This document shows, in pieces, positions 1-64,000 of a stretch of DNA of 64,000 nucleotides. The stretch covers positions 1 through 64,000 of the forward strand of contig NZ_QTZO01000003.1 in assembly GCF_004025585.1 (NCBI RefSeq), given 5' to 3'. A model generated the notes under the pieces. It had not been told where the DNA came from. It made no database searches and saw only the letters and a program-made list of their open reading frames with translations. The position numbers and the translations under genes are program-made. The DNA is from Pseudodesulfovibrio sp. S3. GTDB lineage: Bacteria > Desulfobacterota > Desulfovibrionia > Desulfovibrionales > Desulfovibrionaceae. Positions within the stretch are counted from its first letter, which is position 1; each line of letters starts with the position of its first letter.

Positions 1-251
1 ATTCCGAGCATCTGGTGCTCAGCGTGAAAAAGGACGGCACCCTGTTCCTTGACGAATACCAGGTGGGCCTGGACGAACTGGAAGAGCACCTCAAGCGGTT
101 GGTATCCAAACAGAAAAAGCAGCTTTTCCTGCGCGCTGACAAGGAGGTGCCTTACGGCACGGTGGTTCAGGTCATGGGCGAGATCAAGGCCGCCGGCATC
201 GACAGGCTGGGCATTGTTGCGGAACAGCCAAAGCTTGAAAAAAACAAGTAA
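1..251 (+). CDS. tolR: TolR/ExbD-type biopolymer transport protein, 3' end only
   Basis: This is the C-terminal 82 residues of a TolR/ExbD protein whose start and membrane anchor lie left of the window. The visible part is the periplasmic domain, with the family pattern LSVKKDGTLFLDE followed by LFLRADKEVPYGTVVQVMGE and a closing segment on relating to G-I-x-R-L-G-I-V-AE. In the family TolR sits in the inner membrane with TolQ and uses the proton gradient to drive the Tol-Pal system during cell constriction. The gene lies 22 bases before a TolA/TonB-like gene and is followed by tolB and pal, which favours TolR over ExbD. The frame is open from base 3. Confidence 0.9.
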   Translation, partial: SEHLVLSVKKDGTLFLDEYQVGLDELEEHLKRLVSKQKKQLFLRADKEVPYGTVVQVMGEIKAAGIDRLGIVAEQPKLEKNK

Positions 252-273
252 TTTTTTAGATACAGTGTAGCCT

Positions 274-1167
274 ATGCGCCAGGAACTCGGTTTCGTCTTA
301 TCACTTTGCTTTCACGTCGCTTTGGGCGTGTTTGCGCTCTATGGCGTAAGTGGAGTGGATGTACGGGTGAACATGGATCGGCCTGTATACATGGTTGATC
401 TTGTGTCTTTGGCTCCGCCTCCGCCCGGACCGCCGGTTCAGGTCAAGGCGCAGGCCAAGGCTCCGTCTGAAACTGCCGAAGTACCGGTGGTCGAGGCCAA
501 ACCTGAACCAGCAGTTGAAGTTGCCCCCACGCCGGTGGTTGAGGCCAAACCTGAACCTCAGGTCAAGGAAATCAGCCCTAAGAAGGTTGAAAAGAAGAGT
601 GTGGTAAAGAAGGCGGAAGAAAAAAAACCCGAACCCAAGCCTGAGCCCAAGCCTGAACCGAAACCCAAACCCAAACCGGAGAAGACCGCCGAACAGCTTC
701 TGGCTGAAGGCATGGCCGCAGCCAAGGCGCAGGCCAAGAAACAGGACCAGACAAAGAATAATGCTCTGGCTTCCGAACTGGCCGCAATCAAAAAGAGGGA
801 AGGCGATCAGGTTTATGCTCATGGCGGTCAGTCTGGTGGCGAAGAGGGTGGTAAAGAAGGCGGCACAGTTGGAGGTTCCGGATCGGGGCTTTCGGAAGTG
901 TATGCTCTTATAGTCGGCGCTGCCATTAAGAAGAACTGGCGTTATCCGGCTTTTGCCGGGGAGGCTAATTTGGTGGTTTCCATTGAAATCAAGCTGGAAG
1001 CCGATGGGAAAATTATGTCCTCGAAGGTCATTGGGTCGTCAAATAATCCTGAATTTGACAATTCAGCCCTTCGGGCAATCAAAGAAACTGAATATGTCGA
1101 AAAACCGAGATCACCGCGTGATCGCGTAATTCGTCTCAATTTCAACAGCCAGGAACTCTCTGAGTAA
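274..1167 (+). CDS. tolA: TolA/TonB-like energy-transducing protein
   Basis: This 297-residue protein has the layout of a TolA or TonB protein. A single membrane segment lies at about residues 5-25. A long proline-, glutamate- and lysine-rich stretch at about 48-150 includes tandem EPKP repeats and is likely extended across the periplasm. A lysine/alanine-rich helical part follows, then a glycine-rich linker at about 182-203, then a TonB/TolA C-terminal domain from about 205 that begins LSEVYALIVGAAIKKNWRYP. Its place between tolR and tolB argues for the TolA role, linking the inner-membrane motor to TolB-Pal. TonB-like sequence in the C-terminal domain makes the exact name uncertain. No strong ribosome binding site is seen before the ATG. 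Confidence 0.85.
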   Translation: MRQELGFVLSLCFHVALGVFALYGVSGVDVRVNMDRPVYMVDLVSLAPPPPGPPVQVKAQAKAPSETAEVPVVEAKPEPAVEVAPTPVVEAKPEPQVKEISPKKVEKKSVVKKAEEKKPEPKPEPKPEPKPKPKPEKTAEQLLAEGMAAAKAQAKKQDQTKNNALASELAAIKKREGDQVYAHGGQSGGEEGGKEGGTVGGSGSGLSEVYALIVGAAIKKNWRYPAFAGEANLVVSIEIKLEADGKIMSSKVIGSSNNPEFDNSALRAIKETEYVEKPRSPRDRVIRLNFNSQELSE

Positions 1168-1172
1168 ATTGT

Positions 1173-2480
1173 ATGAAACGAATATTGACCCTTTTTACCT
1201 GTTGTGTCTGTGTTTGTCTCATGACTTCATTGTCTATCGCACAGGGCCCATTGACCGTGGATATTCATGGTCCGGGACAGCGCATGGTGAACATCGTCTT
1301 GTTACCCCCCAAGGGGCTCAAGGGAGCACCCTTGCCCGAGGCCGCAGCCAAGGCCTTCGAGGAATTGGTGGTCAACGACTTGAGTTACATTCCGTTCTTG
1401 AAGATCGTTCCTGTGACCAAACTTCTGGGCGGAGATCCCAGTAAAGGCGTCATGGGGGCGGATATCGATTTCAAGCCTTTCCAGCTTGCTCGGGTGGATC
1501 TGTGCATGACCACCGGGTGGAATGGACAGTATATTGAGGGCCGCGTGTTCGAAACCTATAGCGGAAGAAGAGTGGTGGGCAAATCCTATCGTGACGTTCA
1601 CGCCAATCTTCCGCAGGTGGCCGATCGTTTCTGTTCTTCGTTTCTCGAAGCGCTGACTGGCAAGAAAGGGTTCTTTGATTCCCCTATCGTCTTTGTAAAA
1701 CAGGATGGTAAGAGCAAGGAAATATTCACAGTGTTGCCTCAGGGCAGAGGCCTGACCCGTATCACGCAGCTCGGGGGCTTCAACTTGAGTCCGGCCTGGT
1801 CGGGCGATGGCAAGCAGATTGCTTTCACCCATATTGCAAAAAATCGGCACGAGCTCGGTATATATGACAGTGAAACAAAAAAAATAAATAGATATTACAA
1901 AGGTCTGGGGAATACCATCATCAGTCCGGTTTATGGCCCTGATGACACTCTTTATGCCGCGCTCAATATTAACGGGGCTACTAATATCTATGAATTGAGC
2001 AAGTCATACAAGGCTGGAAAGACGTTGATCAGTGGTCCATATATTGATGTCTCACCAAGTTTTGACAGGACCGGCAGCAAGATGGTTTTCACTTCGGGCC
2101 GTGCGGGGAATCCCCATATTTACCTGAAGGATATGAAAACCGGAGAGATACGACGTGTGACCACCACCGGTAAGTATAACACTCACCCGTGCATCAGTCC
2201 TGATGGCCGATTTGTGGCTTACACGCATCAAACGTCTGATGGACACCGGATTTACTTGCATGATCTGGGGACTGGTAGGGAAAAACAACTGACGTTCGGT
2301 CCGGGGAATGATGAATATCCCGCTTTTGGACCTGACGGTTACTTTGTGGCTTTTGCATCCAGTCGGTCCGGTGAATATAAGTTGTATCTAACGACAAGGC
2401 ATGGTGATACACCGCGTATAATCTCCACAGGGAAAGGAGGTGCGTTTGCCCCGGCATGGGACACATCTTTGCAATGGTAA
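1173..2480 (+). CDS. tolB: Tol-Pal system beta-propeller protein TolB
   Basis: The 435-residue product begins with a cleavable signal peptide of about 24 residues (MKRILTLFTCCVCVCLMTSL, then SIAQ), so it is periplasmic. Residues about 25-165 match the TolB N-terminal domain. The remainder is a run of PD40/WD40-like blades with recurring patterns such as LSPAWSGDGKQIAFT, VSPSFDRTGSKMVFTSGRAG, CISPDGRFVAYT and YPAFGPDGYFVAFASSRSG. TolB binds Pal and is loaded or displaced through TolA in the family. The length is normal for the family. It starts five bases after the tolA-like stop, which fits one transcript with the flanking tol genes. Confidence 0.95.
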   Translation: MKRILTLFTCCVCVCLMTSLSIAQGPLTVDIHGPGQRMVNIVLLPPKGLKGAPLPEAAAKAFEELVVNDLSYIPFLKIVPVTKLLGGDPSKGVMGADIDFKPFQLARVDLCMTTGWNGQYIEGRVFETYSGRRVVGKSYRDVHANLPQVADRFCSSFLEALTGKKGFFDSPIVFVKQDGKSKEIFTVLPQGRGLTRITQLGGFNLSPAWSGDGKQIAFTHIAKNRHELGIYDSETKKINRYYKGLGNTIISPVYGPDDTLYAALNINGATNIYELSKSYKAGKTLISGPYIDVSPSFDRTGSKMVFTSGRAGNPHIYLKDMKTGEIRRVTTTGKYNTHPCISPDGRFVAYTHQTSDGHRIYLHDLGTGREKQLTFGPGNDEYPAFGPDGYFVAFASSRSGEYKLYLTTRHGDTPRIISTGKGGAFAPAWDTSLQW

Positions 2481-2604
2481 AATGTCATACAAATGGACTT
2501 GATTTTTTATTGGGAAAAGGTGCATCCTATAATGTAGGATAACCTGGTGATTCTGTAAGTAGTTGGAAATAATGGCCGGGCAACGGCTTTACCAAGGAGT
2601 GAGC

Positions 2605-3156
2605 ATGAGAATCAAATGGTATGTCTGTATTGTGGCCCTGTTGGCCTTGTCTCTTCTGGTCTTTACCGGTTGTGCAAAGAAAACAACTTCAACTGCCCCG
2701 TCTGATGCCAAGGTTGAAGTGAACGATGATACCCAGTGGACCCCGCCCCAGCAGGATACGGCTGTTGACGAGGATGCCCTGGCTGCTGAAGCTGAGGCTC
2801 GTGCCAAGGCCGAAGCGGTGGAAGAATTGACCAGCGTTACACTTCATTTTGCTTTTAATTCGTATGAACTGAATGAAGAGTCTCGTTCCATTTTGGCTCT
2901 CAAGGCCAATATCCTGCGCAAATTTACGGACGTCAATGTGGTCATCGAAGGTCATTGTGACGAACGAGGAACCGAAGAGTACAACCTTGCTTTGGGTGAA
3001 CGTCGTGCACGTGCATCTTACGAGCATCTGGTCATTCTCGGCGTTGATCCCGAGCGGATGAAGATCGTCAGTTTTGGCGAGGAATACCCGGTCGATCCTG
3101 CGCACAACGAAAGCGCCTGGGCCAAGAATCGCCGTGCTGAATTTGTTGTGAAATAA
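2605..3156 (+). CDS. pal: Peptidoglycan-associated lipoprotein Pal
   Basis: The 183-residue protein has a lipoprotein signal ending LSLLVFTGC, with the lipidated cysteine at residue 23. A short acidic/alanine-rich linker follows, then an OmpA-type peptidoglycan-binding domain carrying VVIEGHCDERGTEEYNLALG, the diagnostic Pal motif. It is expected to be anchored in the outer membrane and to bind diaminopimelate in the cell wall. I chose the ATG at 2605 because AAGGAG lies just upstream and the signal peptide then starts correctly. A longer frame from 2563 would add 14 unlikely residues. It closes the Tol operon and is followed by a strong terminator. Confidence 0.95.
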   Translation: MRIKWYVCIVALLALSLLVFTGCAKKTTSTAPSDAKVEVNDDTQWTPPQQDTAVDEDALAAEAEARAKAEAVEELTSVTLHFAFNSYELNEESRSILALKANILRKFTDVNVVIEGHCDERGTEEYNLALGERRARASYEHLVILGVDPERMKIVSFGEEYPVDPAHNESAWAKNRRAEFVVK

Positions 3157-3177
3157 CTGAAATTGTATGTAAATTGA

Positions 3178-3211
3178 AAAACGCCGTCCCTGTCGGGGCG
3201 GCGTTTTTTTT
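3178..3211. terminator. Rho-independent terminator after pal
   Basis: A GC-rich hairpin (AACGCCG and CGGCGTT arms with a short inner loop) is followed by an unbroken T run. It ends the Tol-Pal operon. It lies at the convergent end of pgpA and its A-rich left side may also serve the minus strand. Confidence 0.85.
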
Positions 3212-3689
3212 ACATGGAGAACACTGTGTGGAAAAGGTGGATTCCGCCGAGGGCATACAGTCCGGCCACGCCGTCATCGAGCATGACGCCGAGTCCTCCC
3301 GGAAATGCCGTTTCAGCCCATTTTACGGGCCAGGGCTTGACGATGTCGAAGAAGCGGAAGAGTCCAAATGCGATTCCCAGGTACCAGATGGGCATGGCCG
3401 AAAAGAAAAGCAGGGCGAGCCATTGTCCGAAGAGTTCGTCAATGATGACACATCCGGGATCCTTTTCACCCAAGACATGTTCGGCTCGGGAACAGACCCA
3501 TACTCCTATGGCGAGAATGGCTGCCAATACTGCCGCGCGTCCCCACAGCGTGAAGGGCAGAAACAACCATGGGGAGGCAACAATGGCGGCCAGGGAACCC
3601 CAGGTTCCTGGAGCTTTGGGGAAATGGCCGATGGGGCCGAGGGTTGCCAGGCCGGTGGCGAATTTGTCGAGCGGTGTATTTGAAAGCAT
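3210..3689 (-). CDS. pgpA: Phosphatidylglycerophosphatase A
   Basis: The product of about 159 residues matches the PgpA family, which removes the phosphate from phosphatidylglycerophosphate to give phosphatidylglycerol in the inner membrane. Visible family signatures are the N-terminal GLGPIGHFPKAPGTWGS-like block (here TLGPIGHFPKAPGTWGSLAA), the acidic VIIDELFGQW motif and FRFFDIVKPWPVKWAE near the C-terminus, then a GLGVMLDDGVAGLYA block. Several hydrophobic segments agree with a membrane enzyme. I prefer the ATG at 3689 (MLSNTPLDKF), where family similarity begins. A frame from 3761 would add 24 residues without recognisable similarity. Confidence 0.9.
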   Translation of the reverse strand: MLSNTPLDKFATGLATLGPIGHFPKAPGTWGSLAAIVASPWLFLPFTLWGRAAVLAAILAIGVWVCSRAEHVLGEKDPGCVIIDELFGQWLALLFFSAMPIWYLGIAFGLFRFFDIVKPWPVKWAETAFPGGLGVMLDDGVAGLYALGGIHLFHTVFSM

Positions 3690-3858
3690 TGGTCCAATCC
3701 GGTTTGCGATACTTTTTCTCCATGAATAATGGTATCCGGTGATACAGGCAATCCCAATCATCCGTTGCAGGGCTTTTTGTTGTCATGTTGGACATCACAG
3801 CCTTAAGGCCTTGCGGTTCTGACGTGGTTGTTCGATTGCCTGGCTGTTTACGCATGGA

Positions 3859-3893
3859 TAAAGGGGGAGCCGTTTCAAGAAACGATTCCCCCT
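3859..3893 (-). terminator. Hairpin terminator after the molbindin gene
   Basis: On the minus strand AGGGGGA..CGTTT and AAACG..TCCCCCT pair around a CTTG loop, with only a short T run after the stem. It lies about 40 bases past the molbindin stop codon. Confidence 0.65.
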
Positions 3894-3934
3894 CCGTTTG
3901 GATACAGTTTCGGGCGTTATGAGGCTAGGCTGTG

Positions 3935-4144
3935 TTAGTCAGTAACGATCATAACGCTGGTGGCCTTGACCATTGCCTTGACATCGGAGCCTTCCTTAAG
4001 TCCCAGTCTTTCTACAGAATCCTTGGTGATTACCGAAACGATCTCCACGCCGGGCGCAGCTTCAACAACAACTTCGGCGTTGACCATGCCAACATTGATT
4101 TTTTTAATTTTTCCGGGGATCAGATTGCGAGCGCTTACGTTCAT
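3935..4144 (-). CDS. mop: Molybdenum-pterin/molybdate-binding protein (TOBE/Mop, molbindin)
   Basis: This 69-residue protein is a single Mop (TOBE) domain: MNVSARNLIPGKIKKINVGM, then VNAEVVVEAAPGVEIVSVIT and the KEGSDVKAMVKATSVMI end that are typical of molbindins. Such proteins assemble into small oligomers that hold molybdate or tungstate in the cytoplasm. Family members of this length are complete proteins, so it is not a fragment of ModE or ModC. AGGAGAAAC lies just before the ATG. No mod transport genes are next to it, so a storage or buffering role is an inference. Sulfate reducers often use Mo/W enzymes. Confidence 0.9.
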   Translation of the reverse strand: MNVSARNLIPGKIKKINVGMVNAEVVVEAAPGVEIVSVITKDSVERLGLKEGSDVKAMVKATSVMIVTD

Positions 4145-4702
4145 CGTGTTTCTCCTAATAGGGTTGGAATGTAAATCATGATGTACATATTAACATCTGT
4201 TCATGCGTCATGAAAGACTTGCTGTAATAAAATGAAATATTTATATTATCACTCGTTTGGTGGCGGGATAAGTGGAAGCATCTATGGTAATCCCGGGCAT
4301 TGTCTTGTTGTCAGTTCCGGCATGGTTCAGGGGTTCAGCCTAACTCGCTGTGATTGCATCTCGAATTCAGACGGTGCATTTGTCAGGGGAGGCCTGCTCA
4401 TGTCCGTGCGCTCTTTTTTAGTGAAGGCTCCCCTCACAGGGAATCAGCGATGTTGCCAGGTATAGAGCTAACGGCTTGTTACGTGGTTGCGTATAGTAGG
4501 CAGGCGTTTGAAGCTGTAATTTGTAATAATGGAGCGGGGAGAAAACCGATGCTATCTCCCGGTCATCATTTACAGTCTTTTCAATCTGTCAGTGATACTT
4601 GACTAAGGATATGGTCGCAGATATTTCCGTCGCTTGTGACCAAGTTTGTTCGGAAGGTCGGTTTTTTTACAAGAAGTCACGGAATCAATGGAAGGTAAAA
4701 AC
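4145..4702. other. Gene-poor interval of about 560 bases
   Basis: I find no convincing gene here. Short open frames on the plus strand lack family features, codon bias and ribosome binding sites. One inverted repeat stands out: GTCAGGGGAGGCC at about 4383-4394 can pair with GGCTCCCCTCAC at about 4426-4436 around a loop of about 30 bases. It could be part of an untranslated leader or small RNA upstream of the acetyltransferase gene, or simply decayed sequence. Confidence 0.5.
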
Positions 4703-5191
4703 ATGAGACAGGCGACGGTACAGGATCTTCCCGAGATCGTATCCATCTACAATTCGACGGTAGCGACCCGCTTGGCGACTGCTGACACAAAAGAAGTCAG
4801 TGTCGATTCGAAATTGGAATGGTTTCAAAGGCATACTCCGGATAAACGACCAATATTAGTTCATGAAACCGGAGATCGGATTGCAGCTTGGGTGAGTTTT
4901 GAATCGTTTTACGGGCGCCCTGCATACGACCATACTGCGGAAATCAGTATTTATATCGATTCGGAGTACAGGGGGCAGGGGCTTGGGAAAAAGTTGGTGC
5001 AGGAAGCGATGGACATGACCCAGGGGTTGAACATCAAAACGCTTCTTGGCTATATTTTTTCGCATAATGAACCCAGCATCAGGCTTTTCAAGTCGTTCGG
5101 GTTTGAAGAATGGGGAAGATTGAACGACATCGCGGAAATGGACGGCAAGGAATACAGCCTGTCGATTCTCGGAAAACGGATCAATTCTTAG
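4703..5191 (+). CDS. GNAT family N-acetyltransferase (phosphinothricin acetyltransferase-like)
   Basis: The 162-residue product has the GNAT fold order. An N-terminal MRQATVQDLPEIVSIYNSTV helix is followed by AYDHTAEISIYIDSEYRGQGLGKKLV, which contains the acetyl-CoA-binding Q/R-x-x-G-x-G loop, then a C-terminal NEPSIRLFKSFGFEEWG block. This arrangement is closest to the Pat/YncA subgroup that acetylates small amines or amino-acid analogues. The substrate cannot be told from sequence. The start at 4703 is preceded by GGAAGGT at a good distance. Frames from 4646 or 4688 would only add residues without similarity. It stands alone after a long intergenic region. Confidence 0.85.
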   Translation: MRQATVQDLPEIVSIYNSTVATRLATADTKEVSVDSKLEWFQRHTPDKRPILVHETGDRIAAWVSFESFYGRPAYDHTAEISIYIDSEYRGQGLGKKLVQEAMDMTQGLNIKTLLGYIFSHNEPSIRLFKSFGFEEWGRLNDIAEMDGKEYSLSILGKRINS

Positions 5192-5341
5192 CGTGGTTGC
5201 CCGCCATGACACTCTGTGTCGGTGCGATGGATCAGAAAATAAATCATTCTTTGACGGTTTGTACGGAGAGAACGGTCGTATCGAAGATGGAGATTCGGCG
5301 GTCGGTTTGTTCTCCCTAGAGGCTCTCCCGCACTCCTGACA

Positions 5342-5710
5342 TCATTTCCTTGGTCGGAAGAGAAGAGGCACGCCCAGCAGAAAAAACGTTCCGATGGCAT
5401 ACAGGCAACGCCATAGGGAGTTGCCTTTGGCGGTGTGGCTCTCATCGGGATCTTTCGGGTGTTCGCCTGCAGGCTGCCGCTTCGGAACAGAGGTAGTTGC
5501 AAGAATTGCCCTGGCCCGATCGGCGTCACGGTCGGCCACTCTCAGTTTTACCCCTCCCACAGCATTGGCGTACATCCAGTTTGCGCTCACCATGCCAGCA
5601 TCGATGATGTATGATTCAATGCCGTTCTTCTCCAGCGCATGCTGGGCGAGATGCGCTTCCCATGCGTAAAAGCTTGCGAAGACTGTTGTCAGGTTAAGCT
5701 GATTGCTCAT
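5342..5710 (-). CDS. DUF2007-type putative signal-transducing protein with C-terminal membrane segment
   Basis: The 122-residue protein starts with a DUF2007 domain. VFASFYAWEAHLAQHALEKN and IESYIIDAGMVSANWMYANA are followed by GGVKLRVADRDADRARAIL, the pattern seen in this small ferredoxin-like-fold family. A hydrophilic linker (residues about 72-98) leads to one hydrophobic segment, LYAIGTFFLLGVPLLF, at the C-terminus. It is therefore probably a tail-anchored inner-membrane protein. Its biochemical role is unknown; the family name reflects similarity to a PII-like fold rather than a shown activity. Its first codons overlap the shifted frame of a maf remnant. Confidence 0.75.
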   Translation of the reverse strand: MSNQLNLTTVFASFYAWEAHLAQHALEKNGIESYIIDAGMVSANWMYANAVGGVKLRVADRDADRARAILATTSVPKRQPAGEHPKDPDESHTAKGNSLWRCLYAIGTFFLLGVPLLFRPRK

Positions 5711-5719
5711 GCGATGACA

Positions 5720-5800
5720 CCACTCCCCATTTCAGCAGGCATTCAAGCACCCGGGCCAGGGGCAACATTGGTGTAGGAGCCGCGTACGCCGCAGACATAG
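5720..5800 (-). pseudogene. Frameshifted remnant of a maf 3' end
   Basis: On the minus strand one frame reads YVCGVRGSYTNV, matching LVTGIRGSYTNV of the intact maf gene at 7312-7923. After a deletion of about 8 bases the next frame reads LPLARVLECLLKWGVV, matching LPVARVLEVLVSWGVV. At DNA level the first 26 bases of the match (GGC..AATGT) agree at 20 positions. In the first frame a start codon at 5859, two bases after the flavoprotein stop, opens a 38-codon frame that ends at 5743, so a short peptide could still be made. The piece lies between the flavoprotein and DUF2007 genes, with the other copy 1.6 kb away in the same orientation. Confidence 0.75.
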
Positions 5801-5861
5801 TGAGCCCCGTCCCTGTAGTATGAACGGTCACGTTTATAATGGCGCATTTTGATATCCATGG

Positions 5862-6596
5862 TCAACATACTCCGCTTGCCCTGTCCTTCCGTATTCTGAG
5901 GATGGTCTGTGTCATCTGCTCAAGGATGGCTTCCGGATCGTTGACGTATTTCTTGTTTGCGGCTTCCAGTGATTCTTTTCTGATTGCTCCATGTGTAGCC
6001 ATTTCGGCCCCGCACATGGCGACTGCCTTCATTTGATTGAGCAGAAGATCAGGGTCGGTCACGAGAAGATGCGATGCTGGAAAATGCAGTTCTCCAGCAA
6101 GTTGCCATCCCATGTTGTCAATAATTCGATGAAAAATTCTACTGATTGTAATAAATGATTCTTCTTCAGGATTGCCGGAAGTAAAAATCAGTACGACTTT
6201 TTGTTCTTTTTTATTTCTTTTCACATGGTATGTTCTGCCAATTCTAAACTCAAAATGTGCCCCTAACGTCACTCTTAACCGCTCAATCAGTTTCTTCAGG
6301 TTGCTTGACATGGAGTCAAAATAAACAGGGCTCGCAAAAACAAGAAAATCAGTTTGTTCCATCTTTGCGATAACAGACGTCATGTCATCAGTATAGTTAC
6401 ACACTCCTGGAGTCTCGAACATACATTTCCCGCAGCCTGAACAGGTGGCGATTTTTTGTTTGGACGGATACAGCACTTCACATTGCGCATTTGCAGACAT
6501 AGCGCCTTGTAAAAAACTGCTCAGTACAATGTCGGTGAATCCCTCTTCAGATCGATGACTTCCATTAAACGAAAGGATCTTGAAAGAATTATCCAT
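5862..6596 (-). CDS. Iron-sulfur flavoprotein / NADPH-dependent FMN reductase family
   Basis: The 244-residue protein has a flavodoxin-like N-terminus (FKILSFNGSHRSEEGFTDIV) and a compact cysteine motif, C52-x2-C55-x2-C58-x7-C66, typical of iron-sulfur flavoproteins that bind one 4Fe-4S cluster next to FMN. FLVFASPVYFDSMSSNLKKL is the second flavin-binding block. Such proteins pass electrons from ferredoxin or NAD(P)H to acceptors such as quinones or peroxides; the acceptor here is unknown. The ATG at 6596 is preceded by AAAGGAGG about ten bases away; a GTG three codons earlier sits too close to that site. It follows a MarR gene by 24 bases, so co-regulation is likely. It appears AT-richer than its neighbours. 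Confidence 0.85.
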   Translation of the reverse strand: MDNSFKILSFNGSHRSEEGFTDIVLSSFLQGAMSANAQCEVLYPSKQKIATCSGCGKCMFETPGVCNYTDDMTSVIAKMEQTDFLVFASPVYFDSMSSNLKKLIERLRVTLGAHFEFRIGRTYHVKRNKKEQKVVLIFTSGNPEEESFITISRIFHRIIDNMGWQLAGELHFPASHLLVTDPDLLLNQMKAVAMCGAEMATHGAIRKESLEAANKKYVNDPEAILEQMTQTILRIRKDRASGVC

Positions 6597-6620
6597 GATG
6601 ATCACGCCTCCTTTGTCGAT

Positions 6621-7064
6621 TCAATATCGCTGTAGATGGTTGGCTGCATTTTCAGCCATTGTCTGTAGATCTCTTATCACCGAGTCCTGCCTTTCCTGCG
6701 GCATTTCGTGGCATATTATTTCACTCCACAGCGTGATGATATTCCAGAATTCTTTTTCAATTGCCCGTGCCGAAGGCTGCAAAAAAACACGTTTAATCCT
6801 TCCATCGTTTTTGTCCGGCATCCTTCGTACATAACCCACATCTTCAAGCTTTTTCAACGCCCTGGCGGTGTTGGCCTTGTCCACAAAAACCCTTTTCGTC
6901 AGCTCTTCTTGGCTCAAACCATCTTCATCAAAGAGTTCAGCCAGAAAAATGTATTGCCCTGTACCGATCTTTACGGAAGGCAACTCCTGTCCTAAATAAA
7001 GACTGGACATTCTGTGGAGTAGAGCAATGAAGCGACCCGTGGTTTGTCGTCCTTGTAAATGCAT
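6621..7064 (-). CDS. MarR family transcriptional regulator
   Basis: The 147-residue protein has the MarR winged-helix order: an N-terminal dimerisation helix, then IFLAELFDEDGLSQEELTKR, VDKANTARALKKLEDVGYVR (recognition helix) and the wing RMPDKNDGRIKRVFLQPSA, followed by C-terminal helices. MarR proteins usually repress a neighbouring gene and release DNA on binding a small aromatic or oxidised ligand. The adjacent downstream iron-sulfur flavoprotein is the obvious target. I chose the ATG at 7064 because AAGGA lies upstream and the length is normal. The frame stays open to 7334, but that 90-residue extension shows no similarity and would run into maf. Confidence 0.88.
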   Translation of the reverse strand: MHLQGRQTTGRFIALLHRMSSLYLGQELPSVKIGTGQYIFLAELFDEDGLSQEELTKRVFVDKANTARALKKLEDVGYVRRMPDKNDGRIKRVFLQPSARAIEKEFWNIITLWSEIICHEMPQERQDSVIRDLQTMAENAANHLQRY

Positions 7065-7311
7065 GTCCAGCGTTCCTTTTTTTAAGTTGACTTCGCAACC
7101 AATGTGCCGAGATATTGTTGCGATGTCAACCAAAAATCCAAGGGAAGGGTGAGATGACGTCAAGTTTCGGAGCAAGCGCGCAAGGAAGAGGCGGCAGGTG
7201 CCTACAGAGAAGTACCAGCATCCGGCATCGAAGGCTGTTCGAACATGTTTATCGTAACTGTCTGTGGTAATGAACTCTGGCAGTCCCTTGGTGGGGACTT
7301 CATCTGATTTT

Positions 7312-7923
7312 TCAGCCCTGCCTTGGAACGACAACTCCCCAAGAGACTAAAACTTCTAGAACACGGGCCACAGGCAGTCCGACCACGTTGGTGTAAGAAC
7401 CCCGGATGCCGGTCACCAGGAAGGTGCCGATGCCCTGGATGGCATAGGCTCCGGCCTTGTCCATGGGTTCTCCTGTTTCGATGTATCCCATGAGTTCCGC
7501 TTCAGTGGAGAGGCGCATGTCCACATCCGTGCTCACGGCTTCTGACACCGTGGAGCCGTCGGGCAGGATCAGGCAGAATCCCGTCACCACCTGATGCGTC
7601 TCGCCGGATAGGGCGGTCAGCATCTCCAGAGCGTCGAGCTTGCTCTCCGGCTTGCCCATGATGCGATGCTTGTGAACCACGATGGTGTCCGCGCCGATCA
7701 CGGTCTTTTCCTTGAAACGTTGAGCCACATCCCGTGTTTTTATTTCTGCCATGCGCAGGGCGTAGTCCAGCGGGGATTCGTCCTGTTCGGGCATGGGCTC
7801 GTCCAGGATGCTCGGGTGCACTTCGAAGGCGAGTCCGAGATCGGAGAGCAGTTCCCGGCGTCTGGGAGAACCGGATGCCAGGATAATGGGACTGAGAGAC
7901 TGGAAAGGGCCATGTTTTTTCAT
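7312..7923 (-). CDS. maf: Maf family nucleoside triphosphate pyrophosphatase
   Basis: The product of about 203 residues is a complete Maf protein. PIILASGSPRRRELLSDLGL opens the family; VIGADTIVVHK, MGKPESKLDALEMLTALSG and GEPMDKAGAYAIQGIG follow. Maf enzymes hydrolyse non-canonical or bulk NTPs to NMP and pyrophosphate, a house-cleaning role linked to arrest of cell division. The start at 7923 (MKKHGPF) places the conserved block about 10 residues in; in-frame ATGs at 7941 and 7947 are possible, and no site has a strong ribosome binding site. The last 14 codons (from RVLEVL) look AT-richer than the body of the gene, and a second decayed copy of this 3' end exists at 5720-5800. Confidence 0.9.
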   Translation of the reverse strand: MKKHGPFQSLSPIILASGSPRRRELLSDLGLAFEVHPSILDEPMPEQDESPLDYALRMAEIKTRDVAQRFKEKTVIGADTIVVHKHRIMGKPESKLDALEMLTALSGETHQVVTGFCLILPDGSTVSEAVSTDVDMRLSTEAELMGYIETGEPMDKAGAYAIQGIGTFLVTGIRGSYTNVVGLPVARVLEVLVSWGVVVPRQG

Positions 7924-8106
7924 GCAGTAAATCTCTCTCATATTCATCGGGGAGTCAACGGCGGCCCACTGACGTTTTTTTGTCGTTCTGAAGTCCGTAT
8001 GGTTTACAGCTTGATTTGATTTGTAACTTTTTATTGTATTTCAAGCGATTATGTTTCTGGCAGGTTTATTGCTACATATCGTGCGCGCGGAAGCGCAGGA
8101 GAGACC

Positions 8107-8829
8107 ATGCAGAAAATAGAAAAAAGATTCACCCAGGATTTCACTTCCTTTCATCAAATGGAAGGCTCGTCATCGTCGCATGGCATGAACGACTGGGCCG
8201 TGCCTTGGTCCGATCTGATGATGGTCATGTTCGTGTTGTTTGTGGTGCTTTTCATTTATGCCAGCAGCCAGCAGGACGTGAAAGTCCTCTTCAGCCATCA
8301 GTCTGCGGAAAAGGCCCAGTCTGTAAGTTCTCTTGATCCACTTATAGGGCTGATTGGACAGATCGCCAGTCGGGCCGAACCTGGTGGTTCCAAGGATGTG
8401 GTTCGCATGGCCGAGAAGGAGGTCCTGTATCGTTCCCGTGCCAACGGCATCACCGTGGTCCGGGAGTCTCCGGGTCAGGTTCGCATCACCTTGAGAGGGG
8501 ATTTGTTTTTTGATGAGCAGTCAGGCGAACTCAAGCCGGATTCCGCCCAGTATCTGGATGAGATCGCAGAAGTTGTTCGGCTGAGCCTCGGCCTTGTGCA
8601 CGTTATCGGGTTTGCCGATCAAAGCGAATCCGAGGGGGCGCAGAGTTTTATCTTGTCATCCGAACGTGCGGCCAATGTGGCGGAACAACTCATTACCCGA
8701 TTCAATATTGCCCCGAAGCGACTGGTAATCACCGGACGGGGAGCCTATCAGCCGGAATTGCCCGATACTTCAGAAGCCAACCAAGCCCTGAACAGGCGGG
8801 TTGAAATAGTCATTGCCAACAACAGCTGA
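8107..8829 (+). CDS. motB: MotB-like OmpA-domain stator protein
   Basis: The 240-residue protein has a MotB layout. A short cytoplasmic N-terminus leads to one membrane helix in WAVPWSDLMMVMFVLFVVLF, whose aspartate (about residue 37) corresponds to the proton-carrying residue of MotB. A plug/linker follows, then an OmpA-type domain (about 150-240) with LVHVIGFADQSESEG and NRRVEIVI that binds peptidoglycan. AGGAGAGACC lies before the ATG. It is followed 18 bases later by a MotA-like gene, the reverse of the usual motA-motB order. Without flagellar genes nearby it could serve a flagellar motor or another MotAB-type force-generating unit. Confidence 0.8.
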   Translation: MQKIEKRFTQDFTSFHQMEGSSSSHGMNDWAVPWSDLMMVMFVLFVVLFIYASSQQDVKVLFSHQSAEKAQSVSSLDPLIGLIGQIASRAEPGGSKDVVRMAEKEVLYRSRANGITVVRESPGQVRITLRGDLFFDEQSGELKPDSAQYLDEIAEVVRLSLGLVHVIGFADQSESEGAQSFILSSERAANVAEQLITRFNIAPKRLVITGRGAYQPELPDTSEANQALNRRVEIVIANNS

Positions 8830-8847
8830 TCGATTGGAGGAAGTCTC

Positions 8848-9717
8848 ATGAACAGAAAGAATTATATTGGTGTGGCCGTCAGTCTCATCATATTCATGTG
8901 CAGTTTTTTGCTGACCGGAGCTGCCGGTGCATACTTTAACCTAGCCGCTTTTCTGGTGGTTGTGTCCGGCCTGACCGCGGCCATGCTTATCAGTTATCCG
9001 GTCAAGCATGTGAAAAACGCCTTCAGGGTTGCCAGGAACGCCTATTCCAACGGCCAGTCAACGGCCGAGGAAATTGTCAACACGCTCCTTGATCTCTCGG
9101 TGAAGTCCAAGGTGGACGGGGTGCTTTCTTTGGAGAGGTCAGCCAACAAGGCCACGAGTTCCTTCATGAAAAACGGACTCATTCTGTTGGTGGACAATTA
9201 CAAGGAAGAGGAAATCCGCGAGTGCCTGAATGCGGAAATGGCTTTCTTCAACCTGCGTCGCCAGCAGAGCGAGCGTTTTTTCCTGACTTTGGCCCGCACG
9301 GCGCCTGCCTTTGGTGTTGCCGGTTCCGTCATCGGTCTGATCGGCCTGCTCATGGGGATCAATGATACTGCCGTCATCCTCAAGAATATTCCGGTGGCCT
9401 TCATCTCCACGCTCTATGGTCTGGTGCTTTCACATCTCATTTTTTCTCCCATTGCCGAGAACATCAATTTCTCCACCAGGGCCGAATTGTTGAATCAGAA
9501 ATTGGTCATGGAGGGCATTGTCGCCATCAGCAAGGAACAGAATTCCTATAAGCTGGAGCGTAAATTGGCCTCTTTCCTGACCCCCTCCGAGCGTGAGGGC
9601 AAGACCGAAACCCTGCGTAGAATCACGCGCAAGTATGTGCAGAAGAAGACGCAACCCGTGGAATTGGCCGACATGGCCCAGGGGGGCGTTATGGAAAAGG
9701 CCACTGAAGCGGCTTAG
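8848..9717 (+). CDS. motA: MotA/TolQ/ExbB-type proton channel (MotA-like)
   Basis: The 289-residue product has the four-helix MotA arrangement: two helices near the N-terminus (about 6-50), a cytoplasmic loop of about 100 residues, then two helices in FGVAGSVIGLIGLLMGI and IPVAFISTLYGLVLSHLIF. The proline in NIPVAF and the threonine in STLYG match conserved positions of the ion path. It is inferred to form a stator complex with the MotB-like protein encoded just upstream. The C-terminal 50 residues are charged and likely cytoplasmic. GGAGG precedes the ATG, and a strong terminator follows, so the two genes form a closed transcription unit. Confidence 0.82.
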   Translation: MNRKNYIGVAVSLIIFMCSFLLTGAAGAYFNLAAFLVVVSGLTAAMLISYPVKHVKNAFRVARNAYSNGQSTAEEIVNTLLDLSVKSKVDGVLSLERSANKATSSFMKNGLILLVDNYKEEEIRECLNAEMAFFNLRRQQSERFFLTLARTAPAFGVAGSVIGLIGLLMGINDTAVILKNIPVAFISTLYGLVLSHLIFSPIAENINFSTRAELLNQKLVMEGIVAISKEQNSYKLERKLASFLTPSEREGKTETLRRITRKYVQKKTQPVELADMAQGGVMEKATEAA

Positions 9718-9740
9718 CCCGGACCAATCGATACAGCTGA

Positions 9741-9770
9741 AAAAGGAGCCATATGGCTCCTTTTTTTTTT
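9741..9770 (+). terminator. Rho-independent terminator after motA-like gene
   Basis: A perfect palindromic stem (AGGAGCCATATGGCTCCT) runs into ten consecutive T residues. It separates the mot pair from the glucokinase operon. Confidence 0.9.
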
Positions 9771-9813
9771 ATGGGTTTGTGATAGTCTCCGCCATCAGGG
9801 AGGCGCGATCCAT

Positions 9814-10776
9814 ATGGCAAAGATTTTGGCTGCTGATATCGGCGGCACCAACAGCCGATTTGCTCTGTTCGAGTCACATGATGCAGGGTTGGCGATGGTG
9901 GATTCCATCTGGCTTGAGACTCACGGGGCGGCCACATTTCCGCAATTGCTTGAGCAGTTGTGGGAGAGCGATTTCAGTGCGCATCCCGGAGGGTTCGACG
10001 CGGCCGTATTGGCTCCTGCCGGTGCCGTTATAGGAGGGAAGGTCTGCCCATACCTGCCCAACGCTCCTTGGGGTATCGATATCCGGGAGGTAAATTTCGG
10101 TACGAAAGCCGTCTGCCTTATCAATGATTTTTCAGCCCAGGCCTTTGCCTGCCGCACTTCCGCCGTGGAAAACGCTTTGGTGATCCAGGAAGGGGAGGGT
10201 GTGGACGGTGAGACCATCGGCGTGATCGGTGCCGGAACCGGACTGGGGTACTCCGCGTTGCTCAAGGTCGGGGACAACTGGACGGCTCTGCCTTCCGAGG
10301 GAGGCCACATGGCGTTTCCTTTCATCGGCAGAGATGAGGCCGAATATGCTGAATTCAACCGTATCGAGAGCGGGCGCAACTGGCCGGAAGGGGACTCTGT
10401 CGTTACCGGGCTCGGGCTTCATCTGGTGCACAAATTCCTGACCGGCGAGGATCTGACTCCAAGGGAAATATCCGCGAGGATCACTCCCGAGAGCGAAACA
10501 ACGAAATGGTATGCCCGTTTTTATGGCCGGGCCTGTCGCAATTGGGCACTTGGTCTGATGTCGCTTGGTGGCTTTTTCATAGCCGGGGGGGTCGCTTCCA
10601 AAAATCCGATGTTTGTGAATGTTCCTGAATTCATGAATGAATTCCATAATTCGCATGTGTATGCCGATTTTCTTCACTCGGTACCGGTCAAACTCAATGG
10701 CAATGAGGAGAGCGGTCTGTTCGGGGCGGCATTCTATGGCGCGCAACTCCTGAATAATCTGGGAGGAGACGAATGA
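9814..10776 (+). CDS. glk: Glucokinase
   Basis: The 320-residue protein belongs to the Glk family, which phosphorylates glucose with ATP in the cytoplasm. Visible blocks are the phosphate-binding ILAADIGGTNSRFALFE at the N-terminus, LINDFSAQAFAC around the catalytic aspartate (about residue 107), GVIGAGTGLGYSAL for nucleotide binding and LPSEGGHMAFPF for sugar binding. Length and order are normal. GGGAGG precedes the ATG by about ten bases. The stop overlaps the start of the next gene (ATGA), which suggests translational coupling with a TVP38-type protein and a flavoprotein. Why glucokinase is joined to those genes is not evident. Confidence 0.9.
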   Translation: MAKILAADIGGTNSRFALFESHDAGLAMVDSIWLETHGAATFPQLLEQLWESDFSAHPGGFDAAVLAPAGAVIGGKVCPYLPNAPWGIDIREVNFGTKAVCLINDFSAQAFACRTSAVENALVIQEGEGVDGETIGVIGAGTGLGYSALLKVGDNWTALPSEGGHMAFPFIGRDEAEYAEFNRIESGRNWPEGDSVVTGLGLHLVHKFLTGEDLTPREISARITPESETTKWYARFYGRACRNWALGLMSLGGFFIAGGVASKNPMFVNVPEFMNEFHNSHVYADFLHSVPVKLNGNEESGLFGAAFYGAQLLNNLGGDE

Positions 10777-11471
10777 AGGCGGGGTTGATCAGGAAACTGC
10801 TGCTCATGTCCGTCATTGCCGTATTGATAGTTTTCTATTTCATTTTTGATTTAGGTCAGTATCTTTCTCTCGACTATCTCAAGGCCTCCCGCGAACGTTT
10901 TCAGCTTCTATACGATGATCATGCCCTCTTGATGCTGGGTGCCTATTTCATGATATATGTCGTTGTCACTGCGTTGGTCCTGCCTGCGGCAGCGGTGCTC
11001 ACCCTGGCCGGGGGCGCACTGTTCGGCCTGACGGTCGGAGTCGTTGTGGTCTCTTTTGCCAGTACGGCTGGTGCCGCCCTGGCCTTTCTTGTATCCCGCT
11101 ATGTCCTGCGGGATTTCGTGCAGCGGAAGTATGGAGGCAGGCTGGAACCCATCAACCGTGGCATCAGGGAGGACGGTGCGTTTTACCTCTTCACTTTGCG
11201 CTTGATCCCGGTCTTTCCGTTTTTCATCATCAATGCCGTCCTGGGCCTGACGTCCATGCGGCTTTTCACTTACGTTTGGGTCTCGCAGTTGGGTATGCTT
11301 CCGGCCACGGTGGTGTATGTGAATGCGGGCAAGGAGTTGGGGCAACTCGACTCCCTGTCGGGATTGTTGTCGCCGAGCCTGATCATTTCATTCGTTGTTC
11401 TCGGGTTGTTTCCCCTGGCGGTGAAGAAAATACTCGGGTGGTACCAGGCAAAGAGGCGCGCCAATGGCTGA
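10773..11471 (+). CDS. TVP38/TMEM64 family inner-membrane protein
   Basis: The 232-residue protein is a multi-helix membrane protein of the SNARE-associated/DedA-like (VTT domain) family. It has an N-terminal helix, then LPAAAVLTLAGGALFGLTVG, which contains the re-entrant glycine-rich loop of the family, then FLVSRYVLRDFV and LRLIPVFPFFIINAVLGLTS, the conserved second re-entrant region, and further helices. Bacterial and eukaryotic VTT proteins act in lipid movement or envelope homeostasis; the substrate here is unknown. It overlaps glucokinase by four bases and the downstream flavoprotein by eight, so the three are almost certainly one operon. TVP38 genes paired with MerA/Lpd-like oxidoreductases recur in bacteria. 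Confidence 0.88.
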   Translation: MKAGLIRKLLLMSVIAVLIVFYFIFDLGQYLSLDYLKASRERFQLLYDDHALLMLGAYFMIYVVVTALVLPAAAVLTLAGGALFGLTVGVVVVSFASTAGAALAFLVSRYVLRDFVQRKYGGRLEPINRGIREDGAFYLFTLRLIPVFPFFIINAVLGLTSMRLFTYVWVSQLGMLPATVVYVNAGKELGQLDSLSGLLSPSLIISFVVLGLFPLAVKKILGWYQAKRRANG

Positions 11472-12915
11472 ATTCGATTATGACATAGGGGTCATCGGCG
11501 GGGGCGCAGCCGGGTTGACCGTGGCCTCCGGGGCAGCCCAATTGGGGGTGAAGACCGTGCTTATCGAACGTGCTTCACAGCTTGGCGGTGATTGTCTTCA
11601 TACGGGATGCGTGCCCAGCAAGACGCTGATCCGGTCCGCGGCCATATATCATGAAATGCGGCAGTGCACCCGGTACGGTTTGCCGGAAGTGATCCTGCCG
11701 CCCGTGGACATGGCCAAAGTCAACCTGCGCATCAAAGAGGTCATCGACGCCATTCAGGTGCATGATTCCGAGGAGCGGTTTTGCGGACTGGGAGTCAAGA
11801 TATTGTTCGGGGAGGCCCAGTTCGAGGACGACCACGTGGTCAATTGCTCGGGCACACGCATTTCCGCGAAATTCTGGGTTCTGGCCACTGGCTCCGAACC
11901 GGCATTGCCCTCGATTCCCGGATTGGTGGACGTGGATTACCTGACCAATGAAGATATGTTCAGCCTGAAAGATCTGCCGTCTTCCCTTGTCGTGCTCGGC
12001 GGAGGGCCAATCGGGTGCGAAATGGCCCAGGCCTTCAACCGTCTCGGCTCCAAGGTGCATATACTCCAGCGCAATTGCCAGCTTCTTTCTGCAGAGGATG
12101 CAGATATGGCGCAGGTAATCCAGGATGTTTTCCAAGAAGAAGGAGTGGATCTGGCTCTATGCGCCAATACCTCAATGGTGCGCAGGGTGCCTGGCGGGGT
12201 CGAAGTCGAATATGAGCGCGATGGCGAAACCCATGTGATCCAGGCGGAAAAAATACTTGTGGCCACTGGGCGCAGGCCGAGAACAAACGGTCTCAAGCTG
12301 GAAAACTGTGGGGTGGAATATGACCGGCGCGGGGTCAAGGTCGACGCCAGGCTGCGGACCAGCCAAAAACATATTTTTGCGGCCGGCGACGTGCTCGGCA
12401 GGTATCAGTTTACCCATGCTGCCGGGTATGAGGGCGGGATCGTCATTTCCAACGCGGTCTTTCGTCTGCCGCGTAAGGTTGACTACACCTGGCTGCCCTG
12501 GTGCACCTACACAGAACCCGAACTGGCCAGCGTGGGCATGAACGAAAAGCGCGCCAAGGCGGCGGGCATCGAGTGTGTGGTCTGGGAAGAGGCGTTCGGT
12601 GACAATGACCGGGCACGGGCCGAGGGTGGGGTGAACGGCAGGATAAAACTCGTTCTCGACCGAAGGGAAAAACCGCTCGGGGTACAGATTGCGGGTATCC
12701 ATGCCGGTGAACTGATAGGACAATGGGTGGCTGCGTTGAACGGCAAGGTCGGGCTTTCCACCCTGGCCTCGGCCATTCAGCCATATCCCACCGTGGGCGA
12801 GATCAACAAGCGGGTGGCGGGCAAGGTTCTGTCATCCAAGTTGTTTTCGGACAGGGTCCGCAAGACGTTGAGCTTCATCTTCGATTACAAGGGCAGGGCC
12901 TGCACCCTTGATTAA
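11464..12915 (+). CDS. FAD-dependent pyridine nucleotide-disulfide oxidoreductase (MerA/Lpd-like)
   Basis: The 483-residue protein has the class I disulfide reductase layout: an FAD-binding GVIGGGAAGLTVASGAAQ near the N-terminus, the redox pair in GGDCLHTGCVPSKTL (C-x4-C), an NAD(P) Rossmann block LVVLGGGPIGCEMAQAF, a second FAD motif around HIFAAGDVLG, and the C-terminal dimerisation domain. At the end the usual H-P-T-x-x-E acid-base histidine is replaced, giving YPTVGE. This occurs in MerA-like relatives and argues against a true dihydrolipoamide dehydrogenase. It lacks the heavy-metal-binding cysteine pair of genuine mercuric reductase at its C-terminus. The electron acceptor is unknown. 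Operon with glk and the TVP38 gene. Confidence 0.85.
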   Translation: MAEFDYDIGVIGGGAAGLTVASGAAQLGVKTVLIERASQLGGDCLHTGCVPSKTLIRSAAIYHEMRQCTRYGLPEVILPPVDMAKVNLRIKEVIDAIQVHDSEERFCGLGVKILFGEAQFEDDHVVNCSGTRISAKFWVLATGSEPALPSIPGLVDVDYLTNEDMFSLKDLPSSLVVLGGGPIGCEMAQAFNRLGSKVHILQRNCQLLSAEDADMAQVIQDVFQEEGVDLALCANTSMVRRVPGGVEVEYERDGETHVIQAEKILVATGRRPRTNGLKLENCGVEYDRRGVKVDARLRTSQKHIFAAGDVLGRYQFTHAAGYEGGIVISNAVFRLPRKVDYTWLPWCTYTEPELASVGMNEKRAKAAGIECVVWEEAFGDNDRARAEGGVNGRIKLVLDRREKPLGVQIAGIHAGELIGQWVAALNGKVGLSTLASAIQPYPTVGEINKRVAGKVLSSKLFSDRVRKTLSFIFDYKGRACTLD

Positions 12916-12975
12916 TTGGGCGGACACGGGTAGGTAGCCCGTCATTCGAACATCGTTGCAAGGAGATATTTCCGA

Positions 12976-13458
12976 ATGGGTGACAAGAACAGATACCAGA
13001 AAATGTTTCCGGTTTCATGGGAGCAGCTGCATCGCGATTGCCGGGCCTTGTCCTGGCGGTTGATGGAAAAGGGGCCGTGGAAGGGCATCCTGGCTATCAC
13101 CCGCGGCGGTTTGGTCCCTGCGGCTATCATAGCCCGCGAGTTGGATATTCACCTTATCGATACCATCTGCCTTTCTTCCTATGATTGGAAGAATCAAGGT
13201 GATGCCAAAATACTCAAGCAGGTGGATTCCGACGGCGATGGCTGGCTGCTCATAGACGACCTCGTGGATACGGGCAGGACCGCAAAAATCGCCCGCGACA
13301 TGGTTTCCAAAGCGCATTTTGCCACGGTTTATGCAAAGCCCGAAGGCCGCCCCATGGTGGAGACATATATAACCGAAGTCAGCCAGGACACCTGGATTTT
13401 GTTCCCTTGGGATTCCGCTTCTCAGTTTGTGGAACCCATTGTCAAGATTACTGAATAG
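12976..13458 (+). CDS. gpt: Xanthine (guanine) phosphoribosyltransferase
   Basis: The 160-residue enzyme matches E. coli Gpt in length and order. [22 protein letters not shown] is the pyrophosphate-binding region, [20 protein letters not shown] is the PRPP-binding motif, and [17 protein letters not shown] is the base-contacting C-terminus typical of XGPRT. It converts xanthine or guanine plus PRPP to the nucleotide. AAGGAGA lies before the ATG. It precedes a BMP-type nucleoside/purine ABC importer by about 120 bases, and that context supports a salvage role: import followed by phosphoribosylation. Confidence 0.9.
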
Positions 13459-13580
13459 CTTGCTTTAAAATTTATTTTATATTGCAGTATGTTGTTTGTT
13501 CCATGGAGAATGGGCTCTTGCCCGAAAACGTGTGCTGAGATATGGAATTGGGATATTTAATAGCTAACGGAGAGGACCCC

Positions 13581-14723
13581 ATGAAAAAAATGTTGAAAAT
13601 GTTTGGTGTATCGGCTGTCTGCATGATGCTGATGCTGTCCCTTTTCGCTTGCGGCGAGGCCCCGCAGGAAAAAAAGGCCGAAGAGCCTGCAAAGGTTGAA
13701 GAGGCCGTTGCTCCCACTGAAGAGCCCAAGGTGATCAAGGCCGGTTTCGTTTACGTGTCTCCGGTCGGCGATGCAGGTTATTCCTATGCCCATGACCTGG
13801 GCCGTCAGGCTGTGGAAGCGCTGGACTACGCCACGACTTCCTTTGTCGAAGCCGTTCCCGAAGGCGCTGATTCCGAGCGCGTTATCCGCAACATGGCCCG
13901 CAAGGGTTTTGATATCATCTTCACCACCAGCTTCGGTTACATGGACCCGACCCTGAAGGTGGCCAAAGAATTTCCCGATGCCAAATTCATGCATTGCTCC
14001 GGTTTCAAGAAAGCGGCCAACGTGAGCAACTATTTCGGTCGCATCTATCAGGCCCGTTACCTGACCGGCCTGGTGGCCGGCGCCATGACCAAGACCAACA
14101 AGCTCGGATATGTAGCCGCTTTCCCCATTCCTGAAGTTATTCGGGGCATCAATGCCTACACCAGGGGCGTCCGCGAGATGAACCCGAATGCCGAAGTCCG
14201 CGTTGTCTGGACCAAGACATGGTATGACCCGGCGTTGGAAAAGGATGCTGCCAAGTCCCTGCTTGATGCAGGTTGCGACGTCATTGCTCAGCATCAGGAT
14301 TCCCCGGCGCCGCAGGAAGCCGCACAGGAAGCTGGCGTTTACAGCGTGGGCTATAACTCCGACATGACCTCCTTCGCTCCCAAGGCGCACCTGACCTCCG
14401 CCATCTGGAATTGGGGTCCCGTGTACGTCAAGACCGTTGAACAGGTCCGTGACGGCTCCTGGCAGGGCGACCAATCCGTGTGGTGGTCCATGCAGGACGG
14501 CGTCGTGGACATCGCCCCCATGGGCCCGATGGTTCCCGAAGACGTCAAGACTCTCGTCAATGCCAAACGGGCTGAACTCGTGGCCGGCAAGGATTCCATT
14601 TTCACGGGTCCGGTCAAGAATCAGACGGGCGAAGTCATGATTGCAGAGGGCGTTGTCCCCTCCGATGGTGATCTGCTCGGAATGAATTGGTTTGTCGAAG
14701 GCGTTGTCGGCAACGTCAACTAA
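13581..14723 (+). CDS. BMP family ABC transporter substrate-binding lipoprotein
   Basis: The 380-residue protein is a basic-membrane-protein (BmpA/Med/PnrA) family binding protein. Its signal peptide ends MLMLSLFACG, a lipobox with the cysteine about 27 residues in, followed by an EAPQEKKAEEPAKVEEAVAP linker. The mature domain shows KAGFVYVSPVGDAGYSYAHD, FDIIFTTSFGYMDPTLKVAK, YLTGLVAGAMTKTNKLGYVA and CDVIAQHQDSPAPQEAA, which are family hallmarks. Characterised relatives bind purine nucleosides. I chose the ATG at 13581, preceded by GGAGAGG; an upstream ATG at 13542 adds residues before the signal. It is followed by two permeases and a double ATPase, and lies after gpt, so a purine ligand is inferred. 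Confidence 0.9.
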   Translation: MKKMLKMFGVSAVCMMLMLSLFACGEAPQEKKAEEPAKVEEAVAPTEEPKVIKAGFVYVSPVGDAGYSYAHDLGRQAVEALDYATTSFVEAVPEGADSERVIRNMARKGFDIIFTTSFGYMDPTLKVAKEFPDAKFMHCSGFKKAANVSNYFGRIYQARYLTGLVAGAMTKTNKLGYVAAFPIPEVIRGINAYTRGVREMNPNAEVRVVWTKTWYDPALEKDAAKSLLDAGCDVIAQHQDSPAPQEAAQEAGVYSVGYNSDMTSFAPKAHLTSAIWNWGPVYVKTVEQVRDGSWQGDQSVWWSMQDGVVDIAPMGPMVPEDVKTLVNAKRAELVAGKDSIFTGPVKNQTGEVMIAEGVVPSDGDLLGMNWFVEGVVGNVN

Positions 14724-14732
14724 CTTGAATAC

Positions 14733-15794
14733 GTGCTGAAAATAAGAAAAAGAGATGAACCCTGGAAGTGGGGCGCCCTGGTTGTATTCCTGGGCGCCCT
14801 GCTCTTTTCCCTTTTAGTGAGCTCTCTGCTCCTGGCCTGGCAGGGAAAGGACGCACTCTTCGGGCTCAACGTTCTGTGGCAGGGGAGTTTCGGCAACCTG
14901 TGGGCCCTTGAAGGGGTGCTGCTCAAGTCCATTCCGCTTTTCCTCTGCTCTCTTGGGGTGGCTGTGGCCTTCCGCATGCAGATATGGAACATCGGCGCGG
15001 AGGGACAGTTTGCTCTGGGTGCCATCGGCGCCACGTGGATGGCCTTGCAGTTTCCCGATCTGCCGGGCTTTATCCTGCTGCCGATCATGTTCACCATGGC
15101 CTTCCTGCTGGGCGGAGCATGGGCGTTTATCCCCGCGTTTCTCAAGCTCAAGTTGCGCGTCAACGAGATCATCTCAACGCTGATGCTCAACTATGTGGCC
15201 ATCCTGTTACTCGATTACCTGGTTTTCGGTATTTGGAAAGACCCTGCCAGCCACGGATTCCCCATGACGCCAGAATTCACTTCCGGCGCGGTTATTCCGT
15301 TCATCGGCTCCAGCCGCGTTCACTGGGGATTGTTGTTCTGTCTCGTCGTGGGGGTTGGCCTTTGGGGGTTCATGCGATTCACCCGGTTGGGCTTCGAACT
15401 GCAGGCCAGCGGCGAGGGAGCGCGCGTGGCCCGGTACGCCAAAATCCGTTATGGCAGATTGGTCATACTGGTCATGTGCATGTCAGGCGGGTTTGCCGGA
15501 TGGGCCGGTTGCGTCGAAACTTCGGCCATCCTCAATCGTCTCCAGCCGAGCCTCATGGTCGGCTACGGGTATACCGCTATTGTCGTGGCCTGGTTGGCCC
15601 GCCTGGAGCCTCTCAATATCGCCTTTGCCGCCTTCCTCCTGGCCGCATTGCGTGTAGGAGTCGAGAACATGCAGCTCGAATTGCAGATTCCAGCCGCATT
15701 CGGCGTGATCATGGAGGGCATGATTCTCCTGACCGTTCTCGCCGGGCAGTTCTTCCTGACCTACAAACTGGAACGAAAGACAAGGCAGGATTAG
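14733..15794 (+). CDS. Nucleoside-type ABC transporter permease (first subunit)
   Basis: The 353-residue membrane protein belongs to the BPD_transp_2 family of branched permeases that accompany BMP binding proteins. It has about 8-10 hydrophobic segments and the family loop MQIWNIGAEGQFALGAIGAT, plus LKLRVNEIISTLMLNYVAIL, where the EISTLM stretch contacts the ATPase-facing side. It starts with GTG ten bases after the binding-protein stop, with no clear ribosome binding site, so translation may depend on the upstream gene. It pairs with the 305-residue permease that follows to form a heterodimeric channel. Confidence 0.88.
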   Translation: MLKIRKRDEPWKWGALVVFLGALLFSLLVSSLLLAWQGKDALFGLNVLWQGSFGNLWALEGVLLKSIPLFLCSLGVAVAFRMQIWNIGAEGQFALGAIGATWMALQFPDLPGFILLPIMFTMAFLLGGAWAFIPAFLKLKLRVNEIISTLMLNYVAILLLDYLVFGIWKDPASHGFPMTPEFTSGAVIPFIGSSRVHWGLLFCLVVGVGLWGFMRFTRLGFELQASGEGARVARYAKIRYGRLVILVMCMSGGFAGWAGCVETSAILNRLQPSLMVGYGYTAIVVAWLARLEPLNIAFAAFLLAALRVGVENMQLELQIPAAFGVIMEGMILLTVLAGQFFLTYKLERKTRQD

Positions 15795-15798
15795 GCGC

Positions 15799-16716
15799 AT
15801 GTGGGAATTCCTGATACCGCTGTTCGCTGCCACGGTGCAGTCGGGAACACCGATTCTCTACGCTACGCTGGGTGAGATGATGACCGAGAAGGGCGGGGTG
15901 CTCAACCTCGGCGTGGAGGGCATCATGTCCGTGGCCGCCCTGGCCGCATTCTGGGTAAGTTATACGACAGGTTCCCCGTGGCTCGGCTTTTTGGCAGGCG
16001 GTACGGCGGGTATGGTCTTCGCCTCCCTGCACGGTTTTGTCTGCATCACCTGCCTGGGTAACCAGGTCGTGTCCGGTCTTGCCCTGACGATTCTCGGCGG
16101 CGGTCTGACCCATTATCTCGGCGTTTCCTATGTCGGGCTGTCCGCACCGGGTTTCAATCCGTTCATTTTTCCCCTGCTCTCACAGATTCCGGTGCTGGGT
16201 GAAGTGTTCTTCAAACATGACATGCTGGTCTACATCTCCTTCGTGATACCGTTCCTGTTTTGGTTTTTCTTCAAGCGGACCAGTCTTGGTTTGCATGTTG
16301 CTGCAACGGGAGAAATGCCTGCTGCCGCTGCGGCGGCAGGCCTCAAGCCGCTCTTGCTGCGCTATTTTGCCGTCCTTTCCGGTGGTTTCCTCATGGGATT
16401 GGGCGGGGCATATCTTTCCTTGGCTTACACCCATTTGTGGACCAGCGGTCTGTCCGGCGGGCGTGGTTGGATTGCCGTGGCCTTGGTCATTTTTGCCTTT
16501 TGGAGACCGGGCAGGGCCGTGGTGGGAGCATATCTCTTCGGGGGCGTCATGGCCTTTCAGCTCAGGCTCCAGGCCATCGGCACCAACCTGCCGTCTTCTC
16601 TTCTGCTCATGTTGCCCTATCTGTTGACCATCCTTGTGCTGATTTTATCCGCCTGGCGTGGGCGCCGCATCGATGCTCCGGCAGCACTCGGCACGAATAT
16701 AGAGCCGGAAGGATAG
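15799..16716 (+). CDS. Nucleoside-type ABC transporter permease (second subunit)
   Basis: The 305-residue membrane protein is the second BPD_transp_2 permease. Hallmarks are ATVQSGTPILYATLGEMMTE, EKGGVLNLGVEGIMSVAALA and CLGNQVVSGLALTILGGGLT, followed by a C-terminal stretch with GRGWIAVALVIFAFWRPGRA. These match the NupC/YufQ-type partner of the preceding permease. Several helices and the ENG-like N-terminal loop agree with a substrate pathway for a nucleoside or base. It starts four bases after the previous stop and ends three bases before the ATPase gene, so the unit is tightly coupled. Confidence 0.88.
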   Translation: MWEFLIPLFAATVQSGTPILYATLGEMMTEKGGVLNLGVEGIMSVAALAAFWVSYTTGSPWLGFLAGGTAGMVFASLHGFVCITCLGNQVVSGLALTILGGGLTHYLGVSYVGLSAPGFNPFIFPLLSQIPVLGEVFFKHDMLVYISFVIPFLFWFFFKRTSLGLHVAATGEMPAAAAAAGLKPLLLRYFAVLSGGFLMGLGGAYLSLAYTHLWTSGLSGGRGWIAVALVIFAFWRPGRAVVGAYLFGGVMAFQLRLQAIGTNLPSSLLLMLPYLLTILVLILSAWRGRRIDAPAALGTNIEPEG

Positions 16717-16719
16717 GGC

Positions 16720-18255
16720 ATGAGTGATTTGAAGTTCGTTCGTCCCATCCGGAGCAGGTCCATTCCTGAAGGCGTACAGCCCGTGGTCAGTCTGAAGGGA
16801 GTGACCAAGAGGTTCGGCAAGGTTCTTGCCAATGATTCCATCACGCTGGATGTCTATCCGGGCCGCATCAAGGCGCTGCTCGGCGAGAACGGTGCCGGTA
16901 AATCCACAATGATGTCCATGTTGGCGGGCCGCTACAAGCCGGACGAGGGCACCATAGAGGTCGATGGAAAGCCGGTCAGGTTTTCTTCCTCCAAAGATGC
17001 CATTGCTGCTGGTATCGGCATGGTCTATCAGCATTTCATGTTGGTGGACTCCATGACCGTGGCTGAGAATGTCCTTCTTGGCCAGGAAGGGAAATTTTTC
17101 ATAAATCCTAAAGAGATGACAGAACGCGTAGGAACCTTGGCCGTCAAGTATGGTCTTGATATCGATCCCGGCGCACGTATATGTGATCTTTCCATGGGCG
17201 AACGGCAACTGGTCGAGATCTTGAAGCTTTTGTATCGTGAAAGCCGTATCCTGATATTCGATGAACCCACCGCGGTCCTCACCCCGGAGGAGACCGGGAA
17301 TCTGTTCGAGGCGTTATGGCGCATGACCGAAGAGGGCAAGTCAATTATCTTCATCAGCCACAAGCTGGAAGAGGTCATTGCCCTGGCAGACGAAATCGCC
17401 ATTTTGCGCCGGGGACGCATCGAAGGGGAGCTTGACCCTGATTCCATCGAATCCAAGTCCGATCTTGCCTCGCGCATGGTGGGCAAGGAAGTGCTGCTCG
17501 AGGTCAATCGCGAACCTGTCGAGATCGGCAATCGGGTACTTGAGGTCAGGAATCTTACCGGACTTGGGCTGACCGAGGTTGACCTGGAGGTATACCAGGG
17601 AGAAATCGTGGCTTTGGTTGGTGTGGCCGGCAACGGTCAGAAGGCTCTGGTTGAGGCTGTCACCGGACTGTCCAAGCCACCCCTGGATACGGTATTCATC
17701 ATGGGCAAGCCCTGGCGTCAGTTCTTTGCGGAATCCACCTGGAACCGTTCCATGTGCTATATCCCCGAAGACCGGCTCGGCCTGGCCACGCTGCCGAATC
17801 AGAACTTGGTGGACAACCTGCTTTTGACCACGCGCAAGGGATTTGCCAAGGGGATGTGGCTCAACAAGAAGCAGGCGGCCAGGGATACGGTGAAACTCAT
17901 TGAGAAATTCGACATCAGACCGGGCCGTATCCACGCGCTTGCCTGGCAACTTTCCGGCGGCAACCTGCAAAAGGCCGTTCTGGCTCGTGAATTATTCCGT
18001 GAACCCAAGCTCATTGTTGCGGAGCAACCCACGCAGGGGCTGGATGTTTCGGCCACGGAAGAGGTCTGGAACCGGTTGCTTCAGGCGCGTTCCATGGCGG
18101 GCGTCCTGCTGGTTACCGGTGACCTGAATGAAGCTCTGCAACTGGCTGATCGGATTGCGGTAATTTATCGCGGGCAGATCCTGGACATCCTTTCCACTGC
18201 CGATAGGGGGGCTGTCAGGAAGATCGGTCCTCTCATGGCCGGTATTATTGATTAA
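16720..18255 (+). CDS. Nucleoside/sugar-type ABC transporter ATP-binding protein, duplicated ABC domain
   Basis: The 511-residue protein carries two ABC domains in tandem, as in RbsA/NupA-type ATPases. The first has Walker A GENGAGKSTMMSMLAGRY (about residue 55), signature LSMGERQLVEILKLLYR and Walker B ILIFDEPTAVLTPEE. The second (from about 270) has the degenerate P-loop GVAGNGQKALVEAV, signature LSGGNLQKAVLAREL and LIVAEQPTQGLDV, a pattern in which the second site is less canonical. It energises the two permeases encoded just upstream. The cluster BMP-permease-permease-ATPase after gpt suggests uptake of purine nucleosides or bases; the ligand is inferred, not shown. Confidence 0.9.
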   Translation: MSDLKFVRPIRSRSIPEGVQPVVSLKGVTKRFGKVLANDSITLDVYPGRIKALLGENGAGKSTMMSMLAGRYKPDEGTIEVDGKPVRFSSSKDAIAAGIGMVYQHFMLVDSMTVAENVLLGQEGKFFINPKEMTERVGTLAVKYGLDIDPGARICDLSMGERQLVEILKLLYRESRILIFDEPTAVLTPEETGNLFEALWRMTEEGKSIIFISHKLEEVIALADEIAILRRGRIEGELDPDSIESKSDLASRMVGKEVLLEVNREPVEIGNRVLEVRNLTGLGLTEVDLEVYQGEIVALVGVAGNGQKALVEAVTGLSKPPLDTVFIMGKPWRQFFAESTWNRSMCYIPEDRLGLATLPNQNLVDNLLLTTRKGFAKGMWLNKKQAARDTVKLIEKFDIRPGRIHALAWQLSGGNLQKAVLARELFREPKLIVAEQPTQGLDVSATEEVWNRLLQARSMAGVLLVTGDLNEALQLADRIAVIYRGQILDILSTADRGAVRKIGPLMAGIID

Positions 18256-18327
18256 TCTGCATTCAAGACTTGTATTTCCCGGTCATTTGAACCGGATAAC
18301 CAATCACAGTTTTAGAGGGGATTTGAT

Positions 18328-19086
18328 ATGAAGTTCAACAAGTTTAATTTTCTTTTGGCATTCGTCCTGATACTGGCGATGGGCGCATTCACCGCCGTTC
18401 ATGCCGGAACCACCCTGGAAAAGATCAAGACTGCTGGCGTCATCACCGTAGGCAACAGCCCCGACTATCCGCCTTTCGAGTCCATTGGCGACGGTGGTGA
18501 GCGCGTCGGCTTCGATATCGATCTCCTGAACGCCATTGCCAAAAAAATGGGCGTGAAAATCCAGTGGGTGACCATGGACTTCGCCGCCATCGTTACTGCC
18601 GTGCAGAGCGGCCAGGTGGACATGGGCATATCCGGTTTCAGCATTACTCCCGAACGTGCCGAACAGGTGAGTTTTTCTTCGCCCTATATCGCCAGTGGTC
18701 AGGTCATCGTCGTGCGCAATGACTCCGATATCAAATCGGTTGAAAATCTGAACGGCAAGAAAATCGCAGTTCAGCTTGGCACCACCGGAGAGCAGGAGGC
18801 CGACAAGGTCGAAGGCGCTGAAGTGGTCAAGCCGGAAAGCTACAACATCGCTTTCATGATGCTGAGAAACAAGGCTGCCGATGCGGTCATCGCGGACATC
18901 TCCGTTGCCGACGAGTTCGTCAAGGACGGCACATTCAAGCGCGCCGGAGCCCCGTTGTCCTTTGAGGAATTCGCCATGATCTCCCGCAAGGGGAATGATG
19001 CCCTGCTGGACGCTTTGAATAAGGCGTTAGAGGAACTGAAGCAGGATGATACCTATGCCGCCATCGTCAAGAAGTGGAATCTGTAG
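18328..19086 (+). CDS. Amino-acid ABC transporter substrate-binding protein
   Basis: The 252-residue protein has a signal peptide (about 26 residues ending TAVHAG) and a type 3 solute-binding domain. ITVGNSPDYPPFESIGDG, RVGFDIDLLNAIAKKMGVK and VTAVQSGQVDMGISGFSITP are classic of polar amino-acid receptors of the HisJ/ArtJ kind. The residues in PDYPPFE and the later R-A-E-Q-V-S-F-S region would form the amino-acid pocket. Whether it binds glutamine, arginine or another amino acid is not decidable here. AGAGGGG precedes the ATG. One permease gene follows, but no ATPase gene is adjacent. Confidence 0.9.
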   Translation: MKFNKFNFLLAFVLILAMGAFTAVHAGTTLEKIKTAGVITVGNSPDYPPFESIGDGGERVGFDIDLLNAIAKKMGVKIQWVTMDFAAIVTAVQSGQVDMGISGFSITPERAEQVSFSSPYIASGQVIVVRNDSDIKSVENLNGKKIAVQLGTTGEQEADKVEGAEVVKPESYNIAFMMLRNKAADAVIADISVADEFVKDGTFKRAGAPLSFEEFAMISRKGNDALLDALNKALEELKQDDTYAAIVKKWNL

Positions 19087-19140
19087 TTGATTGAAATTGG
19101 GCAGGGAGACCGTTCTCCCTGCCCCTTCGAGGAGTAGGCT

Positions 19141-19851
19141 ATGGATTTCTCACTGATCTTCAAACACTATGACATGTTTCTGGACGGAACCCTGGTTACG
19201 CTGCAGGTCACCGTGGGCGCCTTGGTCATGGGCCTTGTCCTGGGGATACTGGCCGGGACAGGGCGTATAAGTCGACGTCTGCAGATACGCGTACTCGCCG
19301 ACATCTATATTCAGGTTATTCGGGGCACCCCGATGCTGTTGCAGATCATTTTTTTCTATCTTGGCTTTCCGCAACTCTACATGTTGGCAACCGGCGAGGG
19401 CTTTACTCCCGATCCGTTGCTTACGGGTATCATTGCGCTCGGCATCAACAGCGGGGCGTACAATGCCGAGATCATCCGCGCGGGCATCCAGTCCATCGAC
19501 AAGGGGCAGATGGAAGCCTCGCGCAGTTCGGGACTGTCCCATATCCAGGCCATGGTGTACGTGATCCTGCCCCAGGCCCTCAAACGCATGATCCCGCCGC
19601 TTGGCAACGAGCTTGTCGTTCTCCTCAAGGATTCGTCGCTTATCTCCACCATCGGCGTGGGCGAACTCATGTTCACCGCCAAGGTGCTTGGCGCGAGGTA
19701 CTATACCTATGTGCCCTTCCTGGTGGGGGTGGGCTGCATATACCTGACCCTGACCTTTGGATTCTCTCGTTTCTTCAATGCCCTGGAACGCAAATTGGCT
19801 TCCGGCAGCGGGACCCGCGAGGAAAACGGAGCGGTCCCGGACCTGGGATAA
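19141..19851 (+). CDS. Amino-acid ABC transporter permease
   Basis: The 236-residue membrane protein belongs to the HisM/GlnP permease family. It opens with a FLDGTLVTLQVTVGALVMGL helix, has IRGTPMLLQIIFFYLGFPQL typical of polar amino-acid permeases, and carries the EAA loop ASRSSGLSHIQAMVYVILPQ that docks on the ATPase. VVLLKDSSLISTIGVGELMF closes the pattern. It starts 54 bases after the binding-protein stop with AGGAGTAGG upstream. No ATP-binding gene follows before the terminator, so an ATPase from elsewhere in the genome must power it, or the set has lost one. Confidence 0.9.
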   Translation: MDFSLIFKHYDMFLDGTLVTLQVTVGALVMGLVLGILAGTGRISRRLQIRVLADIYIQVIRGTPMLLQIIFFYLGFPQLYMLATGEGFTPDPLLTGIIALGINSGAYNAEIIRAGIQSIDKGQMEASRSSGLSHIQAMVYVILPQALKRMIPPLGNELVVLLKDSSLISTIGVGELMFTAKVLGARYYTYVPFLVGVGCIYLTLTFGFSRFFNALERKLASGSGTREENGAVPDLG

Positions 19852-19869
19852 GCAGTTCGTACTCGAATG

Positions 19870-19904
19870 AAAAGCCCCTTCACGTTGATCGTGAAGGGGC
19901 TTTT
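19870..19904. terminator. Bidirectional terminator between amino-acid permease and DUF903 lipoprotein
   Basis: A 15-base-pair perfect stem (AAAAGCCCCTTCACG and its complement, TTGAT loop) has A-tract and T-tract flanks, so it can end transcripts from both sides. Confidence 0.9.
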
Positions 19905-19916
19905 CCCATGTCGGAG

Positions 19917-20138
19917 TTATTGTTCCTTGATGAATTGGATTTCCTGCTTTTTGAGCATGATTTCCTTGCCTTCTTCATCCTGGAAAACATAGGTGTCCGC
20001 TTCGACATTGTACTGCGGATTCTCGGTGGATATGTAGGTTTCACCTGTATGGGTGGTGATTTTATATTTAGCTCCCATACAGGCAGCCAATATGAAGGGG
20101 AGGGCCGCGGCGGTGAGTATCAGGAAAAATCTATTCAT
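19917..20138 (-). CDS. YgdI/YgdR-type small lipoprotein (DUF903)
   Basis: The 73-residue protein has a lipoprotein signal, LPFILAACM, with lipidation at about residue 20, and a mature part YKITTHTGETYISTENPQYN followed by VEADTYVFQDEEGKEIMLKK. This matches the small beta-rich YgdI/YgdR (DUF903) family, in which a glycine/aspartate turn of the form D-x-x-G-K is conserved. The function of the family is unknown; members are predicted envelope lipoproteins. It stands alone between a terminator and an amidohydrolase gene on the same strand. Confidence 0.85.
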   Translation of the reverse strand: MNRFFLILTAAALPFILAACMGAKYKITTHTGETYISTENPQYNVEADTYVFQDEEGKEIMLKKQEIQFIKEQ

Positions 20139-20235
20139 TCAACGTCTCCAATGCTGGATTGCAAGAGTTATATAAACTTACCTGTCAAAGACGGCAGTAA
20201 TCAACCCTTTATTTGCTGTGAGCGACATGAATAAT

Positions 20236-21021
20236 CTAGTCGAACAAGATTCCGGCCCTGTTAAGGAGCGCTTCGAGTTCCTCGGCGTTCAGGTTGAGAC
20301 GCCGGGAAATCTGTTCGATTTCGGAGGCTGCGTCAAATAGGGGATAGTCGCTGCCGAAAAGAATACGTTCAGGCGAGAACGCCTTGAACAGCCTGGAGAG
20401 CATGGCGTCGTCCACAAAGTCCATGACACTGGAACAGTCGACGTAAACATCGGTTCCGGCCAGATGCTCAATTGCATATTCCCAATGCTTGTATCCGCCC
20501 ATGTGGGCCGCAATCATGGGAGGCCCGGGAAAGGCCTTGCGCAGGGCGGCCATTTTCTTCGGGCAGGACGGGTTTTCGTCGGGCGGCAAGGTGTCACCGA
20601 CGTGAAACATGCAGACAAATCGGTCCTTGACCAATTCCATTACAGCATAGAGCTTTTGATCATCCATGCGGTATCCTTGAAAATCAGGGTGGAATTTAAG
20701 CCCTTTGATACCGTTTGCTTCCAGTCGGTCCAGTTCCTCGGCGTTACGGTCGAAATCAGGGTGCAGGGTGCCGAATGGGATGAACCGCTGATTGCTTTCC
20801 TTGAGTTCGATGGCCCAATTGTTGGCGGGTATGACCTGATCCGGCGAGGTCGCTGCTGTCAGGACCACGGCCTTTTCCAGGCCCGCCTTGTCCAGGCGCG
20901 CCACGAGATCGTCCGCCTTTCCGGTGCCTACGGGAGTTATTCCGTAGTGGTCTTCCAGCTGAACAAGAACCTTATGGGCTATCTTGGGATTGAATGCATG
21001 GGCGTGTATATCGATTCGCAT
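20236..21021 (-). CDS. Amidohydrolase family 2 metal-dependent hydrolase
   Basis: The 261-residue protein has the TIM-barrel amidohydrolase 2 pattern. An N-terminal metal site HAH sits in RIDIHAHAFNP, followed by KFHPDFQGY, a histidine in IAAHMGGYKHW and a late aspartate in ILFGSDYPLFD. Relatives include decarboxylases and hydrolases acting on aromatic or lactone substrates; the substrate here cannot be told. The length is short for the family but covers all metal-ligand positions. It lies upstream of a small lipoprotein gene and downstream of the thioesterase gene, about 85 bases away, with no obvious joint pathway. Confidence 0.85.
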   Translation of the reverse strand: MRIDIHAHAFNPKIAHKVLVQLEDHYGITPVGTGKADDLVARLDKAGLEKAVVLTAATSPDQVIPANNWAIELKESNQRFIPFGTLHPDFDRNAEELDRLEANGIKGLKFHPDFQGYRMDDQKLYAVMELVKDRFVCMFHVGDTLPPDENPSCPKKMAALRKAFPGPPMIAAHMGGYKHWEYAIEHLAGTDVYVDCSSVMDFVDDAMLSRLFKAFSPERILFGSDYPLFDAASEIEQISRRLNLNAEELEALLNRAGILFD

Positions 21022-21106
21022 GAGCGGATTCTATCCAGAGGGATGATGGGATGTAAACAGATGTTTGAATAAAAAAAGAAAAAAATATGGATTGAATTCC
21101 GAGGTG

Positions 21107-21526
21107 TTAATTGAATAGTTCTTTGAGCCAGTCAGGGATGGGAACAGGTTTGCCGTTGTGGTTGACACAGGCGTGACTGGTCGTGCCTGTGGCGTGCAGG
21201 ATGGTTTTATCGTCATTCCAGATTTCATAGACGAATTCGATGGAGGCCCGGCCCCATTTGGCGATGCCGGTTCGCACGAAAATGTGGTCGTCGTAACGGG
21301 CCGGCGTTCGGTAGCGGCATTGGGCTTCGCGGACGGGCAACATGATGCCGCGCTCTTCGGCCTCACGGTAGCTCAATCCGCTTTCCCGGATGAACTGGCT
21401 GCGAGAACGTTCGAAAAGATGAAGGTATTCTGCATGATAAAGCACACGCATGGCATCGGTCTCGCCGTACGAAATATAATGCGAATACCATGTGTCGTAT
21501 TCGGGAAAATCAGATTTGACGGCCAT
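21107..21526 (-). CDS. Acyl-CoA thioesterase, YbgC/FadM type
   Basis: The 139-residue protein is a single hotdog-fold domain of the 4-hydroxybenzoyl-CoA thioesterase family. SHYISYGETDAMRVLYHAEY is the catalytic helix region and includes the expected aspartate (TDA) and YH. RYRTPARYDDHIFVRTGIAK and the IEFVYEIWNDDKTILHATGT strand follow. It cleaves an acyl-CoA or acyl-ACP; the substrate is unknown. Its start codon overlaps the end of the phosphoglycerate-mutase-like gene by one base, so it is the last gene of the minus-strand amino-acid operon. Confidence 0.85.
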   Translation of the reverse strand: MAVKSDFPEYDTWYSHYISYGETDAMRVLYHAEYLHLFERSRSQFIRESGLSYREAEERGIMLPVREAQCRYRTPARYDDHIFVRTGIAKWGRASIEFVYEIWNDDKTILHATGTTSHACVNHNGKPVPIPDWLKELFN

Positions 21527-22722
21527 TACTTCATACCGAACCGATCAATGGCATGGGAAAGCAGTTCATAGCCTTTATCGAGCCTCAGGCCGGTGCTGTC
21601 TGCGGTCTTTTCACTGAAACCGTTCACACCCGAAGGCGCACATCCGGGGCCGTTGAGGATGAACGGCACGGCGTCCATGGTGTGGGTCTTTTCCACGATG
21701 GGTGTGAAATGGTCGCAAGTGATGATCCAGGCGACCTCCTCGTCCTTGAGGGCTTTTCGCAGGGGGGCGACCACCCGGGCGTCGAACCGGCTGATGGCCT
21801 CCACCTTGTCCCTGGCGTTGCCGCCGTGGCCGCATTCGTCGGGGCCTTCCAGATGGATGAAGGCAAAGTCGTTGTTTTCGAGGAACTTCAGGGCAGCGTC
21901 CACCTTGCCCTGATAATTCGTGTCGAGGAGGCCGGTTGCTCCTTCCACGTCAATAACGTCCATGCCCGAGGCAAAACCGAGTCCCTTGATCAGATCCACT
22001 GCGGAGATGACGGCACCGCGCATGCCGAATGTCTCTTTGAAGTTCGGCAGATTGAGTGGACGGCCCTGACCCCAAGGCCAGATGGAATTGGCTCTCGACG
22101 TGTTGAGTTGGCGATCCTCCAGCAGTTCCTTGGCTTCAAATACGAGATCCCATAAAAGAGGACTCTTCGAATAGGTGCGCAGATCGAGTTTGATGGGCTT
22201 GTCCGTGATGTCGTGGGGCGGATTGATGTGCAATCCGGCGTCGTCGGTGAGCGCACCTTCCTTTTGCACCAGAAGGTGGCGATACTGAATACCCGGATAG
22301 AAGGTGTATATGTCGTTGCCGAGTTTGTTCTGCAACGCCTGAACCAAGGGTTTGGACACCTCGGTGGAGATATGGCCGGACGAATAGTCACGCATGTACC
22401 CGTCGATGGTCAGCTTGGAGACCGTGACCAGATTGAGCCGCCAGACAAGGTCGTCAGGCCCGAGCTCAAGCCCTTGGGCGGCCGCTTCGATGGGGCCGCG
22501 TCCGGTATGGTAGATGGCCGGGTCAAAGCCCAGAAGCGACATGTTGGCCACGTCCGAACCCGGCGCCATGCCCTCGGGCACGGTCTGCGCCCGGCCCACA
22601 ACGCCGGTCTTGGCGAGTTCGTCCATGTTCGGTGTTATAGCGGCCTCCATTGTGGTCTTGCCGCCCAGTTCGTCCAGGGGCCAGCCACCCATACCGTCCG
22701 CAATAAGGTAGAGAAGTTTCAT
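21526..22722 (-). CDS. ApgM-family phosphoglycerate mutase homologue, probable homoserine kinase
   Basis: The 398-residue protein belongs to the alkaline-phosphatase-like cofactor-independent phosphoglycerate mutase family of the archaeal type (ApgM). Metal/phosphate sites are visible in LLYLIADGMGGWP, GSDVANMSLLGFDP (with the nucleophilic serine), HLEGPDECGHGG and ITCDHFTPIVEKTHT. A subgroup of this family has been proposed to be homoserine kinase because its genes sit with threonine synthesis genes. Here it directly follows homoserine dehydrogenase with 14 bases between, and no GHMP-type thrB is in the window. I therefore infer homoserine phosphorylation, while a glycolytic mutase role remains possible. 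Confidence 0.8.
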   Translation of the reverse strand: MKLLYLIADGMGGWPLDELGGKTTMEAAITPNMDELAKTGVVGRAQTVPEGMAPGSDVANMSLLGFDPAIYHTGRGPIEAAAQGLELGPDDLVWRLNLVTVSKLTIDGYMRDYSSGHISTEVSKPLVQALQNKLGNDIYTFYPGIQYRHLLVQKEGALTDDAGLHINPPHDITDKPIKLDLRTYSKSPLLWDLVFEAKELLEDRQLNTSRANSIWPWGQGRPLNLPNFKETFGMRGAVISAVDLIKGLGFASGMDVIDVEGATGLLDTNYQGKVDAALKFLENNDFAFIHLEGPDECGHGGNARDKVEAISRFDARVVAPLRKALKDEEVAWIITCDHFTPIVEKTHTMDAVPFILNGPGCAPSGVNGFSEKTADSTGLRLDKGYELLSHAIDRFGMK

Positions 22723-22736
22723 ATATAATCTTAGCG

Positions 22737-24029
22737 CTAGAGGATTCTGAATTTAACGCAGGGTTCCACGGAAAAGTCCATGGCATCCACCTCGGTGATC
22801 ATGGCGTCCACGTCCTTTGCGGCCGTCTCATGGGTGATGATGACCATGGGTACGCCTTCGGCTCCGGCTTCGCCCTTTTGTACGGCCTGAGCAATGGATA
22901 TGCCGTGGTCGGCCATGGACCGGGTGATGGAGGCCATGACGCCCGTGCGGTCGGCCACGGTGAAGCGGAAGTAGTATTTTGATTCGGACTCTTCCGGGGG
23001 GAGTATGGTCGCCCTGGAGATCGGCTGGTTGGTGAAGCCGGTATTGTCGAATGAGTCGGAGTCCATCTTGCGGATCAGGTTCATGATGTCGGCCAGCACG
23101 GCGCTGCCCGTGGGCAGGTCTCCGGCGCCCTGACCATGCAGCATGATCGGACCCACAGCATTGCCCTCCAGGCGAACGGCATTGTAGTTGCCGCCCACGC
23201 GGGCCAAGAGATACGTGTAGGGAACCAGAGCAGGGTGCACACCCGCTTCGAGTCTGCCGTTCACGTCCATCACATGGGCCAGCAGCTTGATGCGGTATCC
23301 GAACTCGCGGGCGAATTCGATGTCCATGGGCGTTACGCTGGTAATGCCCTGGATGGGAATCTCGGCCAGAGGATAGTCCATGCCGTAGGCCATGCGTATC
23401 AGTACGCAGAGCTTGTGCGCGGTGTCGAATCCTTCGATGTCGAAGGTCGGGTCCGCTTCGGCGTAGCCAAGGTCCTGAGCATCGGCCAGGGCTTTTTGAA
23501 AATCCACTCCCTTGGTGGTCATTTCGGATAGGATGTAGTTGGCCGTGCCGTTCATGATGCCGAGCATGTTGATGATCTCGTCCCCGGCCAGGCTCTCCTT
23601 GAGAGTCTGGACAATGGGGATGCCACCGGCACAGCTTGCCTCGAACATCAATCCCACCGAGTTCTTATGGGCAGCCTCGAACAGCTCCAGACCGTGTTCG
23701 GCCAGGAGGTGCTTGTTGGCCGTGACCACATGTTTGCCTGCGGCAAAAGCCTTGAGCATCAACTCTCTGGCAGTATCCAGGCCGCCCATGAGTTCGACCA
23801 CTATGTCGACGTTCGGATCATTGACCAGCACGTTCAGGTCGTCGGTGAAGGTTACGTCCGATCCGGGATTTACGGCCCGTTTCTTTTTCAGATCGCGAAC
23901 CAGAATCGAGGATATCTCGATCCTTTTGCCGAGCCGCTTTTCAATGCGGGCGGCATTCATCTTGAGAATCTTGGCCAGGCCGGAACCGACAGTTCCGAAA
24001 CCGCCAAGGCCGAGTTTGATAACGTCCAT
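22737..24029 (-). CDS. hom: Homoserine dehydrogenase
   Basis: The 430-residue enzyme reduces aspartate semialdehyde to homoserine with NAD(P)H. It has the N-terminal Rossmann block LGLGGFGTVGSGLAKIL, VVTANKHLLAEHGLELF, the catalytic region SCAGGIPIVQTLKESLAGDE and DLGYAEADPTFDIEGFDTAH with the substrate-binding glutamate/aspartates. A C-terminal ACT domain (about 352-430, YYFRFTVADRTGVMASITRS) suggests allosteric control, often by threonine. It sits two bases after an AlaC-type aminotransferase and before a probable homoserine kinase, forming a threonine/methionine branch operon. Confidence 0.95.
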   Translation of the reverse strand: MDVIKLGLGGFGTVGSGLAKILKMNAARIEKRLGKRIEISSILVRDLKKKRAVNPGSDVTFTDDLNVLVNDPNVDIVVELMGGLDTARELMLKAFAAGKHVVTANKHLLAEHGLELFEAAHKNSVGLMFEASCAGGIPIVQTLKESLAGDEIINMLGIMNGTANYILSEMTTKGVDFQKALADAQDLGYAEADPTFDIEGFDTAHKLCVLIRMAYGMDYPLAEIPIQGITSVTPMDIEFAREFGYRIKLLAHVMDVNGRLEAGVHPALVPYTYLLARVGGNYNAVRLEGNAVGPIMLHGQGAGDLPTGSAVLADIMNLIRKMDSDSFDNTGFTNQPISRATILPPEESESKYYFRFTVADRTGVMASITRSMADHGISIAQAVQKGEAGAEGVPMVIITHETAAKDVDAMITEVDAMDFSVEPCVKFRIL

Positions 24030-24031
24030 GC

Positions 24032-25243
24032 TTACCCCTTGGCGAAAAATTTTCGCAGATTGCGAACAGCCTGGTTGGTGCGGTGGCGGTTTTCCACGAA
24101 ACTGAAACGAACGTGGTCATCGCCGTACTGACCGAAACCGAGGCCGGGAGAAACTGCAACTTCAGCTTCCTGCAGGAGCATTTTGGAGAATTCGACGGAA
24201 CCCATCTTCTTGAATTCTTCAGGAATAGCTGCCCACAGGAACATGGTCGCCTTGGGAGGGGTGACCTCCCAGCCGATGCGATTCAATCCTTCGCACAGGG
24301 CGTCGCGGCGGTCCTGATAGACTGCCATGATCTCCTTGACGGCACAATCCATATCGTCCTGGGTAAATTTGGGGTTGGCTTCGAGGTCGCCGTTCAGAGC
24401 GCAGGCGGCTGCAATCTGGATGGGCTGATAGATGCCGTAATCCAGGTAGCTCTTGATGCGGGTAAGGGCGTTGACCATCTCCGGGTTGCCCACGCAAAAA
24501 CCGACGCGCATCCCGGCCATGGAATAACTCTTGGTCATGGAGAAGAATTCCACGCCCACATCCTTGGCTCCTTCGGCCTGCAGGAAGCTCGGGGCTACAT
24601 ATCCGTCGAATACGAAATCCGCATAGGCGAGATCGTGAATGACGTACAGTTCGTTTTCCTTGGCGAAATCCACGATACGCTGGAAAAAGTTCAGATCCAC
24701 GCACTGGGTGGTCGGGTTGTGCGGAAAGTTGATGATCAGGAGCTTGGGTTTGGGCCAGGTGTGCTTGACCGCAGTTTCCAGGTTTTCGAAGAAATCCTGT
24801 CCCGGTCCGATGGGAACCCGGCGCACGTCCGCCCCTGCGATGATGGAGGCGTAGGGGTGGATGGGGTAGGCCGGGTCCGGTGCCAGAACCACGTCGCCGG
24901 GGGAGAGCATGGCCAGTCCCAGATGGGCAAGCCCTTCCTTGGCGCCCATGGTTACGCAGATCTCCTTGTCGTGGTCAAGCGAGACATTGTAACGGCGGGA
25001 GTACCAGTTGCGAATGGCGTGACGCAGGCCCTTGATCCCCTTGGATGCCGAATATTTGGAGTTGCCGGGCTTGTATGCCGCTTCGGTCAGCTTGTCGAGA
25101 ATGCACTTCGGGGTGGGCACATCAGGGTTGCCCATGCCCAGGTCGATGATGTCCGCACCCGCGTGGCGCAGCTTCATCTTGAGTTCGTTGACTTGGGCGA
25201 ATACGTAGGGAGGCAAACGATCGACTCTCGCAAACTTGGACAT
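24032..25243 (-). CDS. PLP-dependent aminotransferase, AlaC-like
   Basis: The 403-residue class I/II aminotransferase shows [40 protein letters not shown], the [13 protein letters not shown] region, [13 protein letters not shown] with the cofactor-ring asparagine, [15 protein letters not shown] and the PLP lysine in [16 protein letters not shown]. Sequence style is closest to AlaC (glutamate-pyruvate aminotransferase) and related aspartate or diaminopimelate aminotransferases. The position before hom suggests a role in aspartate-family or alanine metabolism, but the substrate is not fixed by sequence. I set the start at 25243 (MSKFARV), preceded by TGAGGAG; the open frame to 25282 adds 13 unlikely residues. 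Confidence 0.88.
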
Positions 25244-25468
25244 GGCGGTAAAACTCCTCAATAAATATAGTGGTACAAGCAAAATTTCTTACTCTGCACC
25301 GTCTTCACTGTCAAAATGAAAATAAGCGGACTTGTATGCCACACATTGATGTCGGCGGGTAAAGTATCGGTTCCGTCTTGACCTGACTGTCAGTTTTTCT
25401 TAGCGTTCTTTTTTTCATTGATAATAAACACGGTTCAATGCCGTAATATTTTTCTAAGGAGACAGTTC
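25244..25468. promoter_or_regulatory. Divergent promoter region between aminotransferase operon and ilvE
   Basis: The 225 bases between two divergent start codons are AT-rich and hold the promoters for both directions. A possible ilvE -35 (TTGACC at about 25378) has no good -10 at standard spacing. I see no attenuator-like hairpin or leader peptide rich in branched-chain codons. Confidence 0.4.
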
Positions 25469-26392
25469 ATGGTCCAGAAATCAGAAACCATATGGTTTGA
25501 TGGCGAGCAGGTTCCCTGGGACGAGGCCAATGTCCACGTCCTGACGCATACGCTGCATTACGGAGCAGGCGTGTTCGAAGGCATTCGCGCTTATGAATGC
25601 GCAGATGGCTCCTCCGAGGTTTTCCGCCTGGAAGAGCACATGATCCGTCTGGTCAACTCCGCCAAGATTCTGGGAATAAAGGTGCCGTATACCGCTCAGG
25701 AATTGACCGAGGCCGCTGTAGAGACCCTCAAGCGCAACAAGCTGGCCGGTGCCTATGTCCGTCCCCTGGTCTTCATCGGTGAAGGCGTCATGGGCGTCCA
25801 TCCGGGCGACAATCCGATCCGGACCATTATCGCCACCTGGCCCTGGGGTGCGTATCTCGGCGATGAGGCATTGGAAAAAGGCATTGCCATCAAGACCAGC
25901 TCTTTCAATCGCCACCATGTCAATGTCATGATGACCAAGTCCAAGGCGTGCGGCAACTACGTCAATTCAGTGCTCGCCAAAATGGAAGCCGTGTCCGACG
26001 GGTATCACGAAGCAGTCCTGCTCGACACCACGGGCCACGTGTCGGAAGGTTCGGGCGAGAACATCTTCATGGTTGTGGACGATGTCATCTATACTCCTCA
26101 TGCCGACGGCGTTCTCGGTGGTCTGACCCGTAACTCCATCATTACCCTGGCCAATGACCTTGGCTACGAGGTGCGTGAGGAGCCGCTCACCCGCGACATG
26201 CTCTACGTTGCCGACGAAGTGTTCTTTACCGGCACCGCCGCGGAACTGACCCCTGTCAGTTCCATAGACCGTCGCGAGATCGGCGACGGCAAGGCCGGGC
26301 CCGTGGCCAAGATGCTCCAGACCGAATACTTCAAGATCGTCAAGGGCGAAAATCCGGACTACGAACATTGGCTCCATCGCTATCAGGTTTGA
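25469..26392 (+). CDS. ilvE: Branched-chain amino acid aminotransferase
   Basis: The 307-residue fold-type IV aminotransferase interconverts branched-chain amino acids and their 2-oxo acids. IWFDGEQVPWDEANVHVLTH and LHYGAGVFEGIRAYE are family openers; the PLP lysine lies in MTKSKACGNYVNSVLAKMEA (about residue 157). LLDTTGHVSEGSGENIFMV and EVFFTGTAAELTPVSSIDRR complete the cofactor site. AAGGAG lies ten bases before the ATG at 25469; a longer frame from 25418 was not chosen. It stands alone and is followed by a terminator. Confidence 0.95.
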   Translation: MVQKSETIWFDGEQVPWDEANVHVLTHTLHYGAGVFEGIRAYECADGSSEVFRLEEHMIRLVNSAKILGIKVPYTAQELTEAAVETLKRNKLAGAYVRPLVFIGEGVMGVHPGDNPIRTIIATWPWGAYLGDEALEKGIAIKTSSFNRHHVNVMMTKSKACGNYVNSVLAKMEAVSDGYHEAVLLDTTGHVSEGSGENIFMVVDDVIYTPHADGVLGGLTRNSIITLANDLGYEVREEPLTRDMLYVADEVFFTGTAAELTPVSSIDRREIGDGKAGPVAKMLQTEYFKIVKGENPDYEHWLHRYQV

Positions 26393-26429
26393 TAGAAAGT
26401 CTAGAAAACCGGTTCATCATCTGGTAAGT

Positions 26430-26470
26430 AAGGGGAAATCCGGCGCGGAATGTCGGCTTTCCCTTTTTTT
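26430..26470 (+). terminator. Rho-independent terminator after ilvE
   Basis: AAGGGGAAA..CCGGC pairs imperfectly (one bulge) with GTCGG.TTTCCCTT, followed by a run of seven T residues. Confidence 0.8.
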
Positions 26471-26523
26471 ACTTTGTTTTTTCAGGCGATTATTATTTCC
26501 GCGCCATAGCTCCAGGCACACAA

Positions 26524-28320
26524 ATGAGTACATCCAATCTCACTGCCAAGTATCGTCCCCAGACTTTTGAAGAAGTAGCTGGGCAACAGGCCGTCAAATC
26601 CATCCTTTCGCGGGCAGCCGCTCAGGACAAGATTGCGCCCGCCTATCTTTTTTCAGGTACCCGTGGCGTGGGCAAGACCACCATTGCCCGCATCTTTGCC
26701 AAGGCGCTCAACTGCGTCAACGCGCCTACGGGGGAACCCTGCAACCAGTGCTCCAACTGCAAGCAGATCACCGCAGGCGTGGCCGTGGATGTCATCGAGA
26801 TAGACGGTGCATCCAACCGCGGCATCGACGATGCCCGCAGGTTGAAGGAGGATATCGGTTACGCACCGCTCGAGTGCCGTTACAAGGTCTTTATCATTGA
26901 CGAGGCGCACATGCTCACCAAGGAAGCGTTCAACGCGCTTCTCAAGACCCTGGAAGAGCCGCCGCCTCGGGCTACCTTTATCATGGCGACCACCGAGCAT
27001 CACAAATTCCCGGCCACCATCGTCAGCCGGTGCCAGCATTACACCTTCAAGATGCTGCCTCAGGCGGAACTGGTGACGCACCTTGAAAAGATAATGAATC
27101 TTGAAAACTTGCGCTATGAAGCGGGTGCGCTTCAGATCATTGCCAAGCGCGGTGCGGGCAGTGTGCGCGATTCCATGTCCCTGCTCGGCCAGGCCCTGGC
27201 CATGGGTGAGGATGTGCTCAAGGAAGCGGATGTCCGCGGTTTTCTCGGCCTGGCAGGTCAGGATGTCTTTTTCGGTCTCATGGAGGCCATGCACGCGCGC
27301 AATCTCGTGGCCGTCGGTCATGTGCTTCGCCAGGTCCTTGACCAGGGTCTTGATCTCGGATTTTTCCTGCGCGAGCTGACCAACTGCTGGCGAAACATGT
27401 TCCTGCTCAGGCAGGCGGGTGAAGAGGCTTTGCCCCTGCTCGGTTTTTCCGGCGAAGAGGCCGTCACCTGGATGGATTGGGCGGGGCGGTTCGAGCCTGC
27501 GCATATCCATGCCTGCTGGCAGATGACTCTGGACGGCCAGCGCAAGGTCATGACCAGCCTGGAACCGGCCCTGGCCCTGGAGCTGTTGTTGCTCAACCTG
27601 ACCAGTCTGCCGGACCTGATCAACCTGGAATCCATGACCCCGAGGTCGCCCGGTTCCATGCCCAAGCCCCCCATGGCCGGACCGGGTGGGGCAATGCAGG
27701 GCGGTCCAGGTTCCGTGTCCGGGGGAATGCCCCGCAGCGGGCAGCAATTCTCATCACCACAGACTGCGCCGCAGCCTCCGCGACAGGAAATGAACAGGCC
27801 GGCACCCCGGCAGCCCGTGCAGTCTCCCCAGGCGCAACGCCCGGAAACCCCGGTCCAGACCCGGTCTGAACCGGAGCCGGAGCCTGACCCAGTAACGCCT
27901 TCGGACGCGCCGCCCATGTCCGAGCCCCCTGCACAGCCCAGAGTCGAGGCGTCCATTCCGGGGCCCCGTACCTGGGACGGTTTCCTCGCATTCGTGGAGG
28001 AGCGTAACGGGCGGTCGGGCGTCAAGGTGGCCATGCTGCATCTGGCCGAGGGCAAGCAAAAGGACGAGGAGTTGGTGGTCACCTGCAAATCCAGGACATT
28101 GTGTTCGCAATTGACGGAAAAGCAGACCCTAACCGCTCTTGATTCTTTGACAAAAGAATTTTTTGGTCCAACGGTTGAGGTTCGTGTGGAAACAGGCGAT
28201 ATTGCCGTTCCCAAAACGGACAGACAACTCATGGAAGAGGCTGAAAACCATCCGGGCGTGAACAAGATCATGGATGCTTTCAGTGCCCAATTGGTTTCGG
28301 TAAGTCCCAGAAAACATTAA
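26524..28320 (+). CDS. dnaX: DNA polymerase III subunits gamma and tau
   Basis: The 598-residue protein is the clamp-loader ATPase. Walker A is GTRGVGKTTIARIFAKALNC (about 45), a zinc-binding set C-x8-C-x2-C-x2-C follows in NCVNAPTGEPCNQCSNC, Walker B is VFIIDEAHMLTKEAFNALLK and sensor 1 is FIMATTEHHKFPATIVSRCQ. After domain III a long proline/glutamine-rich linker (about 375-475) leads to a C-terminal domain that would contact the polymerase (tau part). I see no A-rich slippery site in the linker that would make a short gamma form. It heads a dnaX-ybaB-recR-recD2 gene row. Confidence 0.95.
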   Translation: MSTSNLTAKYRPQTFEEVAGQQAVKSILSRAAAQDKIAPAYLFSGTRGVGKTTIARIFAKALNCVNAPTGEPCNQCSNCKQITAGVAVDVIEIDGASNRGIDDARRLKEDIGYAPLECRYKVFIIDEAHMLTKEAFNALLKTLEEPPPRATFIMATTEHHKFPATIVSRCQHYTFKMLPQAELVTHLEKIMNLENLRYEAGALQIIAKRGAGSVRDSMSLLGQALAMGEDVLKEADVRGFLGLAGQDVFFGLMEAMHARNLVAVGHVLRQVLDQGLDLGFFLRELTNCWRNMFLLRQAGEEALPLLGFSGEEAVTWMDWAGRFEPAHIHACWQMTLDGQRKVMTSLEPALALELLLLNLTSLPDLINLESMTPRSPGSMPKPPMAGPGGAMQGGPGSVSGGMPRSGQQFSSPQTAPQPPRQEMNRPAPRQPVQSPQAQRPETPVQTRSEPEPEPDPVTPSDAPPMSEPPAQPRVEASIPGPRTWDGFLAFVEERNGRSGVKVAMLHLAEGKQKDEELVVTCKSRTLCSQLTEKQTLTALDSLTKEFFGPTVEVRVETGDIAVPKTDRQLMEEAENHPGVNKIMDAFSAQLVSVSPRKH

Positions 28321-28346
28321 GAAGAGTATAATTCGAGGAGTATGTC

Positions 28347-28658
28347 ATGAAAGGCATGAACGAAATGATGCGGCAAGCCCAAATCATGCAGCGCAAAATG
28401 ACCGAGGCCCAGGACGCCCTCAAGACGCAGGTGGTCGAGGCGTCCAGCGGCGGCGGCATGGTCACCATCAAGATCACCGGCGGTCAGGAAGTGACCGAAG
28501 TGGTCATCGAACCGTCCGTCATGGAAGCGGGTGATGTGGAGATGCTCCAGGATCTGGTCATGACCGCTGCCAACGAGGCCATCAAGAAGTCCAAGGAGAT
28601 GATGGAAGATGCCATGAAGGGCGTTACCGGGGGCATGAGCATTCCCGGTATGTTTTAG
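28347..28658 (+). CDS. YbaB/EbfC family nucleoid-associated protein
   Basis: The 103-residue protein has the YbaB pattern: an N-terminal helix MNEMMRQAQIMQRKMTEAQD, beta strands VVEASSGGGMVTIKITGGQE and VIEPSVME, then a long C-terminal helix DLVMTAANEAIKKSKEMMED. Family members form DNA-binding dimers. Placement between dnaX and recR is strongly conserved across bacteria and supports the call. CGAGGAG precedes the ATG, and recR starts nine bases after the stop. Confidence 0.93.
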   Translation: MKGMNEMMRQAQIMQRKMTEAQDALKTQVVEASSGGGMVTIKITGGQEVTEVVIEPSVMEAGDVEMLQDLVMTAANEAIKKSKEMMEDAMKGVTGGMSIPGMF

Positions 28659-28666
28659 GAGCCTTT

Positions 28667-29272
28667 GTGCAGAATCTTCCCGGACCGCTCAAGGAAGTGG
28701 TCGACCAGCTCTCCGGGTTGCCCGGCATCGGGCCCAAGTCCGCTCTTCGCATCGCCTTGACGCTCCTCAAGATGCCGAGGGAAAAGGCGGGGGGGGTCGG
28801 GCAGGCAATCATTGATCTTCGTGAACGACTCTGCCTGTGCGACGACTGTGCCTGTCTGGCTGAATCAAGTCCGTGCGCCATCTGTTCAGACCCGTCGCGC
28901 GATTCCGATCAGCTCTGCCTGGTGCCGGAATGGGACGCGCTCCTGGCCATGGAGGAGATGGGCATCTACCGGGGAAAATATCTTGTCCTTGGTGGATTGC
29001 TGTCTCCCCTGGACGGGGTGGACCCCGGACACCTGGAAATCGACAGGTTGCGGCGCAGATTGGCCTCGGGTGAAATCTCCGAGCTGATACTGGCCCTTGG
29101 TGCCACTCTGGACGCTGAAGCCACGGCTTCCTATGTGAAGAACCTTGTGGAATCCGAGCTGCCCGGAGTGTGTGTAAGCCGCCTCGCTCAAGGCATCCCC
29201 ATCGGGGGCGAAGTCAAATTCATGGACAAGGAGACGTTGAAGCAGTCTCTGGTTCACCGGCAAAAAGTGTAA
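28667..29272 (+). CDS. recR: Recombination mediator RecR
   Basis: The 201-residue protein is RecR, which works with RecF/RecO to load RecA at gaps. A helix-hairpin-helix segment lies in QLSGLPGIGPKSALRIALTL, then a four-cysteine zinc finger in LCDDCACLAESSPCAICSD, and a Toprim domain with LCLVPEWDALLAMEEMGIYR and ELILALGATLDAEATASYV. The usual family form CVVE is LVPE here, a small departure. GTG at 28667 is the likely start, with TAGGAG just upstream inside the end of ybaB. Confidence 0.93.
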   Translation: MQNLPGPLKEVVDQLSGLPGIGPKSALRIALTLLKMPREKAGGVGQAIIDLRERLCLCDDCACLAESSPCAICSDPSRDSDQLCLVPEWDALLAMEEMGIYRGKYLVLGGLLSPLDGVDPGHLEIDRLRRRLASGEISELILALGATLDAEATASYVKNLVESELPGVCVSRLAQGIPIGGEVKFMDKETLKQSLVHRQKV

Positions 29273-29287
29273 CCATGAAGAGTGCTC

Positions 29288-31498
29288 ATGAGTGATGATA
29301 AGCTCGCGTATCTGTCCGGAGTCGAAGTCCAGGGCGTTGTCTATTACAACAAGGAAAACGGCTACACCATCGCCAGGGTCAGGATAAGGGACGAGCCGGG
29401 TCAGACCACCATTGTGGGGACTTTGGGGGAGCTGGCCGGAGGGGCGACCCTGGACCTGCACGGCAAGTGGATCACGCACCCCAAGTTCGGCCGTCAGTTC
29501 GAGGTCCAGACCTTTGAGCAGGCCCGTCCTGCTTCAGAGAACGGAGTCATCCGGTTTCTGCAATCCTCCATCAAGGGTGTGGGCGAGAAAACCGCCACGT
29601 TGCTGGTGGAGGAATTCGGTGTTCAGGTGCTGGACATTCTTGACGACGACCCGGAACGGCTCCTGAAGATCCGGGGCATTTCCAAGAAAAAACTCACGGA
29701 TATCATCGAGTCCTGGAGTCGCCAGAGGGAGATCAAGAATCTGTTGGTCTTTCTGCAGACCCATCATGTCCCCACCACCTTTGCCGGGAAGATATTCCAT
29801 CTTTACGGTGCCCAGGCTGAACGCAAGCTGCGGGAAAACCCCTATGATCTCGCCTATGAGATACGAGGGGTGGGTTTCAAGACGGCTGACCAGATGGCCA
29901 TGAAGCTGGGCTTTGCACCGGACTGCGCCCAGCGGTTGGAGGCGGCCATCGCCTATACCATGCTGACCGGTTGCGAACGCAATGGGCACTTGTTCCTGCC
30001 CAAGCCCAAATTGCTGGAAGATGTGGCCCGTATGCTCGATACCGGGGATTTCGACAAGCTTGAACTCGCTCTGTATTCGCTGGAGGAGAAAAAACGCATC
30101 CGTATAGAGGATTTGTCGGAACAGGGCATTTCCGAAGCCGTTTACCTCATGTATTTCTTTCATTTTGAAAACGAGATCACCCAGCGGCTTTACCAGCTCA
30201 TCAATCATCCCACCCCGGTCAGTCGCAAGAAGATCGACAAGACCCTGCCTCTGGTGGAAGAGAAGCTCGGATTCACGCTTTCGGCGGAACAGCGCGAGGC
30301 AGTGTTTGAATCCTGCTCGAACAAGGTGTTCATCATCACCGGCGGCCCCGGTACTGGTAAGACCACCATTACCAAGGCGATCATGATGACCCTCAAGGAG
30401 TTGGGCTTGAAGATCCTTCAGGCCGCTCCGACAGGCCGGGCGGCCAAGCGCATGTCCGAGGCCACCGGACATCAGGCCAAGACTGTGCACCGCATGCTCC
30501 AGTTTCAGCCCGACGGTGGCTTTCATTACTGTGAGGACCAGAAGCTCAAGGCCGACGTGCTGGTGGTGGACGAGGCATCCATGGTGGACGCGCAACTGTT
30601 CGTGGCCATTCTGCGAGCATTGCCGCATACCTGCCGTTTGATTCTTGTGGGTGACGTCAACCAGCTTCCGAGTGTGGGACCGGGCAACGTACTGGGAGAT
30701 TTGATCAATTCGGAACGGGTGCCGTGCGCCGTGCTGACCCATATTTTTCGTCAGGCCCAGGAAAGCTTTATCGTGGTCAATGCCCACCGCATCAATTCCG
30801 GGCAGTTTCCTCGTCAGCATCCGTGCCAGGCTCCCGAAGCCGACTTCTTCTGGATACCGCAGGAGGATTCGGCCAAGGTGCAGAAGCTCATCCTGGATTC
30901 GGTCTGCGAACGCATTCCCCAACGATATGGGTATGATCCCATGCGGGATATTCAGGTGCTCACTCCCATGCACAAGGGGGATGTCGGCACCCAGGCCCTG
31001 AACGTGGCCTTGCAGGAAAGGCTCAATCCGGCCAGACCCGGTGTGCGCGAACTCAAGCGCAAGTTTGCCACCTTTCGCGAGGGTGACCGTGTCATTCAGC
31101 TCAAGAACAATTATGACAAGGAAGTGTTCAACGGCGACCTTGGCTGGATAGTTGAGGTGGACCCGGAGGATCACGAGCTTTTCATCGAGTTCGACGGTAA
31201 TTATGTCCATTTCGAATCAAGCGAATTGGACGAACTGGGGCTGGCCTATGCCGTAAGTGTGCACAAATCTCAGGGCAGCGAATATCCGGCCGTGGTCATG
31301 CCCATCGTGACCCAGCACTTCATGTTGTTGCAGCGCAACCTGCTCTATACCGGCCTGACCCGCGCCCGTGAACTGGCCGTACTCATCGGTTCGGACCGGG
31401 CTTTTCAGATCGGTCTGAACAATGCCACTTCCGGCAATCGCCATACCCACCTGGCCCATCGCCTGCGCGCCATCTTCGCGGAAAACCGGCTCCATTAG
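29288..31498 (+). CDS. recD2: RecD-like ATP-dependent DNA helicase RecD2
   Basis: The 736-residue protein is a superfamily 1B helicase of the RecD2/YrrC kind, found without RecBC partners. It has the N-terminal OB-type domain (YLSGVEVQGVVYYNKENGYT), helix-hairpin-helix repeats (SIKGVGEKTATLLVEEFG, IRGISKKKLTDI, IRGVGFKTADQMAMKLGF), Walker A GGPGTGKTTITKAIMM (about 352), Walker B VLVVDEASMVDAQL, and a C-terminal SH3-like insertion before AYAVSVHKSQGSEYPAVVMP. It unwinds DNA 5' to 3' in studied relatives. The ATG at 29288, behind GAAGAG, is preferred to the GTG two codons earlier. It follows recR directly. Confidence 0.93.
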   Translation: MSDDKLAYLSGVEVQGVVYYNKENGYTIARVRIRDEPGQTTIVGTLGELAGGATLDLHGKWITHPKFGRQFEVQTFEQARPASENGVIRFLQSSIKGVGEKTATLLVEEFGVQVLDILDDDPERLLKIRGISKKKLTDIIESWSRQREIKNLLVFLQTHHVPTTFAGKIFHLYGAQAERKLRENPYDLAYEIRGVGFKTADQMAMKLGFAPDCAQRLEAAIAYTMLTGCERNGHLFLPKPKLLEDVARMLDTGDFDKLELALYSLEEKKRIRIEDLSEQGISEAVYLMYFFHFENEITQRLYQLINHPTPVSRKKIDKTLPLVEEKLGFTLSAEQREAVFESCSNKVFIITGGPGTGKTTITKAIMMTLKELGLKILQAAPTGRAAKRMSEATGHQAKTVHRMLQFQPDGGFHYCEDQKLKADVLVVDEASMVDAQLFVAILRALPHTCRLILVGDVNQLPSVGPGNVLGDLINSERVPCAVLTHIFRQAQESFIVVNAHRINSGQFPRQHPCQAPEADFFWIPQEDSAKVQKLILDSVCERIPQRYGYDPMRDIQVLTPMHKGDVGTQALNVALQERLNPARPGVRELKRKFATFREGDRVIQLKNNYDKEVFNGDLGWIVEVDPEDHELFIEFDGNYVHFESSELDELGLAYAVSVHKSQGSEYPAVVMPIVTQHFMLLQRNLLYTGLTRARELAVLIGSDRAFQIGLNNATSGNRHTHLAHRLRAIFAENRLH

Positions 31499-31602
31499 CG
31501 GGCTTTTCCCGTATAATCGAACCGTCCGGCTTGGATGTCACCTGTCTCCGGTTGCAAAACAATGGAAAAAATGGTGGATTATCCACTGGTATTTTTGTTT
31601 CT

Positions 31603-31613
31603 AATGATTATCA
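31603..31613. promoter_or_regulatory. Fur-like palindrome upstream of ferritin
   Basis: The sequence AATGATTATCATTT contains a perfect odd palindrome, ATGATTATCAT, the core of the classical Fur box. It sits about 80 bases before the ferritin ATG, where it could overlap the promoter. Iron-dependent control is an inference from this match and from the function of the gene. Confidence 0.6.
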
Positions 31614-31690
31614 TTTACTCTTGCGACACCCTCGGGTGCGAGGAAGCTCCGCCTGAATACATACGAAACACAAACGTCAAGGAGACAACC

Positions 31691-32197
31691 ATGCTCAGTG
31701 CAAAATTGGAAGATGCGCTCAACGCTCAAATGAATTGGGAAATCTATTCCGCTCATATCTACCTTTCCATGGCCTCTCATTTCTCTCAGGTGGGGCTGGC
31801 CGGATTTTCAGCCTGGATGTACGCGCAGTACCAGGAAGAGATGTTTCACGCCATGAGGTTCTTCAATTATATCAACGAGGCCGGAGGCCACGCCAAACTG
31901 GGAACCATCGAGGCTCCCGAGCATAGATGGGAAACGCCGCTGGCAGCCTTTGAAGAGGCCCTGGAGCACGAAAAGGGCGTGACCGCGCGTATCAACGACA
32001 TAGCCAATCTGGCCATGGACGAACGCAACCACGCTGTGGGTATTTTCCTCCAGTGGTTCATATCCGAGCAGGTCGAGGAAGAGGATTCCGTCAATGACGC
32101 CGTGGGCAAGCTGAAGCTCGTCGGCGACGGCGGCGGACTGTTCATGCTCGACCGGGATCTCGGCACTCGGGTGTTCACGCCCCCGACAAACGCATAG
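31691..32197 (+). CDS. ftnA: Ferritin (non-haem iron storage protein)
   Basis: The 168-residue protein is a bacterial ferritin of the FtnA type. LEDALNAQMNWEIYSAHIYL holds the first ferroxidase glutamate, YQEEMFHAMRFFNYINEAGG carries the E-x-x-H pair, and VTARINDIANLAMDERNHAV and FLQWFISEQVEEEDSVND carry later ligands. The four-helix bundle oxidises Fe(II) and stores it as mineral in a 24-subunit shell. The ATG at 31691 has AAGGAGACA upstream; the frame stays open to 31535, but that stretch has no family similarity. A Fur-like site lies upstream. Confidence 0.93.
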   Translation: MLSAKLEDALNAQMNWEIYSAHIYLSMASHFSQVGLAGFSAWMYAQYQEEMFHAMRFFNYINEAGGHAKLGTIEAPEHRWETPLAAFEEALEHEKGVTARINDIANLAMDERNHAVGIFLQWFISEQVEEEDSVNDAVGKLKLVGDGGGLFMLDRDLGTRVFTPPTNA

Positions 32198-32266
32198 AAT
32201 CGCATTGAACAGGCCGGAGGAGGATTTCTCTTCCGGCCTTTTACGTAACAACGACCAGGGGACGGC

Positions 32267-33949
32267 ATGACAGACATGAGCATCAATATCGTCATAGGCG
32301 GTGCGGCCGGGCAGGGGCTGGCAACCATCGGCCGGTTACTCTCCAAGGGAATCACCAGGGCAGGCTATCACATGCTGGTGACGCAGAAATACATGTCCCG
32401 CGTGCGCGGCGGACACAACACCTTTGCCATCAGAGTGGGCACGAAACCGATTTCAGGGCCTTGTGAACCCGTCAATATCCTGGCGGCTCTCAATGAGGAG
32501 ACGTTGAAAAAACATAGCGGGGCGCTTGCACCGGGAGGGCTTGTGGTGGCAGGCGATGATCTCGATTCCGCCGGCCTCAATGCCCTGCGCATTCCCTTCA
32601 AGGCCCTGGCCTCCAAACCACTTTTCTATAACATCGTTGTTCTCGGCGTGCTTGGCGGGGCTATTTGTCTTGATCTGGCCATTCTGGAATCCCTGTTGAA
32701 AGAAACCTTTGCCAAAAAGGGCGAGGAAGTCCTTCAGGGCAATCTTGAGGTGCTGCGAAAATCCTTCAATTGGGTTGCGGACCAAAAATACGATATCACT
32801 TGCATGGCAGCGCCCGAGAATCGTCATGGCAGAATGATGCTTAGCGGCAATGAAGCCGTGGCCCTGGGCGCACTGGCGGCAGGCTGCAATTTCGTTTCCT
32901 TTTATCCCATGTCGCCCGCCACTTCGGTGGCTTTGAGCCTCATAGCCAAAGGTGCTTCGCTTGGTTTGCAATACGAGCAGGTGGAGGACGAGATCGCGGC
33001 CGTGAATATGGCACTGGGCGCATCCTATGCCGGGGCCAGGGCCATGGTAACCACTTCCGGGGGCGGGTTTGCCCTTATGGAGGAGGGGGTGAGCCTGGCC
33101 GGGGTGTCGGAAACTCCGTTGGTCTGTGTGGTTGTCCAGAGGCCCGGCCCGGCCACGGGCATGGCTACCAGGACCGAGCAGTCAGACCTTAATCTCGTGG
33201 TCTATGCCGGGCATGGTGAATTTCCCCGTGCAGTGTTCGCTCCGTCCGATCCCGAGGATTGTTTTTACCTCACGCATCGTGCGTTCGACCTGGCTGAGAC
33301 TTTTCAGACGCCCATGTTCGTGCTTTCCGATCAGTATCTGGCGGATTCCTATCGCGACGTGGAGGTCTTTGATCTGGACAGCTTGCCCGAAACCGCCCGT
33401 CCGTTGCTTGATGCCGATGATGGTTACATGCGTTATGCCCTGACCGAAGACGGTATTTCGCCGCGACTGGTCCCCGGATTCTCCAAGGCATTGGTTCGGG
33501 CGGATTCCCATGAGCACGACGAGAAAGGGAAAATCACCGAGGACGGTCAAAACCGGGTGGTGCAGAATTCCAAGCGATTGCGCAAGGAAAGCGGGCTGTT
33601 CGAGGAGGTTATAGGGCCGGACTATTACGGCGAAGAAGGCGCGGATGTCGTGCTGCTGTGCTGGGGGACGACCCTTGGTTCCTGTCTTGAGGCCATGGAA
33701 TTGGCTGAAACGACCAAGAGTCTGGCTGTCCTCCATTTCAAGCAGGTATACCCGTTGCGGGAAGAACAGTTCCTGGAGCACCTGGAGGGGGCGGACAGGG
33801 TGATCAGCGTCGAAGGCAATGCCACGGCACAGTTTGCCCAATTGATTGCCAGGGAGACCGGTTTTTTGGTTCAGGATCGCATCCTGCGCTACGATGGCCG
33901 TCCCATGACGGCTGAATACGTCCTCAAGGGTCTGGAAGACATCATCTGA
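32267..33949 (+). CDS. korA: 2-oxoacid:acceptor oxidoreductase subunit alpha (gamma-alpha fusion)
   Basis: The 560-residue protein joins a gamma domain (about 1-180: IVIGGAAGQGLATIGRLLSK, MSRVRGGHNTFAIRVG) with an alpha domain (from about 190: GNEAVALGALAAGCNFVSFY then PMSPATSVALSLIAKG). LQYEQVEDEIAAVNMALGAS and RPGPATGMATRTEQSDLNLV are the typical CoA/TPP-interface blocks. With the beta subunit it oxidises a 2-oxo acid (2-oxoglutarate, pyruvate or a related acid) to acyl-CoA and reduces ferredoxin. The Kor name is by architecture; the substrate is not proved. It is 17 bases ahead of the beta gene. Confidence 0.88.
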   Translation: MTDMSINIVIGGAAGQGLATIGRLLSKGITRAGYHMLVTQKYMSRVRGGHNTFAIRVGTKPISGPCEPVNILAALNEETLKKHSGALAPGGLVVAGDDLDSAGLNALRIPFKALASKPLFYNIVVLGVLGGAICLDLAILESLLKETFAKKGEEVLQGNLEVLRKSFNWVADQKYDITCMAAPENRHGRMMLSGNEAVALGALAAGCNFVSFYPMSPATSVALSLIAKGASLGLQYEQVEDEIAAVNMALGASYAGARAMVTTSGGGFALMEEGVSLAGVSETPLVCVVVQRPGPATGMATRTEQSDLNLVVYAGHGEFPRAVFAPSDPEDCFYLTHRAFDLAETFQTPMFVLSDQYLADSYRDVEVFDLDSLPETARPLLDADDGYMRYALTEDGISPRLVPGFSKALVRADSHEHDEKGKITEDGQNRVVQNSKRLRKESGLFEEVIGPDYYGEEGADVVLLCWGTTLGSCLEAMELAETTKSLAVLHFKQVYPLREEQFLEHLEGADRVISVEGNATAQFAQLIARETGFLVQDRILRYDGRPMTAEYVLKGLEDII

Positions 33950-33966
33950 CATCAGGGAGAACGACC

Positions 33967-34797
33967 ATGATTTCCATTGAAGAATACGGCGATTTTGAAA
34001 CGTCCTGGTGCCCTGGTTGCGGCAATTTCTCCATTCTGAAAAGTCTTAAGGAGGCGCTTTCCGAGCTGGATATACAGCCCTATGAACTTCTGGTGTCCTC
34101 CGGCATCGGGCAGGCAGCCAAGCTGCCGCATTACATGCACTGCAACATGTTCAACGGGCTGCATGGACGCTCCCTGCCCGTGGCGCAGGGCATGAAAATG
34201 GCGAATCCGAAAATGAAGGTGCTGTGCGTCTCGGGCGACGGATGCAGCTATGGTGAAGGCGGCAACCACTTTATGGCCGCTATCAGGCGCAATCTGGATA
34301 TCACCTTGCTGGTTCACAACAACCAGATTTACGGCCTGACCAAAGGCCAGGCCAGCCCGACCACCGCGAGAGGTCATGTGACCAAGGCACAGCCCGGCGG
34401 CTCGAAATCGGAAGGGTTCAACCCGGTGAGTACGGCAGTGGCCATGAAGGCCGGGTTTGTGGCGCGCGCTTTTTCCGGCGAACCCGAACATCTTGTCACA
34501 ATGATAAAGGAGGCGATGGGCCACAAGGGTTTTTCCCTGGTGGACATCCTCCAGCCATGCGTTTCCTTCAACAAGCTCAACACGTTCGCATGGTATAAAG
34601 AGCGGTCCTATTTCCTGGAGGACCATGATCCCATGAATTGGGAGGCCGCCATGGTCAGAAGCGACGAATTCGGGGAGCGTATCCCCTTGGGCGTTCTGTA
34701 TCGCAATGACCGCCCGGTTTTTGAAACCGGGAACAGGCTGGCTGATCATGAATACGCTAAAAACGACTTGAAAGCAGTGTTGCAGTCGTATACCTAG
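33967..34797 (+). CDS. korB: 2-oxoacid:ferredoxin oxidoreductase subunit beta
   Basis: The 276-residue protein is the thiamine-diphosphate-binding subunit. It opens with FETSWCPGCGNFSILKSLKE, whose CxxC pair would bind the 4Fe-4S cluster, and has the TPP motif VSGDGCSYGEGGNHFMAA through NNQIYGLTKGQASPT. A further cysteine in the ILQPCVSFNKLNT region completes the cluster set. Neither a separate ferredoxin-like delta subunit nor extra cluster domains are encoded, so this is the simple two-gene type. Strict anaerobes commonly carry several paralogues, so the substrate is left open. Confidence 0.9.
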   Translation: MISIEEYGDFETSWCPGCGNFSILKSLKEALSELDIQPYELLVSSGIGQAAKLPHYMHCNMFNGLHGRSLPVAQGMKMANPKMKVLCVSGDGCSYGEGGNHFMAAIRRNLDITLLVHNNQIYGLTKGQASPTTARGHVTKAQPGGSKSEGFNPVSTAVAMKAGFVARAFSGEPEHLVTMIKEAMGHKGFSLVDILQPCVSFNKLNTFAWYKERSYFLEDHDPMNWEAAMVRSDEFGERIPLGVLYRNDRPVFETGNRLADHEYAKNDLKAVLQSYT

Positions 34798-34834
34798 GGC
34801 GGCGTCCACTGTTATTACTTTTAATGAGGTACCA

Positions 34835-36517
34835 ATGAGCAACGAATCGGAAAAGATTATCTATTCCATGTATAAGGTGACCAAACGTCATGGTCAGCGG
34901 GAGGTGTTGAAGAACATTTCCCTATCCTATTTTTACGGCGCCAAGATCGGCGTCCTCGGTCTGAACGGCTCGGGCAAGTCATCTCTTCTGAGGATTTTGG
35001 CGGGTGAAGATACCACGTTCGAAGGCGAGATTCACGTCAAGGACGGATACACCATCGGGTACCTTGAACAGGAACCCCTGGTGAACGACGAGCGTACCGT
35101 TCGAGAGGTTGTCGAAGAGGGCGTCGGCGAGATCATGGATATCATTAATGAATACAATGCGATCAACGAAAAATTCGCCGAACCCATGGAAGCCGACGAA
35201 ATGGACGCGCTCATCGAAAAACAGGGCAAGGTTCAGGAACTCATGGATTCCAAAGGGGCCTGGGATATCGATTCCAAGCTCGAAATGGCCATGGATTCCC
35301 TGCGTTGCCCCCCAGGTGACACCCCGGTTTCTGTCATTTCCGGTGGTGAGCGGCGTCGCGTGGCCCTATGCCGACTGTTGCTCCAGTCGCCGGACATCCT
35401 CCTTCTTGATGAGCCCACCAACCACCTGGACGCGGATTCCGTGGCCTGGCTGGAGCAGTTCCTGGGTAGTTTTCCGGGCACGGTCATCGCCGTCACCCAT
35501 GATCGCTACTTCCTGGACAACGTGGCCGGCTGGATTCTCGAACTGGACCGCGGCCGCGGCATTCCCTGGAAGGGCAATTACTCCTCATGGCTCGATCAGA
35601 AGCAGAATCGGCTGGCCCAGGAGGGCAAGCAGGAGGAAGAACGCCAGAAAACCCTTCAACGGGAGTTGGAGTGGATTCGCATGTCTCCCAAGGGACGGAG
35701 GGCCAAGTCAAAGGCGCGTATCAACGCCTATGAATCCATGGTCAGCCACGAGTCTGCGCGTCTTGCCGACGATCTGCAAATCTACATCCCACCGGGACCG
35801 CATCTCGGCAAACAGGTCATCGTTGCCGAAGGGGTGTCCAAGGCCATGGGAGACAAGTTGCTCATGGAGAATGTTGATTTTATCATTCCGCCCAACGCCA
35901 TTGTGGGCATCATCGGTCCCAACGGCGCCGGTAAATCCACCCTGTGCAAAATGATCGTGGGTGAGGAAAAACCGGATGCAGGAACACTGACCCTCGGTTC
36001 CACGGTTGAATTCGCTTACGCAGACCAGAACCGCGGTTCCCTGACTCCCGGCAAGACCGTATACGAAATCATCAGCGGCGGAGCGGAGTTCATCAAGCTG
36101 GGCGATCGTGAGATCAATGCCCGCGCATATTGCTCTCGATTCAACTTCGCAGGGCAGGACCAGCAGAAAAAGGTTGATGTCCTGTCAGGCGGTGAACGCA
36201 ACCGGGTACATATGGCCCAGATGCTCAAATCCGGTGCCAACGTGCTCCTGCTTGACGAACCGACCAACGATCTGGACGTGAACACCATGCGCGCCCTGGA
36301 AGACGGACTGGAGAACTTTGCCGGTTGCGTTCTGGTCATCAGCCATGATCGGTGGTTCCTGGACCGTGTCGCAACGCATATCATTGCCTTTGAGGGCGAC
36401 TCCAAGGTCGTCATGGTTGAAGGCAACTACAGTGATTACGATGTTGACAGAAAGAAGCGGCTCGGCTCTGAAGCCGACCGACCGCACCGGCTCAAGTTCC
36501 GGAAGCTGACCAGATAA
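34835..36517 (+). CDS. ettA: ABC-F ATPase EttA, energy-dependent translational throttle
   Basis: The 560-residue protein has two ABC domains and no membrane part, typical of ABC-F ribosome factors. The first has Walker A GLNGSGKSSLLRILAG (about 49) and signature ISGGERRRVALCRLLL; the second has GPNGAGKSTLCKMIVG (about 365) and LSGGERNRVHMAQML. Between them lies the arm/linker (about 245-305, with KQEEERQKTLQRELEWIRMS) that reaches the P-site tRNA. The length is near that of E. coli EttA (555), and the pattern favours EttA over Uup or YbiT. A perfect palindromic terminator follows. Confidence 0.9.
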   Translation: MSNESEKIIYSMYKVTKRHGQREVLKNISLSYFYGAKIGVLGLNGSGKSSLLRILAGEDTTFEGEIHVKDGYTIGYLEQEPLVNDERTVREVVEEGVGEIMDIINEYNAINEKFAEPMEADEMDALIEKQGKVQELMDSKGAWDIDSKLEMAMDSLRCPPGDTPVSVISGGERRRVALCRLLLQSPDILLLDEPTNHLDADSVAWLEQFLGSFPGTVIAVTHDRYFLDNVAGWILELDRGRGIPWKGNYSSWLDQKQNRLAQEGKQEEERQKTLQRELEWIRMSPKGRRAKSKARINAYESMVSHESARLADDLQIYIPPGPHLGKQVIVAEGVSKAMGDKLLMENVDFIIPPNAIVGIIGPNGAGKSTLCKMIVGEEKPDAGTLTLGSTVEFAYADQNRGSLTPGKTVYEIISGGAEFIKLGDREINARAYCSRFNFAGQDQQKKVDVLSGGERNRVHMAQMLKSGANVLLLDEPTNDLDVNTMRALEDGLENFAGCVLVISHDRWFLDRVATHIIAFEGDSKVVMVEGNYSDYDVDRKKRLGSEADRPHRLKFRKLTR

Positions 36518-36552
36518 AAGAAAAAGGCCGGAATTCCGGCCTTTTTCTTTTA
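36517..36552. terminator. Perfectly palindromic bidirectional terminator
   Basis: The 36-base sequence from AAAAGAAAAAGGCCGGAATT to its mirror CCGGCCTTTTTCTTTT is an exact inverted repeat. It ends ettA on the plus strand and the EAL-GGDEF gene on the minus strand, reaching into the latter's stop codon. Confidence 0.9.
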
Positions 36553-38778
36553 ACAACCATCGGCTTCATCCATGCCGATAGCCGGTCTACGGTCTATGGC
36601 AACGGAATTTCCGGGAATAGATTTCGCATATTTCTTGATGTGTGCGGCCCTTTCGCCGATTTCCATGAGCGAGCACGACCCAAAGACTTCGATGACGCCC
36701 AGGGAGATGGTTACCAATGGGTATTCACGTTCCTTGTCGTCCCTGCCTTTGGCTTTTATCCAGCCCCGTTGCCGGTCATCGTCACAATAACACTGCTTGA
36801 CCAGTCGCCCGAAGCAGCGGGTGATGGATGTGCAAATCCTGTTGACTGCCTCCGGCGGGGTGATGAGCACGAAGTCGTCGCCTCCGATGTGGCATAGCCG
36901 GGCATCTTGAGGGGCGTGCTTTTTTGTGGCCCAGGACATGATGTCCGCTGCCAGCTTGATGATACGGTCGCCGTTCTTGAAACCATAGGTGTCGTTGTAC
37001 ACCTTGAAGTGGTCCAGGTCGCCGTAGATGATGCTGAAGGTCCTTTTCTGTTTGATGCGCGTTTCCACTTCCTGCTCGATGGCCACGTTGCCGGGCAGCC
37101 CGGTCAGGGGGTTGGTGCCTTTGGCCATCTCCACTTGGATGTGTGCCAGCACGTTGAGGAGGTCCTGAACCGTGACCACGCCGTAGAGCAGCCCTTTTTT
37201 CGTTACGATGATGTCGTCGTAGGCCTTGAGATGCTCACGTTTCATGGCGGTCCGGGCCGCCTGTTCCACGGGCATGTCCACATCCACTATCAGCGGGCTG
37301 GCGTCCATGGTCGTCACGATGGACCGTTTGTGGTACAGGGCTATGCCGTATTGCGAGGAGAGCTGGCGGTTGAGGTGGTATTCCATGACAAGCCCTGCGG
37401 GAACATTGTCATTCACCACCACGATATTGGTGAACTTGTCGTTTTTTCGGAAGAACTCGTGGGCCGTGGAGACCAGGCAGGACATGTCCACGGCATGCGG
37501 TGCCCGGGCCAGATCCCCAACGGGCGGTGAACAAATAATATTGTTGGAAATGTCTCCCACCGTCTTGAGTCCCCTGCAGGCTTCGCTGACAAGGGGCTTC
37601 GGGCAGGCCGGCTGTGCCAGGAAGAATCCCTGGCCACAGTGAACGCCGATATCTTTCAGGCAGATAGCCTGTTCCTTGCTCTCTATGCCTTCGCCGATGA
37701 TTCTGGAGCCGATCTTGTCAGCGAATGTGGCCGTGGTCTCCACCAGTGCCCGTTTCACCGGATCTTTGTGGATATCGACGATAAGAGATTTGTCGATCTT
37801 GATGTAGTCGGGCCGCAACTCGGCGATGAGCGTCAGCCCTGCATATCCAGCTCCGGCATCGTCGACGGCGATCTGAAACCCCTGGCTGCGGTAATGGGCC
37901 AGGGTTCGGTAGAACAAGTCGAAATCCTGGACGCTGTGCTGTTCCGTGATTTCAAAGACTATATTGTCGGGCGTGAGGTTGCACTGTTCCATGAGTTCAA
38001 GGGTTTGGCCCGGTGAGAATGCCGGGTCGGCCATGGTCTTCGGATGGATGTTGAGAAAGAGTTTCTGACCGTTCTTGAGTTCTCCCACGTTTCGTATGGC
38101 GGCTTCTCGACACAGTTTTTCCAGGGCGAACAGCCTTCCCAGTTGTTCCGCTGTTTGAAAAAGCATGACCGGGGAACGAAACGCGGAACCTTCGGGCCCC
38201 CTTGCCAGAGCTTCCCAACCCAGAATGGTGTCTGTGCGAAAATCGAGGATAGGCTGATAATGTGCCGTGACCATATTAGCAAGTAGAATGGTGTTGAACC
38301 GGCCGGTAATGGATAATTCGTTCATATTCAGAGGTCGGGTTTCCATTCTCCTGGCCTCCTCGAAGGCTCTGTTCAGGTTTTTGTCCCAGTTTTCGTCGTC
38401 TTGCTGGGTGGATATCGAGGCGAAACCCATGCCGAGGTCTATGCCCAGACCAGTATGGCGTAGCATGGTGCTTTCCAGGTCTTTTTGTCCTTGGATTTTG
38501 TATCCATAGGCAATGTCTGCGGGGTTGCTGTCCTGAGGAACCAGTATGGCGATCCTGCCTGGATCGACGCAGAGAAGACATGGAGTGCGCGAGTTGTTCG
38601 ATCCGGCAGTTGAAGTCAGGGATTCCTTGAGTTCCTTTGCCAGGAGGTCGACGAAGCTTTGCCCGTACATTTCCTTGAGTTTGTCATAATCTCGTATGGT
38701 TATGAGTATCAACGCCTGGATGACAATCGTTTTGACGCGAAACGCGGGCAATAAGTCGTTCGGTTGTTCGAGGTACAT
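36550..38778 (-). CDS. EAL-CBS-GGDEF cyclic-di-GMP turnover protein
   Basis: The 742-residue protein has, in order, an N-terminal degenerate region (1-140), an EAL phosphodiesterase domain (about 165-405), paired CBS-like repeats (about 430-560) and a GGDEF domain (about 570-710). EAL residues appear intact: E in GWEALARG, N in FLNIHP, EITEQ, VDDAGAGYAG, KIDKSLI and EGIESKEQ. The GGDEF signature reads GGDDF, with DLDHFKVYNDTYG ahead of it, so synthase activity is also possible. CBS pairs usually bind adenine nucleotides and might couple energy state to cyclic-di-GMP. No membrane segments are seen. It is a single gene with its own terminator. Confidence 0.88.
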   Translation of the reverse strand: MYLEQPNDLLPAFRVKTIVIQALILITIRDYDKLKEMYGQSFVDLLAKELKESLTSTAGSNNSRTPCLLCVDPGRIAILVPQDSNPADIAYGYKIQGQKDLESTMLRHTGLGIDLGMGFASISTQQDDENWDKNLNRAFEEARRMETRPLNMNELSITGRFNTILLANMVTAHYQPILDFRTDTILGWEALARGPEGSAFRSPVMLFQTAEQLGRLFALEKLCREAAIRNVGELKNGQKLFLNIHPKTMADPAFSPGQTLELMEQCNLTPDNIVFEITEQHSVQDFDLFYRTLAHYRSQGFQIAVDDAGAGYAGLTLIAELRPDYIKIDKSLIVDIHKDPVKRALVETTATFADKIGSRIIGEGIESKEQAICLKDIGVHCGQGFFLAQPACPKPLVSEACRGLKTVGDISNNIICSPPVGDLARAPHAVDMSCLVSTAHEFFRKNDKFTNIVVVNDNVPAGLVMEYHLNRQLSSQYGIALYHKRSIVTTMDASPLIVDVDMPVEQAARTAMKREHLKAYDDIIVTKKGLLYGVVTVQDLLNVLAHIQVEMAKGTNPLTGLPGNVAIEQEVETRIKQKRTFSIIYGDLDHFKVYNDTYGFKNGDRIIKLAADIMSWATKKHAPQDARLCHIGGDDFVLITPPEAVNRICTSITRCFGRLVKQCYCDDDRQRGWIKAKGRDDKEREYPLVTISLGVIEVFGSCSLMEIGERAAHIKKYAKSIPGNSVAIDRRPAIGMDEADGC

Positions 38779-38900
38779 GATATTCCCCTGTCATTTACAT
38801 GCTGTTGGGGTCTTTCAAGTGCTGGCCATGGTATGGTCGAACCTGATTTGCATACGGGAGCATATGTTGTTCACCGTTGCTGGAAACAGTTAAAGAGTGT

Positions 38901-38914
38901 GTACATGCCTGTAC
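38901..38914. promoter_or_regulatory. GTACA-N4-TGTAC dyad upstream of the cyclic-di-GMP gene
   Basis: A 14-base interrupted palindrome, GTACATGCCTGTAC, is followed within five bases by a second dyad, AACAATTGTT. They lie about 120-150 bases upstream of the minus-strand EAL-GGDEF start, in a position suited to an operator. The binding protein is unknown. Confidence 0.4.
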
Positions 38915-38964
38915 AAAACAATTGTTACCAGGATGTCACATCGTCTAAGATTTTATGTTTCAGA

Positions 38965-38994
38965 TAAAAAAAGGCAGCCCTCATGGGCTGCCTT
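38965..38994 (-). terminator. Rho-independent terminator after accDA
   Basis: On the minus strand AAGGCAGCCC pairs with GGGCTGCCTT around a four-base loop and runs into a T tract. It ends the acetyl-CoA carboxylase operon. Confidence 0.88.
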
Positions 38995-39019
38995 ATGGAG
39001 TATCTATAAGAACCGGCCG

Positions 39020-41266
39020 TTAGCGGTAATAGAGATTCCGACCGCCGATAGTGAGAAAAGCCTGATGCAGGTTCTTGCGGATGTCCTTGCGGCTCCACAC
39101 TCCCTGAATATGGCCTCGGGACAGGGCCTTGAAGGAGTTGTGGTAGTTCGGAGGTATCTCGATGCCGGTGGTTTCCTTGATGACACCCGGACCGGCAAAG
39201 CCGAGTCTGGATGAACGCACGGCGTACTGATAGGGGGAGCAGCCGAGGAAGGAGGCAACGGGACCGGCATAAGAGTTGGTGTCGTACAGAACGATGTAGA
39301 GACCGCCTTCCTCGATGTATTTGCGCACGGCCAAGGTGACTCTGGGCATCTGGATGAGGCCGTTGACGCCCTCCTGAATGCGGATGCCGGCAGTGCCATG
39401 GATATAGGCCAGAAACGGCTGGTGCTTTGTCTGAGCCAGTTCCAGGGCGCGAATGAATTTTTCGCCTTCGGCCGCGCCCACTGAACCTCCACGAAAATTG
39501 GCCACCAGCGTGGCGCAGGTGACGCGCAATCCTTCCAGGCTGGCGTTGAAGGTCAGGCAACTGGATTGCAGGCCGGTTTTCTTTTTTGCGGCCTGAATGC
39601 GCTCGTCGAAATTAGGGAATTTCGTTGGATTGCCGGAAGCTATGTCCCGATTGAATTCACGGATGGAATTCTGATCAAAGACATTGTGGAGATACCATTG
39701 GTATTCCATGGGAAAGTTGTATCCGCAATTGGGACAAACCCCGGCGAAATCCGTGAACAGGTCGCGTGCCCATATATCCAGGCAGCCGCGCTTGCTGGCA
39801 TGAGGGCAGGTTACCTCCCGGTCAATGAATGCTTGGGGGCTTGTATAAACACTGTCCGTGAGCGTAGGGGGGGCGATTGGTTCGGCTTGGGAAAGACCTG
39901 TCAGTTCCATTTCCTTTTGCTTGTCACCCTGAGGCCGTATGCCGATCTTTCTGAGGAAGGACCGGAAAAAGGCATCGATTTTGGCAGTGATGACATGGAC
40001 TTCATCGGCCATTTCTTCTGCCAACCGCTCAATCCGCTGCTTGAACGGTTTGAGCAGGCCGTAAAGGATCAAGCTCGCGCTGTTTGAGACGATGCCGGAA
40101 CTGGTTGCACTGAGTTTGTCCAGCAACGACCGGTTGTCCTGATATGCATGTTGCGCCATCTTGCGGTATTTCTTGAACCGCTTGGCGATCAATCGTTCAC
40201 GGGCTTTTTCGTTGAGGGACCACCGGACGATGATGTCGGTGTTTTTCTTGAAATGGCGCATAGCCACGGCACGGAACAAACGGACTCCGCGCACACCAAG
40301 GGAGACTTCGTCCGTGGCTCGTATGACCTGTTCCCGGACGCGTTTATAAAAATCGAAATGCTCGGCACGTGCACCAAGGGGTGGTTCCTCGATGATTTCA
40401 TCGATATACCCATTGGCCAGGTTGTCCTGAGCAGTGATGCGCTGGGAAATGGCACAGGATTCGATCAGTTCGACAGGGGCGCGTTCAGAACCCCGGATGC
40501 GGCCTTCGATGGCAGCGGCCCCTTCGGGAGAAATGACTGAATAATAGCCATGGGACAGCATGAGGCGCTTGTCGGCCATGCCGATGGCCTCGGCTCCACC
40601 CGAGCCGCCTTCGGAGAAGATTGCGATGATAGGAACCGTCAATCCGGCCATTTCATAGATGTTTTCCGCAATCTGCTGGGCAGCACCGGGGAAATCTTCG
40701 ACCGGATAGGAGCCGGGCGTGTTCACATAGGCATGGATGGGGATCTGCTCAAGGGCAGCAACTTTCATGTATTTCAGCGCCTTGCTGTTTCCCCAGGGCT
40801 TGATGGAACCGCCGTTGCGGAACTCTTCGCCGTGGCCCTTTTCCTGGCCGACCACCATGACCGGTTGGTTGATGATCTTTTTGCCTCGGCGACGGGTGAT
40901 GTAGGCCCTGGCAATGAGCATCCCGGGATCGATGGAGTGTTCGTCCTGACCGCCGATCTCGGTATAGTTGTCGTAGACGTTTTCCAGAATGTCCTTGAGG
41001 CTGGCCCGTTGCGGGTGGCGAACAATGCGGACTTTGTCCATGGCGGTGAGCTGTGCGTCTATGGCCGCTTCCATGGTTGTCAATCTGTGGTTGAGAGATT
41101 CTAGGGCTCGAATGGCCAGATCTTCTGAAAGATCTGCATTCATTTCCTGGAATTCATTGATTTCCTTGGCGAAAGCGTCCAGTTCGGGACGGGACTTGTT
41201 GCCCAGGATTTCGCGGGCGTAATTCACCCGCGCCAGAAGTGTCTGCAATGTTTTTTCGATATTCAT
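39020..41266 (-). CDS. accDA: Fused acetyl-CoA carboxylase carboxyltransferase (alpha-beta order)
   Basis: The 748-residue protein joins an AccA-like alpha half (about 1-410) to an AccD-like beta half (about 480-748). In the alpha half RRRGKKIINQPVMVVGQEKG, YVNTPGSYPVEDFPGAAQQI and FSEGGSGGAEAIGMADKRLM form the carboxybiotin/acetyl-CoA site. The beta half opens with a zinc-ribbon candidate, C-x7-C-x15-C-x2-C (CPHASKRGC to CPNCGY), unlike the usual C-x2-C spacing. PFLAYIHGTAGIRIQEGVNG and LYDTNSYAGPVASFLG lie in the crotonase-fold core. Together with biotin carboxylase upstream and a biotin carrier protein from elsewhere it makes malonyl-CoA. It starts four bases after accC. Confidence 0.88.
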   Translation of the reverse strand: MNIEKTLQTLLARVNYAREILGNKSRPELDAFAKEINEFQEMNADLSEDLAIRALESLNHRLTTMEAAIDAQLTAMDKVRIVRHPQRASLKDILENVYDNYTEIGGQDEHSIDPGMLIARAYITRRRGKKIINQPVMVVGQEKGHGEEFRNGGSIKPWGNSKALKYMKVAALEQIPIHAYVNTPGSYPVEDFPGAAQQIAENIYEMAGLTVPIIAIFSEGGSGGAEAIGMADKRLMLSHGYYSVISPEGAAAIEGRIRGSERAPVELIESCAISQRITAQDNLANGYIDEIIEEPPLGARAEHFDFYKRVREQVIRATDEVSLGVRGVRLFRAVAMRHFKKNTDIIVRWSLNEKARERLIAKRFKKYRKMAQHAYQDNRSLLDKLSATSSGIVSNSASLILYGLLKPFKQRIERLAEEMADEVHVITAKIDAFFRSFLRKIGIRPQGDKQKEMELTGLSQAEPIAPPTLTDSVYTSPQAFIDREVTCPHASKRGCLDIWARDLFTDFAGVCPNCGYNFPMEYQWYLHNVFDQNSIREFNRDIASGNPTKFPNFDERIQAAKKKTGLQSSCLTFNASLEGLRVTCATLVANFRGGSVGAAEGEKFIRALELAQTKHQPFLAYIHGTAGIRIQEGVNGLIQMPRVTLAVRKYIEEGGLYIVLYDTNSYAGPVASFLGCSPYQYAVRSSRLGFAGPGVIKETTGIEIPPNYHNSFKALSRGHIQGVWSRKDIRKNLHQAFLTIGGRNLYYR

Positions 41267-41270
41267 ATGC

Positions 41271-42689
41271 TTAAAATTCGAGCAGATTTTCAGTTTTTGC
41301 GATGAGGAAGGGGATGTTGGACTTCATGTCTGATCCGCTGGAGTCGACGCCGTTGAGAGTGAGATCCCTGAGGAATTCCAGGCCGCGTTGTTTGGCCTCT
41401 TCAAGGTTCTTTCCCCAAATGATGGCCAAAGCCAGGTTGGGGTCGTATTCAGTGGGAATCTGGTACGTTCGATCCAGCGGGACATGGGTGTGCAGGGTCA
41501 GCCAGTCGCGGCCAGGCCAGCCGAGTTCCTGGATTTTCCCAACCCAGGGGGCAAAACCGTTTGTCGTGTCCTCGGCTATGAGACGGTATTCGATGCTGAC
41601 ACCGTCGAAGGAGACATCGCTTTGCGTGTAGCCGAGCGGCTCTCCGAGGCCGATGCGGATCTGTTCCCGAACGAGGTTGACATTCCTGTCGCCTTTTACC
41701 GAGGCGATACAGGCTGAAACACCGTTTTCAACTTGGATTCTGGTGTTGACTTCCATCAGGTAAGGATCGCCGTTGGGAGCCACGATCCATTCCCAGGTGC
41801 CGACATTGTCGTACTTGATCTCCTTGGCTATGGACAGGGAGTATTCGGTGATGTCGTCGATCAGTTTCTGTGCGTCAAAGGCGTAGGATAAGCCGTCCGG
41901 CCAGAATCCGGGGGCCACTTCGATTCGTTTTTGCAGGCCGGGACTCTGCACAGAGCAGTTCCGGGTGCCGAAGTGGACCGGATTGGTTCCCGACCGGTCA
42001 GAAGCGATCTGGACTTCCAGGTGGTTGAAATCGAACATGCGCTGTTCAATGAGGACGCCTTCGTCATTGAAGGTCCGCAGTGAATAGTTTCGAATGCGGC
42101 GATAGGTCTGCCTGAAACGGGCCATGTCCTCGCATTCGTCGATGCCCATTCCGCCGCCGCCAGCGGAAGCCTTGACCAGGACAACGGGTTTTTTGACTCC
42201 CATCTTTGCCTGGAATTCGAACAGGCTTTCGGCAATGGCTTCGGCTTCCAATTCATCATATATAGCCCGGTCGGAACCGGGAACGGTCGGAACCCCGAGT
42301 GATCTGGCAATTCGTTTTGTGTTGATCTTGTCGCCAAGGTCGCGGATGACTTCCCAGGATGGACCGATGAAGGTCATGGGTCTGTCCCTCTGAACTACTC
42401 GTCTCGCAAAACGATAGTTCTCGGAAAAGAAGCCGTATCCGGGGTGAATGGCAGTGGCGCCGGCCTCGTCCGCCACGGACAGGATGTCGCCGGCGTCAAG
42501 GTAATTGTGGATCCGGTAAAGAGACTGCTCGCCTCCGAGTCTGCGAGCGACGTCTAGGTGACCGGACTGGGAATCTTCATCGGTATAGAGTGCGACAAAA
42601 GACAGTCCCAGATCGGAGCAGGCTTCCATGATCCTAACGGCAATTTCGCCTCTGTTGGCTATCAGTATTTTGTTTCCGTCTATGTTCAC
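41271..42689 (-). CDS. accC: Biotin carboxylase subunit of acetyl-CoA carboxylase
   Basis: The 472-residue ATP-grasp enzyme carboxylates biotin using bicarbonate and ATP. NKILIANRGEIAVRIMEACS opens the family, AIHPGYGFFSENYRFARRVV marks the N-terminal domain, VLVKASAGGGGMGIDE is the ATP-lid glycine loop, and EVNTRIQVENGVSACIA holds the metal-binding and catalytic residues, with the C-terminal biotin carboxylase domain after it. There is no biotin-carrier domain at the end, so a separate BCCP must exist. Family relatives include pyruvate carboxylase A; the adjacent fused carboxyltransferase decides for acetyl-CoA carboxylase. Confidence 0.9.
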   Translation of the reverse strand: MNIDGNKILIANRGEIAVRIMEACSDLGLSFVALYTDEDSQSGHLDVARRLGGEQSLYRIHNYLDAGDILSVADEAGATAIHPGYGFFSENYRFARRVVQRDRPMTFIGPSWEVIRDLGDKINTKRIARSLGVPTVPGSDRAIYDELEAEAIAESLFEFQAKMGVKKPVVLVKASAGGGGMGIDECEDMARFRQTYRRIRNYSLRTFNDEGVLIEQRMFDFNHLEVQIASDRSGTNPVHFGTRNCSVQSPGLQKRIEVAPGFWPDGLSYAFDAQKLIDDITEYSLSIAKEIKYDNVGTWEWIVAPNGDPYLMEVNTRIQVENGVSACIASVKGDRNVNLVREQIRIGLGEPLGYTQSDVSFDGVSIEYRLIAEDTTNGFAPWVGKIQELGWPGRDWLTLHTHVPLDRTYQIPTEYDPNLALAIIWGKNLEEAKQRGLEFLRDLTLNGVDSSGSDMKSNIPFLIAKTENLLEF

Positions 42690-42937
42690 TATTGGATTAT
42701 CTCGTTTACAGGTGTGTTTTGGAGGTGCCTTAAATAGCGCTTCTTCACGTATCTTGCAAATTTTTTAAAAAGTCACTTTTACAATTTTTACACAGTGTTA
42801 GTCTGAAACGAGTGTTTGAATTTATTCTGATGGATTATTTACTAAAAAATGTGTAAAAAATTTGTCCGCCAGGTTTTGACTGTTCGCAATTGTCATTATT
42901 GTCAATGCAAATTGATTTGGATGAAGAGGAGCTTTGC
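42690..42937. promoter_or_regulatory. AT-rich divergent promoter region, accC / flavoprotein reductase
   Basis: The 248 bases are strikingly AT-rich. Near the plus-strand gene a TTGAC..GTCAA dyad (about 42878-42906) contains the direct repeat ATTGTCATTATTGTCA. It could be a regulator site of the CRP/FNR class, but the match is too loose to name one. No RNA structure is evident. Confidence 0.4.
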
Positions 42938-44200
42938 ATGAATTACGTTATTGTGGGAAATGGCGTTTCGGCCATAGGAGCCATTGAAGGCATTCGCCAA
43001 CACGACAAGAACGGAAACATCATGGTAATCAGCGATGAAGCTGTGCCGACCTACGGCCGTCCGCTTATTTCCTACTATCTGTCGGACAAGATCAAATTCG
43101 ATACGCTTCCGTTTCGTCCCAAGGAATTCTACGAGAAAAACAAGGTTGAAATACGCTTGGGTTCCAGGGTGTTGTCCATTGACACCAAGGCGAAAATCCT
43201 GACTCTGGATTGTGGCGACACCGTGAGTTACGACAGGTTGCTTCTGGCCACAGGAGGAACCCCGGTCAAGCCCAACCTGGCAGGCATCGACGGACCCGGC
43301 GTGCATAATTTCACCACCGTGGCTCATGCGGAAATCCTCAAGGAGTTGGTGGATAAAGTCAAGAAGGTAGTGGTCATCGGCGCGGGGCTTATCGCGCTCA
43401 AAGCCGCTGAAGGGTTTGCCGAAAAAGGCGTGGACACCACTATCGTGGTTCGCTCGCGTATCATGCGTACCTATTTCGATGAAACAGCCGGAGAACTGAT
43501 TGTCAATCATCTGGAAAAGAACGGCATCAGGTTTCTTCAGGGCACCGCCACCAAGCAGATAGTCCGTTACGAGGACGGCACCATCAAAGGTGTGGAAACG
43601 GATAAAGGCATGGTGGCTGCTGATGTTGTCATTGTGGCCGCCGGCGTTCGCCCCAACATGGGACTGGCTGCACAGGCAGGCCTGGTCACCGAACAGGGCA
43701 TTCGTGTGAACGACTACATGGTCACCAGTGATAACGATATCTTTGCCGCAGGCGATGTGGCCGAAGCCAAGGACCTGCTCACCGGAGAATATACCGTTCG
43801 TCCCATCTGGCCCAATGCCTATACCCAAGGCCGTTATGCCGGGCTAAACATGGCCGGTGCGAACACCCCCTATACGGGTGGCATGTCCATGAACTCCATT
43901 ACATATTACGGATTGCCGACCATCTCCGTGGGCGAGACCAATCTGGCCGATGACGACGAATACGAAACCGCCGTCCATCTTGATCGGGAGAATTCAGTAT
44001 ACCGGAAACTCATTTTCAAGGACAATGTGCTGGCCGGGTGCATCCTCATCGGCGATATTGATGTGGCAGGCTTTTATACAAGCTTCATCAAGAACGGTTT
44101 TGAATTGGACGCCAAGGCCAAGGAACAGCTCATGGAGGGAGATCCTTCCCCTGCCTTGTGGCCGGACAGCTTCATCGAAGCCATGATGAACAATCCTTGA
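42938..44200 (+). CDS. NAD(P)/FAD-dependent oxidoreductase (rubredoxin/nitrite reductase-type flavoprotein)
   Basis: The 420-residue protein has two nucleotide-binding folds: YVIVGNGVSAIGAIEGIR at the N-terminus for FAD and KVVVIGAGLIALKAAEGFAE (about 150) for NAD(P)H. TYGRPLISYYLSDKI, LLLATGGTPVKPNLAG and DNDIFAAGDVAEAKD complete the flavin site. It resembles the NADH:rubredoxin oxidoreductase and nitrite-reductase flavin domain group, with no cysteine redox motif, so it passes electrons to a separate acceptor. The ATG at 42938, preceded by GAGGAG, was chosen over a frame from 42890. The acceptor is unknown. Confidence 0.85.
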   Translation: MNYVIVGNGVSAIGAIEGIRQHDKNGNIMVISDEAVPTYGRPLISYYLSDKIKFDTLPFRPKEFYEKNKVEIRLGSRVLSIDTKAKILTLDCGDTVSYDRLLLATGGTPVKPNLAGIDGPGVHNFTTVAHAEILKELVDKVKKVVVIGAGLIALKAAEGFAEKGVDTTIVVRSRIMRTYFDETAGELIVNHLEKNGIRFLQGTATKQIVRYEDGTIKGVETDKGMVAADVVIVAAGVRPNMGLAAQAGLVTEQGIRVNDYMVTSDNDIFAAGDVAEAKDLLTGEYTVRPIWPNAYTQGRYAGLNMAGANTPYTGGMSMNSITYYGLPTISVGETNLADDDEYETAVHLDRENSVYRKLIFKDNVLAGCILIGDIDVAGFYTSFIKNGFELDAKAKEQLMEGDPSPALWPDSFIEAMMNNP

Positions 44201-44226
44201 ATCGTATTTCCGCAGTATGTCGAGAG

Positions 44227-44257
44227 AAGAGCCGCATTGTTGCGGCTCTTTTTTTTA
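44227..44257 (+). terminator. Rho-independent terminator after the flavoprotein gene
   Basis: AGAGCCGCA pairs with TGCGGCTCT around a short loop and is followed by eight T residues. Its T tract touches the 3' end of the convergent cyclase gene. Confidence 0.88.
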
Positions 44258-46477
44258 TTTTGTTTTGTGAGTGAATACACAGTCCCATCCACACTCGGGC
44301 GGATTGTCTTTCAGGAGTTCGCACCGTTCGATGTAGAGATCATAGAGGAGCGGTTCAACGTCGGCTTCCTTGAGTTCCGTGAACAGTTTTTTGGCTTCCT
44401 TGAAGTCCATTTCCGTGTAGGTGTCATGGGCTTTTTCGTACAGCGCAAGTTCATCCTTGCGCGATTCCGCTTCTTCAAGGGTATAGGCTGTGTAAATTTT
44501 CACCGGTTGTTCTTTGCCCTTGACCCGGACGTTGTCCAGGATGCGGAAATAGTATTTGTCGCCGCAGGCGTCTACGATGTTTTGACTCACGATCAGTTTC
44601 TGACCGTAATATTTGGTCAGACTCTCCAGACGGGAAGCGAGATTCACGTTGTCGCCGATCAGGGTGTAGTCGAAGAGGTCGGCCGATCCCATGTTGCCGA
44701 CGCGAACGGAACCGGAGTGAATGCCGATTCCCACGGCAATGGTGAAGCCGTATTTTTCGAGGAATTCCACATTGAGTTCCTTGAGCTTCTCCTGCTGGGC
44801 AAGGGCGGCCTGAAGTGATTTCTCCTGGTGGTCTTCAACGTCAAGTGGAGCGTTCCAGAAGGCCATGACCGCATCGCCGATGAATTTGTCCAGAGTGCCT
44901 TCATGCTCGGTGATGATTCGCGTCATGGGCGTCAAATAGTCGTGGAGCAGGTCGGTAACCTGTGTCGGTGTCAGTTTTTCGGACAAGGAGGTGAAGCTGC
45001 GTACGTCCGAGAACTGAATGGTGATATCCTTTTCCTGGCCTTCCAGGGAAAGAGCGTCAGGGTTTTCCATGATCTGAGAGATGACGGACGGGGCCAGGTA
45101 ATGGGCGAATGCACCGTGGATGAACCGTTTTGCAATTTCCTCGCGCCAGAATTTGATGATGGTCAGGGTGGTGAATGTCAAAGCCAGCGTGAGGTAGGCG
45201 TACATAGGCGAAATGAAATAGTTCTGTTCTTCGAAGAGCAGGACCGAGCCGTGCCACATGACATATCCACACCCGATCAGGGGGAGAATGATCCAGGAGG
45301 CCCTGGCCCACATTATCAGGAACGTGGTGAGAATTCCGCAGATCAGCATGGAAACGAATTCAAAGCCCGGGGCCCAGTCCGGGACAGAGAGCAGTTGCTG
45401 TGATAAAATGTTGTCGATTATGGTGGCGTGGGCTTCCACTCCAGGGAAGCCCGGATCGAGCGGAGTGGCTCGGATATCCTTCAGACCCGAGGCAGACGTG
45501 CCGATGATGGCGATGCGCCCATCGAGATGGCCGGCTGGGAGTTTTCGGCGCAGGACGTCGGAAGCACTGATGTACTCAAAGGTCTTCATTCCGCCCCTGT
45601 AGTTGATGAGCATCTGACCGTTGGCATCCGTGGGAATGACGACGCCGTTAAATTTGAGTGACTCCACGCCGATGGAAGACATCTTGAGGACCATGTTGCT
45701 CATGCCTGATGCCTGCATCAGTGTGGCAAGGGCAAGATTTGGATATATTTGATTATTGTAGCTGTAGAGCAGCGGGACTCTGCGGTATACGGAATCCAGG
45801 TCCGGCGAGATGGTGATGAAACCGGTTTGCGGTGCCGCCTTGGACAGGATCGGAATGGGGCAAATCATCTGGTCGGCTTTGGGAAGAGCGTCATGGGGTG
45901 ACATGGCGCCTGGGGGAGAGAGAATGGCTACCTTGGCCGGTTTTATGAAACTGGCATCTCGCTCGATGGCGGTTGTATGTCCTTTCCTGTTATTGAGGAA
46001 GTCGATGCCGAGAACATACGGGCCGTCCTTGAGGTTGAAGGCCAGGAGCTTGTCATAGTCCATCAAGTCGTTGGGCAGTCCCTGAAAGCCGATATCGATC
46101 TGAAGCTCATTTTTCAGATCCTTTACCATTATATTGGGTGACGTTCTGTCCGGTTCGACAAAGATGATATCCGAAGCCACGGCTATGGCACCGTAAGCGG
46201 TGAGAAATTTGAGAAGCATGGCGACCCGGTATCGCGGCCAGGGCCATTGCCCCAGTTCGGCCAAGCTCTTTTCGTCGAGATCGATGATCACCGGGATTTG
46301 TGTGGCTGCCGGATGATGGTATTCTTTCAGGTAGTGGTCGTAAATTTTCAATTCCAATAAATAAAGGAATTGAGGTTTGCTGATGAAGAAAAAGATCATG
46401 ATCAGGGTGACCGAGACGCCGGTGCCAAGGAGTATCAACTGATCTTTCTTGAATATTTTTTTTAGCAGTTCAAACAT
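44255..46477 (-). CDS. CHASE2-domain class III adenylate/guanylate cyclase
   Basis: The 740-residue protein has one membrane helix near the N-terminus (LILLGTGVSVTLIMIFFFI), an extracytoplasmic CHASE2 sensor domain (about 60-350, with PVIIDLDEKSLAELGQWPWP and IAIIGTSASGLKDIRATPLD), three helices (about 365-440), then a class III cyclase domain (about 470-660). QFSDVRSFTSLSEKLTPTQV provides the metal aspartate region, FIGDAVMAFWNAP the second, and VGNMGSADLFDYTLIGDNVN the substrate-binding region. It probably makes cAMP in response to an unknown outside signal. No Shine-Dalgarno site is visible before either ATG 46477 or ATG 46513; I chose 46477 because it starts close to the membrane helix. 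Confidence 0.87.
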   Translation of the reverse strand: MFELLKKIFKKDQLILLGTGVSVTLIMIFFFISKPQFLYLLELKIYDHYLKEYHHPAATQIPVIIDLDEKSLAELGQWPWPRYRVAMLLKFLTAYGAIAVASDIIFVEPDRTSPNIMVKDLKNELQIDIGFQGLPNDLMDYDKLLAFNLKDGPYVLGIDFLNNRKGHTTAIERDASFIKPAKVAILSPPGAMSPHDALPKADQMICPIPILSKAAPQTGFITISPDLDSVYRRVPLLYSYNNQIYPNLALATLMQASGMSNMVLKMSSIGVESLKFNGVVIPTDANGQMLINYRGGMKTFEYISASDVLRRKLPAGHLDGRIAIIGTSASGLKDIRATPLDPGFPGVEAHATIIDNILSQQLLSVPDWAPGFEFVSMLICGILTTFLIMWARASWIILPLIGCGYVMWHGSVLLFEEQNYFISPMYAYLTLALTFTTLTIIKFWREEIAKRFIHGAFAHYLAPSVISQIMENPDALSLEGQEKDITIQFSDVRSFTSLSEKLTPTQVTDLLHDYLTPMTRIITEHEGTLDKFIGDAVMAFWNAPLDVEDHQEKSLQAALAQQEKLKELNVEFLEKYGFTIAVGIGIHSGSVRVGNMGSADLFDYTLIGDNVNLASRLESLTKYYGQKLIVSQNIVDACGDKYYFRILDNVRVKGKEQPVKIYTAYTLEEAESRKDELALYEKAHDTYTEMDFKEAKKLFTELKEADVEPLLYDLYIERCELLKDNPPECGWDCVFTHKTK

Positions 46478-46711
46478 ATGTCTGTGTTGGAAAGAGGTTG
46501 TATGACCCTCCATTTATTACAGATGATAGATAGAATATAAAGAGAAACTCACATTGCACCGGATAATTTTCAGATCCTTTCCCCTTGAAAACTCACCGAG
46601 AGATTGCAACTATATTGATTTGCAGTAGTTTTTATTAAAACCCAGACAGGAGGGGCGTAAGGACGCGGCAGCTTGTTCCCGTGGTTTGCCCCATGATGTT
46701 ACAGCGGGCCG
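46478..46711. other. Non-coding interval with a GGGGC/GCCCC hairpin
   Basis: This 234-base interval separates two minus-strand genes. GGGGC at 46652-46656 can pair with GCCCC at 46688-46692, with an inner CGCGG/CCGTG stem. It may be the transcription end of the transporter gene or part of the cyclase leader. It does not match a riboswitch I can name. Confidence 0.4.
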
Positions 46712-47434
46712 TCAGATGTTCTTGAAAATCATCATCAGGCCCAGCAAAAATACGAGGATGAATGCGAGTTTCCGGTATCCATGGTCTGAGATGTGCTTGT
46801 AGGCTAGGGTGCCAAGATAAATGCCCGCAACAAGCGCCGGAAGCGACATGGAGTAAAGACGCAGGACTTCATGTGTGATCATCCCGGAAATGGCGTGTGA
46901 TGCGATGATGATGAGACCCGAAATGGCGAAGTAGCAGGCCAGTGTCGCTTTGACCTGATCTTTGGACCAGGGTTGCAAGGCTGTGTAAATAATGACCGGC
47001 GGCCCTCCTGCGCCGATGCTTCCTCCAAGAAAACCGGACAAGAGACCGGCAAGGACTGTGAAGATGGGCTTGAGTTGTCGGGATTTTGGTTTATATAAGA
47101 GTTGGTGGCTTGTGAACAGGATCATCAGGATGCCGAGTCCTATGGACAGTGTTTGGGTTGAAACATGCTTGAGCACGTAAACTCCCAAGGGAATGCCGGG
47201 CAGGGTGGCCAGCATCAGGGTGAAGATGCTTTTCAGATGGATGCTGTCGCGCAGGCGTATGCTCAGGTACAGGCTGATGAGAACAGCCAGCAGCACCATG
47301 AGCGGTACGCAGGTCTTGATGTTCAGAAAAAGTCCTAGAAGCGGCAGGGCGATGAGTCCGAAGCCAAATCCGGTCAGTCCCTGGAGAAATGCGGCGACTA
47401 GTACTATTGAAATAATGGCGACTAATTCAAGCAT
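46712..47434 (-). CDS. TauE/SafE (TSUP) family membrane transporter
   Basis: The 240-residue protein has 7-8 hydrophobic segments and the duplicated TSUP pattern: an N-terminal FLQGLTGFGFGLIALPLLGL block and an inner GLLSGFLGGSIGAGGPPVII block, both with the family's G-x-G-G-G-like turn. Members export or import sulfite, taurine-derived sulfonates or other small organic anions. The substrate is unknown; sulfur compounds would suit a sulfate reducer, but that is a guess. It stands alone on the minus strand, with the cyclase gene downstream after 234 bases. Confidence 0.85.
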   Translation of the reverse strand: MLELVAIISIVLVAAFLQGLTGFGFGLIALPLLGLFLNIKTCVPLMVLLAVLISLYLSIRLRDSIHLKSIFTLMLATLPGIPLGVYVLKHVSTQTLSIGLGILMILFTSHQLLYKPKSRQLKPIFTVLAGLLSGFLGGSIGAGGPPVIIYTALQPWSKDQVKATLACYFAISGLIIIASHAISGMITHEVLRLYSMSLPALVAGIYLGTLAYKHISDHGYRKLAFILVFLLGLMMIFKNI

Positions 47435-47563
47435 TGCCGTGGAGTACTGTATTTATCCCAGTATCTCAATGAAGAATCCATGTCGGAAAATAAAGATGGA
47501 AAAACAGTTGCAACTAAAATGGCTCACAGGTTATAGATAAAAACGAATTGGCGTTTTTTTTAA

Positions 47564-47773
<210 letters not shown>

Positions 47774-47791
47774 GCAGTGCATGGCATGAAC

Positions 47792-47827
47792 AAAAAAAAG
47801 ACCGCACCAGGGTGCGGTCTTTTTTTT
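47792..47827. terminator. Bidirectional terminator between ferredoxin and DUF1499 genes
   Basis: AGACCGCACC pairs with GGTGCGGTCT around a two-base loop with eight A residues before and seven T residues after, so it works for both converging genes. Confidence 0.9.
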
Positions 47828-47835
47828 GTCGTCGA

Positions 47836-48279
47836 TCAGTTCTTTTTCTCAAAAAAGGTACGCAACTTTTCGATGCGCTCGCGGTTACTGTCAAAATCGA
47901 AAGTATCGCCACGGGACATGGAAAGAACGTGAATCACTCCCGCCTGTTCATCATAGAAAAATTCGGCGTCGTCCATGGTTCTCAGGATGGTGCTTTTGAA
48001 TTCGGCCCGCAAGTAGTTGCCGTCGGCCTCAAGGACCTTGCCGCCAAAAATGGACTCCACTGAGTTGGCGAGGTCCACCATGACTATCTCGGGGCTGCCC
48101 GTGGCCTTGATCGGATCGATTTTATACTTCACGTCATCGGTTTGGGAGGAGACGCAATCGTCCACAGTACAGGCTGCAAAACGGCCGTCCTTCATTCCCA
48201 TCACAGGGATTTTGGTGGAACAACCGGAAAGGGAAGTCAGGACAACAATGATGCATAAGGAGTAAAGTATCTGTTTCAT
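47836..48279 (-). CDS. DUF1499 family lipoprotein
   Basis: The 147-residue protein has a lipoprotein signal, CIIVVLTSLSGCS, with the lipidated cysteine at about residue 20. The mature part matches DUF1499: CTVDDCVSSQTDD near the start, LRAEFKSTILRTMDDAEFFY in the middle, and MSRGDTFDFDSNRERIEKLR at the end. The family has no assigned activity. The ATG at 48279 is chosen because TAAGGAGTAAAG-like purine-rich sequence is absent in longer frames and the signal peptide starts there; a frame from 48402 adds 41 residues without similarity. It is probably outer-membrane-anchored. Confidence 0.85.
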   Translation of the reverse strand: MKQILYSLCIIVVLTSLSGCSTKIPVMGMKDGRFAACTVDDCVSSQTDDVKYKIDPIKATGSPEIVMVDLANSVESIFGGKVLEADGNYLRAEFKSTILRTMDDAEFFYDEQAGVIHVLSMSRGDTFDFDSNRERIEKLRTFFEKKN

Positions 48280-48343
48280 GGTGCTCAATCTATTGTAAAA
48301 CGTTGTAAAAAAGCAACCCCTCTCCATGGTTTTCGACGAACTG

Positions 48344-49231
48344 TCACCTGGATCGGGTGGCCATGGCCACGCCTGAAAAAATGAGGACAAAGCCAGCCGC
48401 ATGAGCCCATGTGATGGGCTGTCCCAGCAGGAAGTAGGCGCCTATGCCGCTGAAAACCGGAATGAAATACTGAAACAGGGCGGACGTGCCGGGACCGATG
48501 AGCATGATGGCGGAGTTCCAGAGGATGAAGGCTATAAGGGATGCCCCGATTCCGATGTAGAGCATAACCCCGACAATGGCCGGGGTCACGGACCAGGCCG
48601 GATAAAAATGTTGTTCGATCAAAGCGGCCGGTATGAGCGGAATGACTCCCAGGAAGAAAATGGCGCCAAGATAGGATTTTCGGCTGATCGTATCGGGCTT
48701 TCGCTTGACCAGAATCGAATATATGGCCCAGAGGAATCCGGCAAAAAGCATCCAGAGATCGCCTGCACGGAAAGTCAAGCCGAGCAGGACATCCATGTTG
48801 CCTCTAGTTGCGATTATCATCATGCCGCAGATGGCCACCAATAGGCCGACCGTGCGAAGCGGGGAAATCGTTTCCTTGAGAAAGATACGGGCGAGGATGA
48901 CAACAAAGACTGGCGTGATCGATGCCAGCAGGGCCAGATTCACCGTGTCCGTTGTCCAGGCGCTGATGTAAACCAGCGTATTGAACACTGTGACGCCCGT
49001 GAAGGCAGCGGCAAGCAGGGAGTACTTGTGTTCGAGCAGGGCGGCCATGTCCCGACGCATGGATTTTGCCGCAAAAGGAAACAAAAACAAGCTCGCCGTA
49101 GTCCAGCGCAATGCGGCCAGAGTGATCGGTGGCACGATGCCCACAAACCCGCTGGCAATGATGAAGTTGCCGGACCAGATGGTCACCGCCAGGAGGGCGT
49201 AAAGTAAGCCTAATGGCCTGTTACTGAGCAT
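48344..49231 (-). CDS. EamA/DMT superfamily transporter
   Basis: The 295-residue protein has ten hydrophobic helices in two EamA repeats. The first contains LLYALLAVTIWSGNFIIASG and LAALRWTTASLFLFPFAA, the second AGDLWMLFAGFLWAIYSILV and later FSGIGAYFLLGQPITWAHAA with GFVLIFSGVAMATR. These are 10-TMS drug/metabolite exporters; the substrate is unknown. The start at 49231 overlaps the last 22 bases of the alkyltransferase-like gene upstream, so the two are probably cotranscribed. Confidence 0.88.
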   Translation of the reverse strand: MLSNRPLGLLYALLAVTIWSGNFIIASGFVGIVPPITLAALRWTTASLFLFPFAAKSMRRDMAALLEHKYSLLAAAFTGVTVFNTLVYISAWTTDTVNLALLASITPVFVVILARIFLKETISPLRTVGLLVAICGMMIIATRGNMDVLLGLTFRAGDLWMLFAGFLWAIYSILVKRKPDTISRKSYLGAIFFLGVIPLIPAALIEQHFYPAWSVTPAIVGVMLYIGIGASLIAFILWNSAIMLIGPGTSALFQYFIPVFSGIGAYFLLGQPITWAHAAGFVLIFSGVAMATRSR

Positions 49232-49605
49232 GGGCGTTGATAAAACAGCGAATAGGTATTGGCAACGGCTTTCTTGTTGACGGAAATGGCTTTGTCAGAT
49301 TGGCCATTGGAATCGGTCCATGAGGATCGATCCGCATGATCAAACTCAATTCCTTCTGCCAGGAGCAGCGATTTTTGCAGATCGTATCCCTGGAGTTGTC
49401 CCAGGGATATTTTCCCTTCCCTGTTGACAACCCTATGCCATGGAAGCTCTTCCTTGCGCGAGCAGGAGTGCAGGATGCGTGCAACCTGGCGTGCTGCGCG
49501 ACGATTGCCGGCCATGGTTGCAATAGTGCCATAAGTCGTTACTTTGCCCCTGGGTATGGAACGGATGGCATGGATGACTTTTTGCGTGAAAGGAGAGGAG
49601 TCCAT
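49210..49605 (-). CDS. atl: Alkyltransferase-like protein (ATL), MGMT family
   Basis: The 131-residue protein has the DNA-binding half of O6-alkylguanine-DNA alkyltransferases: VIHAIRSIPRGKVTTYGTIA, AGNRRAARQVARILHSC and ELPWHRVVNREGKISLG. The reactive cysteine of the PCHR motif is replaced by tryptophan (PWHR), which defines ATL proteins. These bind O6-alkylguanine and direct it to nucleotide excision repair without removing the alkyl group. A C-terminal tail of about 30 residues beyond the usual domain (SNGQSDKAISVNKKAVANTY) is unexplained. The overlap with the EamA gene suggests a shared transcript. Confidence 0.88.
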   Translation of the reverse strand: MDSSPFTQKVIHAIRSIPRGKVTTYGTIATMAGNRRAARQVARILHSCSRKEELPWHRVVNREGKISLGQLQGYDLQKSLLLAEGIEFDHADRSSWTDSNGQSDKAISVNKKAVANTYSLFYQRPCSVTGH

Positions 49606-49856
49606 GACGGTTTGATAATCCGGTTGACGTCGGGAGGCAATGGCGTTTTGCTTTGTCTTTGCAGTTCAATCTGCTTCATGGGCAAGAATTGTAGTAATAC
49701 ATGACTATGTATCTGTTGAAAATGAGTGAGTAGCTTAATAGAGTTGGCGGGGTGCTATTCCCGTTTGTGTACTGACAAACGTGTGCTGGATGAGACTTGT
49801 TTCCTCATCCATATGCACCGATACTGTATGTGAATTTAAGAGTACATGGAGTTTGC
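49606..49856. other. Intergenic region between ATL and MscS-type genes
   Basis: About 250 bases between divergent genes. It must contain both promoters; I can point to no clear -35/-10 pair, operator or RNA structure. Confidence 0.35.
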
Positions 49857-50681
49857 ATGGAAGATATCTTCAATAATCCTTTTGGAATCAAAGTGTTGTC
49901 AAGTCTGATCCTGGCAATTGTCATAACCGTGTTTGCAAAGATCGCCATTTCGATTTCACAGAAGAACAAAGAACGGATCTCTGAATCCCAGTATGTCATC
50001 AAATACACGGCTGTTTTTTTCTTTGGCATTGCCATGGTCGTCATATGGCTGGATGGAATCGGCCCGATGTTGACAGCCCTGACTATCGTTGCAGCCGCAT
50101 TGACCATCGTAGCCAAGGAAATCATTTTGAATTTTCTGGGTTCTTTCGTGATTTTCTGGCGTGAACTTTTCGCAATTGGCGACAGGGTTCAAGTGGGAGA
50201 TCATGCCGGTGATGTCATTGACAAAGGGCTTCTGTATTTCACCCTTCTTGAACTAGGACAAGACCAGTCTACAGGTCACAGCACCGGCAGGATGATTAAG
50301 ATTCCCAATTCCCTTGTCCACACGCTCCCAATAATCAATGCCACTCGTGGTGCCGGTTTCATATGGAACGAGATGACTTTTTCAGTCACCAGAAAGAGTG
50401 ATTGGGAAAAGGGAAAGATTCTTTTACTGGAAGTGGCCAACGAATACTCGAGAGCAAATTCCATTGATCTTGAAAAAGTGAAGAGAACATTCGAAAAAAA
50501 CAAGATCTACTTTAACACGCTGACTCCAAAGGTCTATATTTCCGTAGGAATGTTCGGCGTCAAGCTTACACTGAGATACATTTGCCGTGCGCGTCTGATT
50601 CGTGAAAGTGAGGAATTCATCACAACCCGTTTCCTGCATAAGCTTGAACCTGGCCTTATTGAACTGACCGAGGAACAGTAG
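49857..50681 (+). CDS. Small-conductance mechanosensitive channel, MscS family
   Basis: The 274-residue protein has three N-terminal helices (about 8-35, 46-68 and 72-95) followed by an MscS beta domain. VAAALTIVAKEIILNFLGSF is the pore-lining TM3, with the family's conserved turn before FRELFAIGDRVQVGDHAGD-like sequence (here FWRELFAIGDRVQVGD). IKIPNSLVHTLPIINATRGA is the signature after the beta domain, and the C-terminal domain is alpha/beta. It would release solutes on hypo-osmotic shock. The pore helix is poorer in the Gly/Ala pattern of E. coli MscS, so gating may differ. Start at 49857 with ATGGAG upstream; longer frame to 49797 rejected. Confidence 0.85.
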   Translation: MEDIFNNPFGIKVLSSLILAIVITVFAKIAISISQKNKERISESQYVIKYTAVFFFGIAMVVIWLDGIGPMLTALTIVAAALTIVAKEIILNFLGSFVIFWRELFAIGDRVQVGDHAGDVIDKGLLYFTLLELGQDQSTGHSTGRMIKIPNSLVHTLPIINATRGAGFIWNEMTFSVTRKSDWEKGKILLLEVANEYSRANSIDLEKVKRTFEKNKIYFNTLTPKVYISVGMFGVKLTLRYICRARLIRESEEFITTRFLHKLEPGLIELTEEQ

Positions 50682-50831
50682 AAATAATCACGACCTCGGT
50701 GTCGCGATGTGCCACTTGTCGCCGACCAAGACGCGGTATTGGCCGGTTGCCTGTTGTGTTCCCACAACTCAACGGGGAAGAATAAGTTCTTCATATCTGG
50801 GGGGGGCACAATACCCATTTCGAATAAACAC

Positions 50832-50864
50832 AAAAAGCCCTGAGTAGAAATACTCAGGGCTTTT
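50832..50864. terminator. Terminator after tRNA-Ser
   Basis: AAAAGCCCTGAGTA pairs with TACTCAGGGCTTTT around a short loop. On the minus strand it lies just downstream of the tRNA and is followed by a T tract; it may also stop transcripts from the mscS side. Confidence 0.88.
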
Positions 50865-50871
50865 CAATTCG

Positions 50872-50967
50872 TGGCGGAGAGGGTGGGATTCGAACCCACG
50901 TATGGGCTATGAACCCATAACTCGATTTCGAGTCGAGCGCGTTACGGCCGGACTTCGCTACCTCTCC
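50872..50967 (-). tRNA. tRNA-Ser, anticodon CGA
   Basis: On the minus strand the acceptor arm GGAGAGG pairs with CCTCTCC, followed by discriminator G and encoded CCA. The anticodon arm is CTCGA-CTCGAAA-TCGAG with anticodon CGA (reads UCG), and the T arm contains GTTCGAATCCC. A long variable arm (TATGGG..CCCATA) marks a class II serine tRNA. The length is 96 bases with CCA. It stands alone with a terminator downstream. Confidence 0.95.
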
Positions 50968-51071
50968 GCTTGCGGCTAGTGCCGATGTGGAAAGGGTTTA
51001 TAAACAGACTGAGCGCAACTGGCAAGCACCTTTTGGCCCTGGTGTGCTTCTGACTAATGGGCAATAGAATG

Positions 51072-51107
51072 AAAACGCCTTCCGACAGCGGGCCGGAATG
51101 CGTTTTA
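51072..51107 (-). terminator. Probable terminator after the NifX-like gene
   Basis: AAAACGC.TTCCG and CGGAA.GCGTTTT form a stem with one mismatch; on the minus strand it lies 20 bases beyond the stop and ends in TTTT. Confidence 0.65.
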
Positions 51108-51126
51108 TCTTGCCTTGAAAGTGTTC

Positions 51127-51513
51127 TTACAGCGGCTTCAGTTGGCTGTGGTCGTGGTCGTGATTGTCGCAATCATGGTGGTCGCAAGTGATGAGATTGT
51201 CCTGAAGCTCACCGGCAAGCCATTTGGCGGCAACTTCGTCGATGGGACCGGAGCAGCCCCTGACCACTTCGATGCCCACGCCTTTCAGGATGTTCAGCGC
51301 GCCCTGGCCCATGTTGCCGGCGAGCATGACTTTAATGCCCTTTTCGGCCAGGACCGGGGCGATGTCGGATTTGCAGCCGCATCCTTCGGGTGAATCCATC
51401 CGTTCCTTGCCGACGATGTTCCTGTCGTCGTCCAGGGTCATGATGGTGTAGTGGTCGCAATGGCCGAAATGGTCGTCGATGTTGCCGTCGCGGGTGGGAA
51501 TAGCAATTTTCAT
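51127..51513 (-). CDS. NifX/NifB C-terminal-like FeMo-cofactor-binding domain protein with His-rich tail
   Basis: The 128-residue protein consists of one dinitrogenase iron-molybdenum cofactor-binding domain: MKIAIPTRDGNIDDHFGHCD, then DHYTIMTLDDDRNIVGKERM, MLAGNMGQGALNILKGVGIE and VVRGCSGPIDEVAAKWLAGE. Related small proteins in sulfate reducers bind Mo-Cu or Fe-S clusters. After the domain comes a metal-ligand-rich tail, CDHHDCDNHDHDHS, able to bind Zn, Ni or Co. No nitrogenase genes are in view, so a general cluster carrier or metal chaperone is more likely than a nif role. A purine-rich GGAGCTC precedes the ATG. Confidence 0.85.
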   Translation of the reverse strand: MKIAIPTRDGNIDDHFGHCDHYTIMTLDDDRNIVGKERMDSPEGCGCKSDIAPVLAEKGIKVMLAGNMGQGALNILKGVGIEVVRGCSGPIDEVAAKWLAGELQDNLITCDHHDCDNHDHDHSQLKPL

Positions 51514-51591
51514 ATCAGAGCTCCTGAGTATGTAAATATTTGTTGAAACGAGAAGGTAAGGCGGTTTGTCCGCTTGTAAAGGGATAGGGCG

Positions 51592-52080
51592 CTACTTTCT
51601 GCGTTCAAGGAAAAAACGCTTGAGCAGACCTCGGCATTCTTCGGCCATAACGCCCTCGACCGTCCACATATGGTGGTTGGTGAAGGGCAGGGAACACCCC
51701 TGAAGGTTGGTGACCAACGCTCCGGCCCGTTCATCCCTGGCAGCAAAGACCACTCCTGCGATCCGAGCGTGAATGAGCGCGCCGGTACACATGAGGCAGG
51801 GTTCGAGCGTGACCGCCAAGATGCTCCCGGTCAGGCGGTAATTCCCTGTGATCTCGGCCGCTTTGCGTAGGCATAAGATCTCGGCATGTCCGGTGGGATC
51901 GTTCAGGGCGATGGGCCGGTTGTGGGCCGAAGCCATAAGCGATCCGTCCGGGGCAAACAAGGCTGCCCCTATGGGTGCCTCGTCTGTCCTGGCCGCCTTG
52001 CACGCCTCTTCAAAGGCCACATCCATGAGGGAGCGCCAACTGGTTCCGGCAGGCGGTTTCGGAGGAGTTGGGGCAGCCAT
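51592..52080 (-). CDS. tadA: tRNA-specific adenosine deaminase TadA
   Basis: The 162-residue cytidine/deoxycytidylate-deaminase-fold protein has the zinc site HAE (in DPTGHAEILCLRKAAEITGN) and PCxxC (EPCLMCTGALIHARIAGVVF). FEEACKAARTDEAPIGAALF is the N-terminal family block. It converts A34 to inosine in tRNA-Arg(ACG). The sequence is close to general nucleoside deaminases, so guanine deaminase cannot be wholly excluded, but TadA is the best fit by size and the CLMCTGAL context. It lies ten bases after purQ on the same strand. Confidence 0.85.
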   Translation of the reverse strand: MAAPTPPKPPAGTSWRSLMDVAFEEACKAARTDEAPIGAALFAPDGSLMASAHNRPIALNDPTGHAEILCLRKAAEITGNYRLTGSILAVTLEPCLMCTGALIHARIAGVVFAARDERAGALVTNLQGCSLPFTNHHMWTVEGVMAEECRGLLKRFFLERRK

Positions 52081-52090
52081 GGATACGGGG

Positions 52091-52906
52091 CTATTGGGCC
52101 TTCAGATAGCGCACCCCGGCTTCGAGCATGGTCAGGCCGAGCGGGATGTTCGGATCGGTGCCGCGAGTCCAGGACGGATGATTGGTGCGATGATTGTAGG
52201 CCTCTGGGTGGGGCATGAGGCCCAGGATGCGGCCCGAGGGATCGGTCAATCCGGCGATGCCCAGAGGAGAACCGTTGGGATTGTAAGGATATTCCAAGGT
52301 CGGCTCATTGGACTTTGGATCGACGTATTGGACCGCGATCAGGTTGTCGTCCTGAAGTGCCTGAAATGTGGCGGCATCCATGGGAATTATCTTGCCTTCG
52401 CCGTGCCGGATGGGAACATCCAGGCAATCGATGCCCTTGGTGAACACGCAGGGAGAGGCCGGGTTTGTTTTCAGGCGGACCCAGCGGTCTTCGAACCGGC
52501 CGGAGTCATTGTAGGATAAGGAGACCTGGCGTTCAAAATATTTGCCGCCGATGGCAGGGAGCAGGCCGAGTTTGCATAGCAGTTGAAAGCCGTTGCAGAT
52601 ACCCAGGATGATGCCGCCTTTGTCGAAGAATCCCTTGAGCTGGTCGAGCACGGGTTTGCCGTCAGCATCGTTGGACCAGCGCCAACGGAGCGCGGCTGCC
52701 TGGGCTGCTCCGAGATCGTCGCCGTCAAGAAAACCGCCTGGACAGAGCAGATAGTTATAGTCGTCCATGCGTACATGGCCTGCTGCAAGATCGGAAAAAT
52801 ATATGATATCGGCGTGATCCGCACCTGCCTGCTCAAGGGCGTAAGCTGATTCCTTTTCGCAGTTGGTGCCGTATCCGGTGATGACAAGGGCGTTGACGCG
52901 GGCCAT
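52091..52906 (-). CDS. purQ: Phosphoribosylformylglycinamidine synthase, glutaminase subunit PurQ
   Basis: The 271-residue class I glutamine amidotransferase provides ammonia for step four of purine synthesis. ALVITGYGTNCEKESAYALE opens the family; the nucleophile is in GIILGICNGFQLLCKLGLLP, and the His-Glu pair in ILGLMPHPEAYNHRTNHPSW. It is longer than the 225-residue PurQ of Bacillus, matching a type seen in sulfate reducers. The start at 52906 has GAGGAG upstream; a frame to 52939 was rejected. purL and purS are not adjacent. Confidence 0.92.
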   Translation of the reverse strand: MARVNALVITGYGTNCEKESAYALEQAGADHADIIYFSDLAAGHVRMDDYNYLLCPGGFLDGDDLGAAQAAALRWRWSNDADGKPVLDQLKGFFDKGGIILGICNGFQLLCKLGLLPAIGGKYFERQVSLSYNDSGRFEDRWVRLKTNPASPCVFTKGIDCLDVPIRHGEGKIIPMDAATFQALQDDNLIAVQYVDPKSNEPTLEYPYNPNGSPLGIAGLTDPSGRILGLMPHPEAYNHRTNHPSWTRGTDPNIPLGLTMLEAGVRYLKAQ

Positions 52907-53063
52907 GAAATTCTCCTCTTCGTATTGACTTTGTCGCATTACCCTGCAAAATTTGCTGAGCAGCGCGTGCTGGGCAGGAACATACGTGCCCGACGCATGA
53001 CAGTCAACATGGCCGACAGATGATGTCGATCATGATATCGTATTGTAATTTAAGTATAACTAA

Positions 53064-54722
<1,659 letters not shown>

Positions 54723-54724
54723 GT

Positions 54725-55528
54725 ATGGCAAACCTGTATGAAGTCAGTAAGTCCGGTCCGTTCATTCTGGCTGGACCCTGTGCCATTGAAAGTCGGGAAA
54801 TAGCTCTCGAAACAGCCGAGTTTTTGGCGCGGCTGTCCGCCAAGCTCAATATTCCCATTATTTACAAAAGTTCTTTCGACAAGGCCAATCGGACATCGGT
54901 AACCAGTTTCCGTGGCCCTGGCATGGAAGAAGGGCTGAAAATCCTGAGCGAGGTCAAGAAAGCCACCGGGCTTCCCGTGATCACGGACATCCATCACCCG
55001 GAACAGGCCGTAGTGGTCGCAGAGGTGGCGGATGTGCTGCAGATACCCGCCTTCCTGTGCCGTCAGACCGACCTGCTTGTGGCAGCCGCCGGGACAGGGC
55101 GGATCGTCAATGTAAAGAAGGGCCAGTTTCTGGCCCCGTGGGATATGAAGAACGTCGTGGATAAGGTGCGTGCCTCCGGCAATGACCAGGTGTGGCTGAC
55201 CGAACGAGGTTCCACCTACGGATACAATAATCTGGTGGTGGACATGCGTTCCATTCCCCAGATGCAAGCCTTTGGCGTTCCCGTGGTCATGGATGCCACC
55301 CATTCGGTTCAGTTGCCGGGCGGACTCGGCGGTGCTTCCGGTGGACAACGTGAATATGTGCCTGTTCTGGCCTCGGCCGCAGTGGCCGCCGGAGCGGACG
55401 GAGTCTTTATGGAGGTTCACCCCGACCCGGATAACGCATTGTGCGACGGGCCGAACAGTTTGCCCCTCGACAAGGTCGAATCCTTGCTCATCCGTTTGAA
55501 AGCACTGTGGGAGATCAATCGTGGCTGA
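54725..55528 (+). CDS. kdsA: 3-deoxy-D-manno-octulosonate 8-phosphate synthase
   Basis: The 267-residue TIM-barrel enzyme condenses phosphoenolpyruvate with arabinose 5-phosphate to KDO 8-phosphate for lipopolysaccharide. [60 protein letters not shown] and [20 protein letters not shown] are family blocks; the GPCAIES cysteine is the metal ligand in metal-dependent KdsA. ATG 54725 is chosen; a longer frame overlapping pyrG was rejected. It overlaps kdsC by eight bases. Confidence 0.95.
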
Positions 55529-56045
55529 CGCCTCCGAGCTGGCGAAAAACATCAAGCTGCTGGTGCTTGACGTGGACGGCGTCCTGACGGACGGCGGTCT
55601 GTATTATGACGACAACGGTATCGCCATGAAGCGTTTTCATGTCCAGGACGGCCTCGGCATCAAAATGGCCCAGGCTGTGGGCCTTGAAATCGGGGTGATC
55701 ACCGGGCTTGATCAGAAGCCGGTGGAAACCCGGGTCAGGGAACTGGGCATCACTCATTATCATTCGGGCCAGCACCACAAGGGGCCTCTGTTTGAGGATA
55801 TCTGCTCCAAGGTAGGCGTCGATCCGTCGGAGGCTGCCTTCATGGGTGACGACTGGATTGATCTCGACGTATTGAAACGCGCGGGTCTTGCCATGTGCGT
55901 ACCCAATGCAGTGCCCGAGGTTCTGGAAGTGTCCGACTGGGTTTCCTCTCGAAGTGGAGGGCATGGTGCTGTCCGTGAGGCCATTGTCTTTATCTTGGAG
56001 GCCCGCGGACTCAAGAAACAAGCCTTGAAGCAATGGGTGGACTAG
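55521..56045 (+). CDS. kdsC: 3-deoxy-D-manno-octulosonate 8-phosphate phosphatase
   Basis: The 174-residue HAD-superfamily protein removes phosphate from KDO 8-phosphate. The DxD nucleophile site is in [20 protein letters not shown], the serine/threonine site is [20 protein letters not shown] (T replaces the more usual S/T pattern), and the acidic motif is [20 protein letters not shown]. Members form tetramers without a cap domain. It starts with GTG inside the end of kdsA and stops directly before lptC, with no intervening base. Confidence 0.92.
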
Positions 56046-56648
56046 ATGAAAGGGCGCCCGGCTCTGACACTGGTTTTGATTTTTGTCTTTGGACTCATGC
56101 TCGGCATAGGGATCAAAGCGATTTTCTTTTCCGATCCCATCGTCGACCCTGAATCAACCTCAAAGGAATTGACGAAATCGCGTCAAAGGCTGTTTGATGA
56201 AGCTGACGTGTCTGCCGAGGATATTGAACTCGTGCAGGGGAAACAGGGCAGCATGACATGGAAACTGCTTGCCAAAACAGCCAAGTACAATCAGGAGAAA
56301 GGGCTTATCGGCGTTGACTACCCGCAGTTGACGGCCTATTTCGGCGATGATCGTCAGGAGGTCTATGTCCGTGCGGACCGGGGAGAAGTCGATCAGGCCA
56401 ACGACAACCTTACCCTGTCGGACGGGGTGAGCGGTCGATTCGGTGATTTGGCCCTGGACGCGCAACAGCTTGATTATGTCGGTGCAATTGATAAGGTGTA
56501 TCTCAAGGGAGGGGTGACCGTTCGTCGTCCCGACATGACCATCACGGCAACGGCTTTGGAGATCGACCTGATCACACGACAGCTTGTGGCTGCGGGCGGA
56601 GTGGAGGCCTTGCTGGCCCCTGAAGGGTTGGAGCGGAGTCCTCTATAA
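56046..56648 (+). CDS. lptC: LPS export system protein LptC
   Basis: The 200-residue protein has one N-terminal membrane anchor (LVLIFVFGLMLGIGIKAIFF) and then a periplasmic beta-jellyroll domain of the LptC family, with ELVQGKQGSMTWKLLAKTAK, VRADRGEVDQANDNLTLSDG and LKGGVTVRRPDMTITATALE typical of the fold. LptC links the LptBFG ATPase to the LptA bridge. It begins immediately after the kdsC stop and precedes lptA by 23 bases, forming the usual kdsC-lptC-lptA-lptB order. Confidence 0.88.
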   Translation: MKGRPALTLVLIFVFGLMLGIGIKAIFFSDPIVDPESTSKELTKSRQRLFDEADVSAEDIELVQGKQGSMTWKLLAKTAKYNQEKGLIGVDYPQLTAYFGDDRQEVYVRADRGEVDQANDNLTLSDGVSGRFGDLALDAQQLDYVGAIDKVYLKGGVTVRRPDMTITATALEIDLITRQLVAAGGVEALLAPEGLERSPL

Positions 56649-56671
56649 ATGACAAGGAATAAGGCGTTGTG

Positions 56672-57544
56672 ATGAACTTTCCTAGAACAGTGTGTCTGCT
56701 CGTTTTGACCTTATTGCTGGTTCCAGCAGTTGGCTTGGCGCAGGATTGGGGCGAGATTCGAGAGGCCACCCAGAATCTCAACGTGCGTTCGCAGCCCAAC
56801 AAGGATGGCGAACACGTTCTGACCTTGGCCAAGGGGCAGCGCGTCAAAGCGGATTTTCTCAAAGACGGCTGGGTTGCCGTGTTCAATCTCAATGAAACCC
56901 AACAAGATCTGACCAAGGCTGTCGGCTATGCCAATGCCCGGTTCCTGAAAATTGTTCCTGATGCCGTGGCGAATACGCCCGAACCGGAAGCAAATGTTGA
57001 ATCCGCAGCGGTTCCTGAAGCGAAAGTCGTTGTCGCCGACAGCGGTGAAGGCGAGGTCAAGGCCCCTGTTGCAGCGACGCCGCCCGCCGATCCCATCAAG
57101 GTCGGGATCGACCCCAGCCGCATACCGGTGAAGATAACTTCTGACCGTATGACCTATGACGAGTCCGGAAAAGTCGTTGCCTTTGTGGGGAATGTGGTGG
57201 CGGTGCATGGAGAGTTGACCCTGTGGGCAGACAACATTTCTGCCTACCTGTCCTCCAAGGAGAATAAGAAATTTTCCGCTGACAGTGTGGATCGCGTTAT
57301 CGCCCAGGGCAATGTCCGGGCCAAAAAAGGCACCACCGAAGGGTCTTGCGGAAAGCTGACGTATTTCGTGGTTACGCAGACCCTCAAGATGGAGCAAAGC
57401 CCTCTCTTGGTGGACGGGCCCAACAGCCTGACCGGAGAAGTGATCAATTTTCACATCAAGGACAACCGATCTGAGGTCATCGGCGGCAGCGAGAAACGCG
57501 TCAAGGCGATATTCATGACCCCTGACAACCTGAAGGTGAAGTAA
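56672..57544 (+). CDS. lptA: LptA-type LPS transport protein with N-terminal SH3 domain
   Basis: The 290-residue periplasmic protein has a signal peptide ending LLVPAVGLAQ. Residues about 25-90 form an SH3b domain (IREATQNLNVRSQPNKDGEH, VLTLAKGQRVKADFLKDGWV). An acidic/alanine-rich linker follows, then an OstA/LptA beta-jellyroll (about 150-290) with VKITSDRMTYDESGKVVAFV, GNVVAVHGELTLWADNISAY and GKLTYFVVTQTLKMEQSPLL. LptA bridges inner and outer membranes for LPS; the fused SH3b is absent in E. coli LptA (185 residues) and may bind cell wall. Alternative GTG start at 56669 differs by one codon. Confidence 0.87.
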   Translation: MNFPRTVCLLVLTLLLVPAVGLAQDWGEIREATQNLNVRSQPNKDGEHVLTLAKGQRVKADFLKDGWVAVFNLNETQQDLTKAVGYANARFLKIVPDAVANTPEPEANVESAAVPEAKVVVADSGEGEVKAPVAATPPADPIKVGIDPSRIPVKITSDRMTYDESGKVVAFVGNVVAVHGELTLWADNISAYLSSKENKKFSADSVDRVIAQGNVRAKKGTTEGSCGKLTYFVVTQTLKMEQSPLLVDGPNSLTGEVINFHIKDNRSEVIGGSEKRVKAIFMTPDNLKVK

Positions 57545-58270
57545 ATGGCCGACGGACTCCGGGCGGCAAATCTTTCCAAGCGTTACGGCCACAAAGAGGT
57601 CGTGCGTGGCATCAATCTTGAGCTCAACCCCAAGGAAGTTGTCGGGCTTCTCGGCCCCAATGGTGCAGGCAAGACGACTACTTTCTATATGCTTGTGGGT
57701 ATCGTCGAACCCAACACCGGGCATGTCTCGCTGGGGGGCCAAACCCTGACGGACAAGCCGCTGCATGAGCGTGCTCGATTGGGCGTGAGCTACCTCCCGC
57801 AGGAGAGTTCCATATTCAAGAAACTGACTGTTCGGCAGAATCTGGAAATCATTCTCGAACAGACCTCGATGACGTCGAGAGAGCAGCAAGCGCGAGCCGA
57901 TGAGCTGATGGAGATGTTCACCATTTCCAGGTTGGCGGACCAGGCGGCCATGTTCTTGTCCGGCGGCGAACGGCGCAGGCTGGAGATCGCCCGGGCGTTG
58001 ATCCTGTCCCCTCAGTTCATTTTGCTGGACGAACCATTTGCCGGCATCGATCCTATCGCGGTCATTGATATTCAAGAAATCATTTCCGTGCTCAAGAGCA
58101 TGGGGATCGGTATCCTGATTTCAGATCATAATGTCAGGGAAACATTGAACATTTGCGACAGAGCCTATCTGGTTTACGAAGGGACTGTCATTTTGGAAGG
58201 ATCTCCTGAGGAGATCGTTCAATCAAGTCGTGCCCGACAGATATATCTGGGCGAAGATTTCAGCCTGTAA
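57545..58270 (+). CDS. lptB: LPS export ABC transporter ATP-binding protein
   Basis: The 241-residue ATPase powers lipopolysaccharide extraction by LptFG. Walker A is LLGPNGAGKTTTFYMLVGIV (about 37), signature LSGGERRRLEIARALILSPQ and Walker B FILLDEPFAGIDPIAVIDIQ, which is typical of LptB (FILLDEPFAGVDPI). DHNVRETLNICDRAYLVYEG holds the switch histidine. It starts directly after the lptA stop. LptF and LptG are not in the window and must be elsewhere. It lies 230 bases before rpoN, an arrangement shared by many Gram-negative bacteria. Confidence 0.95.
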   Translation: MADGLRAANLSKRYGHKEVVRGINLELNPKEVVGLLGPNGAGKTTTFYMLVGIVEPNTGHVSLGGQTLTDKPLHERARLGVSYLPQESSIFKKLTVRQNLEIILEQTSMTSREQQARADELMEMFTISRLADQAAMFLSGGERRRLEIARALILSPQFILLDEPFAGIDPIAVIDIQEIISVLKSMGIGILISDHNVRETLNICDRAYLVYEGTVILEGSPEEIVQSSRARQIYLGEDFSL

Positions 58271-58500
58271 ATTCCCCTTTTCCATAACTTTCACGCTTTG
58301 GCGATTTACACAGTACCCAAAGGTTGGTACACTTTTTTCATGCTCAAATTTTGTTGTTGGATTATTAATAGTAACGGGATGTTATAACAATTGTATTGCG
58401 TCCTCGATTCAGCTGTGGCACAATGAAATCATATTAATGCGGGACTGTCTGGAAAAAAGTATATTCTTTCCACGTTAAAAAAAAGAGCAGCCTCAAGATT
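58271..58500. other. AT-rich intergenic region before rpoN
   Basis: The 230 bases are AT-rich with no gene or stable hairpin that I can see. A purine-rich AAAGAGCAG stretch near the end is the likely rpoN ribosome binding region. Confidence 0.35.
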
Positions 58501-59910
58501 ATGGGATTGGAACTCAGACAACAACTCAAGCTTTCTCAGCAACTGGTCATGACGCCCCAGTTGCAGCAGGCCATTAAGCTGCTGCAACTTTCCCGTCTTG
58601 AACTGCTTGAGACTGTGCAGCAAGAGCTTTTGGAGAATCCTTTTCTTGATGAAGCCGAGAACGAAGCCCTGGTTCCTGAAACTCCCGAAGTGCTGACCGA
58701 GTCTCAAGTTCAGGAAGAACTGGTTCGCACAGCGGACTGGGAAAATTATCTCGGCGAGTTTTCCAGCACCTCCAAGCAGGCCGCGTCCCGTGATGCCGAA
58801 ATGCTTGAGGAGGGGATGTCCTTTGAAGCTCGGCTTGCCTCCAAGCCGTCACTTGAAGGACACATCAGCTGGCAGATGAGGCTTTCCACTTTTACGGAGC
58901 ATGAAATCGCCATTGGTGATGTCATTCTCGGCAACATTGATTCCAACGGATACCTTCAGGCCACCATGGAAGAATTGACTTCCATGGTTCAGGCCACTGA
59001 AGAAGAAGTTGAATCCGTTATTCTTCGTGTCCAGCATCTTGATCCTGTTGGAGTGGCGGCCAGAACTCCCCAGGAATGTCTGCTCGTGCAGATGGAGGTT
59101 CTTGGATACGACGATCCGATTCTCGTGTCCTTGGTTCGCGACCATCTGGAGGATCTGGAGAAGAATCGATATAAGCCTTTGACTCGCAAATTCAAGATAT
59201 CCATGGATGAACTCAAGGCGTATCTTGATTTGCTTCAGACCTTGGATCCCATGCCCGGAGCCAATTTTTCCAGCACGGAACCGCACTATGTCAGCCCGGA
59301 TGTCTTTGTGTACAAGTATGGCGAGGATTTCGTCATCATTCTCAATGAAGACGGAATGCCCCGGCTGCAGATGAACACCTTCTACATGGATTCCATGAAG
59401 GGTGCGGCTGACAAGGAAAAAGAGTACTTTCAGGAAAAGATGCGCTCTGCCGCCTGGCTTATGAAAAGCCTGTACCAGCGGCAGCGAACATTGTATAAAG
59501 TAGTAGAGAGCATTGTCCGCTTTCAACGAGGTTTTTTCGAAGAGGGTGTGACTAAGCTCAAGCCCTTGATTCTCAAGGAGGTAGCCGAGGATATCGAGAT
59601 GCACGAATCCACAGTGAGCCGTATAACCACAAGTAAATACGTTTCAACTCCGCACGGCATTTTCGAGTTGAAATTCTTTTTCAATTCTGCTCTGGATTTG
59701 AACGATGGTTCGCAGGTGGGTTCGGAAAGCGTCAAGGCCCTCATCAAGCAAATGATCTCAGGTGAAGACACGAAGAAACCGCTCAGCGATGAACGGATTG
59801 GCGAAATTCTTCAAGAAAAGCTTGATGTCAATATCGCCAGGCGCACGGTTGCCAAATACCGTTCGGCAATGGGGATTGCTTCGTCTTCAAAACGCAAGCA
59901 GTATTTCTGA
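58501..59910 (+). CDS. rpoN: RNA polymerase sigma-54 factor
   Basis: The 469-residue protein has the region I activator-interacting helix (LELRQQLKLSQQLVMTPQLQ) rich in glutamine and leucine. An acidic region II follows, then the core-binding domain with NIDSNGYLQATMEELTSMVQ and VGVAARTPQECLLVQMEVLG, a helix-turn-helix, and the RpoN box near the end, ARRTVAKYRSAMGI (family ARRTVAKYRE). It needs AAA+ activators and transcribes from -24/-12 promoters. The gene is followed by hpf and ptsN, the conserved sigma-54 neighbourhood. Confidence 0.95.
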   Translation: MGLELRQQLKLSQQLVMTPQLQQAIKLLQLSRLELLETVQQELLENPFLDEAENEALVPETPEVLTESQVQEELVRTADWENYLGEFSSTSKQAASRDAEMLEEGMSFEARLASKPSLEGHISWQMRLSTFTEHEIAIGDVILGNIDSNGYLQATMEELTSMVQATEEEVESVILRVQHLDPVGVAARTPQECLLVQMEVLGYDDPILVSLVRDHLEDLEKNRYKPLTRKFKISMDELKAYLDLLQTLDPMPGANFSSTEPHYVSPDVFVYKYGEDFVIILNEDGMPRLQMNTFYMDSMKGAADKEKEYFQEKMRSAAWLMKSLYQRQRTLYKVVESIVRFQRGFFEEGVTKLKPLILKEVAEDIEMHESTVSRITTSKYVSTPHGIFELKFFFNSALDLNDGSQVGSESVKALIKQMISGEDTKKPLSDERIGEILQEKLDVNIARRTVAKYRSAMGIASSSKRKQYF

Positions 59911-59945
59911 TTCTGCTTGTCGCACTCACAACCAGGAGGCAGCGT

Positions 59946-60488
59946 ATGAACATCAGCTTCACTTTCAAGAACTTTGAGCCGTCCGATCATCTCAAGGGCT
60001 ACGCTGAAAAGCGGTTTGAAAAGGTGTCCAAATACGTTTCCGATGCTGAAGCCGATCTTCAGGTGAATCTGTTGGTCGACAAGTTTCGCCACAAGGCGGA
60101 TGTGATCCTCAATTCGGATCGCATACATATATCCGCCTACGAAGATTCCGAAGATATGTACTCTACCATAGACATGGTTCTGGACAAGCTTGAAGCCCAA
60201 TTGCGCAGGATGCGGGAAAAGATGAAGAATCGGCCCCGGCAGGCTCAACCGAATAAAATGGTGCAGATGAACTACCTGTCCTATGAAGACATGGCTTCCA
60301 ACGCCCCCCCAACAATTGTCGGGACGGATTCGTATGAGCCTAAGCCCATGTCCGTGGATGAAGCGGCAATGCAACTTGATGCCCGTGAAAACGACTTCCT
60401 TGTTTTTCGCAATGCGGAGACGGAAGGCGTCAATGTGATTTATAAAAGAAAGAACGGCGATTACGGCCTGATCGACCCTGGAAACTAA
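59946..60488 (+). CDS. hpf: Ribosome hibernation promoting factor, long form
   Basis: The 180-residue protein has the HPF/YfiA N-terminal domain (about 1-100: MNISFTFKNFEPSDHLKGYA and KRFEKVSKYVSDAEADLQVN) with the basic helix after it. A linker leads to a C-terminal domain (about 125-180) ending LVFRNAETEGVNVIYKRKNG. The C-terminal domain is what makes long HPF dimerise 70S ribosomes into 100S without RMF. ACCAGGAGG lies just before the ATG. It sits between rpoN and ptsN as in many proteobacteria. Confidence 0.93.
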   Translation: MNISFTFKNFEPSDHLKGYAEKRFEKVSKYVSDAEADLQVNLLVDKFRHKADVILNSDRIHISAYEDSEDMYSTIDMVLDKLEAQLRRMREKMKNRPRQAQPNKMVQMNYLSYEDMASNAPPTIVGTDSYEPKPMSVDEAAMQLDARENDFLVFRNAETEGVNVIYKRKNGDYGLIDPGN

Positions 60489-60490
60489 CT

Positions 60491-60940
60491 ATGAAGCTCG
60501 GTGAATATTTGGCGAAGGAGCTTATCCTTCCAGACCTTGTGTCCGTGACCAAATCGGACGTACTGAAGGAACTCATCGTCCCGCTGGGCGATAAATATCC
60601 AGAGATGGACACGGACCAGGCGGTCCGTGTCCTTCTTGAACGTGAAAAACTCGGTACTACGGGTATTGGTGACGGAATTGCCATTCCCCATGGCAAGTTG
60701 GATGACCTTGATAAAGTTGTCGTGGTCGTTGGGAGAAGTCAAAAAGGTGTTGAATTTGAGGCTCTTGACCATAATCCATGTACATTTATCTTTTTAGTAC
60801 TGGCACCGGAGCAGGTGGCTGGTATGCACTTGAGAGTACTTGCACAGATATCCCGTCTTCTCAAGGACGAGGAGTTCCGCAAGGCATTTCAGGCTGCTGA
60901 CAACCTTGAAGCCCTGTGGGGGCTTCTCAAGGGCGTTTAA
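60491..60940 (+). CDS. ptsN: PTS nitrogen-regulatory IIA protein
   Basis: The 149-residue EIIA-Ntr protein receives phosphate on a histidine in GIGDGIAIPHGKLDDLDKVV, about residue 70. VGRSQKGVEFEALDHNPCTF and LVLAPEQVAGMHLRVLAQIS complete the family pattern. It has regulatory, not transport, roles in proteobacteria, acting on potassium and nitrogen/carbon balance. It begins two bases after the hpf stop and precedes rapZ by 18 bases. Confidence 0.93.
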   Translation: MKLGEYLAKELILPDLVSVTKSDVLKELIVPLGDKYPEMDTDQAVRVLLEREKLGTTGIGDGIAIPHGKLDDLDKVVVVVGRSQKGVEFEALDHNPCTFIFLVLAPEQVAGMHLRVLAQISRLLKDEEFRKAFQAADNLEALWGLLKGV

Positions 60941-60958
60941 AGGGGCAGGTGGCTTCCA

Positions 60959-61840
60959 TTGACCCCGACAAATCCATTCCCTGTTGTCATTATTACGGGA
61001 CTTTCCGGTTCCGGAAAAAGTACTGCCCTCAAGGTATTCGAAGACCTTGGTTTTTTCTGTATTGACGGGTTGCCATCAGAGATGTCACCCAAGATTGCTG
61101 ATCTGATTCTCAAATTCGATAGCAAATACAGAGGGCTGGCCTTGGGCATGGATTTACGGCAATTTGAGTTTGTCGATGGATGGGAGCAGGCCTTACATGA
61201 TTTTGCCAATCTGGGAATTGCACCTCAGGTGTTGTTCCTGGAGGCCAAAATGGGTGAACTCGTCAGGCGTTACGCCACCACGCGCCGCCCCCATCCTCTG
61301 GAGAGCCGGAATCTTGGCCTGGAACAGGCCTTGGAACAGGAGAAGGAACTCCTGGCTCCAGTGCGTTCTGGAGCGGCTCTGGTCCTTGACACTACGGATT
61401 ATTCCATCCACGACCTTCGCCGCGTCATACAGACCAAGTGGTCGTCCATCGAAGAAGCTGGACGCGGTATGCGGGTGCATATCATCACCTTTGGTTTCAA
61501 GTATGGAGTTCCTTCCGAGGCCGATCTGGTTTTTGATTTACGATTCCTGCCCAATCCATATTTTGTAAAGGAACTCAGGCCATTGTCCGGCAAAGACAAG
61601 GTCATTGCCGAGTATGTCCTGCGCAGTGATGTCGGCAGCGAATTCGAAAAGCGTTTCCTTGAATTCATGACCTATCTTTTGCCGCTCTATGCGGACGAAG
61701 GGCGGTACAGGATCACCATCGCCCTTGGTTGCACAGGAGGACGCCACCGGTCGGTTTCAGTGGCCGAGTCGGTGCTGGCAACCCTCAAGAAAAAAGGGTA
61801 TACAGCGTCAATTGAACATAGACACATGGAACTTGGATAA
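60959..61840 (+). CDS. rapZ: RNase adapter protein RapZ (P-loop kinase-like)
   Basis: The 293-residue protein has the Walker A motif [20 protein letters not shown] near the start and the RapZ C-terminal domain with [39 protein letters not shown] and [19 protein letters not shown], the last likely a phosphate-binding site. In E. coli it controls glucosamine-6-phosphate synthase through a small RNA and RNase E; elsewhere it links PTS to cell-envelope precursor supply. The start is TTG at 60959, with AGGTGG upstream at good spacing; no in-frame ATG exists near the P-loop. Confidence 0.9.
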
Positions 61841-61842
61841 AT

Positions 61843-62274
61843 ATGACTGCAAAGTCTGATACTACTATGGTTGGCGTGGTTCTGGTGACACACGGTGCCT
61901 TTGGCGAAGCATTGCTGGGGGCGGCTGAAATGGTCATGGGCAAACAGGAAAACTGTCTGGCCGTGGGGATCGACGTTGACAAAAGCGTCGATGAAACCAT
62001 GGAGGCAGTCAGAAATGCCATTCAGTCCGTGGAGAACGGCAAGGGCGTAGTTGCACTGACAGACCTTTTTGGAGGGTCTCCTACCACCATGAGCCTTTCC
62101 CTGATGAAATCCGAAAACATGGAGGTCATCACCGGGGTCAACCTGCCCATGCTCGTATCCACGCTGCAATCACGATCCATGAAACTTCACGCGTTGGCCG
62201 AAAAGGCCAAGGAAGCTGGCCAGCAGGGTATCAAGGTCGCGGGTGCCATGCTGCGCAAAAAAGCAGCAAAGTAA
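61843..62274 (+). CDS. PTS mannose/fructose-type IIA protein
   Basis: The 143-residue protein is a mannose-family EIIA domain. GVVLVTHGAFGEALLGAAEM contains the phospho-accepting histidine (about residue 17), and VVALTDLFGGSPTTMSLSLM is the second family block. It starts two bases after rapZ. Phosphate would come from EI/HPr, not encoded in this window. With the IIB and IIC genes it forms a mannose-family set with no IID gene in view. Confidence 0.9.
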   Translation: MTAKSDTTMVGVVLVTHGAFGEALLGAAEMVMGKQENCLAVGIDVDKSVDETMEAVRNAIQSVENGKGVVALTDLFGGSPTTMSLSLMKSENMEVITGVNLPMLVSTLQSRSMKLHALAEKAKEAGQQGIKVAGAMLRKKAAK

Positions 62275-62283
62275 GGTGACACC

Positions 62284-62745
62284 GTGATTCTTGTCCGAAT
62301 TGACAACCGCTTGATTCACGGTCAGATAATTGAAGCATGGCTGCCGTATACCGGTGCCAGGACGCTCATCGTCGCCAATGACGAACTCGCGCATGATGTG
62401 TTGCAGCAGGAGATAATGTCCCTGGCGATCCCGCAGACCGTCAACAGTTCCTTCGTTATAGTGGAAAATGTTGCCCAGGCATTATCATCTCTGAATGCCG
62501 ATGACGGGACGGAAGCTCTGGTCCTGTTTTCCAGTTGCGTGGATGCCCGTAGGGCATTTGATTCCGGCTTCGGTTTCGCTGTGCTGAATATCGGAAATGT
62601 GCATTACAAACCGGGGAAAAGACAGGTCTCTCCGAGTGTCGCTTTATCGGATGAAGACGAGAGTTGTCTGAGGCATCTGAGTCGGAAGGGTGTTGAGCTC
62701 GACTTCAGATGCGTTCCAAACGACCCAATTCAGGTGAGGTTCTGA
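62284..62745 (+). CDS. PTS mannose/fructose/sorbose-type IIB protein
   Basis: The 153-residue protein is the IIB component of a mannose-type PTS. ILVRIDNRLIHGQIIEAWLP holds the active histidine (about residue 13) that takes phosphate from IIA. ARTLIVANDELAHDVLQQEI and FGFAVLNIGNVHYKPGKRQV match the family. The start is GTG, preceded by GTAAGGTGAC, nine bases after the IIA stop. The gene is complete and in frame, so if the system is inactive the fault lies in the next gene. Confidence 0.9.
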   Translation: MILVRIDNRLIHGQIIEAWLPYTGARTLIVANDELAHDVLQQEIMSLAIPQTVNSSFVIVENVAQALSSLNADDGTEALVLFSSCVDARRAFDSGFGFAVLNIGNVHYKPGKRQVSPSVALSDEDESCLRHLSRKGVELDFRCVPNDPIQVRF

Positions 62746-62748
62746 TTC

Positions 62749-63446
62749 ATGCTCATTCATAATCCACTTGCTTGGTTTGCCCTGGTCGCTTTTTTTTTGC
62801 CCTGTTCTCCTTATTTCGTTTCTCCATAAGCATCGGCTTGCTGGAACGTCCCCTCGTGGTAGGATTCTTTTGGGGCATCTTTACCGGCGAGTACTCGACA
62901 AGTCTTTCCATAGCCATATTCTTTGAGCTTTTTTGGCTCGACATGATTCCTGCCGGTACATTCATTCCGCCGCAGTTGACGGCGGCCACATTTGCGGCAC
63001 TTTCGTTGACCACTTTTTTCGGTTTGGAGAATCCGGCAAAAATCATGGGGATTGTTTTTGCCAGTATGCCCTTGGCGTGGCTTGGAACCAAACTGGAAGG
63101 CTGGCTTCGCGATCGTGAGCGGGCCGGGTACAACACCTTGTTAAATTGGGCACGAAATCCTGAATCCTCTCATGTGCCCAGCCGACTCATTCTGCAATCC
63201 CTGGGAAGAACCCTGATCATGGGATGGGTGACTTTCTTCATTTCCATTTTACTTTTGAAACAATTCTTCCAATTCATATTTTCAATGTATCCTGAGCTGT
63301 TTACGTCCATAAATGTGACCTGGGTGCACCTGTGGATGGCTGCCACGTTGGGCGGGGTGATGGCCCTGCGCTTAAAACGTGCCTATGTCATCCTGGCAAC
63401 AGGCATAAGTCTTTTCATTCTTTTCGCTATTTGGCCACGCTTTTAG
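62749..63446 (+). CDS. PTS mannose-type IIC membrane protein, out of frame at a T9 tract
   Basis: The natural start seems to be ATG 62749, with GGTGAGG upstream, giving MLIHNPLAWFALVAFF, but this frame stops at 62827 after 26 codons. The IIC similarity (LFRFSISIGLLERPLVVGFF through IFFELFWLDMIPAGTFIPPQ) continues in the -1 frame. The two join exactly at nine T residues (62790-62798); one more T, or a -1 slip on T-TTT-TTT, would restore MLIHNPLAWFALVAFFFALF. A TTG at 62772 could start the second frame alone but has no ribosome binding site. The rest, about 215 residues with several helices, ends normally at 63446. Confidence 0.75.
62790..62798 (+). repeat. T9 homopolymer at the PTS IIC frame break
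   Basis: Nine consecutive T residues sit within the first membrane helix codons of the IIC gene, exactly where the reading frame must shift by -1. Such runs are prone to replication slippage and RNA polymerase slippage, and also to sequencing error. Confidence 0.9.
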
Positions 63447-63465
63447 CTTGGCAGTCGAGGCAGGT

Positions 63466-63481
63466 TGTGATATTCGTCACA
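63466..63481. promoter_or_regulatory. Perfect TGTGA-N6-TCACA (CRP/FNR-type) site upstream of ppaC
   Basis: The sequence TGTGATATTCGTCACA is an exact interrupted palindrome matching the CRP consensus, and also the site type ascribed to HcpR-like regulators in Desulfovibrio. A TATAAT box at 63507-63512 would place it near -45. The regulator is not identified. Confidence 0.6.
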
Positions 63482-63540
63482 TTCTCTTTTGACTGCACAA
63501 TTTCCTTATAATGAGGATAATTCAATTAGGAGGACTAAAT

Positions 63541-64000
63541 ATGGCTATTCTGGTTGTTGGACACAAAAACCCCGATACCGACACTGTCGCCTGCGCGATT
63601 GGTGCCGCCGATTTGTACACCAAGCGTGGAATGGCAGCTAAGGCTGTTACCCAGAGTGAAATTGCCCCTGAGAGCGCTTTCGTTCTCAAAAAGTTCGGCT
63701 TTGCCGCTCCCGAGATCGTCGCCGATGCCACCGATCAGCAGATCATTCTGGTCGACCACACTGACATTTCCCAGACCATCGACAATCTGGACAAGGGCGA
63801 GCTCCTGGCCGTCGTCGACCACCACAAGTTGGGCGACATCACCACCTCCGGCCCGCTGGAGATGTGGGTCTGGCCCGTGGGTTGCAGCTGTACCGTGCTG
63901 AAGTCCATGTATGATTTCTACGACATTGAAATCCCTGCCAATATCGCCGGCATCATGCTGTGCGCCATTCTGAGCGATACCGTCATGTTCAAGTCCGTCA
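63541..64000 (+). CDS. ppaC: Manganese-dependent inorganic pyrophosphatase, 5' part
   Basis: The first 153 codons of a DHH-family pyrophosphatase are present; the gene runs off the right edge. ILVVGHKNPDTDTVACAIGA has the metal-binding H-x-x-x-D-x-D motif, IILVDHTDISQTIDNLDKGE follows, and LLAVVDHHKLGDITTSGPLE is the DHH motif. It hydrolyses pyrophosphate to two phosphates with Mn/Co. In sulfate reducers this activity pulls the ATP sulfurylase reaction forward. TTAGGAGG precedes the ATG, and a CRP/FNR-type site and TATAAT lie upstream. Confidence 0.93.
   Translation, partial: MAILVVGHKNPDTDTVACAIGAADLYTKRGMAAKAVTQSEIAPESAFVLKKFGFAAPEIVADATDQQIILVDHTDISQTIDNLDKGELLAVVDHHKLGDITTSGPLEMWVWPVGCSCTVLKSMYDFYDIEIPANIAGIMLCAILSDTVMFKSV

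Follow-up and report, generated by a model that had tools for sequence, protein, structure and literature searches.

The 3' end of maf as a probable attachment site for a family of small integrative elements in Desulfovibrionaceae-type bacteria

A second maf 3' end in the window

The stretch of DNA analysed here (the window, 64,000 nt from Pseudodesulfovibrio sp. S3) carries an intact maf gene and, downstream of it, a decayed piece of a maf 3' end, which raises the question of how one gene came to have two ends. The intact gene, encoding a 211-aa protein of the nucleotide pyrophosphatase family, lies at 7312–7947 on the minus strand (Pfam PF02545 (Maf), E 4e-59) and ends where a first-pass annotation of the sequence had placed its end. 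The same annotation had reported a second, frameshifted maf 3' end in the same orientation, and we locate this remnant at 5718–5790 (−). It reads GVRGSYTNV (5764–5790) in one frame and, past an 8-nt deletion, (L)PLARVLECLLKWGVV (5718–5765) in another, and has no stop codon of its own. The proposed similarity to maf was borne out at the protein level, where tblastn HSPs gave E 2e-4 and an HMM of the maf tail scored 19.9 bits, against a maximum of 5.7 bits on the reverse strands of ~60 loci. It was not borne out by DNA alignment alone, since the score of 26 was no better than those of shuffled sequences (up to 31) and is not significant.

As had been noted, only two genes lie between the two maf ends, both on the minus strand: one for a MarR-family regulator of 147 aa (6621–7064; PF01047, E 1e-12) and one for a protein resembling iron-sulfur flavoproteins (Isf-like; 5862–6605; PF03358, E 3e-15, and PF02525). 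Both are indeed richer in AT than their surroundings, with GC contents of 0.453 and 0.429, respectively, compared to 0.536 for the window, and in a GC profile the 1.25-kb marR-isf stretch ranked third lowest of 1,255. The Isf-like protein has an FMN-reductase/flavodoxin fold with an Isf-type cysteine motif, CSGCGKCMFETPGVC, which was read directly from the sequence. Its gene is present in one of 35 other same-genus genomes, where it lies away from maf.

The remnant adjoins a DUF2007 gene (5342–5710, −; PF09413, E 3e-8) that lies within the variable region. The claim that the two are joined, with the remnant overlapping the start of the gene, was correct in that an open frame continues into DUF2007, but the recognisable remnant itself stops 8 bp short of the ATG at 5710. 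The fixed right flank is a GNAT acetyltransferase gene (4646–5191, +), which sits between maf and pgpA (3210–3689, −) in the subclade of the window, leaving 5192–7311 as the variable part. The suggestion that maf-DUF2007 was the ancestral order is not supported. In eight unoccupied genomes of the same genus pgpA is the direct neighbour of maf, its start lying −6 to 127 bp from the maf stop, the subclade has GNAT and pgpA after maf, and no DUF2007 gene turned up in the other genomes of the genus that were searched. Two other genera have distant DUF2007 genes, located 1–17 kb downstream from maf (L143 of G110, L144 of G283, L050 of G286 and L052 of G290). Immediately before pgpA lies a displaced maf end in genome G194, with a weaker counterpart in G006; this would be expected were the native end the first to have been displaced.

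Displaced ends, arm repeats and an integrase in related genomes

Thirty relatives were searched with maf first, and the closest genome, G002, gave a short second match 1.3 kb downstream of maf, at a locus that shows three displaced 3' ends. The maf C-terminus was searched in 348 genomes of the order, 36 of which were then inspected closely. Fragments of maf were found in many genera, mostly running from residue 183–186 to the stop or close to it. When ~60 loci were oriented by maf and scanned with the HMM at a cut-off of 8 bits, 82 hits fell on the forward strand and none on the reverse strand, the counts including the genes' own tails. Displaced ends above this cut-off occur in 17 genomes besides that of the window, belonging to 10 genera; a copy in G240 was excluded from the counts, as it is probably a contig-end overlap (98% identity). 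There are one to five extra ends per genome, on the same strand as maf and nearly always downstream of it, with five in tandem in G287 and three each in G002 and G286. Relatives with two intact maf genes in this arrangement, which according to the first-pass annotation would speak against an insertion, were not found.

Most displaced copies start at the codon for N of GSYT/NVVGLP (the slash marking the boundary), and the sequence that precedes them is shared between copies but is not that of maf, ending in GATC/AACGT. The core CAACGT is kept in 16–17 of the 17 canonical copies. In the window maf the putative integration core, AACGTGGTCGG, lies at this codon (7379–7389, −), the left boundary common to the displaced copies in relatives, and the window remnant begins seven codons upstream of it. 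Four other copies (in G021, G290, G338 and one of those in G287) also reach upstream of the core, which points to a second process at the locus, such as homologous recombination. The copy in G290 (L052, 1337–1465) matches the maf of its own genome exactly over the 50 bp before the core and differs from it in the tail, suggesting a recent recombination between maf copies. At ~26–34 bp upstream of the core the motif CGACGAC occurs (L054, 2504; L056, 8536), the inverse of the GTCGTCG within the core and possibly a second core-type binding site.

The stretch from the core to the maf stop (7312–7389, −), here termed the tail, behaves differently from the rest of the gene. The window maf and that of G295, from another genus, are 51% identical in the body and 88% in the tail, whereas with the unoccupied same-genus genome G005 the identities are 76% and 41%, respectively. 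For 14 occupied and 8 unoccupied genomes the labels were permuted 20,000 times, and no permutation reached the margin by which tail similarity exceeded body similarity among the occupied ones. By these comparisons maf tails follow the elements and not the gene body, and the tail of the window maf would thus be element-supplied. Just past its stop lies a left-end remnant with one arm-type repeat, GAAGTCCCCACC (7290–7301, −). The tail, stop context and repeat are of the element left-end type, shortened by deletion: the left end conserved among the other occupied genomes carries two such repeats.

The displaced end in G093 adjoins a gene for a 352-aa tyrosine integrase (PF00589, Phage_integrase), whose stop lies 42 bp before it. 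Residues R184, K209, H282, R285, H308 and Y317 are invariant between this protein and a 50%-identical relative. It is the single full-length integrase that was found, and lies on a contig without maf. Decayed 3' parts of this integrase gene (57–61% identity) adjoin displaced ends in G082 and G194, and many integrase-less elements keep an apparent fossil of the integrase 3' end, in register at −82 to −40. One GTDB scan for the integrase returned only G093 and a 48% relative in G337, and searches of GenBank phages, plasmids and IMG/VR gave nothing close. The G337 integrase (C11; L121/L124; 48–50% identical) has no adjoining maf end and probably uses a different target site. Upstream of maf in the fetched loci, a search by similarity to the maf integrase, as distinct from an IntI profile, found no relative.

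At the right side of the elements, two direct repeats, CTCCCACACAA-CTCCCCAC, share sequence with the fossil integrase end, and a similar pair, GTCCCCAC..TTCCCAC, lies ~35 bp past the maf stop in occupied genomes. We read these pairs flanking the core as putative arm-type (attP-like) sites. The pattern CCCAC-N6-8-CCCAC has 31 matches in 1.95 Mb (both strands), of which 22 coincide with att arms, while four or more of the remaining nine mark further, more decayed att sites. Across 348 genomes a stricter arm motif has nine matches, eight of which fall at maf-end sites. An arm-motif match in G285 was dismissed as chance, as were most of those in IMG/VR; the exception is one contig (L127), which is identical to the site in G194 along the stretch that was compared.

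The type case is found in G311, where a 1,274-bp unit flanked by perfect 79-bp repeats has both arm pairs and contains one ORF. Its 355-aa product (L053, 861–1928) has no Pfam match; the sequence FRDALVHP near the end of the ORF appears to resemble HEPN-type motifs. In other genomes the cargo includes GFA, GGDEF, ParDE, a SnoaL-like protein and an SBF-family transporter. Most maf units span 0.2–4 kb, and no transfer genes were recognised in them. Away from maf, C31 of G194 (L056, 7190–12384) has a site with a pair of maf 3' ends, part of an integrase and genes resembling PbeC/DndD and SspH; a gene that by eye resembles one for a phage tail protein adjoins this site. In G021 (L033, 4364–16347) an 11.5-kb block with type III restriction-modification genes, Fic and a DrmD-like helicase lies between the intact maf and a 331-bp, 94%-identical copy of its 3' end; this duplication far exceeds the att-type copies in length, and the listed ORFs include none recognised as an integrase.

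Probable serial integration and its alternatives

The shared core, both arm repeats, the adjacent integrase, the tail swaps and the unoccupied sites can all be read from the sequences. Together, the core, arms, integrase and tail swaps point to serial site-specific integration with tandem accretion of integrase-less, CIME-like relics. We consider it likely that a family of integrative elements uses the maf 3' end as its attachment site, that integration there has been serial, and that the window holds one relic. The enzymatic reaction and the order of events we infer to be as follows. A tyrosine integrase, encoded at the right end of the element, would recombine the element circle with maf at the core near AACGT(C/G)GT(C/G)GG, ~78 bp before the maf stop, with the crossover predicted inside CAACGTnGTnGG. 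The left end of the element would bring its own maf 3' end, so that maf stays whole with its last ~25 codons new, and the old 3' end would be displaced downstream, where it would decay because it is no longer under selection. Integration events in succession would line up small cargo units in tandem, the majority having lost the integrase.

The idea of the first-pass annotation that an insertion into the maf 3' end rebuilt a working end and left the old one to decay is strongly supported by the element-borne tails, when set against the gene bodies, by the conserved left end and arm repeat retained in the window, and by relatives with the same arrangement and an integrase. The marR-isf unit of the window presumably came by this route, keeping its left end while its right end was lost or rearranged. 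Near 5790–5900 there is no CCCAC repeat, and no integrase fossil lies beside the remnant, so that the features of a canonical attR are absent. Because the unit has lost its right end and the remnant reaches upstream of the core, the exact event behind it is inferred. No integrase gene occurs in the window, and the best match to the cognate integrase in the window genome (G000) is 36%; with no close integrase in that genome, the unit is probably immobile now.

The upstream reach of the window remnant is also what would be expected if the remnant and DUF2007 had been brought in by homologous recombination, or by a Campbell-type single crossover in maf, from another lineage, with marR-isf arriving independently and no integrase taking part in the window. 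The long duplication around the defence genes of G021 and the DUF2007 relatives downstream of maf in two other genera fit such a route. Yet the window maf has an element-type tail, stop context and arm repeat, and homologous recombination would not yield the canonical right ends that are common in relatives; we regard this explanation as unlikely, while granting it some weight. A plain tandem duplication of the maf 3' end, with subsequent drift and a later chance insertion of the two genes, would account for copies that lie near maf in the same orientation, but predicts neither a fixed core boundary, nor conserved non-maf sequence upstream of it, nor arm repeats, nor tails closer to other genera than the bodies are, and is very improbable.

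A further reading is a variant of serial integration itself, and the confidence placed in the two overlaps. Here, the mini-elements would never have had an integrase and would be moved in trans by rare integrases, forming arrays at maf comparable to those of integrons at attI. The one-gene unit of G311, with both arms intact, the up to five tandem displaced ends in G287 and the varied cargo are in keeping with this, whereas the integrase 3'-end fossils at right ends point to ordinary decay, no attC-like fold was found and no movement in trans was seen. We hold this reading to be doubtful. Its general form, that integron-like one-gene cassettes with attP-type ends are moved in trans and continually rewrite the last ~25 codons of maf in Desulfovibrionaceae-type bacteria, is likewise offered as speculation, although the unusually small cargo and the family-wide reuse of the site make it worth attention.

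Relation to known systems

If serial integration is the correct explanation, the maf-pgpA interval would be a new, marked insertion hotspot used across a bacterial family, and with the core, arms and integrase in hand its cargo (toxin-antitoxin, metabolic and possible defence genes) could be mapped precisely in genomes of the family. The C-terminus of a housekeeping protein would have been swapped repeatedly by mobile DNA, confounding maf phylogenies, and the maf 3' end would be a candidate site at which genetic tools could be integrated in sulfate reducers.

The ssrA-specific islands of Dehalococcoides show a similar logic, in that repeated site-specific integration into the 3' end of a single gene leaves tandem displaced 3' repeats downstream, with varied cargo and about half of the islands lacking integration genes (PMC3146451). 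They differ in having a tmRNA target and a recombinase, DsiB, that has been compared with the Ccr recombinases of SCCmec (PMC3146451), whereas the maf system has a protein-coding target, a tyrosine integrase and arm-type repeats. Insertion near an end of a conserved protein-coding gene is shared with SGI1 at trmE, for which tandem integration is known, and with the dusA islands (PMC8409611, PMC2297512 and PMC4482086); SGI1 is a large element that IncA/IncC plasmids mobilise, while the maf units are small and use another target gene. Integron cassettes are also small units of one or a few genes that pile up in tandem at one site. The maf sites, by contrast, are made of coding sequence of maf and carry direct repeats as arms; the integrase is at the right end of the element rather than at the head of the array, and attC-like folding was rejected at three sites (z-scores 1.1, −0.9 and −0.4).

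The CIMEs (cis-mobilizable elements) related to ICESt1 have lost integrase and transfer genes, keep attL and attR and are stacked in tandem by later integrations (PMC5704250). The G311 unit has both att ends and lacks integrase and transfer genes, whereas the window unit, with only a left end, is better described as a relic of this kind than as a CIME. The maf arrays differ from CIMEs in that no active helper element is known alongside them, except for the integrase-bearing contig of G093. The literature searched contained no report of an attachment site at maf or of such a site in Desulfovibrio. The integration logic is thus a known one, seen in ssrA islands, SGI1 and CIME accretion, and what is new, as far as the literature was searched, is maf as its target.
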